Positions 1 through 42,531 of a stretch of DNA of 42,531 nucleotides are shown one piece after another. The first letter of the stretch is position 1. Every line of letters begins with the position of its first letter. The stretch lies in the NCBI GenBank assembly GCA_016285145.1, contig JAEEQE010000026.1, positions 1 through 42,531 on the forward strand, given 5' to 3'. Below the pieces are notes generated by a model, which was not told the DNA's origin, did not search any database, and saw nothing but the letters and a program-made list of their open reading frames with translations. The DNA comes from Bacteroidales bacterium (GTDB lineage Bacteria; Bacteroidota; Bacteroidia; Bacteroidales; WCHB1-69). The position numbers were made by a program, and so were the translations under genes.

Positions 1-720
1 TGCGTGCAACTGCAGGAACGCTCGCAGCAGGTCCATATCAATGCGTTTCCCCATCTCGCGGAGCATCCAGCCGACCGCCTTCTGCATCAGGTCGTGCTGG
101 TGGTGCAGGTGTATTTCGGCATAGCGCAAACACCACCACGAGTCGCCCTGTTGCAGGGTTTTCCACGTGCAGACCATGCTCATCCGCTGCTTCCAGAGGC
201 AAGGACTGGCAGCTAATTCGTCCATCACTTGCACCTTATAGTCTTCGTGCATATCCAGTTCGTTACCGCCAAGGAATGTTGGAAGTAACAGCCAGTTGCC
301 CAATATCTTGTGGGTGGATAAATCCACCAAATCCCAGTTGTTGGACCGTTCGGCGTATTGCAGATACAGGGTGAGGATTTCGTCCCGATGGCGTGCCGCT
401 TCCGCATTGTTAGCCAATCGTTTCGTGGCTAATTTCTCAAATTTCGCAACAAGAATCAGCAGACCGCAGAGCCGCGCCTCGTGCCACTTCGACATCAGCA
501 GCTCGGGCACCTCGTCAAGCGGGAAATCCTTGGCGACGGCTTTCACCACCTCGCGTGTCTGCGGCACCTTCAGTCCGAGGAACTCGTCGCCCTCACCGTA
601 CTGCCCCGGCCCCGTTTTGAAGAACCGCATCAGCACCGCCCGCTGCTTTTCGTTGCGGAGGGATTCGAGGTAGGCGATGGTGTCGGAGGCGGAGATTGTT
701 GGGTTCATTTCGAAAATCAT
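1..720 (-). CDS. DNA alkylation repair enzyme (AlkD-like), 3' end cut by window edge
   Basis: Reading the minus strand from 720 (or the in-frame ATG at 708) gives an uninterrupted 236-240 residue HEAT-repeat protein. It contains the AlkD-family signature near its visible end (KAVGWMLREMGKR) and, near the N-terminus, GLKVPQTREVVK, which matches the first HEAT helices of the family. AlkD glycosylases excise positively charged alkylated bases such as 3-methyladenine or 7-methylguanine. Family members are about 230-250 residues, so only the last 20 or so residues are missing to the left. Two in-frame ATGs lie four codons apart and I cannot decide between them. A 28-codon signal-peptide ORF ends only 9 bases upstream and may share its transcript. 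The family call is firm; the exact lesion specificity is not visible. Confidence 0.85.
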   Translation of the reverse strand, partial: MIFEMNPTISASDTIAYLESLRNEKQRAVLMRFFKTGPGQYGEGDEFLGLKVPQTREVVKAVAKDFPLDEVPELLMSKWHEARLCGLLILVAKFEKLATKRLANNAEAARHRDEILTLYLQYAERSNNWDLVDLSTHKILGNWLLLPTFLGGNELDMHEDYKVQVMDELAASPCLWKQRMSMVCTWKTLQQGDSWWCLRYAEIHLHHQHDLMQKAVGWMLREMGKRIDMDLLRAFLQLHA

Positions 721-729
721 TGCTTGTTG

Positions 730-816
730 TTACCAGTAAACAATATGTCGAGTTTGCGCATGGATGACCGTCACGGAAAGGCATAATAATGTGAGGATAA
801 AAGAAAGTCGTTTCAT
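730..816 (-). CDS. 28-residue ORF: signal peptide plus seven residues (remnant or microprotein)
   Basis: The minus strand from 816 encodes MKRLSFILTLLCLSV, continues to a signal-peptidase-type site (VIHA-Q), adds only TRHIVYW, and stops at TAA. The n-region, hydrophobic core and A-Q cleavage site resemble the signal peptides of the exported proteins elsewhere in this window. The gene is either the 5' stump of a lost exported protein or a real small secreted peptide. It fills most of the gap between the ATPase and the AlkD-like gene and ends 9 bases before the AlkD start. I see no clear TAnnTTTG promoter directly upstream. Translation is not proven. Confidence 0.35.
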   Translation of the reverse strand: MKRLSFILTLLCLSVTVIHAQTRHIVYW

Positions 817-845
817 AATTTTTGAAAAAAGAATAAAAACAATTA

Positions 846-2132
846 TTACCCCTTCAAGCACCCTATGGGCACCACATAAATGCCGTCCTCTCTTCTAAAG
901 GCGTAAGAGCCTACTGCCGTTAGAACCATCATAAAGGCAGGTGATTTCATTTTTGTGGTGTCAATTTTTTTGTTGAGCTTCAACAGACTCTCTGCACCTT
1001 CGTTAATCAGTTGGTCGCCGCCAAGTTTGATTTCGACAAGACCATAGGAGCCATTGCGAAGATGGACAACAGCATCACATTCCAACTTGTCTTTGTCACG
1101 ATAATGATAAACCCTGCCGTCAAGGGCATCAGCAAAAACACGTAAATCGCGAACACACAAAGTTTCAAAAATCAGTCCAAAAGTATTTAAATCGCTAATC
1201 AAATCGTTAGGACCCAGTCCTAATGCCGCTGTGGCGATTGATGGGTCAACAAAATACCGATTATCAGAAGTTCTTATAGCTGTTTTTGAACGCAGATTGG
1301 GGTTCCATGCAGGCATGTCCTCAACGACGTAAATCTTGTTCAACGCTTTGATATATGTAGCTACCGTATCTTCACTAAAAGATGTCGATTCGTTAGCTTT
1401 CATATCATCTCTCAAAGTGGTTAAAGCTGCTTGTGCCCCCTGATGTCGTGCATACGAGCGGAGTAGTCGTCGCACTTGCTCTGGATTCTTTTGGATATTG
1501 TCCGCCGCTGAAATATCTGTTTCGGCTACTGCATCGACATAATCAAAAGCTTGATCCAAAGCAACTTCCTTTTCCATGTCAATTGTGTCGGGCCAACCGC
1601 CACGGCATGTTAAAAATGCTATGTCGTGTAAGTTAAGTTCACATTTTCCGGCAATGCGCTCTGGCGTTCTAAACAATTCCGCTAAGCTGACCATGCCGTT
1701 CGAATCACCTGATTCCCATAAACTCATAGGCCTCATGACTATTCGTCCAATACGTCCGGTTCCAGAGTGCTGTATTTGAGGATTACCATCTTCCCCGTCT
1801 TTTACAACCACAGAACCAGTAAGGATAAAATGTCCGTGACCTTTGCGATGGTCCACCTCAAAACGTATTGCATCCCATAACACTGGAGCCTCTTGCCATT
1901 CGTCAATAAGCCTGGGCGTTGGGCCGTCTAAAATCAGATGTGGGTCAACATTCGCCAATTTGATATTATGTTCTCTTGTCTTTGTGTCGCCCATATAAAG
2001 GACGCTTTTTGCAATTTGCTCGGCTGACGTGGTTTTTCCACACCACTTGGGACCTTTAATCAGTACGGCACCTTTGCCAGCCAATTTCCTTTTCAGCAAT
2101 TCATCGACAATTCTAGGTTTGTAAGTGTCCAT
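846..2132 (-). CDS. AAA ATPase with C-terminal DUF4143 domain
   Basis: This 428-residue protein has a Walker A motif GPKWCGKTT at residues 27-35 and a Walker B-like PRLIDEWQE at about 73-81, the pattern of the AAA_14 family. The C-terminal part (roughly 240-428) is DUF4143-like and includes ECDAVVHL...YGLVEIKLGG, which resembles the D...E-x-K core of PD-(D/E)XK nucleases. Such proteins are common, often multicopy, in Bacteroidales; their function is unknown, and roles in defence, toxin-antitoxin-like systems or mobile elements have been suggested. Codons end in A/T more often than in flanking genes, which could mean acquisition. A four-unit 23-bp repeat lies just upstream. The family assignment is confident; function is not. 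Confidence 0.88.
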   Translation of the reverse strand: MDTYKPRIVDELLKRKLAGKGAVLIKGPKWCGKTTSAEQIAKSVLYMGDTKTREHNIKLANVDPHLILDGPTPRLIDEWQEAPVLWDAIRFEVDHRKGHGHFILTGSVVVKDGEDGNPQIQHSGTGRIGRIVMRPMSLWESGDSNGMVSLAELFRTPERIAGKCELNLHDIAFLTCRGGWPDTIDMEKEVALDQAFDYVDAVAETDISAADNIQKNPEQVRRLLRSYARHQGAQAALTTLRDDMKANESTSFSEDTVATYIKALNKIYVVEDMPAWNPNLRSKTAIRTSDNRYFVDPSIATAALGLGPNDLISDLNTFGLIFETLCVRDLRVFADALDGRVYHYRDKDKLECDAVVHLRNGSYGLVEIKLGGDQLINEGAESLLKLNKKIDTTKMKSPAFMMVLTAVGSYAFRREDGIYVVPIGCLKG

Positions 2133-2152
2133 CGCTATTGTTTTTTACGGTG

Positions 2153-2160
2153 CAAAAATA
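2153..2160 (-). promoter_or_regulatory. -7 promoter element (TATTTTTG) for the DUF4143 ATPase
   Basis: On the minus strand the sequence TATTTTTG lies 20 bases upstream of the ATPase start, matching the Bacteroidetes -7 consensus TAnnTTTG. No convincing -33 TTTG is present. The 23-bp repeat array begins about 17 bases further upstream, so it covers the -33 region and could influence initiation. Confidence 0.55.
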
Positions 2161-2176
2161 GCATTTTTCTAATCCG

Positions 2177-2268
2177 TTCGGCGAGTTGGCGAAAATTTAT
2201 TCGGCGAGTTGGCGAAAAATTATTCGGCGGGTTGGCGAAAAATTATTCGGCGGGTTGGCGTGATTTTG
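2177..2268. repeat. Four tandem 23-bp repeats upstream of the ATPase
   Basis: Four head-to-tail units start at 2177, 2200, 2223 and 2246. The core is TTCGGCG(A/G)GTTGGCGAA followed by an AT-rich tail. Units 1 and 2 have A at the variable position, units 3 and 4 have G, and the last unit diverges in its tail. Each core is an imperfect dyad (TTCG...CGAA). The array lies between the ATPase and the hydrolase, overlapping the ATPase promoter region. No spacers separate the units. Operator array or slippage-prone expansion are both possible. Confidence 0.9.
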
Positions 2269-2337
2269 TTTGGGGTTTGGCAGATATTTACTTGGGAACT
2301 TTGAATTTGTTCGTCATATCTGTTTTTGTTTCATTAT

Positions 2338-3090
2338 CTAAAGAATTTTTCCGGGGAAAATCATCTCCCGAATCCGTTCCGCCACCTCTTCCGGATGGTC
2401 AACCAAGAGTTGCCCGTGGTTCATCTTCGGGAAGACCTCCACGTGCGCGTCCGGACAGAGCGAGAGCAGGTGCTTGGCCTGCGGCTTCGCCACGAAGGCC
2501 TCCTTGGTACCGTGCCAGTAGTGGATGTCAGCCCCGTGAATAGATTCCAATTTGTTGGTATATACCGATTTGTAGCCTTCTAATACAGCGCGTGTTTTGT
2601 CCGAAGGGAACACTTTCTTAACTTCGTCCAAAAGTACGTCGAAATAGTGCGAGTGGAACAGCCACCGCCAGAAGCCGGTCCAATGGTAGCAGGTCCAGAC
2701 ATTGAGGGCTTGGTAATAGCGTAGCGGTCCCACGCTCCATTTCGGCAACGGCAGCAGCGGCGCGGCATCCATAATGGCGTGGCTGATGGCGATCTCGTTG
2801 CGCTCCATCATCCGCGAGAGAATCTTTCCGCCCAACGACAGACCGTAGGCCACATCTAATGCCCCGTCGAAATGCTCCTGCACATAATGGTTGACTTGTG
2901 CGGCCTGGTCATCGACGGAGGTGAATCGCGAGGGCTTGCCGAGCAGGAATCCGTCAATATCCGCCGTGACGATGCGGAAGTCCTCCTTCAGCAATTCTAT
3001 TAACGGAAGGAAGATCTCGTGCGACACTCCTAAGCCGGGAAGCAGCAGGAGAGTTGGATTATCAGGTTTGCCGTAAATGTGGAAATCCAT
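2338..3090 (-). CDS. Alpha/beta-hydrolase fold protein
   Basis: This 250-residue protein has the alpha/beta-hydrolase layout: an oxyanion-region PGLG near residues 18-21, a nucleophile elbow GLSLGG at 83-88 with Ser85, and a late catalytic His in MNHGQLL at about 225. The spacing fits a small esterase/lipase-like or thioesterase-like hydrolase; the substrate cannot be read from sequence. No signal peptide is visible, so it is probably cytoplasmic. It starts at the ATG at 3090, about 24 bases from a TATTTTTG promoter element, and is divergent from the SDR gene. It is followed on the same strand by the repeat array and the ATPase. Confidence 0.85.
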   Translation of the reverse strand: MDFHIYGKPDNPTLLLLPGLGVSHEIFLPLIELLKEDFRIVTADIDGFLLGKPSRFTSVDDQAAQVNHYVQEHFDGALDVAYGLSLGGKILSRMMERNEIAISHAIMDAAPLLPLPKWSVGPLRYYQALNVWTCYHWTGFWRWLFHSHYFDVLLDEVKKVFPSDKTRAVLEGYKSVYTNKLESIHGADIHYWHGTKEAFVAKPQAKHLLSLCPDAHVEVFPKMNHGQLLVDHPEEVAERIREMIFPGKIL

Positions 3091-3113
3091 ATATCAACGT
3101 GTTAAAACGGTTG

Positions 3114-3121
3114 CAAAAATA
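3114..3121 (-). promoter_or_regulatory. -7 promoter element (TATTTTTG) for the hydrolase
   Basis: The minus strand carries TATTTTTG 24 bases upstream of the hydrolase start codon, matching TAnnTTTG. No clear -33 box accompanies it. Confidence 0.55.
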
Positions 3122-3211
3122 CAATATTCCTGTCATGTGAGCTATTTCTTCTGTTTTTTGGCCGCAAATTCCGCAGACTGTTGCTTTTTTATTCTATACC
3201 AAGAAAAAATG

Positions 3212-3219
3212 TATCTTTG
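3212..3219 (+). promoter_or_regulatory. -7 promoter element (TATCTTTG) for the SDR gene
   Basis: TATCTTTG matches the Bacteroidetes -7 consensus and lies 45 bases upstream of the SDR start. It is divergent from the hydrolase promoter about 90 bases away. A -33 TTTG at the usual spacing is not evident. Confidence 0.55.
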
Positions 3220-3263
3220 TACATCCTTTAAGATAAAATGATTTTTGAAATAATACATTGATT

Positions 3264-4019
3264 ATGAATAAGATAGTTTTGATTACGGGCGCAACCAGCG
3301 GCATCGGTCTCGGTTGTGCGAGAAAATTCGCCGCCAATGGCGACAAACTGATCCTGACGGGTCGTAATGAACAGAAACTGGAGGAAATCCGAAAGGAGTT
3401 GGCGGGCAAGGGCACGCAGGTGCTGACGTTGGTATTCGATGTGCGCGACCGCGAGGCGGCCACAAAGTGCATCAACGGGCTTCCCGAAGAGTGGAAGTCG
3501 GTTGATGTGCTGGTGAACAATGCCGGTCTGGCCCTCGGACTGGAGCCCGAATATGAGGGCAGTTTTGAGGATTGGGAGACCATGATTGACACCAATATCA
3601 AAGGATTGCTGACCATGACACGCCTCATTGTGCCAGGCATGGTGGCCCGCGACCGCGGACACATCATCAACATCGGTTCGGTGGCCGGCGATGCCGCCTA
3701 TGCCAACGGCAATGTTTATTGCGCCACCAAGTCGGCAGTGAAGACGATCTCCGATGGACTGCGCATTGACGTGGCGAGCAGTTCCGTGCGTGTAACGAAT
3801 CTGAAGCCCGGTCTTGTGGAAACCAACTTCAGCAATACGCGCTTCCATGGCGACACCGAGCGAGCAGCTACCGTCTATAAGGGTATCAAACCCCTGACGG
3901 GTGATGACATCGCCGATGTGGCCGTTTATGCCGCCAACGCCCCCGCCCATGTGCAGATTGCCGAGGTGCTCATCCTGGCCACCCACCAAGGCAGCGGCAG
4001 CGTCATAGTTCGGAAATGA
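3264..4019 (+). CDS. SDR-family NAD(P)-dependent oxidoreductase (YdfG-like)
   Basis: A classical short-chain dehydrogenase of 251 residues. It has the cofactor motif TGATSGIG at residues 8-15, NNAG at 85-88, catalytic Ser139, and the YxxxK pair Tyr152/Lys156. PG...TN follows, as usual in the family. It most resembles YdfG-type enzymes that oxidise 3-hydroxy acids such as serine or 3-hydroxypropionate, but the substrate is an inference. The ATG at 3264 is chosen over an in-frame TTG two codons earlier because it places the Rossmann strand at the usual distance. It is probably monocistronic, since the next gene has its own promoter. Confidence 0.9.
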   Translation: MNKIVLITGATSGIGLGCARKFAANGDKLILTGRNEQKLEEIRKELAGKGTQVLTLVFDVRDREAATKCINGLPEEWKSVDVLVNNAGLALGLEPEYEGSFEDWETMIDTNIKGLLTMTRLIVPGMVARDRGHIINIGSVAGDAAYANGNVYCATKSAVKTISDGLRIDVASSSVRVTNLKPGLVETNFSNTRFHGDTERAATVYKGIKPLTGDDIADVAVYAANAPAHVQIAEVLILATHQGSGSVIVRK

Positions 4020-4033
4020 AAGCGGTGGATTGA

Positions 4034-4064
4034 TTGATTTTATAGTATAAATAACCTATTTTTG
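4034..4064 (+). promoter_or_regulatory. Promoter (-33 TTG, -7 TATTTTTG) for the DUF4301 gene
   Basis: TTG at 4034-4036 and TATTTTTG at 4057-4064 are 20 bases apart, fitting the sigma-ABfr type promoter of Bacteroidetes. The DUF4301 start codon is 22 bases downstream. Confidence 0.65.
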
Positions 4065-4086
4065 CATCGAAAAAAAAATTGATATT

Positions 4087-5574
4087 ATGATAGAATTTTC
4101 CGCTCAAGATGTAGAATTCATGCGCCTGCGCGGCAGCAATCCCGAGGATGTGCAACACCAAATGGAAATGTTCCGGAAAGGCTTCGACTTCGCCAATCTG
4201 GACCGGGCCGCCACCCCGAACGACGGCATTCTCCAACTGCCGGAAGAACAGGTGGAGGAACTTATTGCCGATTATGATAATTTATTGAAAAACAAGAAGG
4301 TGGTGAAGTTTGTGCCGGCTTCCGGTGCGGCCTCCCGCATGTTCAAAGAACTCTATTCCTATCTTTCGGATGACTCAGAGGAGGTTTGCAAAAGGGCGTG
4401 CGCTTTTTTGGAATCCTTGCCCAAATATCCGTTTTATAAAGCCCTTGAGGAGGCTTTGGCCAAAGATGGCTATTCCCTTCAGGATGATATCGTCCATAAA
4501 GAGTACAAGCGCGTGGTAGATTATCTGCTTAACGAGAAGGGGTTGAATTACGGCAATCTGCCGAAAGGACTGCTGCAGTTCCACCGCTATCCGGACAAGA
4601 TCCGTACAGCTGTGGAAGAGCATTTGGTGGAGGCCGCCCTCTATGCCAATACCGGTGGCGAGTGCTATCTGCATTTTACCGTATCGCCACAGCATCAGGC
4701 TGGCTTTGAAAAGCTTCTGAAAGAGGTGGTTCCGGCGTACGAGCAACGCTATGGGGTGCATTATCATATCAGCTTCTCTATTCAGGATCCATCTACCGAC
4801 ACCGTGGCTGCCGAACTGGACAACACACCTTTCCGTGATGAAAACGGTCAACTGCTGTTCCGTCCCGCCGGTCATGGAGCGCTGATTCATAATCTGAACC
4901 GTTTGGATGCCGATGTGGTGTTTGTGAAGAATATCGACAATGTCATCCCTGAGGATCGCGTGGAGCCTACCGTCCGTTACAAGAAGGTTTTAGCAGCCCA
5001 CCTGCTGCAGCTTCAGAACAAGGTATTCCAGTATTTGAAGGTTTTGGAGAAAGGCGAAGCGGATCCGATGCTGATGTGCGAAATCCTGGACTTCGCCGAA
5101 ACGGAGTTGATGATTCCCGTGGAAGATGGCCTTACCCCCGAAATGCTCTTCGAACGGCTTAACCGGCCCATCCGCATTTGCGGCATGGTGAAAAACGAAG
5201 GCGAACCAGGCGGCGGCCCTTTCTGGGTGCTGGATGCCGATGGAAACGCCTCCCTGCAAATCGTGGAATCTTCCCAAATTGACAAAAAGAATCCCGCCCA
5301 GATAGAAATCATGACCCATGCCACGCATTTTAACCCGGTGGATATGGTATGCGGCGTTAAGAACTATAAAGGCGAAAAATTCGACCTTCTGCAATATGTG
5401 GATTCCGAAACGGGCTTTATATCGTCTAAATCCTATGGCGACAGAACTCTGAAGGCGCTTGAATTGCCAGGCCTCTGGAATGGAGCCATGAGCGATTGGA
5501 TCACGATTTTCGTGGAAGTGCCGATTGAGACGTTCAACCCCGTAAAGACGGTTTTCGACTTGCTCCGTCGTTAA
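4087..5574 (+). CDS. DUF4301 family protein
   Basis: This 495-residue protein matches the Bacteroidetes-typical DUF4301 family in length and in its signature VPASGAASRMFK at about residues 76-87. That motif resembles the nucleotide-binding loop of sugar-nucleotidyltransferase folds, so a nucleotidyltransferase-like role is possible but unproven. No signal peptide or membrane segment is seen, so it should be cytoplasmic. Its stop codon overlaps the stop codon of the convergent radical SAM gene within the palindrome TTAA, leaving no room for a terminator between them. Confidence 0.85.
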   Translation: MIEFSAQDVEFMRLRGSNPEDVQHQMEMFRKGFDFANLDRAATPNDGILQLPEEQVEELIADYDNLLKNKKVVKFVPASGAASRMFKELYSYLSDDSEEVCKRACAFLESLPKYPFYKALEEALAKDGYSLQDDIVHKEYKRVVDYLLNEKGLNYGNLPKGLLQFHRYPDKIRTAVEEHLVEAALYANTGGECYLHFTVSPQHQAGFEKLLKEVVPAYEQRYGVHYHISFSIQDPSTDTVAAELDNTPFRDENGQLLFRPAGHGALIHNLNRLDADVVFVKNIDNVIPEDRVEPTVRYKKVLAAHLLQLQNKVFQYLKVLEKGEADPMLMCEILDFAETELMIPVEDGLTPEMLFERLNRPIRICGMVKNEGEPGGGPFWVLDADGNASLQIVESSQIDKKNPAQIEIMTHATHFNPVDMVCGVKNYKGEKFDLLQYVDSETGFISSKSYGDRTLKALELPGLWNGAMSDWITIFVEVPIETFNPVKTVFDLLRR

Positions 5575-6542
5575 GATTCGTCGTCTTTTGGGACGGTCAT
5601 GAAGCGCACATGCGGGAATGCGCGGCGGTTTGTCCCGCCGTACCCGACCGCGTAGTTGATTTCGGATGCCGGCACCATAATGGTGGCGGCATCTCCTTTT
5701 TCATCCACTGTGTTTTGGATGGTGTCGTGCCAGATTGCCGACAATACCAGCTCCTTAAAGGATACGTGAAACGGTCCGGCCAGATAGTCGCTTCCCGACA
5801 GCAATCCTTCGGAAGGATGCAGTCCCATGCGTAGGATGGTTACATTCCGCCGTTCGAAAATCTCATACAGCACTTTACACCAGTCCACCGCTTCTTCAAG
5901 CGTGAGCGGATGGTATTCTCCGTTGCGATATGCTTCGGCAAGCGGGGTGTTTGCGATGACCAGGGTGGGGTAGATGCGCGTGCAGCAAGCCCCTAAATCT
6001 GCGATACGTTCTGCCGTGCGCATGGATTTCTCCCGAGTGTCGCCTGGCAGCCCGATCATCATCTGCAAGCCAAGGTCAAAGCCGGATTCCCGGATCAGCG
6101 TGGCGGCCTTCTCCACTTGGGCGGCGGTGTGTCCGCGGTTGGCGCGTCGGAGGACCTCGTCGTCCAGGGACTGGGCGCCCAGTTCAATGAGTGTGACCCC
6201 ATGCTGGCGGAGGTTGTCCAAAATCTCCGGCGTGATGTAGTCGGGACGGGTGGAGAGCTGGATGCCGCTGACGGTGCCTCGTTCCAGATATGGGGCGGCA
6301 ACATCCAGATACGCGTTTTGTTCTGTGATGGGCATGCCTGTGAAACTGCCGCCGAAAAAGGCAATGCGGATGTCGCAGTCGTCGGGAATGGTCCGTAGAT
6401 GCTGGCGGATGGTTTCGTCCGCTTCCGCAGGCGTGGGGATGTGCGTTTGTCCGGCAATGGCGAACTGGTTGCAATAGGTGCATCGGTAGCGACACGCCCT
6501 TTGCGGGATGAAGATGGGGATGACGCGGTGTCGGGATGCCAT
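5571..6542 (-). CDS. Radical SAM protein, Elp3-like without acetyltransferase domain
   Basis: A 323-residue radical SAM enzyme with the [4Fe-4S] motif CRYRCTYC (Cys17, Cys21, Cys24). GGSFTG and downstream strands GIQLSTRPDYI and IELGAQSLDD follow, matching the Elp3/oxygen-independent-coproporphyrinogen-oxidase-like group. Full Elp3 has a C-terminal GNAT acetyltransferase domain; here the protein ends with about 100 residues that do not look like GNAT. Stand-alone proteins of this kind are known in anaerobes, with unknown substrates. It starts 4 bases after the pdxJ stop, so the two are almost certainly cotranscribed. Its stop overlaps that of DUF4301. Confidence 0.88.
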   Translation of the reverse strand: MASRHRVIPIFIPQRACRYRCTYCNQFAIAGQTHIPTPAEADETIRQHLRTIPDDCDIRIAFFGGSFTGMPITEQNAYLDVAAPYLERGTVSGIQLSTRPDYITPEILDNLRQHGVTLIELGAQSLDDEVLRRANRGHTAAQVEKAATLIRESGFDLGLQMMIGLPGDTREKSMRTAERIADLGACCTRIYPTLVIANTPLAEAYRNGEYHPLTLEEAVDWCKVLYEIFERRNVTILRMGLHPSEGLLSGSDYLAGPFHVSFKELVLSAIWHDTIQNTVDEKGDAATIMVPASEINYAVGYGGTNRRAFPHVRFMTVPKDDES

Positions 6543-6546
6543 ACGG

Positions 6547-7266
6547 CTATTGGAGCTGCAACAGGTACTGGCGGATGGTCTCCTGAATGCCGAGATAGAG
6601 AGCGTCGCAGATCAGTGCATGGCCGATGGATACCTCCTTGAGGTTAGGAATCTGCTCCTGGAAATATTTCAGGTTCACTAAGGACAGGTCATGTCCGGCG
6701 TTCAGGTCAATATTTTGAGATTCAGCCTCTTTTGCTGCAATGATGAAATTGTGGATGGCCGCTTCCCGGTCTTTCAGGTAGTTGGCAGCATAGGATTCTG
6801 TGTAGAGTTCCACGCGGTCGGTGCCGGTGGCTTTTGCGCCGGCCACCATCTCGGCGTCAGCGTTCACGAAAATGCTGGTGCGGATGCCCTTGGCGTGCAG
6901 TTTTTCGATGATGCCGGTGAGGAACTCCCGGTGGGCCAGCGTGTCCCAGCCAGCGTTGGATGTGAGCGCTTCCGGCGGATCGGGTACCAGGGTGACCTGT
7001 GTGGGCACCACCTCAAGGACGAGGTCCATGAAACTTTCGGAAGGGTAGCCCTCGATGTTGAATTCGGTGGTGACGATGGGCTTCAAATCGCGCACGTCCT
7101 GGTATTTGATGTGCCGTCCGTCCGGACGGGGATGTACGGTGATGCCCTGCGCTCCGAAACGCTCGCAGTCGCGGGCGAATTGGATGAGGTCAGGCATGTT
7201 GCCCCCGCGGGCGTTGCGTATCGTGGCTACCTTGTTTATGTTGACGCTAAGTCGGGTGTTGCTCAT
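6547..7266 (-). CDS. pdxJ: Pyridoxine 5'-phosphate synthase
   Basis: PdxJ condenses 1-deoxy-D-xylulose 5-phosphate with 3-amino-2-oxopropyl phosphate, the last ring-forming step of DXP-dependent vitamin B6 synthesis. The 239-residue protein is of normal length and has the family blocks [17 protein letters not shown] at the N-terminus, [29 protein letters not shown] and SIGHALI near the C-terminus. The ATG at 7266 is chosen because homologues begin with this block; an in-frame ATG 11 codons upstream would run into the terminator of the tRNA gene. It is followed after 4 bases by the radical SAM gene. A weak TATCTTGT lies about 25 bases upstream. Confidence 0.95.
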
Positions 7267-7297
7267 GACGGTTTTGTTTATAAAGGGGACAAGATAC

Positions 7298-7324
7298 AAA
7301 AAGACGATGTTGCCATCGTCTTTT
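7298..7324 (-). terminator. Intrinsic terminator downstream of the tRNA
   Basis: A perfect 11-bp stem (7299-7309 with 7314-7324, four-base loop) reads on the minus strand as AAAAGACGATG-loop-CATCGTCTTTTT. It sits 5 bases beyond the tRNA 3' end and before pdxJ. The terminal T run is short (five Ts), so read-through into pdxJ is possible. Confidence 0.7.
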
Positions 7325-7329
7325 CCTGT

Positions 7330-7407
7330 TGGTGGGACGTATAGGATTTGAACCTATGACCTCTGCCGTGTGGAGGCAGCGCTCTAAACCAACTGGGCTA
7401 ACGTCCC
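7330..7407 (-). tRNA. tRNA-Val (anticodon CAC), atypical
   Basis: The minus strand folds as a complete tRNA: a 7-bp acceptor stem (GGGACGT with ACGTCCC), discriminator A, encoded CCA, a T arm with TTCAAAT loop, and a fully paired 5-bp anticodon stem CTGCC/GGCAG. The seven-base loop is TCCACAC, placing the anticodon CAC at 7372-7370, which reads valine codon GUG. A35, C36 and A73 fit valine identity. Two features are unusual: position 33 is C instead of the near-universal U, and the D stem has a C12-A23 mismatch. Other conserved bases (T8, A14, G18, G19, A21, T54, T55, C56, A58) are present. A pseudo-tRNA or sequencing error is possible. Confidence 0.8.
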
Positions 7408-7421
7408 CTGTTTTGCGGCTG

Positions 7422-7429
7422 CAAAAATA
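7422..7429 (-). promoter_or_regulatory. -7 promoter element (TATTTTTG) for the tRNA
   Basis: TATTTTTG on the minus strand lies 15 bases upstream of the tRNA 5' end. It indicates that the tRNA has its own start rather than being processed from the upstream sugar transferase transcript. Confidence 0.6.
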
Positions 7430-7479
7430 CACTTTTTTATAATATGTCGGTGGAAAAAAATGTGTTTTGTTGTTTTTTG

Positions 7480-8901
7480 TTATTTCCCTTCTTTTTTCAG
7501 GATGATTAAAAATGTGTAAATCAGGATTTTAATATCCATTTGGATAGACATGTTTTCAATGTAAAGCAGGTCCCATCGAAGGCGTTTCACCATCTCGTCC
7601 ACGTTCTCGGCATAGCCAAATTTGACTTGTCCCCAGGAGGTGATGCCGGGTTTTATGCCCAACAACAGTTTGTAATAGGGGGCCCGCTCGGTGATCTGGT
7701 CGATATAATATTGGCGTTCGGGACGCGGGCCCACCAGCGACATGTCGCCGATGAGGACGTTGTAAAACTGCGGGGTCTCGTCCAGTCGGTACTGGCGCAT
7801 GAACTTTCCGAAGGGGGTGATGCGGCTGTCGTTCTTGGAGGAGAGCTTGGGACCGTCGGATTCAGCATCTTCGCGCATGGAACGGAATTTGATGATATTG
7901 AAGGGTTTGCCCCGGTAACCGATGCGTTCCTGACGATAGAACACCGGGCCGGGCGACGAACGTTTGACGCCGATGGCCAGCACGATGTACAGGGGTGAAA
8001 GCAGTATCAAGGCCAGCAAAGAGAGCAGGATGTCCAAACCGCGCTTCAGATATTTCTGCCATGTGGGCAGATATTCGGGGGTGATGGAGATGAGCGGCTC
8101 GTAGAGCACGGCTGAGGTTTTCACCGTTCCGATGATATAGTCCTGCATCTGCGGGAGGATACTCAATGTGAGATTCTGGTTGTCGCGCGCCAGCGTCACA
8201 ATCTGCTCGATGTATTTCCGTTTCCCGTTGTTGAGAGCAATGATCAGCTCTTCAATATGTTGTTCTTCAATGAGTCGTTTGAGGTCTTCAATTGTGCCCA
8301 GACAGGGGAGCTTGTCCTTCATCTCGTCATCTGCATCCGGCTGCACTTTGATATAGCCAATGAGCGAGGTGCCGGATCGCGGGCTTTGCTCGATGACTGT
8401 GTCGTAGGTCTCCACGGCGATGGCGTCCGATCCGATGATGATGGTGTTGAAACCGATCAAGCCCTTGTGGATCTTCCGGTTGACGGTCGTCGTGATGCAC
8501 AAACGGGGTATGTAGGTGAGCACGAACTGGAATGCGAACAGGAAGAGCATATAGCGGATGTAGTCGCCAGGGGTGGTCACCACGTCGTCCAGGATGAAGG
8601 CAAAGAAGAAGACAAGGGTCCCGAAAAGCGTAACCCCGAAGGTGATGCCCAGCTCGTTCAGACGGGATTTCCGATATACCTTATTATAATAGCCGAAAAA
8701 GGCGTGAATCACAACCCAGAAAACAGGGTATAGTAAAATGCCCCAGAAGAATTTCGTGTCGTTCATGGCTGCCTGGAAAACCTGTTTGAGGTCCAGACCC
8801 TCCCCGACGTGTTTCCTGTAGATATAAAACAACACCCATGTCAAGATGGCGGCCAGGATGTCGCAGGCAAGGTAAAGGGCGGTCAGTCGTTTCTTGTTCA
8901 T
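7480..8901 (-). CDS. Polyprenyl glycosylphosphotransferase (exopolysaccharide/LPS initiating enzyme)
   Basis: This 473-residue membrane protein has about four or five N-terminal transmembrane segments, a central CoA-binding-like domain, another membrane segment near 275-300, and a C-terminal bacterial sugar transferase domain. The domain is marked by YRQERIGYRGKPFNIIKFRSM-type sequence and by DETPQFYNVLIGDMSLVGPRP. The family transfers a sugar 1-phosphate to undecaprenyl phosphate at the inner membrane, starting synthesis of a surface polysaccharide. In T9SS organisms such a glycan can carry secreted proteins (A-LPS), but nothing here proves that link. It lies 9 bases after an unknown lipoprotein gene and is probably cotranscribed with it. 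No other glycosyltransferase is nearby. Confidence 0.92.
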   Translation of the reverse strand: MNKKRLTALYLACDILAAILTWVLFYIYRKHVGEGLDLKQVFQAAMNDTKFFWGILLYPVFWVVIHAFFGYYNKVYRKSRLNELGITFGVTLFGTLVFFFAFILDDVVTTPGDYIRYMLFLFAFQFVLTYIPRLCITTTVNRKIHKGLIGFNTIIIGSDAIAVETYDTVIEQSPRSGTSLIGYIKVQPDADDEMKDKLPCLGTIEDLKRLIEEQHIEELIIALNNGKRKYIEQIVTLARDNQNLTLSILPQMQDYIIGTVKTSAVLYEPLISITPEYLPTWQKYLKRGLDILLSLLALILLSPLYIVLAIGVKRSSPGPVFYRQERIGYRGKPFNIIKFRSMREDAESDGPKLSSKNDSRITPFGKFMRQYRLDETPQFYNVLIGDMSLVGPRPERQYYIDQITERAPYYKLLLGIKPGITSWGQVKFGYAENVDEMVKRLRWDLLYIENMSIQMDIKILIYTFLIILKKEGK

Positions 8902-8910
8902 GATGGTGTG

Positions 8911-9861
8911 TTAGGCGCGAGGTGAGTATATGATTTTGATGTCGTCGATGTCAAAACGGGTGCGTTCGCCTTTCTTTCCGATGCCGGTGAGCAAAAGGGT
9001 CGCATTTGTGACATTGGAGTTGGTGTTGTGATAGTCGTTGATGATGCCGCCTAACCGGAAGCAGACTGTCTTCCATTCTCCGTTTGTGGAATAGACACCT
9101 CCGACTTGGTGTACCGTGTTGCTGGAATTGGCTGTGGATATCTTCATGCCGATTTCCATGTTGTTGTCCACCCGGTAGGTCATTTCCAAATATATGTAAT
9201 AGTTGCCTATGGGCAGTGTGATTGCAGATGTGTGAACATCGAAGTGGTCTTCGCCCTGAAGTATTATCTCACCTACGGAAAGCCCATCCACCTGGGTGGG
9301 CTGGAATGTGTGCGTGCTGTTCGCCGTGTCCGATGCCGTGAAGGGTGAACTGTTGGTGAACGTCTCCATGAATGGAATCCGTGTCACGTTGTTGTAAACG
9401 AACTTCAAGGGATAGTCGGCCACCTTGCATGTCTCGCCTCGTTTAAGCATCATGTTTTTTCTCAAAACGTTGAAAAATGGATATCCGGTGATGGTGTTGG
9501 TCATGCCGTTCAGGGGATATGCCGGAAGAATGATGATGTTGGATGAGTCGTTGTCGGGTACATGGAGTACGGGGATCCTGCAGGGCAGTTTCCAACAGCC
9601 TAGATTCTTGCTGTTGGCGTACACATTGACGTGGGTGAAGGTGTGCTGCATCAGCGCGCGCAGCTGCTCAGAATCGTAATTTTCGCCGTGAGTCTCGTTG
9701 TAAGTGCTGACATCCAAGGGCGAAATACCCGTCTCGGGATTGTAATTCACATCGTAGTAGTCAATCTGAAGATAGGCGGGAGTCAGGTCGTTGGGCTTGC
9801 AGGATGTGAGTAATATGATGATTGTCAGTGCTATGGCGAATAGGGTAGGCAATGGTCTCAT
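8911..9861 (-). CDS. Lipoprotein of unknown function with C-terminal jelly-roll-like region
   Basis: The ATG at 9861 gives 316 residues starting with a lipoprotein signal peptide, hydrophobic core then LLTSC, lipid-modified Cys21. An in-frame upstream ATG at 9897 would add 12 residues before the signal and is less likely. I do not recognise a family. The C-terminal half (from about 170) alternates short strands and ends in FDIDDIKI, the usual ending of choice-of-anchor or carbohydrate-binding jelly-roll domains in Bacteroidetes. It should sit in the outer or inner membrane facing the periplasm or surface. It is divergent from the EamA gene and 9 bases upstream of the sugar transferase, which suggests a role in surface polysaccharide handling (inference). 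Confidence 0.8.
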   Translation of the reverse strand: MRPLPTLFAIALTIIILLTSCKPNDLTPAYLQIDYYDVNYNPETGISPLDVSTYNETHGENYDSEQLRALMQHTFTHVNVYANSKNLGCWKLPCRIPVLHVPDNDSSNIIILPAYPLNGMTNTITGYPFFNVLRKNMMLKRGETCKVADYPLKFVYNNVTRIPFMETFTNSSPFTASDTANSTHTFQPTQVDGLSVGEIILQGEDHFDVHTSAITLPIGNYYIYLEMTYRVDNNMEIGMKISTANSSNTVHQVGGVYSTNGEWKTVCFRLGGIINDYHNTNSNVTNATLLLTGIGKKGERTRFDIDDIKIIYSPRA

Positions 9862-9903
9862 AAGCGATTTTTTTATCCACTTAACGAATGAAAACAAACA
9901 ATA

Positions 9904-9933
9904 TTGTAGGAATTGTTTTTTTTTCGATTTTTG
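9904..9933 (+). promoter_or_regulatory. Probable promoter for the EamA transporter
   Basis: TTG at 9904-9906 and GATTTTTG at 9926-9933 have a 19-base spacer. The first T of the -7 box is replaced by G. Transcription would begin about 5 bases before the ATG at 9945, giving a nearly leaderless message and arguing against the in-frame ATG at 9888. Confidence 0.5.
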
Positions 9934-9944
9934 CAGCCGGAAAA

Positions 9945-10865
9945 ATGAAGAATAACAACACCCTCTTAGGATACATCGCCATCATGTTCTCCATGCTCTT
10001 TTGGGGAGTGAGTTTCGTGTGGACCAAACAGCTGCTCAACGCTGATTTCCCGGTCTGCACCATTGTCTTGTTCCGTTTGGTGATCGCCTCGGCCATCTTT
10101 GTGACGTTTTTCAAATTGCGGGGAAAATTGGAGAAAATCCGGAGTGGCGACGGGCGGCTGTTCCTGTTGTTAGCCATCTTCGAACCGTTCCTCTACTTCA
10201 TCGGGGAGGATTTCGGATTGAAGTATGTGGATGCCTCCTTCGCCTCGGTGATGATCGCCTTGATTCCGATTGTGGTGTCGGTGACGATGTACTTCTGCGA
10301 GCGCGAGCCTTTGAGTTGGCGGCTGCTGGCCGGCACACTGATTTCCATCTTCGGCATCAGCCTGATGACCTTCAACCCTTCCAACGCGTTGTCATTCAGC
10401 TGGAAAGGTTTTTCACTGCTGCTCATCGCCCTCTTCTCGGCGGGCGGCTATAGCGTCCTGTTGGTGCGTCTGCTCAAGAATTACGGTCCCGTCACGGTGA
10501 CCACCTACCAGAATCTGATGGCCATCCCGTTGTACTTGCCGCTGGTGTGCGTGTTCGACATCCGGTTTTGGAGCGGCATCCAGTGGAGCACATCCTCCAT
10601 CTTTAATCTGGTGTGCCTGGCCGTCTTCTGCTCGGCGGGTGCGTACATGCTGTATTCGTACGCGGCCAAACAGATATCCATCACCAAACTCTCCGTGTTC
10701 ACCAATGCGATCCCGATTGTCACGATTCTTGTCGCTTCACTGCTGGGGCTGGAAATGTTCACCATGCGGAAATTTGTCGGTATTGTGGTGGTGGCGGCGG
10801 GCGTGCTCTTCAGCCAGATGAAAAATAATAATGTGAAAACATCACAAAACGGTGTGGAGTGTTAG
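9945..10865 (+). CDS. EamA (drug/metabolite transporter) family exporter
   Basis: A 306-residue inner-membrane protein with about ten hydrophobic segments arranged as two EamA repeats (roughly residues 8-140 and 160-290). The N-terminal segment MLFWGVSFVWTKQLL and the end-of-repeat FGISLMTFN are typical. The family exports amino acids, nucleobases or other metabolites; the substrate is not predictable here. The start at 9945 is preferred because the first membrane helix follows immediately and the 19 codons upstream overlap the promoter. It precedes the small T9SS protein, which has its own promoter. Confidence 0.88.
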   Translation: MKNNNTLLGYIAIMFSMLFWGVSFVWTKQLLNADFPVCTIVLFRLVIASAIFVTFFKLRGKLEKIRSGDGRLFLLLAIFEPFLYFIGEDFGLKYVDASFASVMIALIPIVVSVTMYFCEREPLSWRLLAGTLISIFGISLMTFNPSNALSFSWKGFSLLLIALFSAGGYSVLLVRLLKNYGPVTVTTYQNLMAIPLYLPLVCVFDIRFWSGIQWSTSSIFNLVCLAVFCSAGAYMLYSYAAKQISITKLSVFTNAIPIVTILVASLLGLEMFTMRKFVGIVVVAAGVLFSQMKNNNVKTSQNGVEC

Positions 10866-10875
10866 ATTTATTTTT

Positions 10876-10883
10876 TATTTTTG
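10876..10883 (+). promoter_or_regulatory. -7 promoter element (TATTTTTG) for the small T9SS protein
   Basis: TATTTTTG lies 24 bases upstream of the ATG at 10908, just after the EamA stop codon. It probably drives the run T9SS protein-DUF4271-hemD-rnpA-yidD. Confidence 0.6.
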
Positions 10884-10907
10884 CAACGTGATAAAATTTA
10901 TAAGGAA

Positions 10908-11624
10908 ATGAAAAAACTATTTGTATTTTTTGCCGCAATGTTCGTGATTTCTGCTTCGGCTCAGTCGGTGCGGGTGATATATGAAGGGCGTACGTTGAAC
11001 ATGAACGACACGATAGATATTATGGATGTGGAGCAGGGGGAGCAAACCAATGCGTATCTGGGTTATGTGAATGTCAGTGCCAGTGCGGCCGATAGTATGT
11101 TTTTTGTCCGCAAAGAGGTCGTCTCCGAGCTTCCGGGGGCCTTGGCCACGTTCTGTGTGTCCACCTCCTGCTGCGAGTTCCAGTCGCCGGAATTCCTGTT
11201 TCATGCGGGCGACAGTGTGTCGGATTCCGATGAACACGCCCTGCATCTGATCTACACATCCCCGTCGGCGGGCCAGTCCATCTACCGTTATGTTTTCCAG
11301 AATTCGGATAATGCGGGTGATGCGACGGCGTTTTATGTCCGCTATACGCAGCCTGCCGGCATCCAGTCGGGTGTGTCCGCGTCGGTTTTGAACGCCTATC
11401 CAAATCCGGCGGTCTCCTCGGTGAAGATATCCTATAATGCAGCTGCTTTGAATGACAGCTATGTGGTGATCCGCAACTTGGCTGGCAAGGAGGTGTTCCG
11501 CGCTCCGGTCAGTCCGGAGGGCCGCTCCATCGTGAATGTCTCATCCTTCTCTTCCGGCGTTTATCTGTACGGCTTGGAAAGCGACGGTCGTATGGTGGTG
11601 ACGAAGAAGTTGTTAATCAAATAG
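10908..11624 (+). CDS. Small exported protein with T9SS type A sorting domain
   Basis: A 238-residue protein with a signal peptide (cleavage after ISASA, before Q) and a C-terminal T9SS type A domain. The domain begins at NAYPNPA (about residue 163), continues with VVIRNLAGKEVF, and ends in SGVYLYGLESDGRMVVTKKLLIK. Such domains direct export across the outer membrane by the T9SS and are removed, often with attachment to A-LPS. The middle region (20-155) is a beta-rich domain I cannot assign. It has a Cys cluster CVSTSCC near 90-96 that could form disulfides. It is the first gene of a run leading into DUF4271 and hemD. Start 10908 places the signal peptide at the N-terminus; the longer reading adds MQRDKIYKE and is unlikely. 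Confidence 0.85.
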   Translation: MKKLFVFFAAMFVISASAQSVRVIYEGRTLNMNDTIDIMDVEQGEQTNAYLGYVNVSASAADSMFFVRKEVVSELPGALATFCVSTSCCEFQSPEFLFHAGDSVSDSDEHALHLIYTSPSAGQSIYRYVFQNSDNAGDATAFYVRYTQPAGIQSGVSASVLNAYPNPAVSSVKISYNAAALNDSYVVIRNLAGKEVFRAPVSPEGRSIVNVSSFSSGVYLYGLESDGRMVVTKKLLIK

Positions 11625-11635
11625 TCATATAACAG

Positions 11636-12322
11636 TTGTTTACCAATAATACATATACGGAACTTCTGTTTGAGAATACCCTCATTGGCCGGCCTAACAA
11701 TTGGTCGGTCATTATTTTGTGTGCCCTGCTGCTGCTGCTTACCCTGCTTCTGACCTCGTTCCGCAACAAACTGTATCTGACATTGCGTGCGTTGTACTCC
11801 CAGCGCTTCTATACGCAGTTGCTGCGCGAGGGGAGGATCATGCATGAGCGGGTGGCCATCTTCACCCTCCTTTTCGACCTGATGACGCTTTCGTTCGGGG
11901 TGCTGCTCTGTGTGGAGCGTTTTGCCCCGAAGCTGGTGGAGGCTTTCTCCTATATCGGCCTCTACGGGATGATTTTCACGGCGCTCCTGGCTCTCTTCTT
12001 CCTGAAAATGCTGGTCAACAACATTTACACATCTCTCTTCGATCACCCGAAAGAGTACAACGCGATGTACCTGTACAAGTTCATCTTCCTCACCAATGTG
12101 AGCCTTGTCCTGTTCCCGTTTCTCATACTGGCGCAGTTTACGGGCCAATTTGCTGTTTTATACGCATATATACCGGTTTTTTTGATGGATTTGGGACTGT
12201 ATCTGTATAAATTGATGAAAATAAATCCGCAAAAGATAAATTTGTTTCAATTTTTTGTCTATTTTTGCACACTTGAAATCTTACCCTGCATTATATTGGG
12301 TAAATTGATTTTAATGTATTGA
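11636..12322 (+). CDS. DUF4271 membrane protein (TTG start)
   Basis: A 228-residue integral membrane protein with about six hydrophobic helices, of the Bacteroidetes family DUF4271, function unknown. In this phylum the gene is often found next to hemD, as here, which supports the call. An in-frame TAA lies two codons upstream of 11636, and the first in-frame ATG is deep in the protein and would delete the first helix, so the TTG at 11636 is the best start. The gap to the preceding stop is 11 bases. A TATTTTTG at 12260-12267 inside its 3' end could be an extra promoter for hemD. Confidence 0.82.
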   Translation: MFTNNTYTELLFENTLIGRPNNWSVIILCALLLLLTLLLTSFRNKLYLTLRALYSQRFYTQLLREGRIMHERVAIFTLLFDLMTLSFGVLLCVERFAPKLVEAFSYIGLYGMIFTALLALFFLKMLVNNIYTSLFDHPKEYNAMYLYKFIFLTNVSLVLFPFLILAQFTGQFAVLYAYIPVFLMDLGLYLYKLMKINPQKINLFQFFVYFCTLEILPCIILGKLILMY

Positions 12323-12370
12323 TATTCAAAAAAATATAAGGAATAGATTCTTATTTGAAACGGATTAGAA

Positions 12371-13135
12371 ATGCGAGTCAAGAACATCTTAATTTCCCAA
12401 AATGCTCCCGCTGACTTTGAGAAGTCGCCGTATGCGGACCTGAAGCGCAAATATAGCATTAACATCGATTTTTACAAGTTTTTCAAGATTGAAGGGGTGG
12501 ATGCTGTGGAGTTCCGTAAGACGAAGGTGAACATTTTGGAGCACCAGGCCGTCATTTTCTCCAGCAAGAACACGATTGACCATTTCTTCGAGTTATGTAA
12601 GGACATGCGCATCACCATGCCGGAGTCCATGAAGTATTTCTGCACAACGGAAGCAGTGGCTTTTTACTTGCAAAAGTACATCCAATATCGCAAGCGCAAG
12701 ATTTTCGCCGCCAAGGACAGTCATCCCTCCAGTTTCCATGAGATCCTTTTGAAAAACAAGGAGTTGAATATGCTCATTCCCTGCGGCCAGGACGGTACAT
12801 CCCAGAATCTGCTGGACTTTTTGGACGAACACTCCATTCGCCACGACCAGGCGGTGGTGTTTTCCACGTCGCCCGCGGACTTGGCCAAGGAGGTGGACAT
12901 CGCCAAATATGACATGATTGTCATGTTCAGCCCCAACGGGGTGAAGTCGCTGAAGGCCAATTTCCCGGATTTCCAGCAGGGCGATGTGGCTTTTGCCGCC
13001 CTCGGCACGGCTGTGATCAACGAATTGGAGGATGCCGGTTGGACGGCCCAGGTGGTGGCTCCCACGCCAAGCCATCCGTCCATCACCGATGCGTTGGACG
13101 CTTTCCTGAAAGAAAATGCCACACGTAGAAGATAA
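12371..13135 (+). CDS. hemD: Uroporphyrinogen-III synthase
   Basis: HemD closes hydroxymethylbilane into uroporphyrinogen III with inversion of ring D, the branch-point tetrapyrrole of haem, sirohaem and cobalamin synthesis. This 254-residue protein has the weakly conserved two-domain pattern of the family: an N-terminal block ending in AVIFSSKNTIDHFF, a second domain with YDMIVMFSPNGVKSL, and the terminal AALGTAVINELEDAG...APTPSHPSITDAL (the usual G...T...A..G...A..p....l..ai). It follows DUF4271 by 48 bases and overlaps the start of rnpA by 20 bases. The other haem genes are not in the window. Confidence 0.9.
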   Translation: MRVKNILISQNAPADFEKSPYADLKRKYSINIDFYKFFKIEGVDAVEFRKTKVNILEHQAVIFSSKNTIDHFFELCKDMRITMPESMKYFCTTEAVAFYLQKYIQYRKRKIFAAKDSHPSSFHEILLKNKELNMLIPCGQDGTSQNLLDFLDEHSIRHDQAVVFSTSPADLAKEVDIAKYDMIVMFSPNGVKSLKANFPDFQQGDVAFAALGTAVINELEDAGWTAQVVAPTPSHPSITDALDAFLKENATRRR

Positions 13136-13511
13136 CGCAACCCTTCCATCCCGCGAACGTATCAAATCCCCGTTGGTCATCCGTGAGGTGTTGGACGAGC
13201 ATGTCTCCGTATGGGCCAGTCCTATACGTTGCTATTACCGTCCCTATCCTGCGGAGCCGGACGCTTGCCACCAGGTCGCCATCATTGTGCCCAAACGACG
13301 TTTCCATAACGCAGTGGACCGCAACCGCCTTAAACGGCTGATGCGCGAGGCATACCGTCTCCAGAAGCATGTCCTGGATTCTGTGCCCGCCCCTGTGCGT
13401 ATGTGCTGGATGTATCAGGACAACTCGATTGCCGATCAGGAAACGGTGAGCAGAGTAGTGGGACAGCTATTGGAACAGATTTGCAAGGCTTGTAAAACCA
13501 ATGTGTTATGA
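13116..13511 (+). CDS. rnpA: Ribonuclease P protein component
   Basis: RnpA assists the RNase P RNA in removing 5' leaders from pre-tRNAs. The 131-residue product carries the signature [13 protein letters not shown] at residues 69-81 and [11 protein letters not shown] just before it, with the N-terminal [10 protein letters not shown] corresponding to the usual L....F. segment. The start overlaps hemD by 20 bases, and the stop overlaps the yidD start (ATGA at 13508), indicating translational coupling. The gene is linked to yidD as in most bacteria, but not to rpmH and dnaA here. Confidence 0.93.
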
Positions 13512-13750
13512 GGCGTTTGCTCAATGCCATCTCGAAAGGTGTCAGTGCTCTTATGATTGCACTGATCAAGCTCTACCAATGCACGCTTTCCCCATTGATT
13601 GGGCGCTCCTGTCGTTATACACCCACCTGCTCCAATTACGGCATAGAAGCCATTCGGAAACATGGCCCTCTCAAAGGCGGCTGGCTTACGCTGAAGCGAA
13701 TCCTTTCCTGCAATCCTTGGGGCGGAAGCGGCTATGATCCTGTACCGTAA
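13508..13750 (+). CDS. yidD: Membrane protein insertion efficiency factor YidD
   Basis: YidD is a small membrane-associated protein that supports YidC-dependent insertion of inner-membrane proteins. The 80-residue product shows the family pattern: an amphipathic N-terminal helix, [20 protein letters not shown], then [14 protein letters not shown] and [13 protein letters not shown] at the end, with the three conserved cysteines. The ATG overlaps the rnpA stop. It ends the hemD-rnpA-yidD run. A T-rich tract follows the stop (13752-13761) but I see no strong hairpin. Confidence 0.95.
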
Positions 13751-13791
13751 GTTTTTTTTTTCGCTTTATTCTACAATATTTATATATATAT

Positions 13792-13799
13792 TATATTTG
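13792..13799 (+). promoter_or_regulatory. -7 promoter element (TATATTTG) for the pheT run
   Basis: TATATTTG precedes pheT by 61 bases. Between it and the start is a small hairpin (CCTTA with TAAGG, about 13805-13819) close to the predicted transcript 5' end. I see no T-box or leader-peptide structure. Confidence 0.55.
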
Positions 13800-13860
13800 C
13801 ACGCTCCTTATTTTTAAGGGGTGTGTTTTGTATTTTACTAAAAATCAATAATATACTAGT

Positions 13861-16329
13861 ATGAAGATTTCTTATAAATGGTTGAAAGACTTGCTGAAAT
13901 TTGATGTCTCTCCGGAAGAGGCTTCCGCCTATCTGACCAACTGCGGACTGGAAGTGGAAGGTATGGAGTTGTTTGAAACCGTTCGCGGTGGGCTTCGTGG
14001 CCTGGTGATCGGTGAGGTTCTCACCTGCGAGGAACATCCCAATTCCGACCATCTGCATGTGACCACGGTCAATGTAGGGGCGGAGGAACCGCTCCATATC
14101 GTGTGTGGCGCGCCCAATGTGGCCGCTGGCCAGAAAGTGGTGGTCGCCACCATCGGCACCACGCTCTATCAGGGTGATGAATCCTTTGTGATCAAAAAGT
14201 CCAAGCTCCGCGGCGAGCCTTCCGAAGGCATGATTTGCGCCGAGGATGAAATCGGGCTCGGCACCTCACACGACGGCATCATGGTATTGCCGGAAGAGGC
14301 AGTGCCCGGCACTCCCGCCGCGCAATACTTCCATATCGAGTCGGACACCATTTTCGAAATCGGTCTCACCCCCAACCGTTGCGACGCTATCTCGCATGTC
14401 GGGGTGGCCCGCGACCTTTACGCGGCCCTGATGCAGGACAACCGTCCCTGTTCCCCGCTCATTCTCCCCAACGCCCCGATGGTGAAACCCATCGCCAATG
14501 TGACGTTCCGCGTGGACATCGCCGTGGAGAACACCCGCGACTGTCCCCGTTATACGGGATTGCTTTTCGATAATGTGAAGGTGGGGCCCTCTCCCGAATG
14601 GCTTCAGACAAAACTGAAATCCGTGGGCATCCGCCCCATCAACAATGTGGTGGACATCACGCAGTTCATCATGCTGGAGCTGGGTCAGCCCATGCACGCC
14701 TTCGATGCCGACAAGATTAAGGGCAACAAGGTGATTGTGAAAAACTTGCCGGAAGGTACGCCTTTCGTTACATTAGATGGTAATGAGGTGAAACTCCATT
14801 CGGAGGACCTGATGATTTGCAACGCCGAAGAGGGCATGTGCATTGCCGGCGTTTATGGTGGTCTGCATTCCGGCATCACCGAAAACACCACACGTCTGTT
14901 CCTCGAGAGTGCCTACTTCAACCCCGTCTCCATCCGGAAAACCGCGAAACGGCACGGCTTGAAGACGGATGCGTCTTTCCGTTATGAGCGTGGCTGCGAC
15001 CCGAGCATCACAGTTTACGCCATCCTGCGGGCCGCCGAACTGGTTATGGAACTGACGGGCGCATCCCCCATCTCCGAAGTGATGGACTATTATCCCAAAA
15101 AGATTGATCCGGCCCAAATCACCCTTTTCTATGAGGATGTGAATAAAGTTGCCGGAAAAGTCATTGACAAACAGACGGTTTCCAAAATCCTCCTCATGTT
15201 GGGCATGGAAGTGCATACTTCCGGTGAGGATCAACTGATGGTGACCGTTCCGCTGAACAAGGCGGATGTGACGCGACCGATTGATTTGATTGAGGAGATT
15301 CTCCGTATTTATGGTTATAACAATATTGAGATTCCGGACATCCTGACGTACAGGCTCAGTAATAAGGCTGCACAGGATTCTGCATATCAACTTCAAGTAG
15401 CTATTTCTAACTATTTGTCAGATAATGGTTTCTATGAAGTGATGAATAATTCGCTCACTAAAGCTGAATATGCTGAGAAGTGTGATTTTCTCCGAGCTGA
15501 AGAGACCGTGCGCCTGCTCAATCCGCTGAGCACGGAACTGAACGCCATGCGGCAGACGCTCCTTTTCGGCGTGCTGGAGAATGTGGAGCGCAACGTCAAC
15601 AACCGCCAAGCCAATTTGCGGCTTTTCGAGTTCGGAAAGATTTATAAACTCAATACGGAAACAAACAAGGGCGATGATGTGGTGACCCGCTATCAGGAAG
15701 AACCGCATTTTGTACTTTGTGTGACGGGCAAGGATTCGGAAGACACCTGGAACCGTAAGGCGCAGGACTTAGACCTTTTCTATTTGAGGAACATGGTGGA
15801 CAATGTCTTGGAAAAAATAAACTTCCCGACAAACCGGTTGCAGCGTCTTGTGGACACTCCTTCGCGGATGTTTGCCGACCATCTTTCCTATATGGTTGGA
15901 GAAGAAGAAATTGTAACCATTGGTCTTCTGAATGCTTCCGTGCTGAAGGCTTTCGGACTGAAGATCCCAGTGTATTATGCGGAGTTCAATTACCCGGCTC
16001 TCGTACGCATGGTGGAAGATCGTAAGGTTAACTATCAGCCGATAGCCACTCATCCCGCCGTTCGCCGCGACCTGGCCTTGGTGGTCAACCGCGAAGTGAC
16101 GTATGAGATGTTGGAGTCGATCGGATACAAGTACGGTTCCAAATTGGTGAAGCGCATTTCGTTGTTTGACGTGTACGAGGGCGATAAGGTGGAGGCCGGC
16201 AAGAAATCCTATGCGTTGAGTTTTGTGCTTCAACATGCCGATAAGACACTGACGGATGAGGAGATCAACAAAGTTATGTCCAAATTGGTGTCCGCGTACG
16301 AGCGGGAAGTGGGTGCTAAACTGAGATAG
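13861..16329 (+). CDS. pheT: Phenylalanine--tRNA ligase beta subunit
   Basis: PheT pairs with PheS (not in the window) in the alpha2-beta2 enzyme that charges tRNA-Phe. The 822-residue length and domain order are normal: N-terminal block MKISYKWLKDLL, tRNA-binding OB domain at about 40-150, B3/B4 editing domain (about 210-400, with GMCIAGVYGG), B5 domain, core catalytic-like domain, and C-terminal FDX-ACB domain (about 728-822, including HPAVRRDLALVV and KSYALSFVLQHADKTLTDEEI). About 15310-15500 uses distinctly more A/T-ending codons than the rest. It is followed after 3 bases by the FAD synthetase gene, so pheT probably leads an operon through topA. Confidence 0.97.
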   Translation: MKISYKWLKDLLKFDVSPEEASAYLTNCGLEVEGMELFETVRGGLRGLVIGEVLTCEEHPNSDHLHVTTVNVGAEEPLHIVCGAPNVAAGQKVVVATIGTTLYQGDESFVIKKSKLRGEPSEGMICAEDEIGLGTSHDGIMVLPEEAVPGTPAAQYFHIESDTIFEIGLTPNRCDAISHVGVARDLYAALMQDNRPCSPLILPNAPMVKPIANVTFRVDIAVENTRDCPRYTGLLFDNVKVGPSPEWLQTKLKSVGIRPINNVVDITQFIMLELGQPMHAFDADKIKGNKVIVKNLPEGTPFVTLDGNEVKLHSEDLMICNAEEGMCIAGVYGGLHSGITENTTRLFLESAYFNPVSIRKTAKRHGLKTDASFRYERGCDPSITVYAILRAAELVMELTGASPISEVMDYYPKKIDPAQITLFYEDVNKVAGKVIDKQTVSKILLMLGMEVHTSGEDQLMVTVPLNKADVTRPIDLIEEILRIYGYNNIEIPDILTYRLSNKAAQDSAYQLQVAISNYLSDNGFYEVMNNSLTKAEYAEKCDFLRAEETVRLLNPLSTELNAMRQTLLFGVLENVERNVNNRQANLRLFEFGKIYKLNTETNKGDDVVTRYQEEPHFVLCVTGKDSEDTWNRKAQDLDLFYLRNMVDNVLEKINFPTNRLQRLVDTPSRMFADHLSYMVGEEEIVTIGLLNASVLKAFGLKIPVYYAEFNYPALVRMVEDRKVNYQPIATHPAVRRDLALVVNREVTYEMLESIGYKYGSKLVKRISLFDVYEGDKVEAGKKSYALSFVLQHADKTLTDEEINKVMSKLVSAYEREVGAKLR

Positions 16330-16332
16330 TGT

Positions 16333-16944
16333 ATGAGAGTGATCCGGGGTTTTGACGAAGATGCCGGCCTGAATGCGCCGGTGGCCGCCATCGGTTCCTT
16401 CGATGGTGTCCATCTGGGTCATTGCCGGGTACTGCGTTATCTGTGCGAATATGCGCATCGGACGGGTGGCGACAGTGTGGTGGTTACCTTTGACCCGCAT
16501 CCCCAGCAGGTACTTCGCCCGAATTCGGATTTCTTTAATATCAATAGTTTAGAAAAGAATATTGAATTGATTGGAAAACAAGGAGTTGATGCTGTGTTGA
16601 TCGTCCCGTTCACCCAAGCCTTTTCCCAACTGTCGTATTCGGATTTTATTGACCAATATATGATTGGTAAACTCCGGGTGTCCGCGTTGGTGATGGGCCC
16701 CAACCATGCTTTGGGCCATAAACGTGCCGGCGGAAGGGAAGCCATTGAGAACCTTTGCAAAGAGCGTGGGGTGCATGTGGTGGAACTGCCGGAGATGATG
16801 TGCCATGATGTGGCCGTTCATTCGGCCAAGATCCGCAAACTCATCACGGAAGGCCGATGGAACGATGTGGACGAATTGTTAGGCTATCATTATGTGTGGG
16901 AATGTAAAGACGCGCCGCGCGTCTCAAAATTAATGAATAAATAA
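16333..16944 (+). CDS. ribF: FAD synthetase (FMN adenylyltransferase) domain protein, RibF lacking its kinase half
   Basis: The 203-residue protein is the N-terminal half of RibF. It has the nucleotidyltransferase motif GSFDGVHLGH (21-30), VVTFDPHP (50-57), MGPNHALGH, and HSAKIRKLITEGRW in place of the usual SSTxIR. It ends right after LGYHYVW, the point where bifunctional RibF (about 300 residues) continues into riboflavin kinase. The end is a normal stop; topA follows after 13 bases, with no frameshifted kinase sequence between. The missing half is encoded at 34539-34943. The predicted reaction is FMN + ATP to FAD + PPi. It lies between pheT and topA, probably cotranscribed. Confidence 0.9.
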   Translation: MRVIRGFDEDAGLNAPVAAIGSFDGVHLGHCRVLRYLCEYAHRTGGDSVVVTFDPHPQQVLRPNSDFFNINSLEKNIELIGKQGVDAVLIVPFTQAFSQLSYSDFIDQYMIGKLRVSALVMGPNHALGHKRAGGREAIENLCKERGVHVVELPEMMCHDVAVHSAKIRKLITEGRWNDVDELLGYHYVWECKDAPRVSKLMNK

Positions 16945-16957
16945 AAAATACAATTAT

Positions 16958-19450
16958 ATGAGCAAGAATCTGATTATCGTTGAGTCTCCGGCAAAGGCCA
17001 AGACCATTCAGAAGTTCATCGGTAAGGATTTTACGGTGATTTCGAGCAAAGGGCATGTTTGTGATCTGCCGCAGAAGGACATCGGTATTGATGTGGCCAA
17101 AGGTTTCGAACCCAAATACATCATTTTGGATGACAAGAAGGCCCTGATTAGCGACATCAAGAAGAAGGCGCAGGAGGCTGATGTGATATGGCTGGCGACG
17201 GATGACGACCGCGAGGGTGAGGCTATCTCCTGGCACCTGATGCAAGTCACTAAAATGGATCCGTCCAAAGTAAGGAGAATCGTTTTCCATGAGATTACGA
17301 AGGGAGCCATCGAGAACGCGTTGGCCAACCCGCGGGATCTGAACATTGATCTGGTGAACGCCCAGCAGGCGCGCCGTGTGTTGGACCGTCTGGTGGGCTT
17401 CGAACTGTCGCCCGTCTTGTGGCGCAAGGTGAAACCCCAACTGTCTGCCGGACGTGTGCAGTCGGTGGCCGTGAAGCTGATTGTGGAGCGTGAACACGAA
17501 ATCGAACGCTTCAACAGCACCTTCTCCTACAAAGTGGAGGGTGCCTTTGTCTCGGAGCGCGACCGTCAGGTTGAACTCTCCACGGAGCTGAACAAGAAGT
17601 TCAACACCCGCGAGGAGGCCATGAAGTTTCTGGAGGATTGTAAGAACGCCACGTTCAAAGTGGCGGCCATTGAAAAGTCCCCCGGCAAGAAAAGTCCCGC
17701 CCCTCCGTTCACCACTTCAACGCTCCAACAGGAGGCCGCCCGGAAATTAGGATTCTCCGTCAGCAAGACGATGGTGGTGGCCCAGCAACTCTATGAGGCC
17801 GGTTACATCACCTATATGCGTACCGACTCCGTGAACCTGTCGGCCTTCGCCCTCGCGACGGCCAAGGATGTGATCACGGAACTGTACGGCGCGGAATACT
17901 CGCACCTGCACAATTTTGTGACCAAGACCAAGGGCGCGCAAGAGGCCCACGAGGCTATCCGTCCCACGGACATGTCGCGACAGACAGTTCCGGGCGACAC
18001 TTTCGTGAAGCATCTCTATGAATTGATTTGGAAGCGCACCATCGCCTCTCAGATGAGCGATGCGAAAACCGAAAAGACCAGCATCACGATTCCGGTGTCG
18101 AACCGGTCGGAGAAATTCGTGGCCAACGGGGAAGTGATCCTCTTCCCAGGCTTCCTTAAAGTATATACCGAATCCAAGGATGAGGAGAGTGAAGAGGTCA
18201 AGGGACTGCTGCCTGTGGTGCAACAGGATGAGAACCTTTTGTCGAAGAGCATCACAGCCACCCAGCGTTTCGCCCAGCCGCCCGCACGCTATACCGAGGC
18301 TACACTGGTGAAGAAACTGGAGGAATTGGGCATTGGCCGTCCCTCCACATACGCCACTATCATCACTACGATACAGAAGAGGGGTTATGTGCAGAAGGCC
18401 ACCCGTCCGGGCAAGGAACGCAAATACGATTGCCTTGTCCTGAAGAACGGTACCCTGAAAGAGGAGGAACGCACGGAGAAATACGGTTATGAGAAGGAGA
18501 AAATCATCCCCACGGACGTGGGCATTGTGGTGAACGATTATCTGCAGGAGAATTTCCAAGATATCATGGATTACGGATTTACTGCCGATGTGGAGAAGAA
18601 ATTTGATGATATAGCTGAAGGCAAAGAACAATGGCAGAGTATGTTGCAGCATTTTTACGGCGGCTTCCACGATTCGGTGGACCATGCCTTGAACTATTCC
18701 GCCAAGGCCAGTGGCGAGCGGTTGCTCGGCTACGATCCGGTCAGCAATGCCAAGGTGTTCGCCAAATTGGGCAAATACGGTCCCATGGTCCAGATAGGGG
18801 AGAATTACGCGGATGAGAAACCCCGTTATGCACGCCTCCGTCCCAACCAGTTCATCGAGACCATCACGCTGGAAGAGGCAATGGAACTGTTTAAACTGCC
18901 CCGCACGGTGGGTGAGTGGAATGGCCATGAAGTCACGGTGGGTGCCGGACGTTTCGGCCCGTATGTGCGTTACGAAGACACGTTCGTGTCCATCCCCAAG
19001 GATGAAGACCCGATTTCCATCTCTCTGGAGCGTTGCATTCAGATTCTGGAAGAGAAACAAAAAAAGGATGCCGACCGGGCGCCCCGTCTGATCGGACATT
19101 ACAACGGTAAGGAGATTATGGCCGCTGCCGGACGTTACGGCCCTTATCTGAAATATGATGGCAAGAACATCACGTTGGGCAAAGGCATGGACCTCAGCAG
19201 CCTGACCGAGGAGTCCGCCATTGATTTCCTGCAGAACGCACAAACCAAGAACGTGTTACGCTCCTTTGAAGAGGATGATAATATTAAAGTGATGAACGGT
19301 CGCTACGGGGCATACATCACCAATGGCACTGACAATTTCAAGATTCCCAAAGGCATGGCTGCGGAGAATATGACCTATCAGGATTGTTTGGAAATCATTC
19401 GCAATACTACCCCCACGGCCAAGAAACGTATCATCCGCAAAAAGAGCTAA
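16958..19450 (+). CDS. topA: DNA topoisomerase I
   Basis: A type IA topoisomerase of 830 residues that relaxes negative supercoils. The Toprim start is LIIVESPAKAKTIQKF, with DDDREGE near residue 85; the active-site tyrosine is in AGYITYMRTDS. The C-terminal quarter has Toprim-C repeats seen as GRYGPY-type segments (GKYGPMVQIG, GRFGPYVRYE, GRYGPYLKYD, GRYGAYITNG) instead of Cys4 zinc fingers, as is usual in Bacteroidetes. The arginase-like gene starts 2 bases after the stop, so they are cotranscribed. It is slightly longer than typical Bacteroidales TopA but intact. Confidence 0.97.
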   Translation: MSKNLIIVESPAKAKTIQKFIGKDFTVISSKGHVCDLPQKDIGIDVAKGFEPKYIILDDKKALISDIKKKAQEADVIWLATDDDREGEAISWHLMQVTKMDPSKVRRIVFHEITKGAIENALANPRDLNIDLVNAQQARRVLDRLVGFELSPVLWRKVKPQLSAGRVQSVAVKLIVEREHEIERFNSTFSYKVEGAFVSERDRQVELSTELNKKFNTREEAMKFLEDCKNATFKVAAIEKSPGKKSPAPPFTTSTLQQEAARKLGFSVSKTMVVAQQLYEAGYITYMRTDSVNLSAFALATAKDVITELYGAEYSHLHNFVTKTKGAQEAHEAIRPTDMSRQTVPGDTFVKHLYELIWKRTIASQMSDAKTEKTSITIPVSNRSEKFVANGEVILFPGFLKVYTESKDEESEEVKGLLPVVQQDENLLSKSITATQRFAQPPARYTEATLVKKLEELGIGRPSTYATIITTIQKRGYVQKATRPGKERKYDCLVLKNGTLKEEERTEKYGYEKEKIIPTDVGIVVNDYLQENFQDIMDYGFTADVEKKFDDIAEGKEQWQSMLQHFYGGFHDSVDHALNYSAKASGERLLGYDPVSNAKVFAKLGKYGPMVQIGENYADEKPRYARLRPNQFIETITLEEAMELFKLPRTVGEWNGHEVTVGAGRFGPYVRYEDTFVSIPKDEDPISISLERCIQILEEKQKKDADRAPRLIGHYNGKEIMAAAGRYGPYLKYDGKNITLGKGMDLSSLTEESAIDFLQNAQTKNVLRSFEEDDNIKVMNGRYGAYITNGTDNFKIPKGMAAENMTYQDCLEIIRNTTPTAKKRIIRKKS

Positions 19451-19452
19451 CT

Positions 19453-20628
19453 ATGGACCTCTCACTCTATTTCAAGGCGGTGGATGCGACATTGGGCGGC
19501 GTTGAGCGGGACATCGTTTCCGACCAGCAGCTATTGTCGCGGGTTCTGTTCTACAATCCGGAAGAACCCATCAATATCCAGGAGGCCCAGCTGGCCATCA
19601 TAGGTGTGCCGGAAGCCCGCAACAGCTATCGGAACGAGTCTTGTGCGATGGCTCCGGATGAGATCCGTCGGCAGTTCTACCAGTTATACCGGTGGAAATC
19701 GGATGTGCGCATTGTGGATTTGGGCAACCTGGTGGTAGGGGAGACTGTGGAGGATACATACGCGGTGCTGGCTGATATTATCGCTTATTTGCTGGAAAAC
19801 AGTGTGTTGCCCATAATTCTGGGAGGTAGCAACGATCTTGCTTTTGCCAATTATCGTGCGTATGAGAAAATTGAAAAGGTGGTGAACCTTGTGTCGGTGG
19901 ATTCCACCTTCGACCTTGGCAATGAGACGCAACCTATCCGTTCGGATGCCTATCTGAACAAAATGATTCTCCAACAGCCGAATTATCTGCTCAATTACGC
20001 GAATATCGGCTATCAGGTCTATATGAACAGCCCTGCGGATCTGAAGATGATGGAGGACCTCTTCTTTGAGACTTACCGCGTGGGCACCATGCGCAAGGAT
20101 TTGGAGGAGGTAGAGCCCATCGTGCGCAATGCCGACATGGTGACCATCGACATCTCTGCGGTACGTCGGCCCGATGCGCCGGGATGCCCGCACAACTCGG
20201 CTAATGGATTTTACGGAGAAGAGATCTGTCAGATAGCCAAATACGCCGGCGTGAGCGACAAACTCACCTCTTTCGGCATTTATGAATATGACCCCACGAT
20301 GGATTACGGCAACCAGACATCCCAGTTGATCAGCCATATAATATGGTATTTTGTGGAGGGGTTTCTGAACCGCCAGCAGGATGACCGTTTCCGTGACAAG
20401 GAGGCCTACCGGCAATACAGCATTGCCGTGTCCGGCGCTTTGGATGAGATGGTTTTCTACTGCAGCCGCAAGACCGGACGCTGGTGGGTGCTGGTGCCGA
20501 TTATCAGCAAGGACAAGAATGTGACACGCAGCTATTATCTGCCCTGCTCGAAACGGGATTATGACCTCGCATGCGAGGACCGGATCTCGGACCGCTGGTG
20601 GAGAACCTATCATAAGTTAAATCATTAA
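19453..20628 (+). CDS. Arginase/formimidoylglutamase-fold protein with altered metal site
   Basis: This 391-residue protein aligns to the ureohydrolase fold (arginase, agmatinase, formimidoylglutamase). The metal-site motifs are recognisable but altered: GGSND where the family has GG(D/G)H, VDSTFD where it has DxHxD, and TIDISAVRRPDAPG where it has SxDxDxxDP...PG. At least two histidines and one aspartate of the usual Mn2+ ligands are missing, so classic ureohydrolase activity is doubtful. From memory, this divergent group is common in Bacteroidetes and often annotated formimidoylglutamase, near topA or T9SS genes. The start at 19453 sits 2 bases after the topA stop; an upstream in-frame ATG lies inside topA. 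Confidence 0.85.
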   Translation: MDLSLYFKAVDATLGGVERDIVSDQQLLSRVLFYNPEEPINIQEAQLAIIGVPEARNSYRNESCAMAPDEIRRQFYQLYRWKSDVRIVDLGNLVVGETVEDTYAVLADIIAYLLENSVLPIILGGSNDLAFANYRAYEKIEKVVNLVSVDSTFDLGNETQPIRSDAYLNKMILQQPNYLLNYANIGYQVYMNSPADLKMMEDLFFETYRVGTMRKDLEEVEPIVRNADMVTIDISAVRRPDAPGCPHNSANGFYGEEICQIAKYAGVSDKLTSFGIYEYDPTMDYGNQTSQLISHIIWYFVEGFLNRQQDDRFRDKEAYRQYSIAVSGALDEMVFYCSRKTGRWWVLVPIISKDKNVTRSYYLPCSKRDYDLACEDRISDRWWRTYHKLNH

Positions 20629-20673
20629 TTTTAAGAATAATAGATTAATTAATAAAAAATTAAAACAACGATT

Positions 20674-21684
20674 ATGAAAAAGGAATTTTTACTCTTGTTG
20701 CTTTGTGCGATGACATACTCTTTTGTCAGCGCGCAGGTCGATGACAAAACGGCTGCCGAACAGGCTGTGAAGACCACGGTCAAGGCGGCTACAGTGGACA
20801 GTGCCAAACACTGGAAATTCACTGGCATGGTGGGCCTGAACGCCTCTCAGACCGCCCTCTTCAACTGGGCTGCCGGTGGCGACAACAATGTGACGGGATT
20901 CGTCTATGCCAACCTTACCCTTTCTTTCAAGAAAAACAAATGGACGTGGGATAGCAACCTCGATACGGAATTAGGTGAAACCTATTCATCCGCGTTGAAT
21001 CCGAGATGGAGAAAAGCCAACGACAAGATCAATTTCACCACGAAGGGCGGTTTCCAGATGCACCCGCAGTTTTATCTCACTCTTCTGGGAAGTTTCAAGT
21101 CCCAGTATCGTTCGGGTTGGACGTATGCCAACGATGAAGAAGGCAACAAGGAGTTGATTTCCAAGTGGTTGTCTCCATCCTACACCGACCTTGCCCTTGG
21201 TATCGAGTATCGTCCCAACGACATCTTCACCGTTGGTGTGTATCCGATTGCCGGTCGTATGACCACGTGTAAAGAGGAGAGTCTTCGTCCGAACTATGGT
21301 CTCTCCCAACGCGAGGACGGCACCTACAAGCCCGTGATGCTGAACATGGGTCTCCGTATCAACGGCGGTATCAATTACACGTTGGTGAAAGACCTCAAAA
21401 TCATCTCCACCATCACATTGTTCACGCCTTATACGGCCAGAATCCATGACAAAGAGAATGGTCAGAAATTCGGCAACTTCGATGTGGATTGGGATGTGGC
21501 TATTACATACAGCTTCCTCAAAGTGTTCAGTGTCAGTTTGATGACTTCATTGAAGTATTATGACAGAGTGATGATTCCGGGCAAGAATTGGAACGGTCTT
21601 GGACCTGGTTACAGCAGCAAGTATCCTGCCGCCCGTGTGCAGTTCAAAGAGGTCGTTGGTCTGGGTATCGGCTATAGCTTCTAA
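20674..21684 (+). CDS. DUF3078 outer-membrane beta-barrel-like protein
   Basis: A 336-residue exported protein with a signal peptide ending in FVSA-Q. It then shows alternating amphipathic strands with aromatic ends, such as WKFTGMVGLNASQTALFNWAAGGDN (the N-terminal DUF3078 hallmark), and a terminal strand VVGLGIGYSF with C-terminal Phe. The family is Bacteroidetes-specific and of unknown function, probably an outer-membrane barrel. It is 45 bases downstream of the arginase-like gene, with no clear new promoter in the AT-rich gap, so it may be the last gene of the pheT-ribF-topA run. Confidence 0.85.
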   Translation: MKKEFLLLLLCAMTYSFVSAQVDDKTAAEQAVKTTVKAATVDSAKHWKFTGMVGLNASQTALFNWAAGGDNNVTGFVYANLTLSFKKNKWTWDSNLDTELGETYSSALNPRWRKANDKINFTTKGGFQMHPQFYLTLLGSFKSQYRSGWTYANDEEGNKELISKWLSPSYTDLALGIEYRPNDIFTVGVYPIAGRMTTCKEESLRPNYGLSQREDGTYKPVMLNMGLRINGGINYTLVKDLKIISTITLFTPYTARIHDKENGQKFGNFDVDWDVAITYSFLKVFSVSLMTSLKYYDRVMIPGKNWNGLGPGYSSKYPAARVQFKEVVGLGIGYSF

Positions 21685-21707
21685 TACGGGATTTTATTCG
21701 ATATAAT

Positions 21708-21739
21708 CAATATTCGACTCATTCAATATTCGACTCATT
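21708..21739. repeat. Perfect 16-bp tandem duplication upstream of asnS
   Basis: The 16-mer CAATATTCGACTCATT occurs twice head to tail (21708-21723 and 21724-21739), ending 11 bases before the asnS start codon. It covers most of the intergenic region. It may be a replication-slippage product or a doubled regulatory site. Confidence 0.9.
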
Positions 21740-21750
21740 ATAAATAGATT

Positions 21751-23148
21751 ATGCAAAAAATCAGAATTAAAGACATTCTCAAAAACCCGGAAGTGATAGG
21801 TATTGGCAAGCCTGTCAGTGTGAAGGGTTGGGTGCGCACCAAACGTGGAAACAGCAATGTGGCCTTCATCGCGTTGAACGACGGCTCCATTGTTTCTAAT
21901 TTGCAAATTGTGGCGGAACCTGCCAAGTTTGACGAAGAGCTGATGAAGAAAATCACAACAGGCTCGTGCATCCATGTGGAAGGCACGTTGGTGGAATCGC
22001 AGGGCAAGGGCCAGACCGTGGAGGTGCAGGCTGACACGATTGAGCTTTACGGCACTGCCGACCCGGAAGTGTATCCGTTGCAGAAAAAAGGTCACTCGAT
22101 GGAGTTTTTGCGTGAGATTGCACACCTGCGTCCGCGCACGAACTACTTCGGTTGCGTGCTCCGTCTGCGCCATGCCATGGCTTTTGCCATCCACAAGTAT
22201 TTCAACGACAGAGGCTTCTTCTACCTGCATACCCCGCTGATCACCGCTTCGGATGCCGAAGGTGCCGGCGAGATGTTCAACGTGACCACCTTTGACCTGA
22301 ACAACGTGCCCCGCACGGAGGATGGCAAGGTGGACTTCAAGAAGGACTTCTTCGGCAAACACACCAACCTGACGGTCTCCGGTCAGCTGGAAGGCGAGCT
22401 TGGCGCTCTTGCGTTGGGCAACATATACACCTTCGGGCCCACGTTCCGCGCTGAGAACAGTAACACGCCGCGCCACCTCGCCGAGTTCTGGATGATTGAG
22501 CCCGAAATGGCTTTCTATGATATCAAGGATAACATGGACCTCGCCGAGGATTTCATCAAGTACCTCGTGCGTTATGCCCTCGACAACAACATGGACGACC
22601 TTCGCTTCCTGAACGACATGTTCGACAAAGGACTGATCGAACGTCTGGAGTCGGTGCTGAAGGAGGATTTCGTGCGCTTGGATTACACCTCCGCCATCGA
22701 GATCCTGCTCAAGGCCGACAAGAAATTCGACTACAAGGTGTCGTGGGGTGTTGATCTGCAATCCGAGCACGAACGCTACCTTGTGGAGAATCACTTCAAG
22801 AAACCGGTTATTTTGACCGATTATCCGAAGGAAATCAAGGCTTTCTACATGAAGCAGAACGACGACGGCAAGACCGTGCGCGCCATGGACGTCTTGTTCC
22901 CGACCATCGGCGAAATCATCGGCGGGTCGGAACGTGAGGCGGATTATCAAAAGCTTCTCAACCGAGTGCACGAGTTAGGCATGACGGAGGAACAGTACTG
23001 GTGGTATTTCGAGACCCGCAAGTTCGGTTCTGCACCGCACTCCGGCTTTGGATTGGGCTTCGAGCGTCTGCTGTTGTTTGTCACAGGCATGACCAACATC
23101 CGCGATGTGATTCCATTCCCGAGAACCCCGCAAAACGCTGAATTTTAG
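21751..23148 (+). CDS. asnS: Asparagine--tRNA ligase
   Basis: A class IIb aminoacyl-tRNA synthetase of 465 residues, the normal length. It has an N-terminal OB-fold anticodon-binding domain (about 15-110, [16 protein letters not shown]), class II motif 2 ([22 protein letters not shown]) and motif 3 ([10 protein letters not shown] near the end). [14 protein letters not shown] with AENSNT points to Asn rather than Asp specificity. It follows DUF3078 and precedes rpoN with a stable hairpin between. The start codon is the first ATG after the 16-bp tandem duplication. Confidence 0.96.
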
Positions 23149-23150
23149 TG

Positions 23151-23179
23151 GTAAGGGCGAATGATAAGTTCGCCCTTAC
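23151..23179. other. Hairpin between asnS and rpoN
   Basis: A perfect 11-bp stem GTAAGGGCGAA/TTCGCCCTTAC with a 7-base loop begins 3 bases after the asnS stop and ends 13 bases before the rpoN start. No U tract follows, so it is not a standard terminator. It could protect the asnS mRNA 3' end or modulate rpoN translation. Confidence 0.75.
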
Positions 23180-23192
23180 AAATTCTTGTATT

Positions 23193-24701
23193 ATGCCAGT
23201 AAACCTTACACAAGAGCAGAAAACCGTTCAACGGCAGATAGCCACACAGCAGACCATCCGTCTGATGCAGTTGGTGGAGCTTCCGTATAACTCGTTGGAG
23301 CAGGAAATCCTCAAGGAGGTGGATGAGAATCCCGCCTTGGAGGCCTATCGCGACGATGAAGACCCCAACGTGGAGCCGGTGGAAGAGAATATGCCCGAAT
23401 ACGATGAAAACGGGGATCCGTTGGAGCTTACAAACGAGCCTCTTTCCGAGGATGAGATTTTCAAGGAGGACTATTACCGGGACGATGACTTGGACGATTA
23501 TCCTTCGGAACGGGAAATCGAAAACCGGATCCAGCGGATGAATGCGCCCGATCCGGACAAAGTACGCGACCCGAGCGGTGTCTTCCACCAGTCAATGCAG
23601 GAGCAGTGGCAGCTGCAGTTAGGTGAGATGATGCTGACAGAGCGCCAAAGCCAGATTGCCTATTATATTGTCGGCAACCTCGACTCCGACGGTTATCTTA
23701 CGGCCGACCTCAAAAGTCTGTCGGATGAGTTGTTGTACAATTATAATATATATACATCCAAAGAGGAGGTGGAGCAGGTGCTGGTAGAAGTGGTGCAGGA
23801 ACTGGATCCCGCAGGCACTGGTGCGCGCAATCTGCGCGAGTGTCTGCTTCTGCAATTGCGGCGGAATCCGGAACAGACGGAGACTGTGATGGTTGCTCGG
23901 ACAATTTTGGAACGCTGTTTTGATGAGTTTTCCAAGAAACATTTCGACAAAATCGCCCAGACGCTCTCCTTGACGGATGAACAACTGAAAGAGGCCGTAA
24001 TGCTCATCCAGCGCCTCGACCCCCGTCCGGCGGATGCCTCCACCCCGTTAGAGAAATCGGCGGACTTGATCACCCCTGACTTCTTCATCACCAGTCACAA
24101 CGGCCAGCTTACCTTGACATTGAACAACCAATATGTGCCTAAAGTTCGCATTAATAAGGAGTTCAGCAACGAGTACCGTTTTCTTACCAAGGAAACGAGC
24201 GAGAAGCGTCGCATGGAGGCGGAGAAGTTCATGCGCGATTACGTGGACCGCGGCAACCAGTTCATCGCCACACTCACCACGCGCGAGATGATTCTCTACA
24301 ACACCATGTACGCCATCATGCAGCATCAGAAGCAGTATTTTCTGACGGGCGATGACACGATGCTCAAACCCATGATATTGAAGACGATAGCCGAAGAGGT
24401 TGGGGTGGATGTCTCCACAGTGTCACGTGTTTCCAACAGCAAGTATGTGCAGACGGACTTCGGCATCATCCCGTTGAAACATTTGTTCTCCGAGGCCGTC
24501 AATGATGACGACATCTCCTCTAAGGAGATCAAAAGCATTCTCAGTGATTTGATTCGGGAAGAAGACAAGCGTCACCCTTTGTCGGACGAAGCCTTGTGTG
24601 GGATGTTGAAGGAGAAAGGCTACAACATTGCCCGCCGCACCGTGGCCAAGTACCGCGAGCAGCTCAACCTGCCGGTCGCCCGATTGAGGAGGGAAATATA
24701 A
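23193..24701 (+). CDS. rpoN: RNA polymerase sigma-54 factor
   Basis: A 502-residue RpoN. Region I at the N-terminus is Gln/Leu-rich (QQTIRLMQLVELPYNSLEQEI, ending ENPALE), followed by an acidic linker of about 40-110 and the core-binding domain. The DNA-binding C-terminus has a helix-turn-helix (TIAEEVGVDVSTVSRVSNSKYVQT) and the RpoN box ARRTVAKYRE at about 480-489. Sigma-54 needs enhancer-binding AAA activators; none is in the window. The ATG at 23193 is chosen because the upstream in-frame start would lie in the hairpin and add unrelated residues. Confidence 0.96.
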   Translation: MPVNLTQEQKTVQRQIATQQTIRLMQLVELPYNSLEQEILKEVDENPALEAYRDDEDPNVEPVEENMPEYDENGDPLELTNEPLSEDEIFKEDYYRDDDLDDYPSEREIENRIQRMNAPDPDKVRDPSGVFHQSMQEQWQLQLGEMMLTERQSQIAYYIVGNLDSDGYLTADLKSLSDELLYNYNIYTSKEEVEQVLVEVVQELDPAGTGARNLRECLLLQLRRNPEQTETVMVARTILERCFDEFSKKHFDKIAQTLSLTDEQLKEAVMLIQRLDPRPADASTPLEKSADLITPDFFITSHNGQLTLTLNNQYVPKVRINKEFSNEYRFLTKETSEKRRMEAEKFMRDYVDRGNQFIATLTTREMILYNTMYAIMQHQKQYFLTGDDTMLKPMILKTIAEEVGVDVSTVSRVSNSKYVQTDFGIIPLKHLFSEAVNDDDISSKEIKSILSDLIREEDKRHPLSDEALCGMLKEKGYNIARRTVAKYREQLNLPVARLRREI

Positions 24702-24863
24702 AATTCCCCTTCTGTTTTAGATTTGACGAATGAACGAGTGCATAGTCAAAGTGATCTTTGACTATGCCGAGTGAAGAGGAAAAGGAGGCGTAGCCTCAAT
24801 GGTTTCCCGAAGGGCAGGGTATTATAATGGATTAGAATACCTTATTTCTGAAAGAGAGTTTGG
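24702..24863. other. Gene-free stretch with a perfect 12-bp hairpin (24740-24767)
   Basis: No credible ORF is found between rpoN and the 134-bp repeats. The main feature is the inverted repeat GCATAGTCAAAG-TGAT-CTTTGACTATGC, perfect over 12 bp, 38 bases after the rpoN stop and without a U tract. A weaker stem GAGGC-GTA-GCCTC (about 24786-24798) follows. The large hairpin may end or stabilise the rpoN message. Confidence 0.7.
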
Positions 24864-25131
24864 AAAGTGAGGACTTATAGATCCCATGCGCTGCCGCGGG
24901 CGTCCTTGCATCTTCGAACTCCCAGTCGCAACCAAGTTGCGCCTGACTTTTGTTTTTCGCTCCTTCTTATGCCAGCAAGCTGTCAACGAAGTCGCTCAAA
25001 GTGAGGGATTGCAGATCCCATGCGCTGCCGCGGGCGTCCTTGCATCTTCGAACTTCCAGGCGCAACCAAGTTGCGCCTGACTTTTGTTTTTCGCTCCTTC
25101 TTATGCCAGCAAGCTGTCAACGAAGTCGCTC
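24864..25131. repeat. Two tandem 134-bp repeats next to tRNA-Ser
   Basis: Unit 1 is 24864-24997 and unit 2 is 24998-25131. They are nearly identical, differing in a short block after AAAGTGAGG and at two positions in the middle. Each holds an internal inverted repeat around GCGCAAC-CAA-GTTGCGC (8-bp stem in unit 2). Each begins with AAAGTGAGG, which is also the 3' acceptor/T-arm sequence of the adjacent tRNA-Ser gene as read on the plus strand; unit 2 matches it for 13 bases (AAAGTGAGGGATT). The units therefore look like remnants of sequence joined at the tRNA 3' end, but no integrase gene is present. Confidence 0.88.
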
Positions 25132-25167
25132 AAAACAAAACAGGAGCACGCTGTCGCATGCTCCTGT
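25131..25167 (-). terminator. Intrinsic terminator of tRNA-Ser
   Basis: On the minus strand, a 12-bp stem (25140-25151 with 25156-25167, one G-U pair, four-base loop) ends in GCTCCTGT and runs into TTTGTTTTG. It lies 13 bases beyond the tRNA 3' end and directly at the boundary with the 134-bp repeats. Confidence 0.75.
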
Positions 25168-25180
25168 AAGTTCTCAGCTG

Positions 25181-25267
25181 CGGAAAGTGAGGGATTCGAA
25201 CCCCCGGTAGCTGTGACACTACGGCGGTTTTCGAAACCGCTGCCTTAAGCCACTCGGCCAACTTTCC
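25181..25267 (-). tRNA. tRNA-Ser (anticodon CGA)
   Basis: The minus strand folds into an 87-base class II tRNA. It has acceptor stem GGAAAGT/ACTTTCC, discriminator G, anticodon stem GCGGT/ACCGC with loop TTCGAAA (anticodon CGA, reading UCG), a long variable arm (GTAGTGTCACAGCTAC), and T loop TTCGAAT. The long variable arm and G73 fit serine identity. CCA is not encoded. It has its own promoter and terminator. Confidence 0.95.
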
Positions 25268-25289
25268 GTGTCCCTTTTTTTTGAGGCGG

Positions 25290-25297
25290 CAAAGATA
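25290..25297 (-). promoter_or_regulatory. -7 promoter element (TATCTTTG) for tRNA-Ser
   Basis: TATCTTTG on the minus strand lies 22 bases upstream of the tRNA 5' end and matches the TAnnTTTG consensus. Confidence 0.6.
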
Positions 25298-25364
25298 CAA
25301 AAAATCCTTGAATCCGTGCCTTGTTTTTTTTATACCATTTTATGTGTGGGAAATTTCTTTTTCG

Positions 25365-25372
25365 TATTTTTG
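25365..25372 (+). promoter_or_regulatory. -7 promoter element (TATTTTTG) for the DUF5689-like T9SS protein
   Basis: TATTTTTG lies 48 bases upstream of the ATG at 25421. The leader in between is AT-rich, as is common before strongly expressed secreted-protein genes in this phylum. Confidence 0.6.
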
Positions 25373-25420
25373 CCGTCCCAAAATTAACAATCAATTCTTA
25401 ATAATTAATATCAAAACCCT

Positions 25421-27220
25421 ATGAAAAAAATCTTTATTCTTGTTCTTGCGATGGTTATGTCCTTTGGGGCTTTCGCGCAAACATTGACCAATTTGGCTTA
25501 TTTCCCGTTTACGGGTAACCAAGCCTCCCCGAACACACCGAACTCATATCTCTCTACCCATGGAGAGCAGGCTGGTACCGCAGGGCTCTACTTGGATGGC
25601 ACACATGGATCCTCCTCCTGGGCATCCGATGAGCTGACAGCCAATAATGGTTCCACCATCAATGCGCAATATGGTGTGAGCTCTGACAAGGATCTGGCCA
25701 CCATCAACCAGAGTGCGAATGGCAAATCCATCGTTTTCCATTTCTCCACGGTCGGTTATCAGAATGTGGTTATGACCATGGCTTCCCGCCGTTCCGGCAC
25801 GGGCTTCAATAGCACGGTCTGGTCTTATAGTACCGATGGCACCAACTTTACCACGCTGCCTAACTTCTCCACTACGCCCGATACCGTTGGAACATACAGA
25901 CTGCAGACCTTGGACTTCACGGGGGTACCTGCTCTGAACGACCAGCCGAATGTCTATCTGCGTTGCACCTATAATGGCGCAACAGCCAACAACGGCTCCT
26001 TCCGTATCGATAACGTGCTCATCGCTGCTGCCAACGCCGGTCCCGATGTGTGGGGTCCGATGGTTGCCTCCGTTGCCGCCACTGACACCCAGACGGTGAA
26101 TGTGACCTTCAATGAACTGGTTTCCACCGCCACGGCAGAGAATGTGGCCAACTATATTATCGACAACAATATCACGGTTACTTCTGCCTCCCTTACAGGC
26201 ACTACGGTGACCTTGACGACCAGTCCGCTCACGCCGGGCGACATGTACACGATGATTATCAGCAATGTGGCTGACACCACCGGCAATGTGATGTCTCCTG
26301 ATACTGCCACTTTTTCATACGGCGTTTCCCATGATCATCAGTGCGCCACCATCGCCGAACTGAGAAGCAAATGGCCCGGAACGTTCAATATTGACTCCAT
26401 TTTGTTCGACAATGTGGTGTATAAACTCACCGGTGAGGTTATCGTTACCGGTGTTAACGAGAGCTATCGTCATCAGACGTTCATCCAGGATGCCACTGGC
26501 GCCATTGTCATTGATGATAACGGTATTCTGATGTCTTCGTATAATGCGGGTGACAAGATTTCCGGCATCATGGGTAAACTCACTTGTTATTATGGTATGT
26601 TGCAGTTCTCTGTCACGGAAGCGTACCATGAAGAAGCAATTAGTGTGTACAACCCTGTCGAACCCCTTGTCGTTTCTGTCTCTGACATCCAAGATGTGAA
26701 TTTCATGAACAATCACCAGGCCGAACTCTTGCGAATGAATAATGTTACCTTCTCCGAAACGGGTGACATTGAAAATAATGGAAAATACACGGTCACTCAG
26801 AATGGCCAGTCTGCCAATTGTGTATGGATCCATTTCTGGAATGTGGCTGGTCTGTCAGGAACACCCATCCCCACCATGCCGGTGTCTCTGATTGGTGTCA
26901 ACAAGATCACCCACGGCTCATATTACCTGATTCCAAGAAAGGGAGAGGACCTAGGCACGGGTGTCGCACAATATCTTACAGAAAATGATTTGGTAATCTA
27001 TCCCAATCCTGTCACCGACCAGCTCAATGTGTCGTTGCGCACGGACAAATATCAGGTTACGCGCGTGGCCATCTACGACATGAACGGCAAACTGGTGTGC
27101 AGCCAACCGGTTGAAGATAACCATGTTCGTATGGATGTCCAGGGATTCTCCGCCGGCACCTATTTCCTGCGTCTGTCGGATGGAAAGAATATGATGACAA
27201 CGAAATTCATCAAGAAATAA
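25421..27220 (+). CDS. T9SS-secreted multidomain protein with DUF5689-like OB domain
   Basis: A 599-residue exported protein. After a signal peptide (FGAFA-Q, Q20) comes a beta-sandwich of about 25-205 ending in GSFRIDNVLIAAAN. Next is an SbsA-type Ig-like domain of about 208-300 (VNVTFNELVS...YTMIISNVADTTGN), then an OB-fold segment of about 305-405 (TIAELRSKW...LTGEVIV...TFIQDATGAIVIDD). That segment matches the DUF5689 pattern in the two lipoproteins encoded at 28561-31133. The T9SS type A domain starts at IYPNPVTDQLNVSL (about 525) and ends KFIKK. It should be exported across the outer membrane. The gene is convergent to ribBA, with a shared terminator. No catalytic domain is recognised; binding to a surface or substrate is the likely role. 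Confidence 0.87.
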   Translation: MKKIFILVLAMVMSFGAFAQTLTNLAYFPFTGNQASPNTPNSYLSTHGEQAGTAGLYLDGTHGSSSWASDELTANNGSTINAQYGVSSDKDLATINQSANGKSIVFHFSTVGYQNVVMTMASRRSGTGFNSTVWSYSTDGTNFTTLPNFSTTPDTVGTYRLQTLDFTGVPALNDQPNVYLRCTYNGATANNGSFRIDNVLIAAANAGPDVWGPMVASVAATDTQTVNVTFNELVSTATAENVANYIIDNNITVTSASLTGTTVTLTTSPLTPGDMYTMIISNVADTTGNVMSPDTATFSYGVSHDHQCATIAELRSKWPGTFNIDSILFDNVVYKLTGEVIVTGVNESYRHQTFIQDATGAIVIDDNGILMSSYNAGDKISGIMGKLTCYYGMLQFSVTEAYHEEAISVYNPVEPLVVSVSDIQDVNFMNNHQAELLRMNNVTFSETGDIENNGKYTVTQNGQSANCVWIHFWNVAGLSGTPIPTMPVSLIGVNKITHGSYYLIPRKGEDLGTGVAQYLTENDLVIYPNPVTDQLNVSLRTDKYQVTRVAIYDMNGKLVCSQPVEDNHVRMDVQGFSAGTYFLRLSDGKNMMTTKFIKK

Positions 27221-27240
27221 GGACAAAATTCGATGAGAAG

Positions 27241-27272
27241 AAAAGAGGATGACCATACGGTCATCCTCTTTT
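27241..27272. terminator. Bidirectional terminator between the T9SS protein and ribBA
   Basis: A perfect 14-bp inverted repeat (27241-27254 AAAAGAGGATGACC and its complement 27259-27272, loop ATAC) has A runs on one side and T runs on the other. It can therefore terminate both the plus-strand T9SS gene and the minus-strand ribBA transcript. Confidence 0.88.
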
Positions 27273-27304
27273 CTTTTGTCACCAGACTGCTATGGCCCGA
27301 TTTC

Positions 27305-28516
27305 CTAACTGAGATGAAGATCGTGTCCCATTTTTTCCTGCTTGGTGCGCAGGTAACGTTCGTTGATCTTGTTGGGTTGGATGATAATGGGAATGGTGTC
27401 CACGATTTCGATGCCGTGGGCGGTAAGGCCCACCCGCTTGGCGGGATTGTTCGTGATCAGACGGACATGCGTGGCATTGAGATCGCGCAGGATTTGCGCT
27501 CCGATGCCGTAGTCGCGTTCGTCAGCCTTGAATCCAAGTTCTAGGTTGGCTTCCACGGTGTCGCGGCCGAGTTCCTGAAGATGGTAGGCGCGCAATTTGT
27601 TCACCAGACCGATGCCACGACCCTCTTGGCTCATGTAAAGCACAAGGCCTTTGCCCTCTTTGTCCACCATCTCCATGGATCGGTGCAGCTGCTCGCCGCA
27701 GTCGCACTTGGCCGACCCGAAGATGTCGCCCGTGGCGCAGGAAGAGTGAACTCGCACCATGACGGGTTCTCCGTCCGTCCATTCGCCCTTCTTGAGGACC
27801 AGATGGGTGGCGCCGTTGTTGAGTTGGGTGTAGGCGATAAGCTTGAAGTCGCCCCAGCGGGTGGGAAGGTTGACTTCCTGTTCCTTGCGGATCAGCTTCT
27901 CGCTTTGCAGACGGTAGGCGATGAGCTTCTCGATGCTTGTGATTTTGAGGTCGAACTTGTGCGCTACTTCCATGAGTTGGGGTAGGCGGGCCATCGTACC
28001 ATCGGGGTTGATTATTTCGATGAGGGCGCCCACGGGATTGAGGCCCGCGAGGCGAGCCATATCCACAGTGGCTTCCGTGTGCCCGGCGCGCACCAGCACG
28101 CCGCCATCACGCGCCCGCAGGGGGTTCACATGCCCCGGACGACCGAAGTTGGAAGGCCTCATCGTCGGGTCGGCCAGCGCCTTGATGGTGGCGGCCCGGT
28201 CGTGCATTGACACGCCCGTGGTGCATCCGTGCTCCAGCAAATCCACTGTCACCGTGAAGGGTGTGCCGTGCAGCGAGGTGTTGCTGTTCACCTGCATCTC
28301 AAGGCTCAGTTCCTCACAGCGTTGCTGGGTCAACGGGGCACACAGCACCCCGCGACCGTATTGCAGCATGAAATTCACTTTTTCCGGCGTGATCTTCTCC
28401 GCCGCAATGATAAAATCACCTTCGTTTTCGCGATCCTCGTCATCTACCATGATGACGAACTTGCCCGCTTTGAAATCTTCTAATGCTTCTTCTATTGAAT
28501 TGAGTTTAATATCCAT
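27305..28516 (-). CDS. ribBA: Bifunctional 3,4-dihydroxy-2-butanone 4-phosphate synthase / GTP cyclohydrolase II
   Basis: The 403-residue enzyme supplies both precursors of riboflavin. Residues 1 to about 203 are the RibB domain ([42 protein letters not shown] replaces the more usual HIFPL). Residues 205-403 are the RibA domain, with the zinc cysteines in [15 protein letters not shown], the RGIG segment and TNNPAKR. No FMN riboswitch fits in the 44-base gap upstream, and no TAnnTTTG is seen there. The gene is therefore probably transcribed with the DUF5689 lipoprotein and TonB receptor genes, ending at the terminator at 27241-27272. Confidence 0.96.
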
Positions 28517-28560
28517 TATAATGGTTCTGTTATATTAGATTATGGAGTTGTAAAATCCTG

Positions 28561-29868
28561 TTATTGTTGTTGCTGTTGGTAGAACTTCAGTGAGCGAATA
28601 GCCCAAAGAGATCCGTTGGCTGTACCATACTTGTGGTAGCGGAGGGCTATGCGGAATGAGTTGTTGCCAACAACACTCATGTCCATCGCATTACTTAAAG
28701 AGAAATTGGATTGGAAATCACTCAAGTTGGGATTAAATGGAGTCCAATCGCTTTCGTTGAATTCACCGCCTTGATAGGTTGTGGAGTAATAGACTTGGTA
28801 ATAATCAGGCTGGCTGGTGATGGTGTTCTGTTGATCCACCCGTAGCGTTACACCGTCGAGATTCGGGAGTGTGATTTGCGGGGAAATAAGCCAGTCGTCA
28901 CATTCCGTGGAGGTGGCATTATGATATACGAATTGTGATCCCTCATACGTCTGGGGCTTCCAGGCGTTGTTTTGAGGATACATACTCCAACCACCCGAGG
29001 TGAAACAATTGTTGTCCAAGGCAATGTCTTTTATCAAGATATCCTCTGTGGTGTGCGCGAACTGGATGTCGTCTTTTGTGCGGAGGGTCAGCTGGTAAAT
29101 CTGTTTTCCGCTGGAGGTGTAAACAGACAAGATTCCATACAGACAGTATTTCTTTGAGGCATCTATCGTGATGGAACGGAAGTTGGCGTAGTTGGAGGTA
29201 CGCACCACCACGGAATCCCCGTTGATGAACACGGATCTGTCCATGGTCATGTCATTGGTGGCCAATGGCTTGCCGTTGTCGGAACTTTTGAATTTACAAC
29301 CATTAATGCGGACAAGGCAGTTGACGTTTTCCGTCGTCAATTCTTTTTTGCCTGTCACTTCAATGGGATTGGCCACGAAAGGATGGCTTGGATCCGGCAT
29401 TCCGTCTTTGTGGATGTAGTGGTCAAGAGCTTTGGGATGGATGCGTCCAACCGAACCGACATATTTCCATCCGATCTGGTGTTTGCCATGATAATCGCCC
29501 ACGATGAGGCCCCGGCAGTCCAGATAGATTGTCTGCCCGACAGGATAATCGTTGTAGAGGCTGGAACGGTCGATGGAGATTTCAATGCCGCCGGTCTCAT
29601 CCTGAATGGTCATGTATTTGTAGCAGTTGCCCCCTTGGTCGGAGCTGACCACCACCGCTTTCACGATGAAGGGTTCATCCCAGCGGCAGATGGAGTCCTG
29701 CGCTCCTGTGCCCATCACGGTGTGTTTGGCCTTGATGTCGGCAATGGTGTGGTTGGCGGCAGGGCCGGAATATACGGGAACCTGGAATTCGGGTTCCTGC
29801 CAGCGGTTGCAGGTCACAAATAACAATGCCATGACGGCATAACATGCAAATATGATTGTTCTTTTCAT
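28561..29868 (-). CDS. DUF5689 domain lipoprotein (first of two paralogues next to ribBA)
   Basis: A 435-residue lipoprotein: signal peptide with LLFVTC, Cys20 lipidated. The DUF5689 OB-fold region spans about 40-270, with TIADIKAKH, VVVSSDQGGNCYKYMTIQDETGGIEI and VVVRTSNYANF. The C-terminal choice-of-anchor-type domain of about 280-430 has DDWLISPQITLPNLDGV. It ends in a run of five Gln encoded by CAA/CAG repeats. It shares the whole layout and many motifs with the upstream neighbour at 29880-31133. Likely a surface-exposed outer-membrane lipoprotein working with the TonB receptor two genes upstream. The ligand is unknown. Confidence 0.85.
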   Translation of the reverse strand: MKRTIIFACYAVMALLFVTCNRWQEPEFQVPVYSGPAANHTIADIKAKHTVMGTGAQDSICRWDEPFIVKAVVVSSDQGGNCYKYMTIQDETGGIEISIDRSSLYNDYPVGQTIYLDCRGLIVGDYHGKHQIGWKYVGSVGRIHPKALDHYIHKDGMPDPSHPFVANPIEVTGKKELTTENVNCLVRINGCKFKSSDNGKPLATNDMTMDRSVFINGDSVVVRTSNYANFRSITIDASKKYCLYGILSVYTSSGKQIYQLTLRTKDDIQFAHTTEDILIKDIALDNNCFTSGGWSMYPQNNAWKPQTYEGSQFVYHNATSTECDDWLISPQITLPNLDGVTLRVDQQNTITSQPDYYQVYYSTTYQGGEFNESDWTPFNPNLSDFQSNFSLSNAMDMSVVGNNSFRIALRYHKYGTANGSLWAIRSLKFYQQQQQ

Positions 29869-29879
29869 AATGATCGTGA

Positions 29880-31133
29880 TTATTTGGTTACAAGGGCCGA
29901 AACGGCAATCGAACTAATATACCAGGACTTGCTGTTACCGGTAAACCGATAGGCGAAGCGGAACTGGCTGCTTTGTGCATCCGCAGGAATGTTGAAGGTG
30001 AAATTCGATTCCGAAGTGGAAAACTCGGACATGGGAACCTCGATCCAGTCAGTGCTGCCGGCAGTTGAATAATAGAGTTTCATCATGGCGTTGTCGCCGC
30101 CCGAGGGTGCGCGGTGTGTGAAGGAGAGCACGGGGGACTGCACATTCGACAAGTTGATGGCAGGCGAGATCAGCCAGCTGTCGGTGGCTCCGTTGGCTGT
30201 GATGTAGAACCCGTTGAAACTGGTGTTGGTTAACACGTTCCACTCACTGCCGGAGGCTGTCTGGGTCCATCCTTCGTTGAAGGCGTTCGGATAGTTCACC
30301 GTGAAAATGGATTCAAGATGCGGCGGGGCCACGAAGCCTTGCACATCGTTCAAATCGCGGATCACCATCTGAATGTCATCGTTGTAGCGGGTCAGGATGC
30401 CGACCACCGTGCCAGTGCCTTCAGGAAGTATCGCGGCGCGGAATTTGGCGTAGTTGCTGGTGCGAAGCACCACTTTGCCTCCGCCGGCCAGGTTGATGTC
30501 GTGCGAGGTGGCAGCGGCCACGTCAGAATAGGTGGAATGACCACCATCCGCAAAGGTGGCTCCCTCCAACCGCACCAGACGGTTGAAGTATTCAGCCGGA
30601 AGCTCGGAGGCTTTCGCCGGAACTGAGGTCAACGTCATGAAGGGCTCCACCGTCTGGCAGGGACCGTCGCCGAAAATGTACTGGTAGGCTTTGTTGGAAG
30701 GAATAGATTCCATTTTGCCGTTTGCCCAGACACCTATCTGCGGGAGCCGGCGGTAATCGCCAAGGTCAAGGCCGTTGCATTTGACATATACTCTTTGTCC
30801 GAGACGGTATTTGTTGTACAGTGTCGAGCTGTTGATCTTGATTTGGATGCCTCCCGTGGAATCCTCGATGTTGATGTATTTGTAGCAGTTGCCTTCTTCA
30901 TCCGAGGAGGTGACGATGCCTGAGATGATGATGTCGGCGGAATCTTCCGACAGATGGTCGTAGGAATCCAGACTTCCGATGGTGTGCATCGCTATCAACT
31001 GCGCGATAGTGGTGTTGGCCACACCGTCATATGCCGGCATTGGGGCCACATCCTGCTGCCAGTTGCACGAAGCGAACAGTCCGCATAAGGCGACCCATAA
31101 TACTATGAGATTGATTTTATATGCTTTTTTCAT
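29880..31133 (-). CDS. DUF5689 domain lipoprotein (second paralogue, next to TonB receptor)
   Basis: A 417-residue lipoprotein with signal peptide ending GLFASC (Cys23). The DUF5689 segment has TIAQLIAMH, GIVTSSDEEGNCYKYINIED, STGGIQIKI and VVLRTSNYAKF. The C-terminal choice-of-anchor domain has DSWLISPAINLSNVQSPVLSF and ends in SKSWYISSIAVSALVTK. It lies 21 bases after the TonB receptor gene and 11 bases before the paralogue, so the three are cotranscribed. The pair looks like an old duplication with much divergence. A SusD-like role as a ligand-capturing partner is an inference; no SusD fold is seen. Confidence 0.85.
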   Translation of the reverse strand: MKKAYKINLIVLWVALCGLFASCNWQQDVAPMPAYDGVANTTIAQLIAMHTIGSLDSYDHLSEDSADIIISGIVTSSDEEGNCYKYINIEDSTGGIQIKINSSTLYNKYRLGQRVYVKCNGLDLGDYRRLPQIGVWANGKMESIPSNKAYQYIFGDGPCQTVEPFMTLTSVPAKASELPAEYFNRLVRLEGATFADGGHSTYSDVAAATSHDINLAGGGKVVLRTSNYAKFRAAILPEGTGTVVGILTRYNDDIQMVIRDLNDVQGFVAPPHLESIFTVNYPNAFNEGWTQTASGSEWNVLTNTSFNGFYITANGATDSWLISPAINLSNVQSPVLSFTHRAPSGGDNAMMKLYYSTAGSTDWIEVPMSEFSTSESNFTFNIPADAQSSQFRFAYRFTGNSKSWYISSIAVSALVTK

Positions 31134-31154
31134 AATGGCTGCGGTTTTCGGTTG

Positions 31155-33704
31155 TTAAAATGAAAAATTGATACCCAAGTAGAACGTGGTTCCGAAAGCG
31201 TAATAGTATTTGTTGGCGAACTTGTTCACGTTGTAGTTGGTGTAGTCGAAACGGTACTGCTCCCAAGCGGTTGTCACCAGATTCTTGTTGTTCAAGAGAT
31301 TGGTCACACTGGCATTGAAGCCGATGTTGTACTTGTGCGCCACGCGCCATGATTTGCTCACCGAAACGTCCAGGGTGAACTGGCCTTTCAGACGTTCCTG
31401 ATCGGCCACCTGGTGGTAGAGTTCCGAGTTCTCATCCAACGAACCGCGTGCGGTGGAGGTGCGGCGTTCGGGATTGAGGTCGCAGTATATCTTGTCAAAA
31501 TAGTTGGCGTTGATGTTCACCCACCAGTAATTGTAGTTGAACTTCAGACCGGCGGTGGCGGCCACCTGCGGGGTGCCTGCCACGTGGTAGTTCTTCCAAT
31601 AGACGATACGGTCCACGTCGCCCTCGAAGTCGGTGCCGTTCTCGGCGTTCATGGTCACCTCGGCGCGGTCGGAGTAGCGGTAGTCGCCCCAAGTGCCGGC
31701 CAGAATGAGTGAGAACATGCTGCCAAGCTTGATTTCGGTGCCCAGTTCAAAGCCTAAATGACGCTGGTCGATGCCGGAAATGGAGTAGTTGACCATGCTG
31801 GCGTAGTCGTCGTGGTAGAAACTGATGAGGCGGGTGGCGTCGAGTATCTGGGTGAAGTAGGCTGTGGCACGCAGCTTGATGGCAGGGTAGGAGAGCACGT
31901 AGGTGAGGTCGGCTGTGTAGATGGTCTCGTTTTTGAGGTTGTCCACATATTTGTTGCGGATGCGTGGCGCCACGAAGGCGTTAAGCACGCTGGGCGCCTT
32001 GGATTCAAACATGCCATTCAGCACTAAATAATTTCTTCCGTTGATCTTATAGGTGATGCCGGCTTTGGCAGCTCCCTCCAAGAAGGCCTTCCAGTCGGAT
32101 TGTCCGTAGGATTCGTTCTGGAAGCGTCCGTTCTGCATGTGACCCACGCGGCAGAATTCCGTGCCGCCCAGCTCGCCGCCGATGTGGAAATTGAGATGGT
32201 TGAAGGTGAACAGGGATGTGGCCCACACCCGTTGGGTGTAGATTTTGTAGTCATAGCTGTAACCGAAAACATCGCCTTCGTACAAGGTGTCGTCCTTGTG
32301 GAGCAGGTCGTTGTACTGGATGTTGTAGTCATCCGGGAAATCGCCTTCCGAGAATTTGTCAACATCTAACCAGTAGGAGCCGCCTAACAGGTCGGCGATG
32401 GTCTTGTAGTTTTTCTGTTTCATGCCGCGCACGTCCACGCCGCCGAACAGTTTGATATGCTCGCTCAAGGTGGCGTTGAAATTGCTGCTCCCACCCAGTT
32501 GGAAGTGGTCGAAACGGCGGTTTTCCAACATATACTGGGCGCGTTTGCCCTGGATGGCTGCCAGTTGGTTCACCGCATACATGTTATCCCAGTTGACTTG
32601 AGTATAGGATTGGTCGTTTTGGGTCCAGAGGCTTAATATATTATTGTAATAGCCAGAGGTGTCGCCTTTGTCGATCTGATAAGAGGGCAGGTTACGATAG
32701 TAGTCGGGGCGCGGGTCCGGCACGTCGTACCAGTTCAGCGAGGTGGTGTTGTTGCGTCCGAAGGTGCTTGCCAGCGTGGTGTTGACCTGTATCTTGCCGT
32801 TTTGGGGCGTGTACGTGTGCGTGAGCAGCACGACCGGTTCGCACACGGAACGCACGCGGGCGTTCCGCTGCTTGCCCTGATACCATCCCCAGTTGGCGTT
32901 GTAGTAGTTGTTTTGCAAAAGGTCATACGCTTCCTGCACTGAGTTGGACTGCATGCCGCGCGAGGTGTAGGAGGCGAAGGCGGAGAGGTTGAGGGCGTGC
33001 TCCATGTTGAACTTCTTTTCTGCGGCGAAGAAACCGGCGAAACTGTTGTAGGTGGTTCCTTCCACATAGGACAAGGCATGACCGAAACGGGCGGACAGGG
33101 AACCCACCACCGACCAGCCGTTCTTCATCACACCGGTGGAACCTGTCAGCATGAAACGGTTGCTGTAGGTGCGGTTCGACAGCGAGTAGGTGGCCCGCAC
33201 CTGACGGCGGAAGTTGCTGGCCCGAAGGTTGTAGTTTGTGGCTCCGCCGATGTCACCGAACACGAAAGAGGCCGGATTGATGCCCTGGATGTTCTCCGGA
33301 TAACGGAAAATGTGGTTCAAACCGCCCCACTGGGAGTAGGAGGCGCGCTCGGTCACCCGGCTGTTCATGGCAAAACCGTTCACACACACATCCTGGTACT
33401 TGTTGTCGTACCCGCGTGTGCGGAAATAGGCGATGCTGAAGGTGTAGGCGGTGTTGTTGGTGAACACATCCTGCGAGGAATGAAGCAAACCCGGCACGAA
33501 ATTGCTGCTGCCGCTTTCGCTGTCGTCCTCCTGCCCTTCACTTACGTCCGAGGCGCTGTCACTCAGGCTCGGCACTCCGCGAAGCGTATCCGTTTGATTC
33601 TGCTCCGTCTTTCCTTTCTTGTTCTTTGTCTTTCCAGTATCTTGTGAATATGCTGAAAAACAAAATGTTAAAATGAGAAAGATCCAAAATAAAGTCTTTT
33701 TCAT
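31155..33704 (-). CDS. TonB-dependent receptor of the DUF5689 cluster
   Basis: An 849-residue outer-membrane protein with signal peptide FSAYS-Q. A charged, low-complexity linker of about 25-70 (KTKNKKGKTEQNQ...EGQEDDSESGSS) is followed by a plug-like region of about 70-165 (SIAYFRTRGYDNKYQDVCVNG, ...GINPASFVFGDIGG). A long 22-strand-type beta-barrel ends in FGTTFYLGINFSF. It lacks the N-terminal carboxypeptidase-regulatory-like domain present in the second receptor of this window (37122). It heads a minus-strand run with two DUF5689 lipoproteins and ribBA. Substrate unknown. The receptor family is firm; a canonical TonB box is not clear. Confidence 0.85.
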   Translation of the reverse strand: MKKTLFWIFLILTFCFSAYSQDTGKTKNKKGKTEQNQTDTLRGVPSLSDSASDVSEGQEDDSESGSSNFVPGLLHSSQDVFTNNTAYTFSIAYFRTRGYDNKYQDVCVNGFAMNSRVTERASYSQWGGLNHIFRYPENIQGINPASFVFGDIGGATNYNLRASNFRRQVRATYSLSNRTYSNRFMLTGSTGVMKNGWSVVGSLSARFGHALSYVEGTTYNSFAGFFAAEKKFNMEHALNLSAFASYTSRGMQSNSVQEAYDLLQNNYYNANWGWYQGKQRNARVRSVCEPVVLLTHTYTPQNGKIQVNTTLASTFGRNNTTSLNWYDVPDPRPDYYRNLPSYQIDKGDTSGYYNNILSLWTQNDQSYTQVNWDNMYAVNQLAAIQGKRAQYMLENRRFDHFQLGGSSNFNATLSEHIKLFGGVDVRGMKQKNYKTIADLLGGSYWLDVDKFSEGDFPDDYNIQYNDLLHKDDTLYEGDVFGYSYDYKIYTQRVWATSLFTFNHLNFHIGGELGGTEFCRVGHMQNGRFQNESYGQSDWKAFLEGAAKAGITYKINGRNYLVLNGMFESKAPSVLNAFVAPRIRNKYVDNLKNETIYTADLTYVLSYPAIKLRATAYFTQILDATRLISFYHDDYASMVNYSISGIDQRHLGFELGTEIKLGSMFSLILAGTWGDYRYSDRAEVTMNAENGTDFEGDVDRIVYWKNYHVAGTPQVAATAGLKFNYNYWWVNINANYFDKIYCDLNPERRTSTARGSLDENSELYHQVADQERLKGQFTLDVSVSKSWRVAHKYNIGFNASVTNLLNNKNLVTTAWEQYRFDYTNYNVNKFANKYYYAFGTTFYLGINFSF

Positions 33705-33734
33705 AAGCGATGGTGTTGGTCGTTAAAAAGTGTG

Positions 33735-33742
33735 CAAAGATA
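33735..33742 (-). promoter_or_regulatory. -7 promoter element (TATCTTTG) of the TonB-DUF5689-ribBA run
   Basis: TATCTTTG on the minus strand lies 30 bases upstream of the receptor start codon. It is the only good promoter element I see for the whole 33704-27305 run. Confidence 0.6.
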
Positions 33743-33809
33743 CGAATTAATTAGCAAATAATGATGGCGAAAAAGTATTTCTCACCACAAATATCTGCGG
33801 TTATTTTCG

Positions 33810-33817
33810 TACTTTTG
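33810..33817 (+). promoter_or_regulatory. -7 promoter element (TACTTTTG) for the MBL hydrolase
   Basis: TACTTTTG ends only 10 bases before the ATG at 33828. Transcription would start about 5 bases before the start codon, giving a nearly leaderless mRNA. Confidence 0.55.
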
Positions 33818-33827
33818 CCGCGTTTTT

Positions 33828-34589
33828 ATGCATATAACACTGTTAGGAACCGGAACATCGCAGGGCGTGCCCGTGGTGGGATGCCCCTGTGCGGTCTGCC
33901 ATTCGGCGGATCCGCGCGACCAGCGTCTCCGAACCTCCGCCTTTGTGGAGGTGGACGACACAAATATTCTTATTGATACGGGTCCGGATTTGCGGATGCA
34001 GCTTTTGCGAAACAACATCACCCGTGTGGATGCGATTCTTGTCACCCATGAACACAAAGACCATCTGGCCGGTTTGGATGACATCCGGCCCATTTATTTC
34101 AAACAGCAGCAGCCTATTGATATTTTTTCTCTCCAGCGGGTGGCCAACGTCATCCGCAAGGATTTCGACTACGCGTTCAAGGCCCATCCCTATCCGGGTG
34201 CTCCTGCGTTTTGCCTGCACCATGTACGCGACGAGGTCTTCCAGGTGAAGAATGTGGAGGTCCAACCCATCCACGTGCGCCATCTCACCCTCCCGATTAT
34301 TGGCTTTCGTATCAAAAACTTCGCCTATATCACGGATGCCAGCTTCATTTCTGAATCAGAACTTGCTAAATTGAAAGGATTGTCAGTGCTGGTTGTTAAT
34401 GCATTGAGAATCAAGGAACATTATTCGCATTTCAATCTCGAACAGGCATTGAATATTATCCAACAGTTGCAACCCCAACAGGCAGTGCTTACACATGTTT
34501 CGCATGAAATGGGCCTCTATGCGGATGTCGAACGTCAACTACCCGACAATGTCATGCTCGGATTCGACGGTCAGATGCTCCACTGCTAA
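33828..34589 (+). CDS. MBL-fold metallo-hydrolase, PhnP-like
   Basis: This 253-residue cytoplasmic protein begins with LLGTGTSQGVPVVGCPCAVC, typical of PhnP/RNase Z-like phosphodiesterases. It has the metal motif THEHKDHLAGLDDIRP (about 67-82), later His residues in VRHLTLP and LTHVSHEMG, and ITDAS. PhnP hydrolyses cyclic ribose phosphates in phosphonate degradation, but many Bacteroidetes have this gene without a phn operon, so the substrate is uncertain. The conserved N-terminus fixes the start at 33828. Its 3' end overlaps the riboflavin kinase gene tail-to-tail by 51 bases. Around 34340-34480 codons are more A/T-rich than elsewhere in the gene. Confidence 0.9.
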   Translation: MHITLLGTGTSQGVPVVGCPCAVCHSADPRDQRLRTSAFVEVDDTNILIDTGPDLRMQLLRNNITRVDAILVTHEHKDHLAGLDDIRPIYFKQQQPIDIFSLQRVANVIRKDFDYAFKAHPYPGAPAFCLHHVRDEVFQVKNVEVQPIHVRHLTLPIIGFRIKNFAYITDASFISESELAKLKGLSVLVVNALRIKEHYSHFNLEQALNIIQQLQPQQAVLTHVSHEMGLYADVERQLPDNVMLGFDGQMLHC

Positions 34590-34943
34590 ACGGTCGTGCT
34601 TCAGTTGCTCGACAAGCTCGGACACATCATCGAATGTTTTTTCGTCTCTTATTTTGGATAAAATATTGAAAGACAACTTTCGTCCATACAGATTCCCATG
34701 AAATCCGAAGATGTTAATCTCGTATGATAATTCATTGAGATTCAGTGTTGGACGTGTGCCCACATAAAGCATCCCTGTAAACAATCCGTCGGTGATGAAG
34801 ACACGTACGGCATATACTCCTTTGTCAATGTCCGGCGCGTTTTGGAATTGCAGGTTGGCGGTTGGGAAGCCGAAGGCGGAGCCGTTATGGAACCCGTGAA
34901 CCACCACTCCGTCATAGAATGTCTGTTCTTCCATGTTGTTCAT
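34539..34943 (-). CDS. Free-standing riboflavin kinase
   Basis: This 134-residue protein is the C-terminal half of RibF on its own. It shows GFPTANL at 25-31 (ATP/flavin-binding loop), YVGTRPT at 60-66, the catalytic Glu in SYEINIFGFHGNLYG (Glu75), and the terminal pattern IRDEKTFDDVSELVEQLKHD. Predicted reaction: riboflavin + ATP to FMN + ADP. Its partner, the adenylyltransferase half, is at 16333-16944. The start is the ATG at 34943, or another three codons later, 11 bases after the sufB stop, so it is cotranscribed with sufB. The 3' end overlaps the convergent MBL gene. All family motifs seem intact, which argues against a decaying fragment. Confidence 0.9.
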   Translation of the reverse strand: MNNMEEQTFYDGVVVHGFHNGSAFGFPTANLQFQNAPDIDKGVYAVRVFITDGLFTGMLYVGTRPTLNLNELSYEINIFGFHGNLYGRKLSFNILSKIRDEKTFDDVSELVEQLKHDRLAVEHLTVESEHDIVG

Positions 34944-34954
34944 ATTGAAAAAGA

Positions 34955-36406
34955 CTATCCGATGCTGCCGGAAAGACTGATGTTCAGCAGTTTCTGTGCC
35001 TCCACGGCAAATTCCATCGGCAGTTTGCTCAACACATCCTTGGCGTATCCGTTCACAATGAGGCCGATGGCTGTCTCCTTGTCGATGCCGCGTTGCTGGC
35101 AGTAGAAGAGCTGGTCGTCGGAGATTTTGGAGGTGGTGGCCTCATGCTCCAGGATTGCCGACTGGTTGGCGCATTGGATGTCGGGCCATGTGTGCGCACC
35201 GCATTTGTCGCCCATGAGCAGGGAGTCGCACTGGGAGAAGTTGCGAGCGTTTTCGGCGTTTTTGCCCACTTTCACCAGACCGCGGTAGCTGTTCTGGCTG
35301 TGGCCTGCGGAGATGCCCTTGGAGACAATCAGGCTGCGGGTGTTGCGCCCCAGATGGATCATTTTCGTGCCCGTGTCGGCCTGCTGGAAGTTGTTGGTCA
35401 CGGCCACGGAGTAGAACTCGCCCACGGAGTTGTCGCCCTTGAGCACGCAGCCGGGGTATTTCCACGTGATGGCGGAGCCGGTCTCCACCTGTGTCCACGA
35501 GATCTTGGAGTTGGCACCCTTGCACAGGCCGCGCTTGGTGACGAGGTTGTAAATGCCGCCGTTGCCGTCCTTGTCGCCCGGATACCAGTTCTGCACCGTG
35601 GAGTATTTGATCTCGGCATCCTTCATGGCAATCAGTTCCACGACGGCTGCATGAAGCTGGTTCTCATCACGTTGCGGGGCGGTGCAGCCCTCCATGTAGC
35701 TCACGTACGCACCCTCGTCGGCGATGAGCAGCGTGCGCTCGAACTGGCCTGTCTTGGCCGCGTTGATACGGAAATAGGTGGATAACTCTATTGGACAGCG
35801 CACGCCCTTGGGGATGTAGCAGAAGGAACCCTCGCTGAACACGGCGGAATTCAACGCCGCGTAGAAATTGTCTGTATAGGGAACCACCGAGCCGAGGTAT
35901 TGGCGCACCAGGTCGGGATACTGCTGGATGGCCTCGCCGAAAGAGCAGAAGATGATGCCCTGCTTCTTCAGCGTTTCCGAAAAGGTGGTCTTCACCGACA
36001 CGGAATCCATCACAGCATCCACGGCCACGCCGGCCAGCACCTTTTGTTCTTCCAGATTGATGCCCAGCTTGTTGAATGTGTCAACGAGCTCGGGATCAAC
36101 CTCGTCCATGCTGGCGAGCTGTTTTTTCTTTTTGGGAATGGCCAGATAGGTGATGTCTTGGTAATCCGGACGTTTGAAGTCCAGGTGCCCCCATTCGGGT
36201 TCCGGGAGGGTGGTCCAGTGACGGTAGGCTTTGAGGCGGAATTCCAGCAGCCATTCGGGCTCGTTCTTGCGGGCGGAGATCCTGCGGATAATGTCCTCGT
36301 TGATGCCTTTGGGAAACTCTTCTATATCAATATCCGACGTGAACCCGTACTTGTATTCATCGTTGGTGATTTCGTCTAATATATTCTGGTCTTTTTTATC
36401 CTGCAT
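34955..36406 (-). CDS. sufB: Fe-S cluster assembly scaffold SufB
   Basis: A 483-residue SufB, the scaffold that with SufC and SufD builds Fe-S clusters. Recognised blocks are [13 protein letters not shown] near 55-70, [57 protein letters not shown], and the C-terminal [23 protein letters not shown]. The start at 36406 is preferred; the longer reading adds 21 residues that overlap the promoter. Usually sufC, sufD and sufS follow, but here the next gene is riboflavin kinase and then the strand changes, so the rest of the suf set must lie elsewhere. Expressed from a TATTTTTG promoter. Confidence 0.96.
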
Positions 36407-36440
36407 ATAAATAAAAATGTTGTTGTTTTTTTGAGGGCGC

Positions 36441-36448
36441 AAAAATAC
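36441..36448 (-). promoter_or_regulatory. -7 promoter element (TATTTTTG) for sufB-riboflavin kinase
   Basis: TATTTTTG on the minus strand lies 34 bases upstream of the sufB ATG, just after the terminator of the DUF5362 gene. Confidence 0.6.
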
Positions 36449-36456
36449 GAATTTTG

Positions 36457-36494
36457 TAAAAAAAAGCACACACCTCTTTCAAAGTGTGTGCTTC
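36457..36494 (-). terminator. Intrinsic terminator of the DUF5362 gene
   Basis: A perfect 10-bp stem AAGCACACAC/GTGTGTGCTT (36465-36474 with 36485-36494, 10-base loop) is followed on the minus strand by a run of eight or more Ts. It lies 22 bases after the DUF5362 stop and separates that gene from the sufB promoter. Confidence 0.85.
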
Positions 36495-36516
36495 TGTTTT
36501 AGGATTTCTCAAATCT

Positions 36517-37020
36517 TTAGGCAACGGCTGCTATGATGATGACCATAATTGGAATCATCAGGATGGAAATGCCCAGCATCACGATGGTTAAAATTCCACA
36601 GAATTTCCATAAGGACTTGTTGTTTTTCAGGAACTCAACGACGGCCTCGTTGCTGTTGCTGTGGATGGCTATGTCGGCGGCATTGGCGGCACGCTTCATG
36701 TATAGGGCGGGGAAAATGTACACCACCGCACAAGCAAGGTATAGAACCCCGAAAATCCAGAAGGGCATGTCAATGCCGGCATCCGACAGGCTTCCCATCA
36801 GGGGCGATGTGATAATTGCACAAAGACCACCGATCACCATAAAGGCAATGCAGATGATCATCAGCACAAAAAAGAATTTCATCCATTTGCTGATGCTGTA
36901 CAGGTAGGCTCTGGCGTAGTCCATCTGCTGGAGTTCATCTTCGGTGAACCTGCCGCCCGTTGTTTCCGTATAGGGCTGAACTTGTGTTTCTTCCGAAACA
37001 TTTAATACTTCTTCTTCCAT
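36517..37020 (-). CDS. DUF5362-like small membrane protein
   Basis: A 167-residue protein. The N-terminus is acidic and cytoplasmic (MEEEVLNVSEETQVQ), followed by ARAYLYSISKWMKFFFVLMI, a first transmembrane helix of about 48-70, further helices at about 85-105 and 140-165, and a hydrophilic loop with NEAVVEFLKNNKSLWKFCGILT. This YL..T.KW...F / FLK.....F.GI pattern is that of DUF5362, a Bacteroidetes membrane family of unknown function. The start at 37020 is chosen because the upstream reading crosses the promoter. It is divergent from the receptor gene at 37122 and monocistronic with its own terminator. Confidence 0.75.
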   Translation of the reverse strand: MEEEVLNVSEETQVQPYTETTGGRFTEDELQQMDYARAYLYSISKWMKFFFVLMIICIAFMVIGGLCAIITSPLMGSLSDAGIDMPFWIFGVLYLACAVVYIFPALYMKRAANAADIAIHSNSNEAVVEFLKNNKSLWKFCGILTIVMLGISILMIPIMVIIIAAVA

Positions 37021-37048
37021 AATATTTTTTTTAATGTTAATTAGGCTA

Positions 37049-37056
37049 CAAAGATA
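37049..37056 (-). promoter_or_regulatory. -7 promoter element (TATCTTTG) for the DUF5362 gene
   Basis: TATCTTTG on the minus strand lies 28 bases before the ATG at 37020. It is only 13 bases from the oppositely oriented promoter element for the receptor gene, so the two promoters face away from each other back to back. Confidence 0.6.
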
Positions 37057-37069
37057 TAAAAATATGATG

Positions 37070-37077
37070 TATATTTG
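37070..37077 (+). promoter_or_regulatory. -7 promoter element (TATATTTG) for the beta-barrel receptor
   Basis: TATATTTG lies 44 bases upstream of the ATG at 37122, divergent from the DUF5362 promoter. Confidence 0.6.
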
Positions 37078-37121
37078 CACTTTTTAAAATAATAACGTAA
37101 TTATTTAACAATCAGGTTTTT

Positions 37122-39737
37122 ATGATGAAAAATACCTTGATAAGAGCTCTTTTTTCTGTTGTTTTCATGCTGTGTGTGGCGGGTGGAGTACTGACAGCGC
37201 AGCCCGAAATGCAACGTCCGCCACAACAATCCCCTAACAGTGGAGTGGTCATGGGGAGCATCGTGGATGCCAGTGGTGTTCCGTTGCAATACGCTTCGGT
37301 GAATGTGAAAAAAGTAAAAGATTCAACTACTGTGCAATATGGCATTACCGATGCAGACGGCAAATTCTTGCTGGATAATATCCCTTTTGGAAAATATTTT
37401 GTGGAGATACAGTATGTCGGATATCAGAAGTCTGTGTCACAGGCCTTTGAAATCAACCAGGCCAACTCGGTTTACAAAATCCAAAAATACAAGATGTCGG
37501 ACAAGAACTCCGAGCTGGGTGAGGTGGTCATCCGGGCGCAACGCGACATGTTGCAGACCAACCTCGACAAGACGGTCTTCAATGTGGAGTCCAGCATCAA
37601 CGCCACTGGGCAGACGGCCGTGGAGGTTTTGGAGGAGATTCCCTCGGTGTCGGTTGACGTGGACGGGAATGTGAGCCTGCGCGGCAGCGAGAACGTCACC
37701 ATCCTGGTGGACGGACACGCCACGAACCTGACGCTTGACCAGATTCCCGCCGATATGATTGAGAGCATCGAGGTCATCACCAACCCCTCGGCGCGCCTGG
37801 AGCCCGACGGGATGGCTGGCATCCTCAACGTGGTGCTGAAAAAGAGACGCGAGACCAGTTTCAACGGCATGGCCTCGCTTGGCGCCAGCACGGCCTTGCT
37901 GCATTATGACGGGAAACACCATTTCTACCTTAGCGGCTACAACGGCAACCTGAGCCTCAACTTCCGTTACAGCAAGATTAATCTCTTCGTGAGTTACGGC
38001 TATCGTGGCGGCAGTTGGCGCAACGCTGGCAACTTGTGGCGCGACTCTTGGTTCGGTTTGGGCGAGGAACGCGAGATTACCCGTATGGAGCAGGAAAACT
38101 ACGGGGGCTCCCGCAACGGTTTCCACAACGTATCTTTGGCATTCGACTATTTCATTAATAAATACAATACCATTACCTTTAATTTTGGTGGTCACTTCGG
38201 TCGTATGAATTGGTCGAGCAATATGTGGTCGCTGACCTCCCATAACAGCGACACACTGGTGAGCTATGACCAGACCGGCAGCAATGGCAACAGGTTCAAC
38301 AGTTACGATGCGTCGGTGAACTATAAGAAGACCTTTCTCACGGCGGGTCGCGAGCTGACCGCCGACCTGTACTTTACCCAGCGCAACGGTAATCACAATG
38401 ATATGCTGACGCAGAACCATCATGAAGGAATGGACGACCTGTACCAGCGCACGCAAACGCTGGAACTTAATCGTGACGCTTCGGCGCAGGTGGACTTTGT
38501 GACGCCTGTGGGCAACGGCGGACGTATCGAGACGGGCTACAAGTTCTCGTATCGTGGGGTGGGGCAGGATTACTCCCTCTTCTCGGGTACTACAGAAAAC
38601 AATATGTTGGAGGATTCCCTGCAGCGTAACAATTTCCAATATACGGAACTCATCAATGCGCTGTATTTCATCTATTCCAACACTTTTTGGAAGAAATTGC
38701 AGATGCAGTTGGGCCTGCGCGGAGAGGTCTCCTACACCATCTCCGATCTGAAGTCTTCCGATTTGGTTTATACGTATGTGAATTACAATCATTTCGCCAA
38801 GAACTTCTTTTTCCCGACGGTGCATTTGAAGTATATGATAACACCGGAGCATTCGCTGCAGGCCAGTTTCTCGCGCCGCGTGCAGCGCCCGCGCATCCAT
38901 CAGCTCAATCCCTTCATCGACTATTCCGACCGCGAGAACTTGCAGCAGGGTAATCCGGCTCTGGAACCCGAATTTGCCAACTCCTTGGAACTGGGCTATA
39001 TGTTCACCCACAAGCAGACCTCCCTCACGTTGACGGCGTTCTATCGCCGGCGCACCAACCTGATTACCCGTTATACGGAAATACTGCATGACTCCATTGC
39101 GGACCGTGTCTATACGCTGACCTCCTACGCCAATCTCAACAAGAGCCAGAACTTCGGGTTGGAAGTCTATTTCAGCCAGCGTGTGAAAAAAGTGTATAAG
39201 GTCAGCGTGACAGGCAGTTTCTATCGCAATGTCATCGACCAGTCGGGCTTGTTGGACGAGAACCTGACCCGCGACTGGGCCTGGAATGCCGGTGTGAACC
39301 AGACCTTCACGGTGGGCAAGAACTTCGACATCCAGCTGGATTTCCGCTACCGTTCCTCGCAGTTGACGGCCGGCAGTATGGGCTGGGGTCTGCGCGGAGT
39401 GGGGCAGGGGAGACGTTCCGCCAACTACCGCCTCAACTTGGGCGTGAAAAAGGGCTTTCTGGACAATTCACTGGTGTTGAGTGTGAACATCCGTAATCTG
39501 CTCTATTTCATCCCCGCTGTCCGCCAGACGCAAATTGCATCTTGGCAGAATTGTGCCGTGTATGATGAAATGTATGAGCCCAATGCTGACGCCACCAGCG
39601 GCTATTATTCCTATAGTCTTCGTGAAAACCAGGGATTTAACATCTCTGTCAACTTGACTTACAAGCTCAACAACTACCGCAACCGCCCGATGAAGATGTC
39701 GGATGACGATGAATATGAAGGTATGGGTGGAGAATAG
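37122..39737 (+). CDS. TonB-dependent receptor-like outer-membrane beta-barrel protein
   Basis: An 871-residue outer-membrane protein. Signal peptide ends GVLTA-Q. A carboxypeptidase-regulatory-like domain at about 42-125 starts GVVMGSIVDASGVPLQYASV. A plug-like domain at about 140-235 includes TAVEVLEEIPSVSVDVDGNVSLRG, VTILVDGHATNL, and IESIEVITNPSARLEPDGMAGILNVVLKK. A barrel of the OMP_b-brl_3 type follows, with VQRPRIHQLNPFIDYSDRENLQQGNPALEPEF typical of the family. This group is common in Bacteroidetes; ligands are generally unknown. The start is the ATG at 37122 or the next codon. The following barrel gene has its own promoter 10 bases after this stop. Confidence 0.9.
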   Translation: MMKNTLIRALFSVVFMLCVAGGVLTAQPEMQRPPQQSPNSGVVMGSIVDASGVPLQYASVNVKKVKDSTTVQYGITDADGKFLLDNIPFGKYFVEIQYVGYQKSVSQAFEINQANSVYKIQKYKMSDKNSELGEVVIRAQRDMLQTNLDKTVFNVESSINATGQTAVEVLEEIPSVSVDVDGNVSLRGSENVTILVDGHATNLTLDQIPADMIESIEVITNPSARLEPDGMAGILNVVLKKRRETSFNGMASLGASTALLHYDGKHHFYLSGYNGNLSLNFRYSKINLFVSYGYRGGSWRNAGNLWRDSWFGLGEEREITRMEQENYGGSRNGFHNVSLAFDYFINKYNTITFNFGGHFGRMNWSSNMWSLTSHNSDTLVSYDQTGSNGNRFNSYDASVNYKKTFLTAGRELTADLYFTQRNGNHNDMLTQNHHEGMDDLYQRTQTLELNRDASAQVDFVTPVGNGGRIETGYKFSYRGVGQDYSLFSGTTENNMLEDSLQRNNFQYTELINALYFIYSNTFWKKLQMQLGLRGEVSYTISDLKSSDLVYTYVNYNHFAKNFFFPTVHLKYMITPEHSLQASFSRRVQRPRIHQLNPFIDYSDRENLQQGNPALEPEFANSLELGYMFTHKQTSLTLTAFYRRRTNLITRYTEILHDSIADRVYTLTSYANLNKSQNFGLEVYFSQRVKKVYKVSVTGSFYRNVIDQSGLLDENLTRDWAWNAGVNQTFTVGKNFDIQLDFRYRSSQLTAGSMGWGLRGVGQGRRSANYRLNLGVKKGFLDNSLVLSVNIRNLLYFIPAVRQTQIASWQNCAVYDEMYEPNADATSGYYSYSLRENQGFNISVNLTYKLNNYRNRPMKMSDDDEYEGMGGE

Positions 39738-39746
39738 TTTTTTTTG

Positions 39747-39754
39747 TATTTTTG
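39747..39754 (+). promoter_or_regulatory. -7 promoter element (TATTTTTG) for the small barrel protein
   Basis: TATTTTTG sits 22 bases upstream of the ATG at 39776 and starts 10 bases after the receptor stop codon. It may also serve nhaD downstream. Confidence 0.58.
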
Positions 39755-39775
39755 CCGCTTAAAATTGTTGAACGT

Positions 39776-40489
39776 ATGGCAAAGAAAATATTGGCGTTAT
39801 CACTGTTGTTATGCCTTTGTGTATCAGGAGTGATGGCGCAAACTCCGCAGACTCCCTATACGGGCAAGGAAGATGATGCCGACAAAAAGCCGGTTGTCTT
39901 CCGTGACCGCTTGATTATGGACATCTACCACACCTTCTGGATGGGAATGCCCAAGGAAGTGAAGCATCTTAAATTTGACCCCGGCTTCAATTTCTCCGCC
40001 ATGTGGGACTTCAAAATCAAGGAAAAGCCGCTCTCCTTCGGATTGGGTGTCGGCATTTCCTATTATACCCAATACAGTAACGCGCTGCTGCGGTACGACA
40101 AGCAGGATGATATTATGCGCTACTATCTGATACCGGAGAATGTGGAATACAAACTCCTGAAGATGAACTATCTGAACGTCAACATCCCGTTGGAATTCCG
40201 TTATCGTCATGAGAATGGTTTCAAGTTCTCCATCGGGGCACGCGCCGGCCTTGTCTGCGAGGTTTCCCAGAAATATAAAGGTCAAGACCCCGTCAATCCG
40301 AGCGACACGCTGATGTACAAGAATCTGGATGTACGGAACAAATTCAAATACAGTGTGGATGTTTACACCCGTATTGGCTGGAAGTTCGTGGATGTCTATT
40401 ACTCCTTCCAGGTCACGCCGTTGTTCACTGAGAACAAGGGGCCCAAGATCCGCCCGATGTCGGTGGGCATTTCATTGAGCTTGTTCTAA
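39776..40489 (+). CDS. Small outer-membrane beta-barrel protein (PorT-like / OMP_b-brl_2)
   Basis: A 237-residue exported protein with signal peptide SGVMA-Q. The remainder alternates short amphipathic strands, for example KPLSFGLGVGISYYTQYSN, YLNVNIPLEFRYRHENGFKFSIGARAGLV and VDVYTRIGWKFVDVYYSFQVTPLF, and ends RPMSVGISLSLF with a terminal Phe. This fits an eight-stranded barrel of the OMP_b-brl_2/PorT type; a specific T9SS PorT role cannot be claimed. The start at 39776 puts the signal peptide at the N-terminus; an in-frame start 8 codons upstream lies inside the promoter. It is 53 bases before nhaD. Confidence 0.78.
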   Translation: MAKKILALSLLLCLCVSGVMAQTPQTPYTGKEDDADKKPVVFRDRLIMDIYHTFWMGMPKEVKHLKFDPGFNFSAMWDFKIKEKPLSFGLGVGISYYTQYSNALLRYDKQDDIMRYYLIPENVEYKLLKMNYLNVNIPLEFRYRHENGFKFSIGARAGLVCEVSQKYKGQDPVNPSDTLMYKNLDVRNKFKYSVDVYTRIGWKFVDVYYSFQVTPLFTENKGPKIRPMSVGISLSLF

Positions 40490-40542
40490 AAGATTTTTGT
40501 TGGATAATTCAAGATTTGTAACAAATTTAAAATTACATAGTT

Positions 40543-41958
40543 ATGGCGATTTTCTACATCATGATCATCCTGTTTGTGTTAGGGTATCTCTGCATAGCCC
40601 TGGAACATCCGTTGAAGATCAACAAGGCGGCTTTCGCGCTGCTGCTGGGTGTTTCCATGTGGGTGTTGTATGTCATCGCGGGCGAGGGCATCTTCGATGT
40701 CACGCACTTCGGGGCCGGATTTGAGGCTTTCAAGGCGGAACATCCTGCCTCTGCGCACCCATTCATCGACTTCATTACGACCCATGAGCTGATTGAGCAT
40801 TTGGGCGACATTGCCGAGATTCTCTTTTATTTGATGGGAGCTATGACGGTGGTGGAACTCATTGACACGTATCAGGGTTTCAGCATCATCACCGACCACA
40901 TCAAGACCACTAACAAGGTGAAACTGTTGTGGATATTGGGATTCATCACGTTTTTCTTTTCTGCTATTCTGGACAACCTGACCACAGCTATTGTCATGGT
41001 GGCCCTGTTGCGGAAGTTGCTGCCCGACAAGCACGACCGCTGGTTTTTCGGTGGCGTGGTCATCTTGGCGGCCAATGCGGGTGGCGCGTGGAGCCCCATA
41101 GGCGATGTGACGACCATCATGCTGTGGGTGGCCGGCAAGGTCTCCACGGGCGCGGTCATGCTTCATGCCTTCATCCCCAGCCTTGTCTCCATGATAATCC
41201 CGCTGATCGTGATCTCCTTCTTCGAGAAGGGAGAGATTGACGCGTCACAGCGTCAGACGGAAACGGAAGAGAACTGCATCCCCACTTGGCAACGCAATCT
41301 GATCTTTTGTTTGGGTATTCTGGCTCTGGTCTTTGTGCCTGTATTCAAAATCCTCACCCACCTGAAGCCATACATGGGCATCATGCTGGGTCTCTCTGTC
41401 CTGTGGATTGTGACGGAGGTGTTGCATAAGACCAACCAGAAGCAGATGCAGAATTTCACCATCTCGGGTGTGCTCACTCGTATTGACCTGCCCACTATCC
41501 TGTTCTTCCTCGGCATCTTGTTGGCCGTGGCTGGACTGCAGAGCGCGGGACATCTCTCCATGTTGGCGGCTGGTATGGATACCCTTTTTAATGGCAATTT
41601 CTATCTTATTGACACGATTATCGGCGTGCTTTCTTCTATCGTTGACAACGTGCCTTTGGTGGCTGGAGTGATGGGTATGTACGACTTCCCCATTGACCAT
41701 GCTTTGTGGGTTTATCTTTCCTATTGTGCCGGTACGGGCGGCAGCCTGCTGATCATCGGTTCCGCTGCCGGCGTGGCCGTGATGGGCATGGAGAAAATCG
41801 ATTTCGTATGGTATCTGAAACACATCACCCCCTATGCCTTGTTGGGTTATCTGGCGGGTGCCGGGGTTTACATTCTGTTGGACAAACTGTATATGGCACT
41901 GGGTATCGGGATGGCGCATGTCAGCGCGTGGATTCCCGCCATGCCGGTGATGGGGTAG
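40543..41958 (+). CDS. nhaD: Sodium/proton antiporter NhaD
   Basis: A 471-residue inner-membrane protein with about 12 hydrophobic helices of the ion-transporter superfamily. It shows NhaD signatures: HELIEHLGDIAEILFYLMGAMTVVE, FFFSAILDNLTTAIVMV, ANAGGAWSPIGDVTTIMLW in the first half, and the matching LSSIVDNVPLVAGVMGMY and YCAGTGGSLLIIGSAAGVAVMG in the second. NhaD expels Na+ or Li+ in exchange for protons. It lies 53 bases after the barrel gene; a weak GATTTTTG (40492-40499) is present, so it may be cotranscribed or have its own start. Confidence 0.94.
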   Translation: MAIFYIMIILFVLGYLCIALEHPLKINKAAFALLLGVSMWVLYVIAGEGIFDVTHFGAGFEAFKAEHPASAHPFIDFITTHELIEHLGDIAEILFYLMGAMTVVELIDTYQGFSIITDHIKTTNKVKLLWILGFITFFFSAILDNLTTAIVMVALLRKLLPDKHDRWFFGGVVILAANAGGAWSPIGDVTTIMLWVAGKVSTGAVMLHAFIPSLVSMIIPLIVISFFEKGEIDASQRQTETEENCIPTWQRNLIFCLGILALVFVPVFKILTHLKPYMGIMLGLSVLWIVTEVLHKTNQKQMQNFTISGVLTRIDLPTILFFLGILLAVAGLQSAGHLSMLAAGMDTLFNGNFYLIDTIIGVLSSIVDNVPLVAGVMGMYDFPIDHALWVYLSYCAGTGGSLLIIGSAAGVAVMGMEKIDFVWYLKHITPYALLGYLAGAGVYILLDKLYMALGIGMAHVSAWIPAMPVMG

Positions 41959-42053
41959 GGAAGAATTTTGCTCCTTGTTCGGTGTTCGTTTCATACGATA
42001 ACTTAACGTGGGGTTGTTTTCTCTTCTCATCCATTTGACAGGGAGTCAAGCTA

Positions 42054-42173
42054 TCATGTTATGGTACGTCGGGAATGGAATGCTCCACTTGTTGAATGCC
42101 GCCACCTTGTTCCCTTTCCCTCGTTCGCGGCATTATCCTCGAAAAACTCCGAAATTTTTGGCCGCCGTGCCAT
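42054..42173 (-). CDS. Short ORF of 39 residues, doubtful
   Basis: The minus strand from 42173 encodes a basic, Ser/Arg-rich peptide beginning MARRPKISEFFEDNAANEG and ending FHSRRTIT. It has no recognisable domain and no obvious promoter. The peptide sequence looks vaguely familiar from short hypothetical ORFs in other Bacteroidales, possibly part of a dispersed noncoding repeat, but I cannot confirm this. Confidence 0.22.
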   Translation of the reverse strand: MARRPKISEFFEDNAANEGKGTRWRHSTSGAFHSRRTIT

Positions 42174-42303
42174 GTCCGGATGCGAGTGCTGGTTTTCCGT
42201 TTTTTGCACTTTTGCATCTTTTTGAGGGTTATTTGCACTTTTCTTCCTTGAATATGCAGGTTGTTATCATATTGATTTTCAATAAAATAATTTCAAAAAA
42301 ACC

Positions 42304-42334
42304 TTGATTTTGCCTTCGGGTTGGTGTATCTTTG
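42304..42334 (+). promoter_or_regulatory. Promoter (-33 TTG, -7 TATCTTTG) for the Rpn-family nuclease gene
   Basis: TTG at 42304-42306 and TATCTTTG at 42327-42334 are separated by 20 bases. The nuclease ATG is 26 bases downstream. Confidence 0.65.
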
Positions 42335-42360
42335 CAGGGTAACAATAAACTCTAAAAGTC

Positions 42361-42531
42361 ATGAATAGGAATATAGAACCCCAGAACATCAACCTGCTGA
42401 CGGACTTCGGCTTCAAGCGCATCTTCGGCACCGAGCAGTACAAGAAGAACCTCATCCATTTCCTCAACGCCTTCCTGCCGCCTTACATCGGGCCGGTGAC
42501 GGACATCAGCTATCGCCAGTCGGAGCAGCTC
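42361..42531 (+). CDS. Rpn-family PD-(D/E)XK nuclease / putative transposase, 3' part beyond window
   Basis: The first 57 residues are visible. INLLTDFGFKRIFGTEQYKKNLIHFLNAFL is the characteristic N-terminus of the Rpn (recombination-promoting nuclease) / PDDEXK_2 family. These genes are multicopy in Bacteroidales and other gut bacteria and are often annotated as transposases. Evidence from E. coli RpnA shows a DNA endonuclease that promotes RecA-independent recombination. The catalytic residues lie further downstream, outside the window. Confidence 0.85.
   Translation, partial: MNRNIEPQNINLLTDFGFKRIFGTEQYKKNLIHFLNAFLPPYIGPVTDISYRQSEQL

Follow-up and report, generated by a model that had tools for sequence, protein, structure and literature searches.

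Riboflavin kinase and FMN adenylyltransferase encoded by two separate genes in an uncultured genus of Bacteroidales

Riboflavin kinase and FAD synthesis are carried on one chain in nearly all bacteria. In a MAG from a genus of uncultured gut Bacteroidales (the gut habitat being taken from the nearest relatives), we identified RibF as two genes, each with the domain of one activity. Both genes lie whole on one contig, 17.6 kb apart, within the stretch of 42,531 nucleotides that was analyzed and is called the window here (Table 1). We consider it very probable that the two genes carry the two activities of RibF on separate proteins, with the FMN adenylyltransferase (FMNAT) adapted to life without a fused kinase. 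The riboflavin kinase (RFK) would produce FMN from riboflavin and ATP, and FMNAT would produce FAD from FMN and ATP, so that FMN would have to pass between the two proteins. Both genes would have moved from an ancestral ribF locus.

Two genes with one RibF domain each

Table 1. Features of the window, with the profile match and relative position of each
Feature	Coordinates	Strand	Match and position
Free-standing FMN adenylyltransferase (FMNAT), N-terminal RibF half, 203 aa	16333..16944	+	Pfam FAD_syn E 6e-43
Free-standing riboflavin kinase (RFK), C-terminal RibF half, 134 aa	34539..34943	-	Pfam Flavokinase E 6e-32
pheT	13861..16329	+	TIGR00472 805.6 bits; 3 bases from FMNAT gene
topA	16958..19450	+	TIGR01051 680.3 bits; 13 bases past FMNAT gene
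sufB	34955..36469	-	TIGR01980 628.4 bits; upstream of RFK, same strand, 11-base gap
PhnP-like MBL-fold hydrolase gene	33828..34589	+	NF002553 300.1 bits, under cut-off 386

In Pfam searches, FMNAT matched FAD_syn with 146.8 bits (cut-off 27) and had no Flavokinase domain, and RFK matched Flavokinase with 110.9 bits (cut-off 19.6) and had no other domain. An earlier note on this DNA had reported RibF as two genes, and both open reading frames were found at the coordinates and strands it gave, each with the domain of one half only. The note had also named a bifunctional RibF elsewhere in the genome as the finding that would speak against a split. When all contigs of the assembly (94.8% complete) were searched for both domains, the single FAD_syn match and the single Flavokinase match were the 2 window genes, and the assembly therefore has no bifunctional RibF. 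The window pair lacks what defines bifunctional RibF, or FAD synthetase (FADS) type I, namely both domains on one chain. Against the NCBIfam RibF model (TIGR00083), FMNAT scored 103.9 bits and RFK 82.1 bits, both below the cut-off of 184.35, so annotation pipelines may miss both genes.

The 71 contigs of the assembly could raise the suspicion that the split is an assembly or frameshift artefact of one MAG. This reading is excluded, since every one of the 34 same-genus genomes in which FMNAT was matched shows the same arrangement, and the 2 genes are each intact on a single contig, which leaves an artefact a vanishingly small probability.

The placement of FMNAT with topA and pheT and of RFK with sufB, also described in the earlier note, was seen in the window and is mostly conserved in the genus. 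Among the other same-genus loci fetched, pheT adjoins FMNAT in 33 of 34 (in the exception, the locus starts at the contig edge) and topA does so in all 34, with pheT, FMNAT, and topA on one strand; at 21 of 28 RFK loci, sufB is encoded upstream of RFK on its strand, no more than 1.1 kb away. At the loci of deeper-branching relatives, L031 keeps a larger block, L033 keeps pheT, and L032 keeps neither. The PhnP-like gene is convergent with RFK, overlapping its end by 51 bases, and is found near RFK in 3 of the 28 other same-genus loci. A PhnP-like relative is located behind the gene of RibF2, a RibF paralogue of this order, in 11 of 18 RibF2 loci (loci with a PhnP-like gene besides the window: L008, L012, L119, L121, L122, L123, L126, L127, L140, L141, and L144). 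An Rfam search of the window identified 2 tRNAs only and no FMN riboswitch. With conserved neighborhoods and no riboswitch match in the window, the separate control of FMN and FAD proposed in the earlier note stays a suggestion.

Distribution in the genus and beyond

We searched a sample of 60 relatives, comprising 36 genomes of the same genus (the window genome included) and 24 from other families of the order, and found FAD_syn in 58 of them. In the same genus, 34 of 36 genomes had an FMNAT match, all in short open frames of 193 to 229 aa, and the 24 genomes of other families had frames of 298 to 358 aa with a fused copy in each. Of the 36 same-genus genomes, 29 had a Flavokinase match; the other 7 are 51% to 87% complete, so their missing RFK says little. 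Where both halves were present in a same-genus genome, they either sat on different contigs or were separated by 17.6 kb or more. The halves are also apart in the L031 and L032 genomes; in the L040 genome, likewise deeper-branching, RFK is free and FMNAT runs off a contig end, and in the L033 genome FMNAT is free and RFK was not found. The FMNATs of the genus and L031 to L033 form one clade (support 99/94 in the careful tree), and the RFKs of the genus and three relatives form another (support 97, in a tree from which 6 near-identical RFK rows, the RibF2 rows, and the outgroup were dropped). One event therefore fits the genus and its deeper relatives, and the best explanation is that the separation predates the genus.

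Two MAGs of the set, G006 (L074, L075) and G018 (L201, L202), carry 2 RFK genes each. A foreign source of the second copies is possible, as G006 has 7% contamination and L201 shares 78% identity with the RFK from the L032 genome.

The view that bifunctional RibF is the norm and the split rare was borne out by the phylum draw (392 genomes at 90% completeness or more, 6 of them from this order), in which RibF was matched in 391 and exceeded the cut-off in 389; the exceptions were the window genome and G400, both below the cut-off, and G582, which had no match. An even draw of the order took in 295 genomes, of which, among the matches listed, 281 matched RibF and 265 exceeded the cut-off. The 22 genomes of the order draw with weak or doubled matches were re-searched; G118 and G216, whose genes are cut by contig ends, were left out of the split count, and G085, G286, G134, and G092, in which a RibF2-like gene was the only one detected, were left unclassified.

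The order holds several further states of RibF. In f113, both genomes had an FMNAT with a decayed kinase-like tail and a separate RFK; a 638-aa kinase fusion considered for the f113 genome G147 was rejected, as its frame was judged by eye to be a non-coding stretch upstream of an ordinary start. In f32, all 3 genomes had a pair of full-length genes: in one the kinase is good and the HxGH region altered, and in the other the reverse holds (Pfam run on the gene pair of one genome; L129, L131, and L142 versus L130, L140, and L144). Free RFK together with RibF2 carrying a weak kinase half was identified in f100 (G234, G318), f54 (G196), and f57 (G091), these kinase halves scoring 50 to 109 bits with a model built in this analysis. 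Among 15 genomes of f111, RFK was found in 13: 2 have it within a fused RibF, 6 have it free, and 5 (6 loci) have it following a Schlafen AlbA_2 domain in the same protein. Besides the fused copies, FMNAT was read in a single f111 genome, G145 (86% complete), where it is free (211 aa) and RFK was not found.

Separate FMNAT and RFK are listed for Chthoniobacter flavus, Mesoplasma florum, Mycoplasma capricolum, and M. mycoides in a table from 2010 (PMC2972280, Table 1), so the split as such was already known; the same table gives FADS type I alone for 1171 genomes. Those 4 species resemble the window genome in having no bifunctional RibF and each activity on its own RibF-type module protein. They belong to other lineages, however, and appear there as a species list without a clade-wide map, gene context, or residue changes. 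According to the introduction of PMC2972280, monofunctional FMNAT was unreported in prokaryotes at that time; the passages of PMC5428420 and PMC6829536 that were consulted hold nothing on isolated FMNAT modules, and one locus of the minimal cell JCVI-syn3A is labelled FMNAT (PMC6609329). In PMC2573891, odd sequences, including single halves and halves joined to an unrelated partner, account for less than 5% of the sequences found. Monofunctional bacterial RFK is described for Bacillus subtilis and Streptococcus agalactiae (PMC2972280), a free kinase as here, although B. subtilis has FADS type I too (PMC2972280, Table 1). Alistipes putredinis combines FADS type II with RFK (PMC2972280) and is alike in its free RFK, but its FADS, with a kinase half lacking PTAN, keeps a changed C-terminal module, of which nothing is left in the window FMNAT. 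FADS type I (CaFADS 2x0k of Corynebacterium, TmFADS 1mrz) has the same 2 domains. Unlike the window pair, it is one chain with contacts between the modules of neighboring protomers and an intact xSS[TS]xxR. The split is thus a rare, known arrangement, and here it is well populated, with relatives that have unusual kinase fusions.

FMNAT and RFK active sites, predicted folds, and selection

The earlier note held that both halves keep their motifs, which stood for RFK and in part for FMNAT. The window RFK has GFPTAN, GTRPT, the Glu at the catalytic position, and IRDE, and RFK motif columns match those of fused enzymes except in 9 f1 kinases fused to a GNAT acetyltransferase domain (L070-L074, L076-L079), in which the Arg of [LI]RxE is replaced by Ala and a conserved Asp by Tyr (the GNAT fusions of G025, G009, and G026 were excluded from the column counts). 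In the alignment of 35 FMNAT rows (CaFADS numbering), HxGH (H28, H31), N125, S164, and R168 are kept in all rows. The motif SS[TS]xIR has become HS[A/S]xIR in 35 of 35 rows, with S163H and R77N in every row, T165A in 24, and T165S in 11. Position F128 is non-aromatic in 20 of the 35 rows, and the window FMNAT has A165 and L128. Fused relatives are non-aromatic at 128 in 7 of 49 and at F62, another such position, in 45 of 49.

An AlphaFold2 (AF2) model of FMNAT (pLDDT 92.0, pTM 0.87) predicts a nucleotidyltransferase fold, with CaFADS 2x0k as its best PDB match (TM 0.86 by query length, 29% identity); the RFK model reached pLDDT 87.6 and pTM 0.81. With FAD_syn over the cut-off, this modelled fold, HxGH, and N/D125, FMNAT has several features of a RibF-type adenylyltransferase, although of the motif xSS[TS]xxR it keeps S164 and R168 but not S163, and RFK has the features of PF01687, with its domain over the cut-off, G[FY]PTAN, PT, and the conserved Glu. 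Both genes are under purifying selection: dN/dS (Nei-Gojobori) of the window gene versus relatives was 0.063, 0.069, 0.114, 0.114, and 0.265 for FMNAT and 0.097, 0.147, 0.230, 0.250, and 0.307 for RFK, values that come from 10 of 13 pairs, as 3 further pairs gave no dS.

These substitutions bear on whether the lone FMNAT is active. It could be a nucleotidyltransferase of related type in a cell that imports FAD or makes it with a different enzyme, and the clade-specific change of SS[TS] to HS[A/S], R77N, and the frequent loss of the aromatic residue at F128 would fit such a protein. Work on CaFADS points the same way: its isolated N-terminal domain made no FAD, whether by itself or together with the C-terminal domain, and extracts with the former were inactive and those with the latter active (PMC2573891), while F128A and F128K abolished FMNAT activity (PMC7279473), the position at which the window protein has L. 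On the other side, His28, His31, and N125, reported as essential in CaFADS (PMC3509593), are kept, conservation is strong, and FMNAT is the only FAD_syn match in the assembly. CaFADS T165A, moreover, remains active at about half the rate (kcat 8.1 versus 17 per minute), and T165 is the only residue mutated in that study that contacts the neighboring RFK module (PMC3509593). We therefore regard another function as unlikely and read the substitutions in the ATP and FMN sites, T165 included, as probably reflecting re-tuned module contacts in a still-working adenylyltransferase.

Origin of the two genes and fusions of the freed kinase

The earlier note described the 2 genes as a fission of RibF. 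Two genes there are, but a simple fission of one gene is no more than a possible route to them: the order also has a second RibF copy whose kinase half is weakened (RibF2), and a tree with the f1 FMNATs held with RibF2 was not rejected (AU p 0.319, careful tree). RibF may instead have been duplicated, with one copy losing its kinase half and the other its adenylyltransferase half; the outcome would be the same 2 single-function enzymes, and we give this route a chance approaching that of its opposite. RibF2, a clade whose kinase halves are weak, is represented in 12 families of the sample, f32 included, and its apparent kinase-half loss is much like that of FADS type II. The opposite decay of the 2 full-length f32 copies and the kinase-like tail of the f113 FMNAT also favor duplication, as does position 125, which is N in 35 of 35 f1 FMNATs and 13 of 15 RibF2 and D in 44 of 49 fused enzymes. 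In the quick tree, holding the f1 FMNATs with RibF2 was 37.6 log units better (p 0.835). Further, pheT, topA, or sufB was found at none of 35 fused ribF loci (34 distinct genes), within flanks of about 1.4 kb or less.

Against duplication, the best careful tree sets the FMNATs of f1 and L031 to L033 outside fused RibF and RibF2, which together have support of 98/91, and no kinase remnant was seen in the f1 FMNAT tails. These tails agree with the clean end at the linker that the earlier note had described: 34 of 35 rows run 2 to 17 residues past the domain, with nothing of the shortened, changed C-terminal module that marks FADS type II, and the remaining row runs 35 residues past it in a frame that appears broken. 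At L184 (G017, minus-strand frame 1928-2573), the FMNAT frame appears broken near its C-terminal end, possibly by a sequencing error.

A single origin of the split FMNATs of f1, L031 to L033, f113, and f111, held together, was rejected (AU p 0.0016), and f113 held with f1 alone was not (p 0.382). Before counting, one identical sequence was dropped from each set; the careful FMNAT tree also dropped 12 fused, 23 f1, and 11 of 16 outgroup rows, and the quick FMNAT tree 9 FMNAT rows and the outgroup. The RFK trees have 120 columns only and do not settle the deeper order.

By either route, the reading of 2 genes with one RibF activity each leaves a kinase on its own, and of the 29 same-genus genomes with RFK, 16 have this kinase running into a C-terminal GNAT acetyltransferase domain (L066-L074, L076-L079, L234-L236; Pfam run on 2 of them). 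These fusions may go back to one event or to two. In four other same-genus genomes, a close GNAT is encoded by a gene of its own; the window genome has a bare kinase and only a distant GNAT (40%, contig C32). Each of the 6 loci with an AlbA_2-RFK fusion in f111 (L134/L164/L222, L218, L219, L220, L223, L229) has a GNAT gene immediately upstream. A winged helix is hinted at between AlbA_2 and RFK in the one protein scanned (MarR_2, E 0.011, under the cut-off). The GNATs of f1 and f111 belong to different subclades. That freed RFK was repeatedly recruited into new proteins (GNAT, AlbA_2), marking a flavin-linked acetylation or regulation system, is a speculative reading that we hold doubtful; since GNATs of this type are present in 6 of 24 other families as well, on contigs other than those of their RFK, a chance neighborhood is possible. 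If true, it would be an acetylation or regulation system beyond the reach of fused RibF. Titles and abstract openings, with few subscription journals among them, contained no split RibF in this group, no RFK-GNAT or AlbA_2-RFK fusion, no multiple independent RibF separations in one order, and no paired full-length copies of opposite decay.

RibF in this order is thus found fused, half-decayed, or separate, in the case of f111 inside a single genus, which makes it possible to trace how one gene became two. As the isolated Corynebacterium FMNAT domain is inactive, a naturally free FMNAT offers a direct test. A genus whose FAD apparently comes from such a protein would be a natural counter-example, in which the dependence of the modules on each other, the hand-over of FMN, and separate control become testable.
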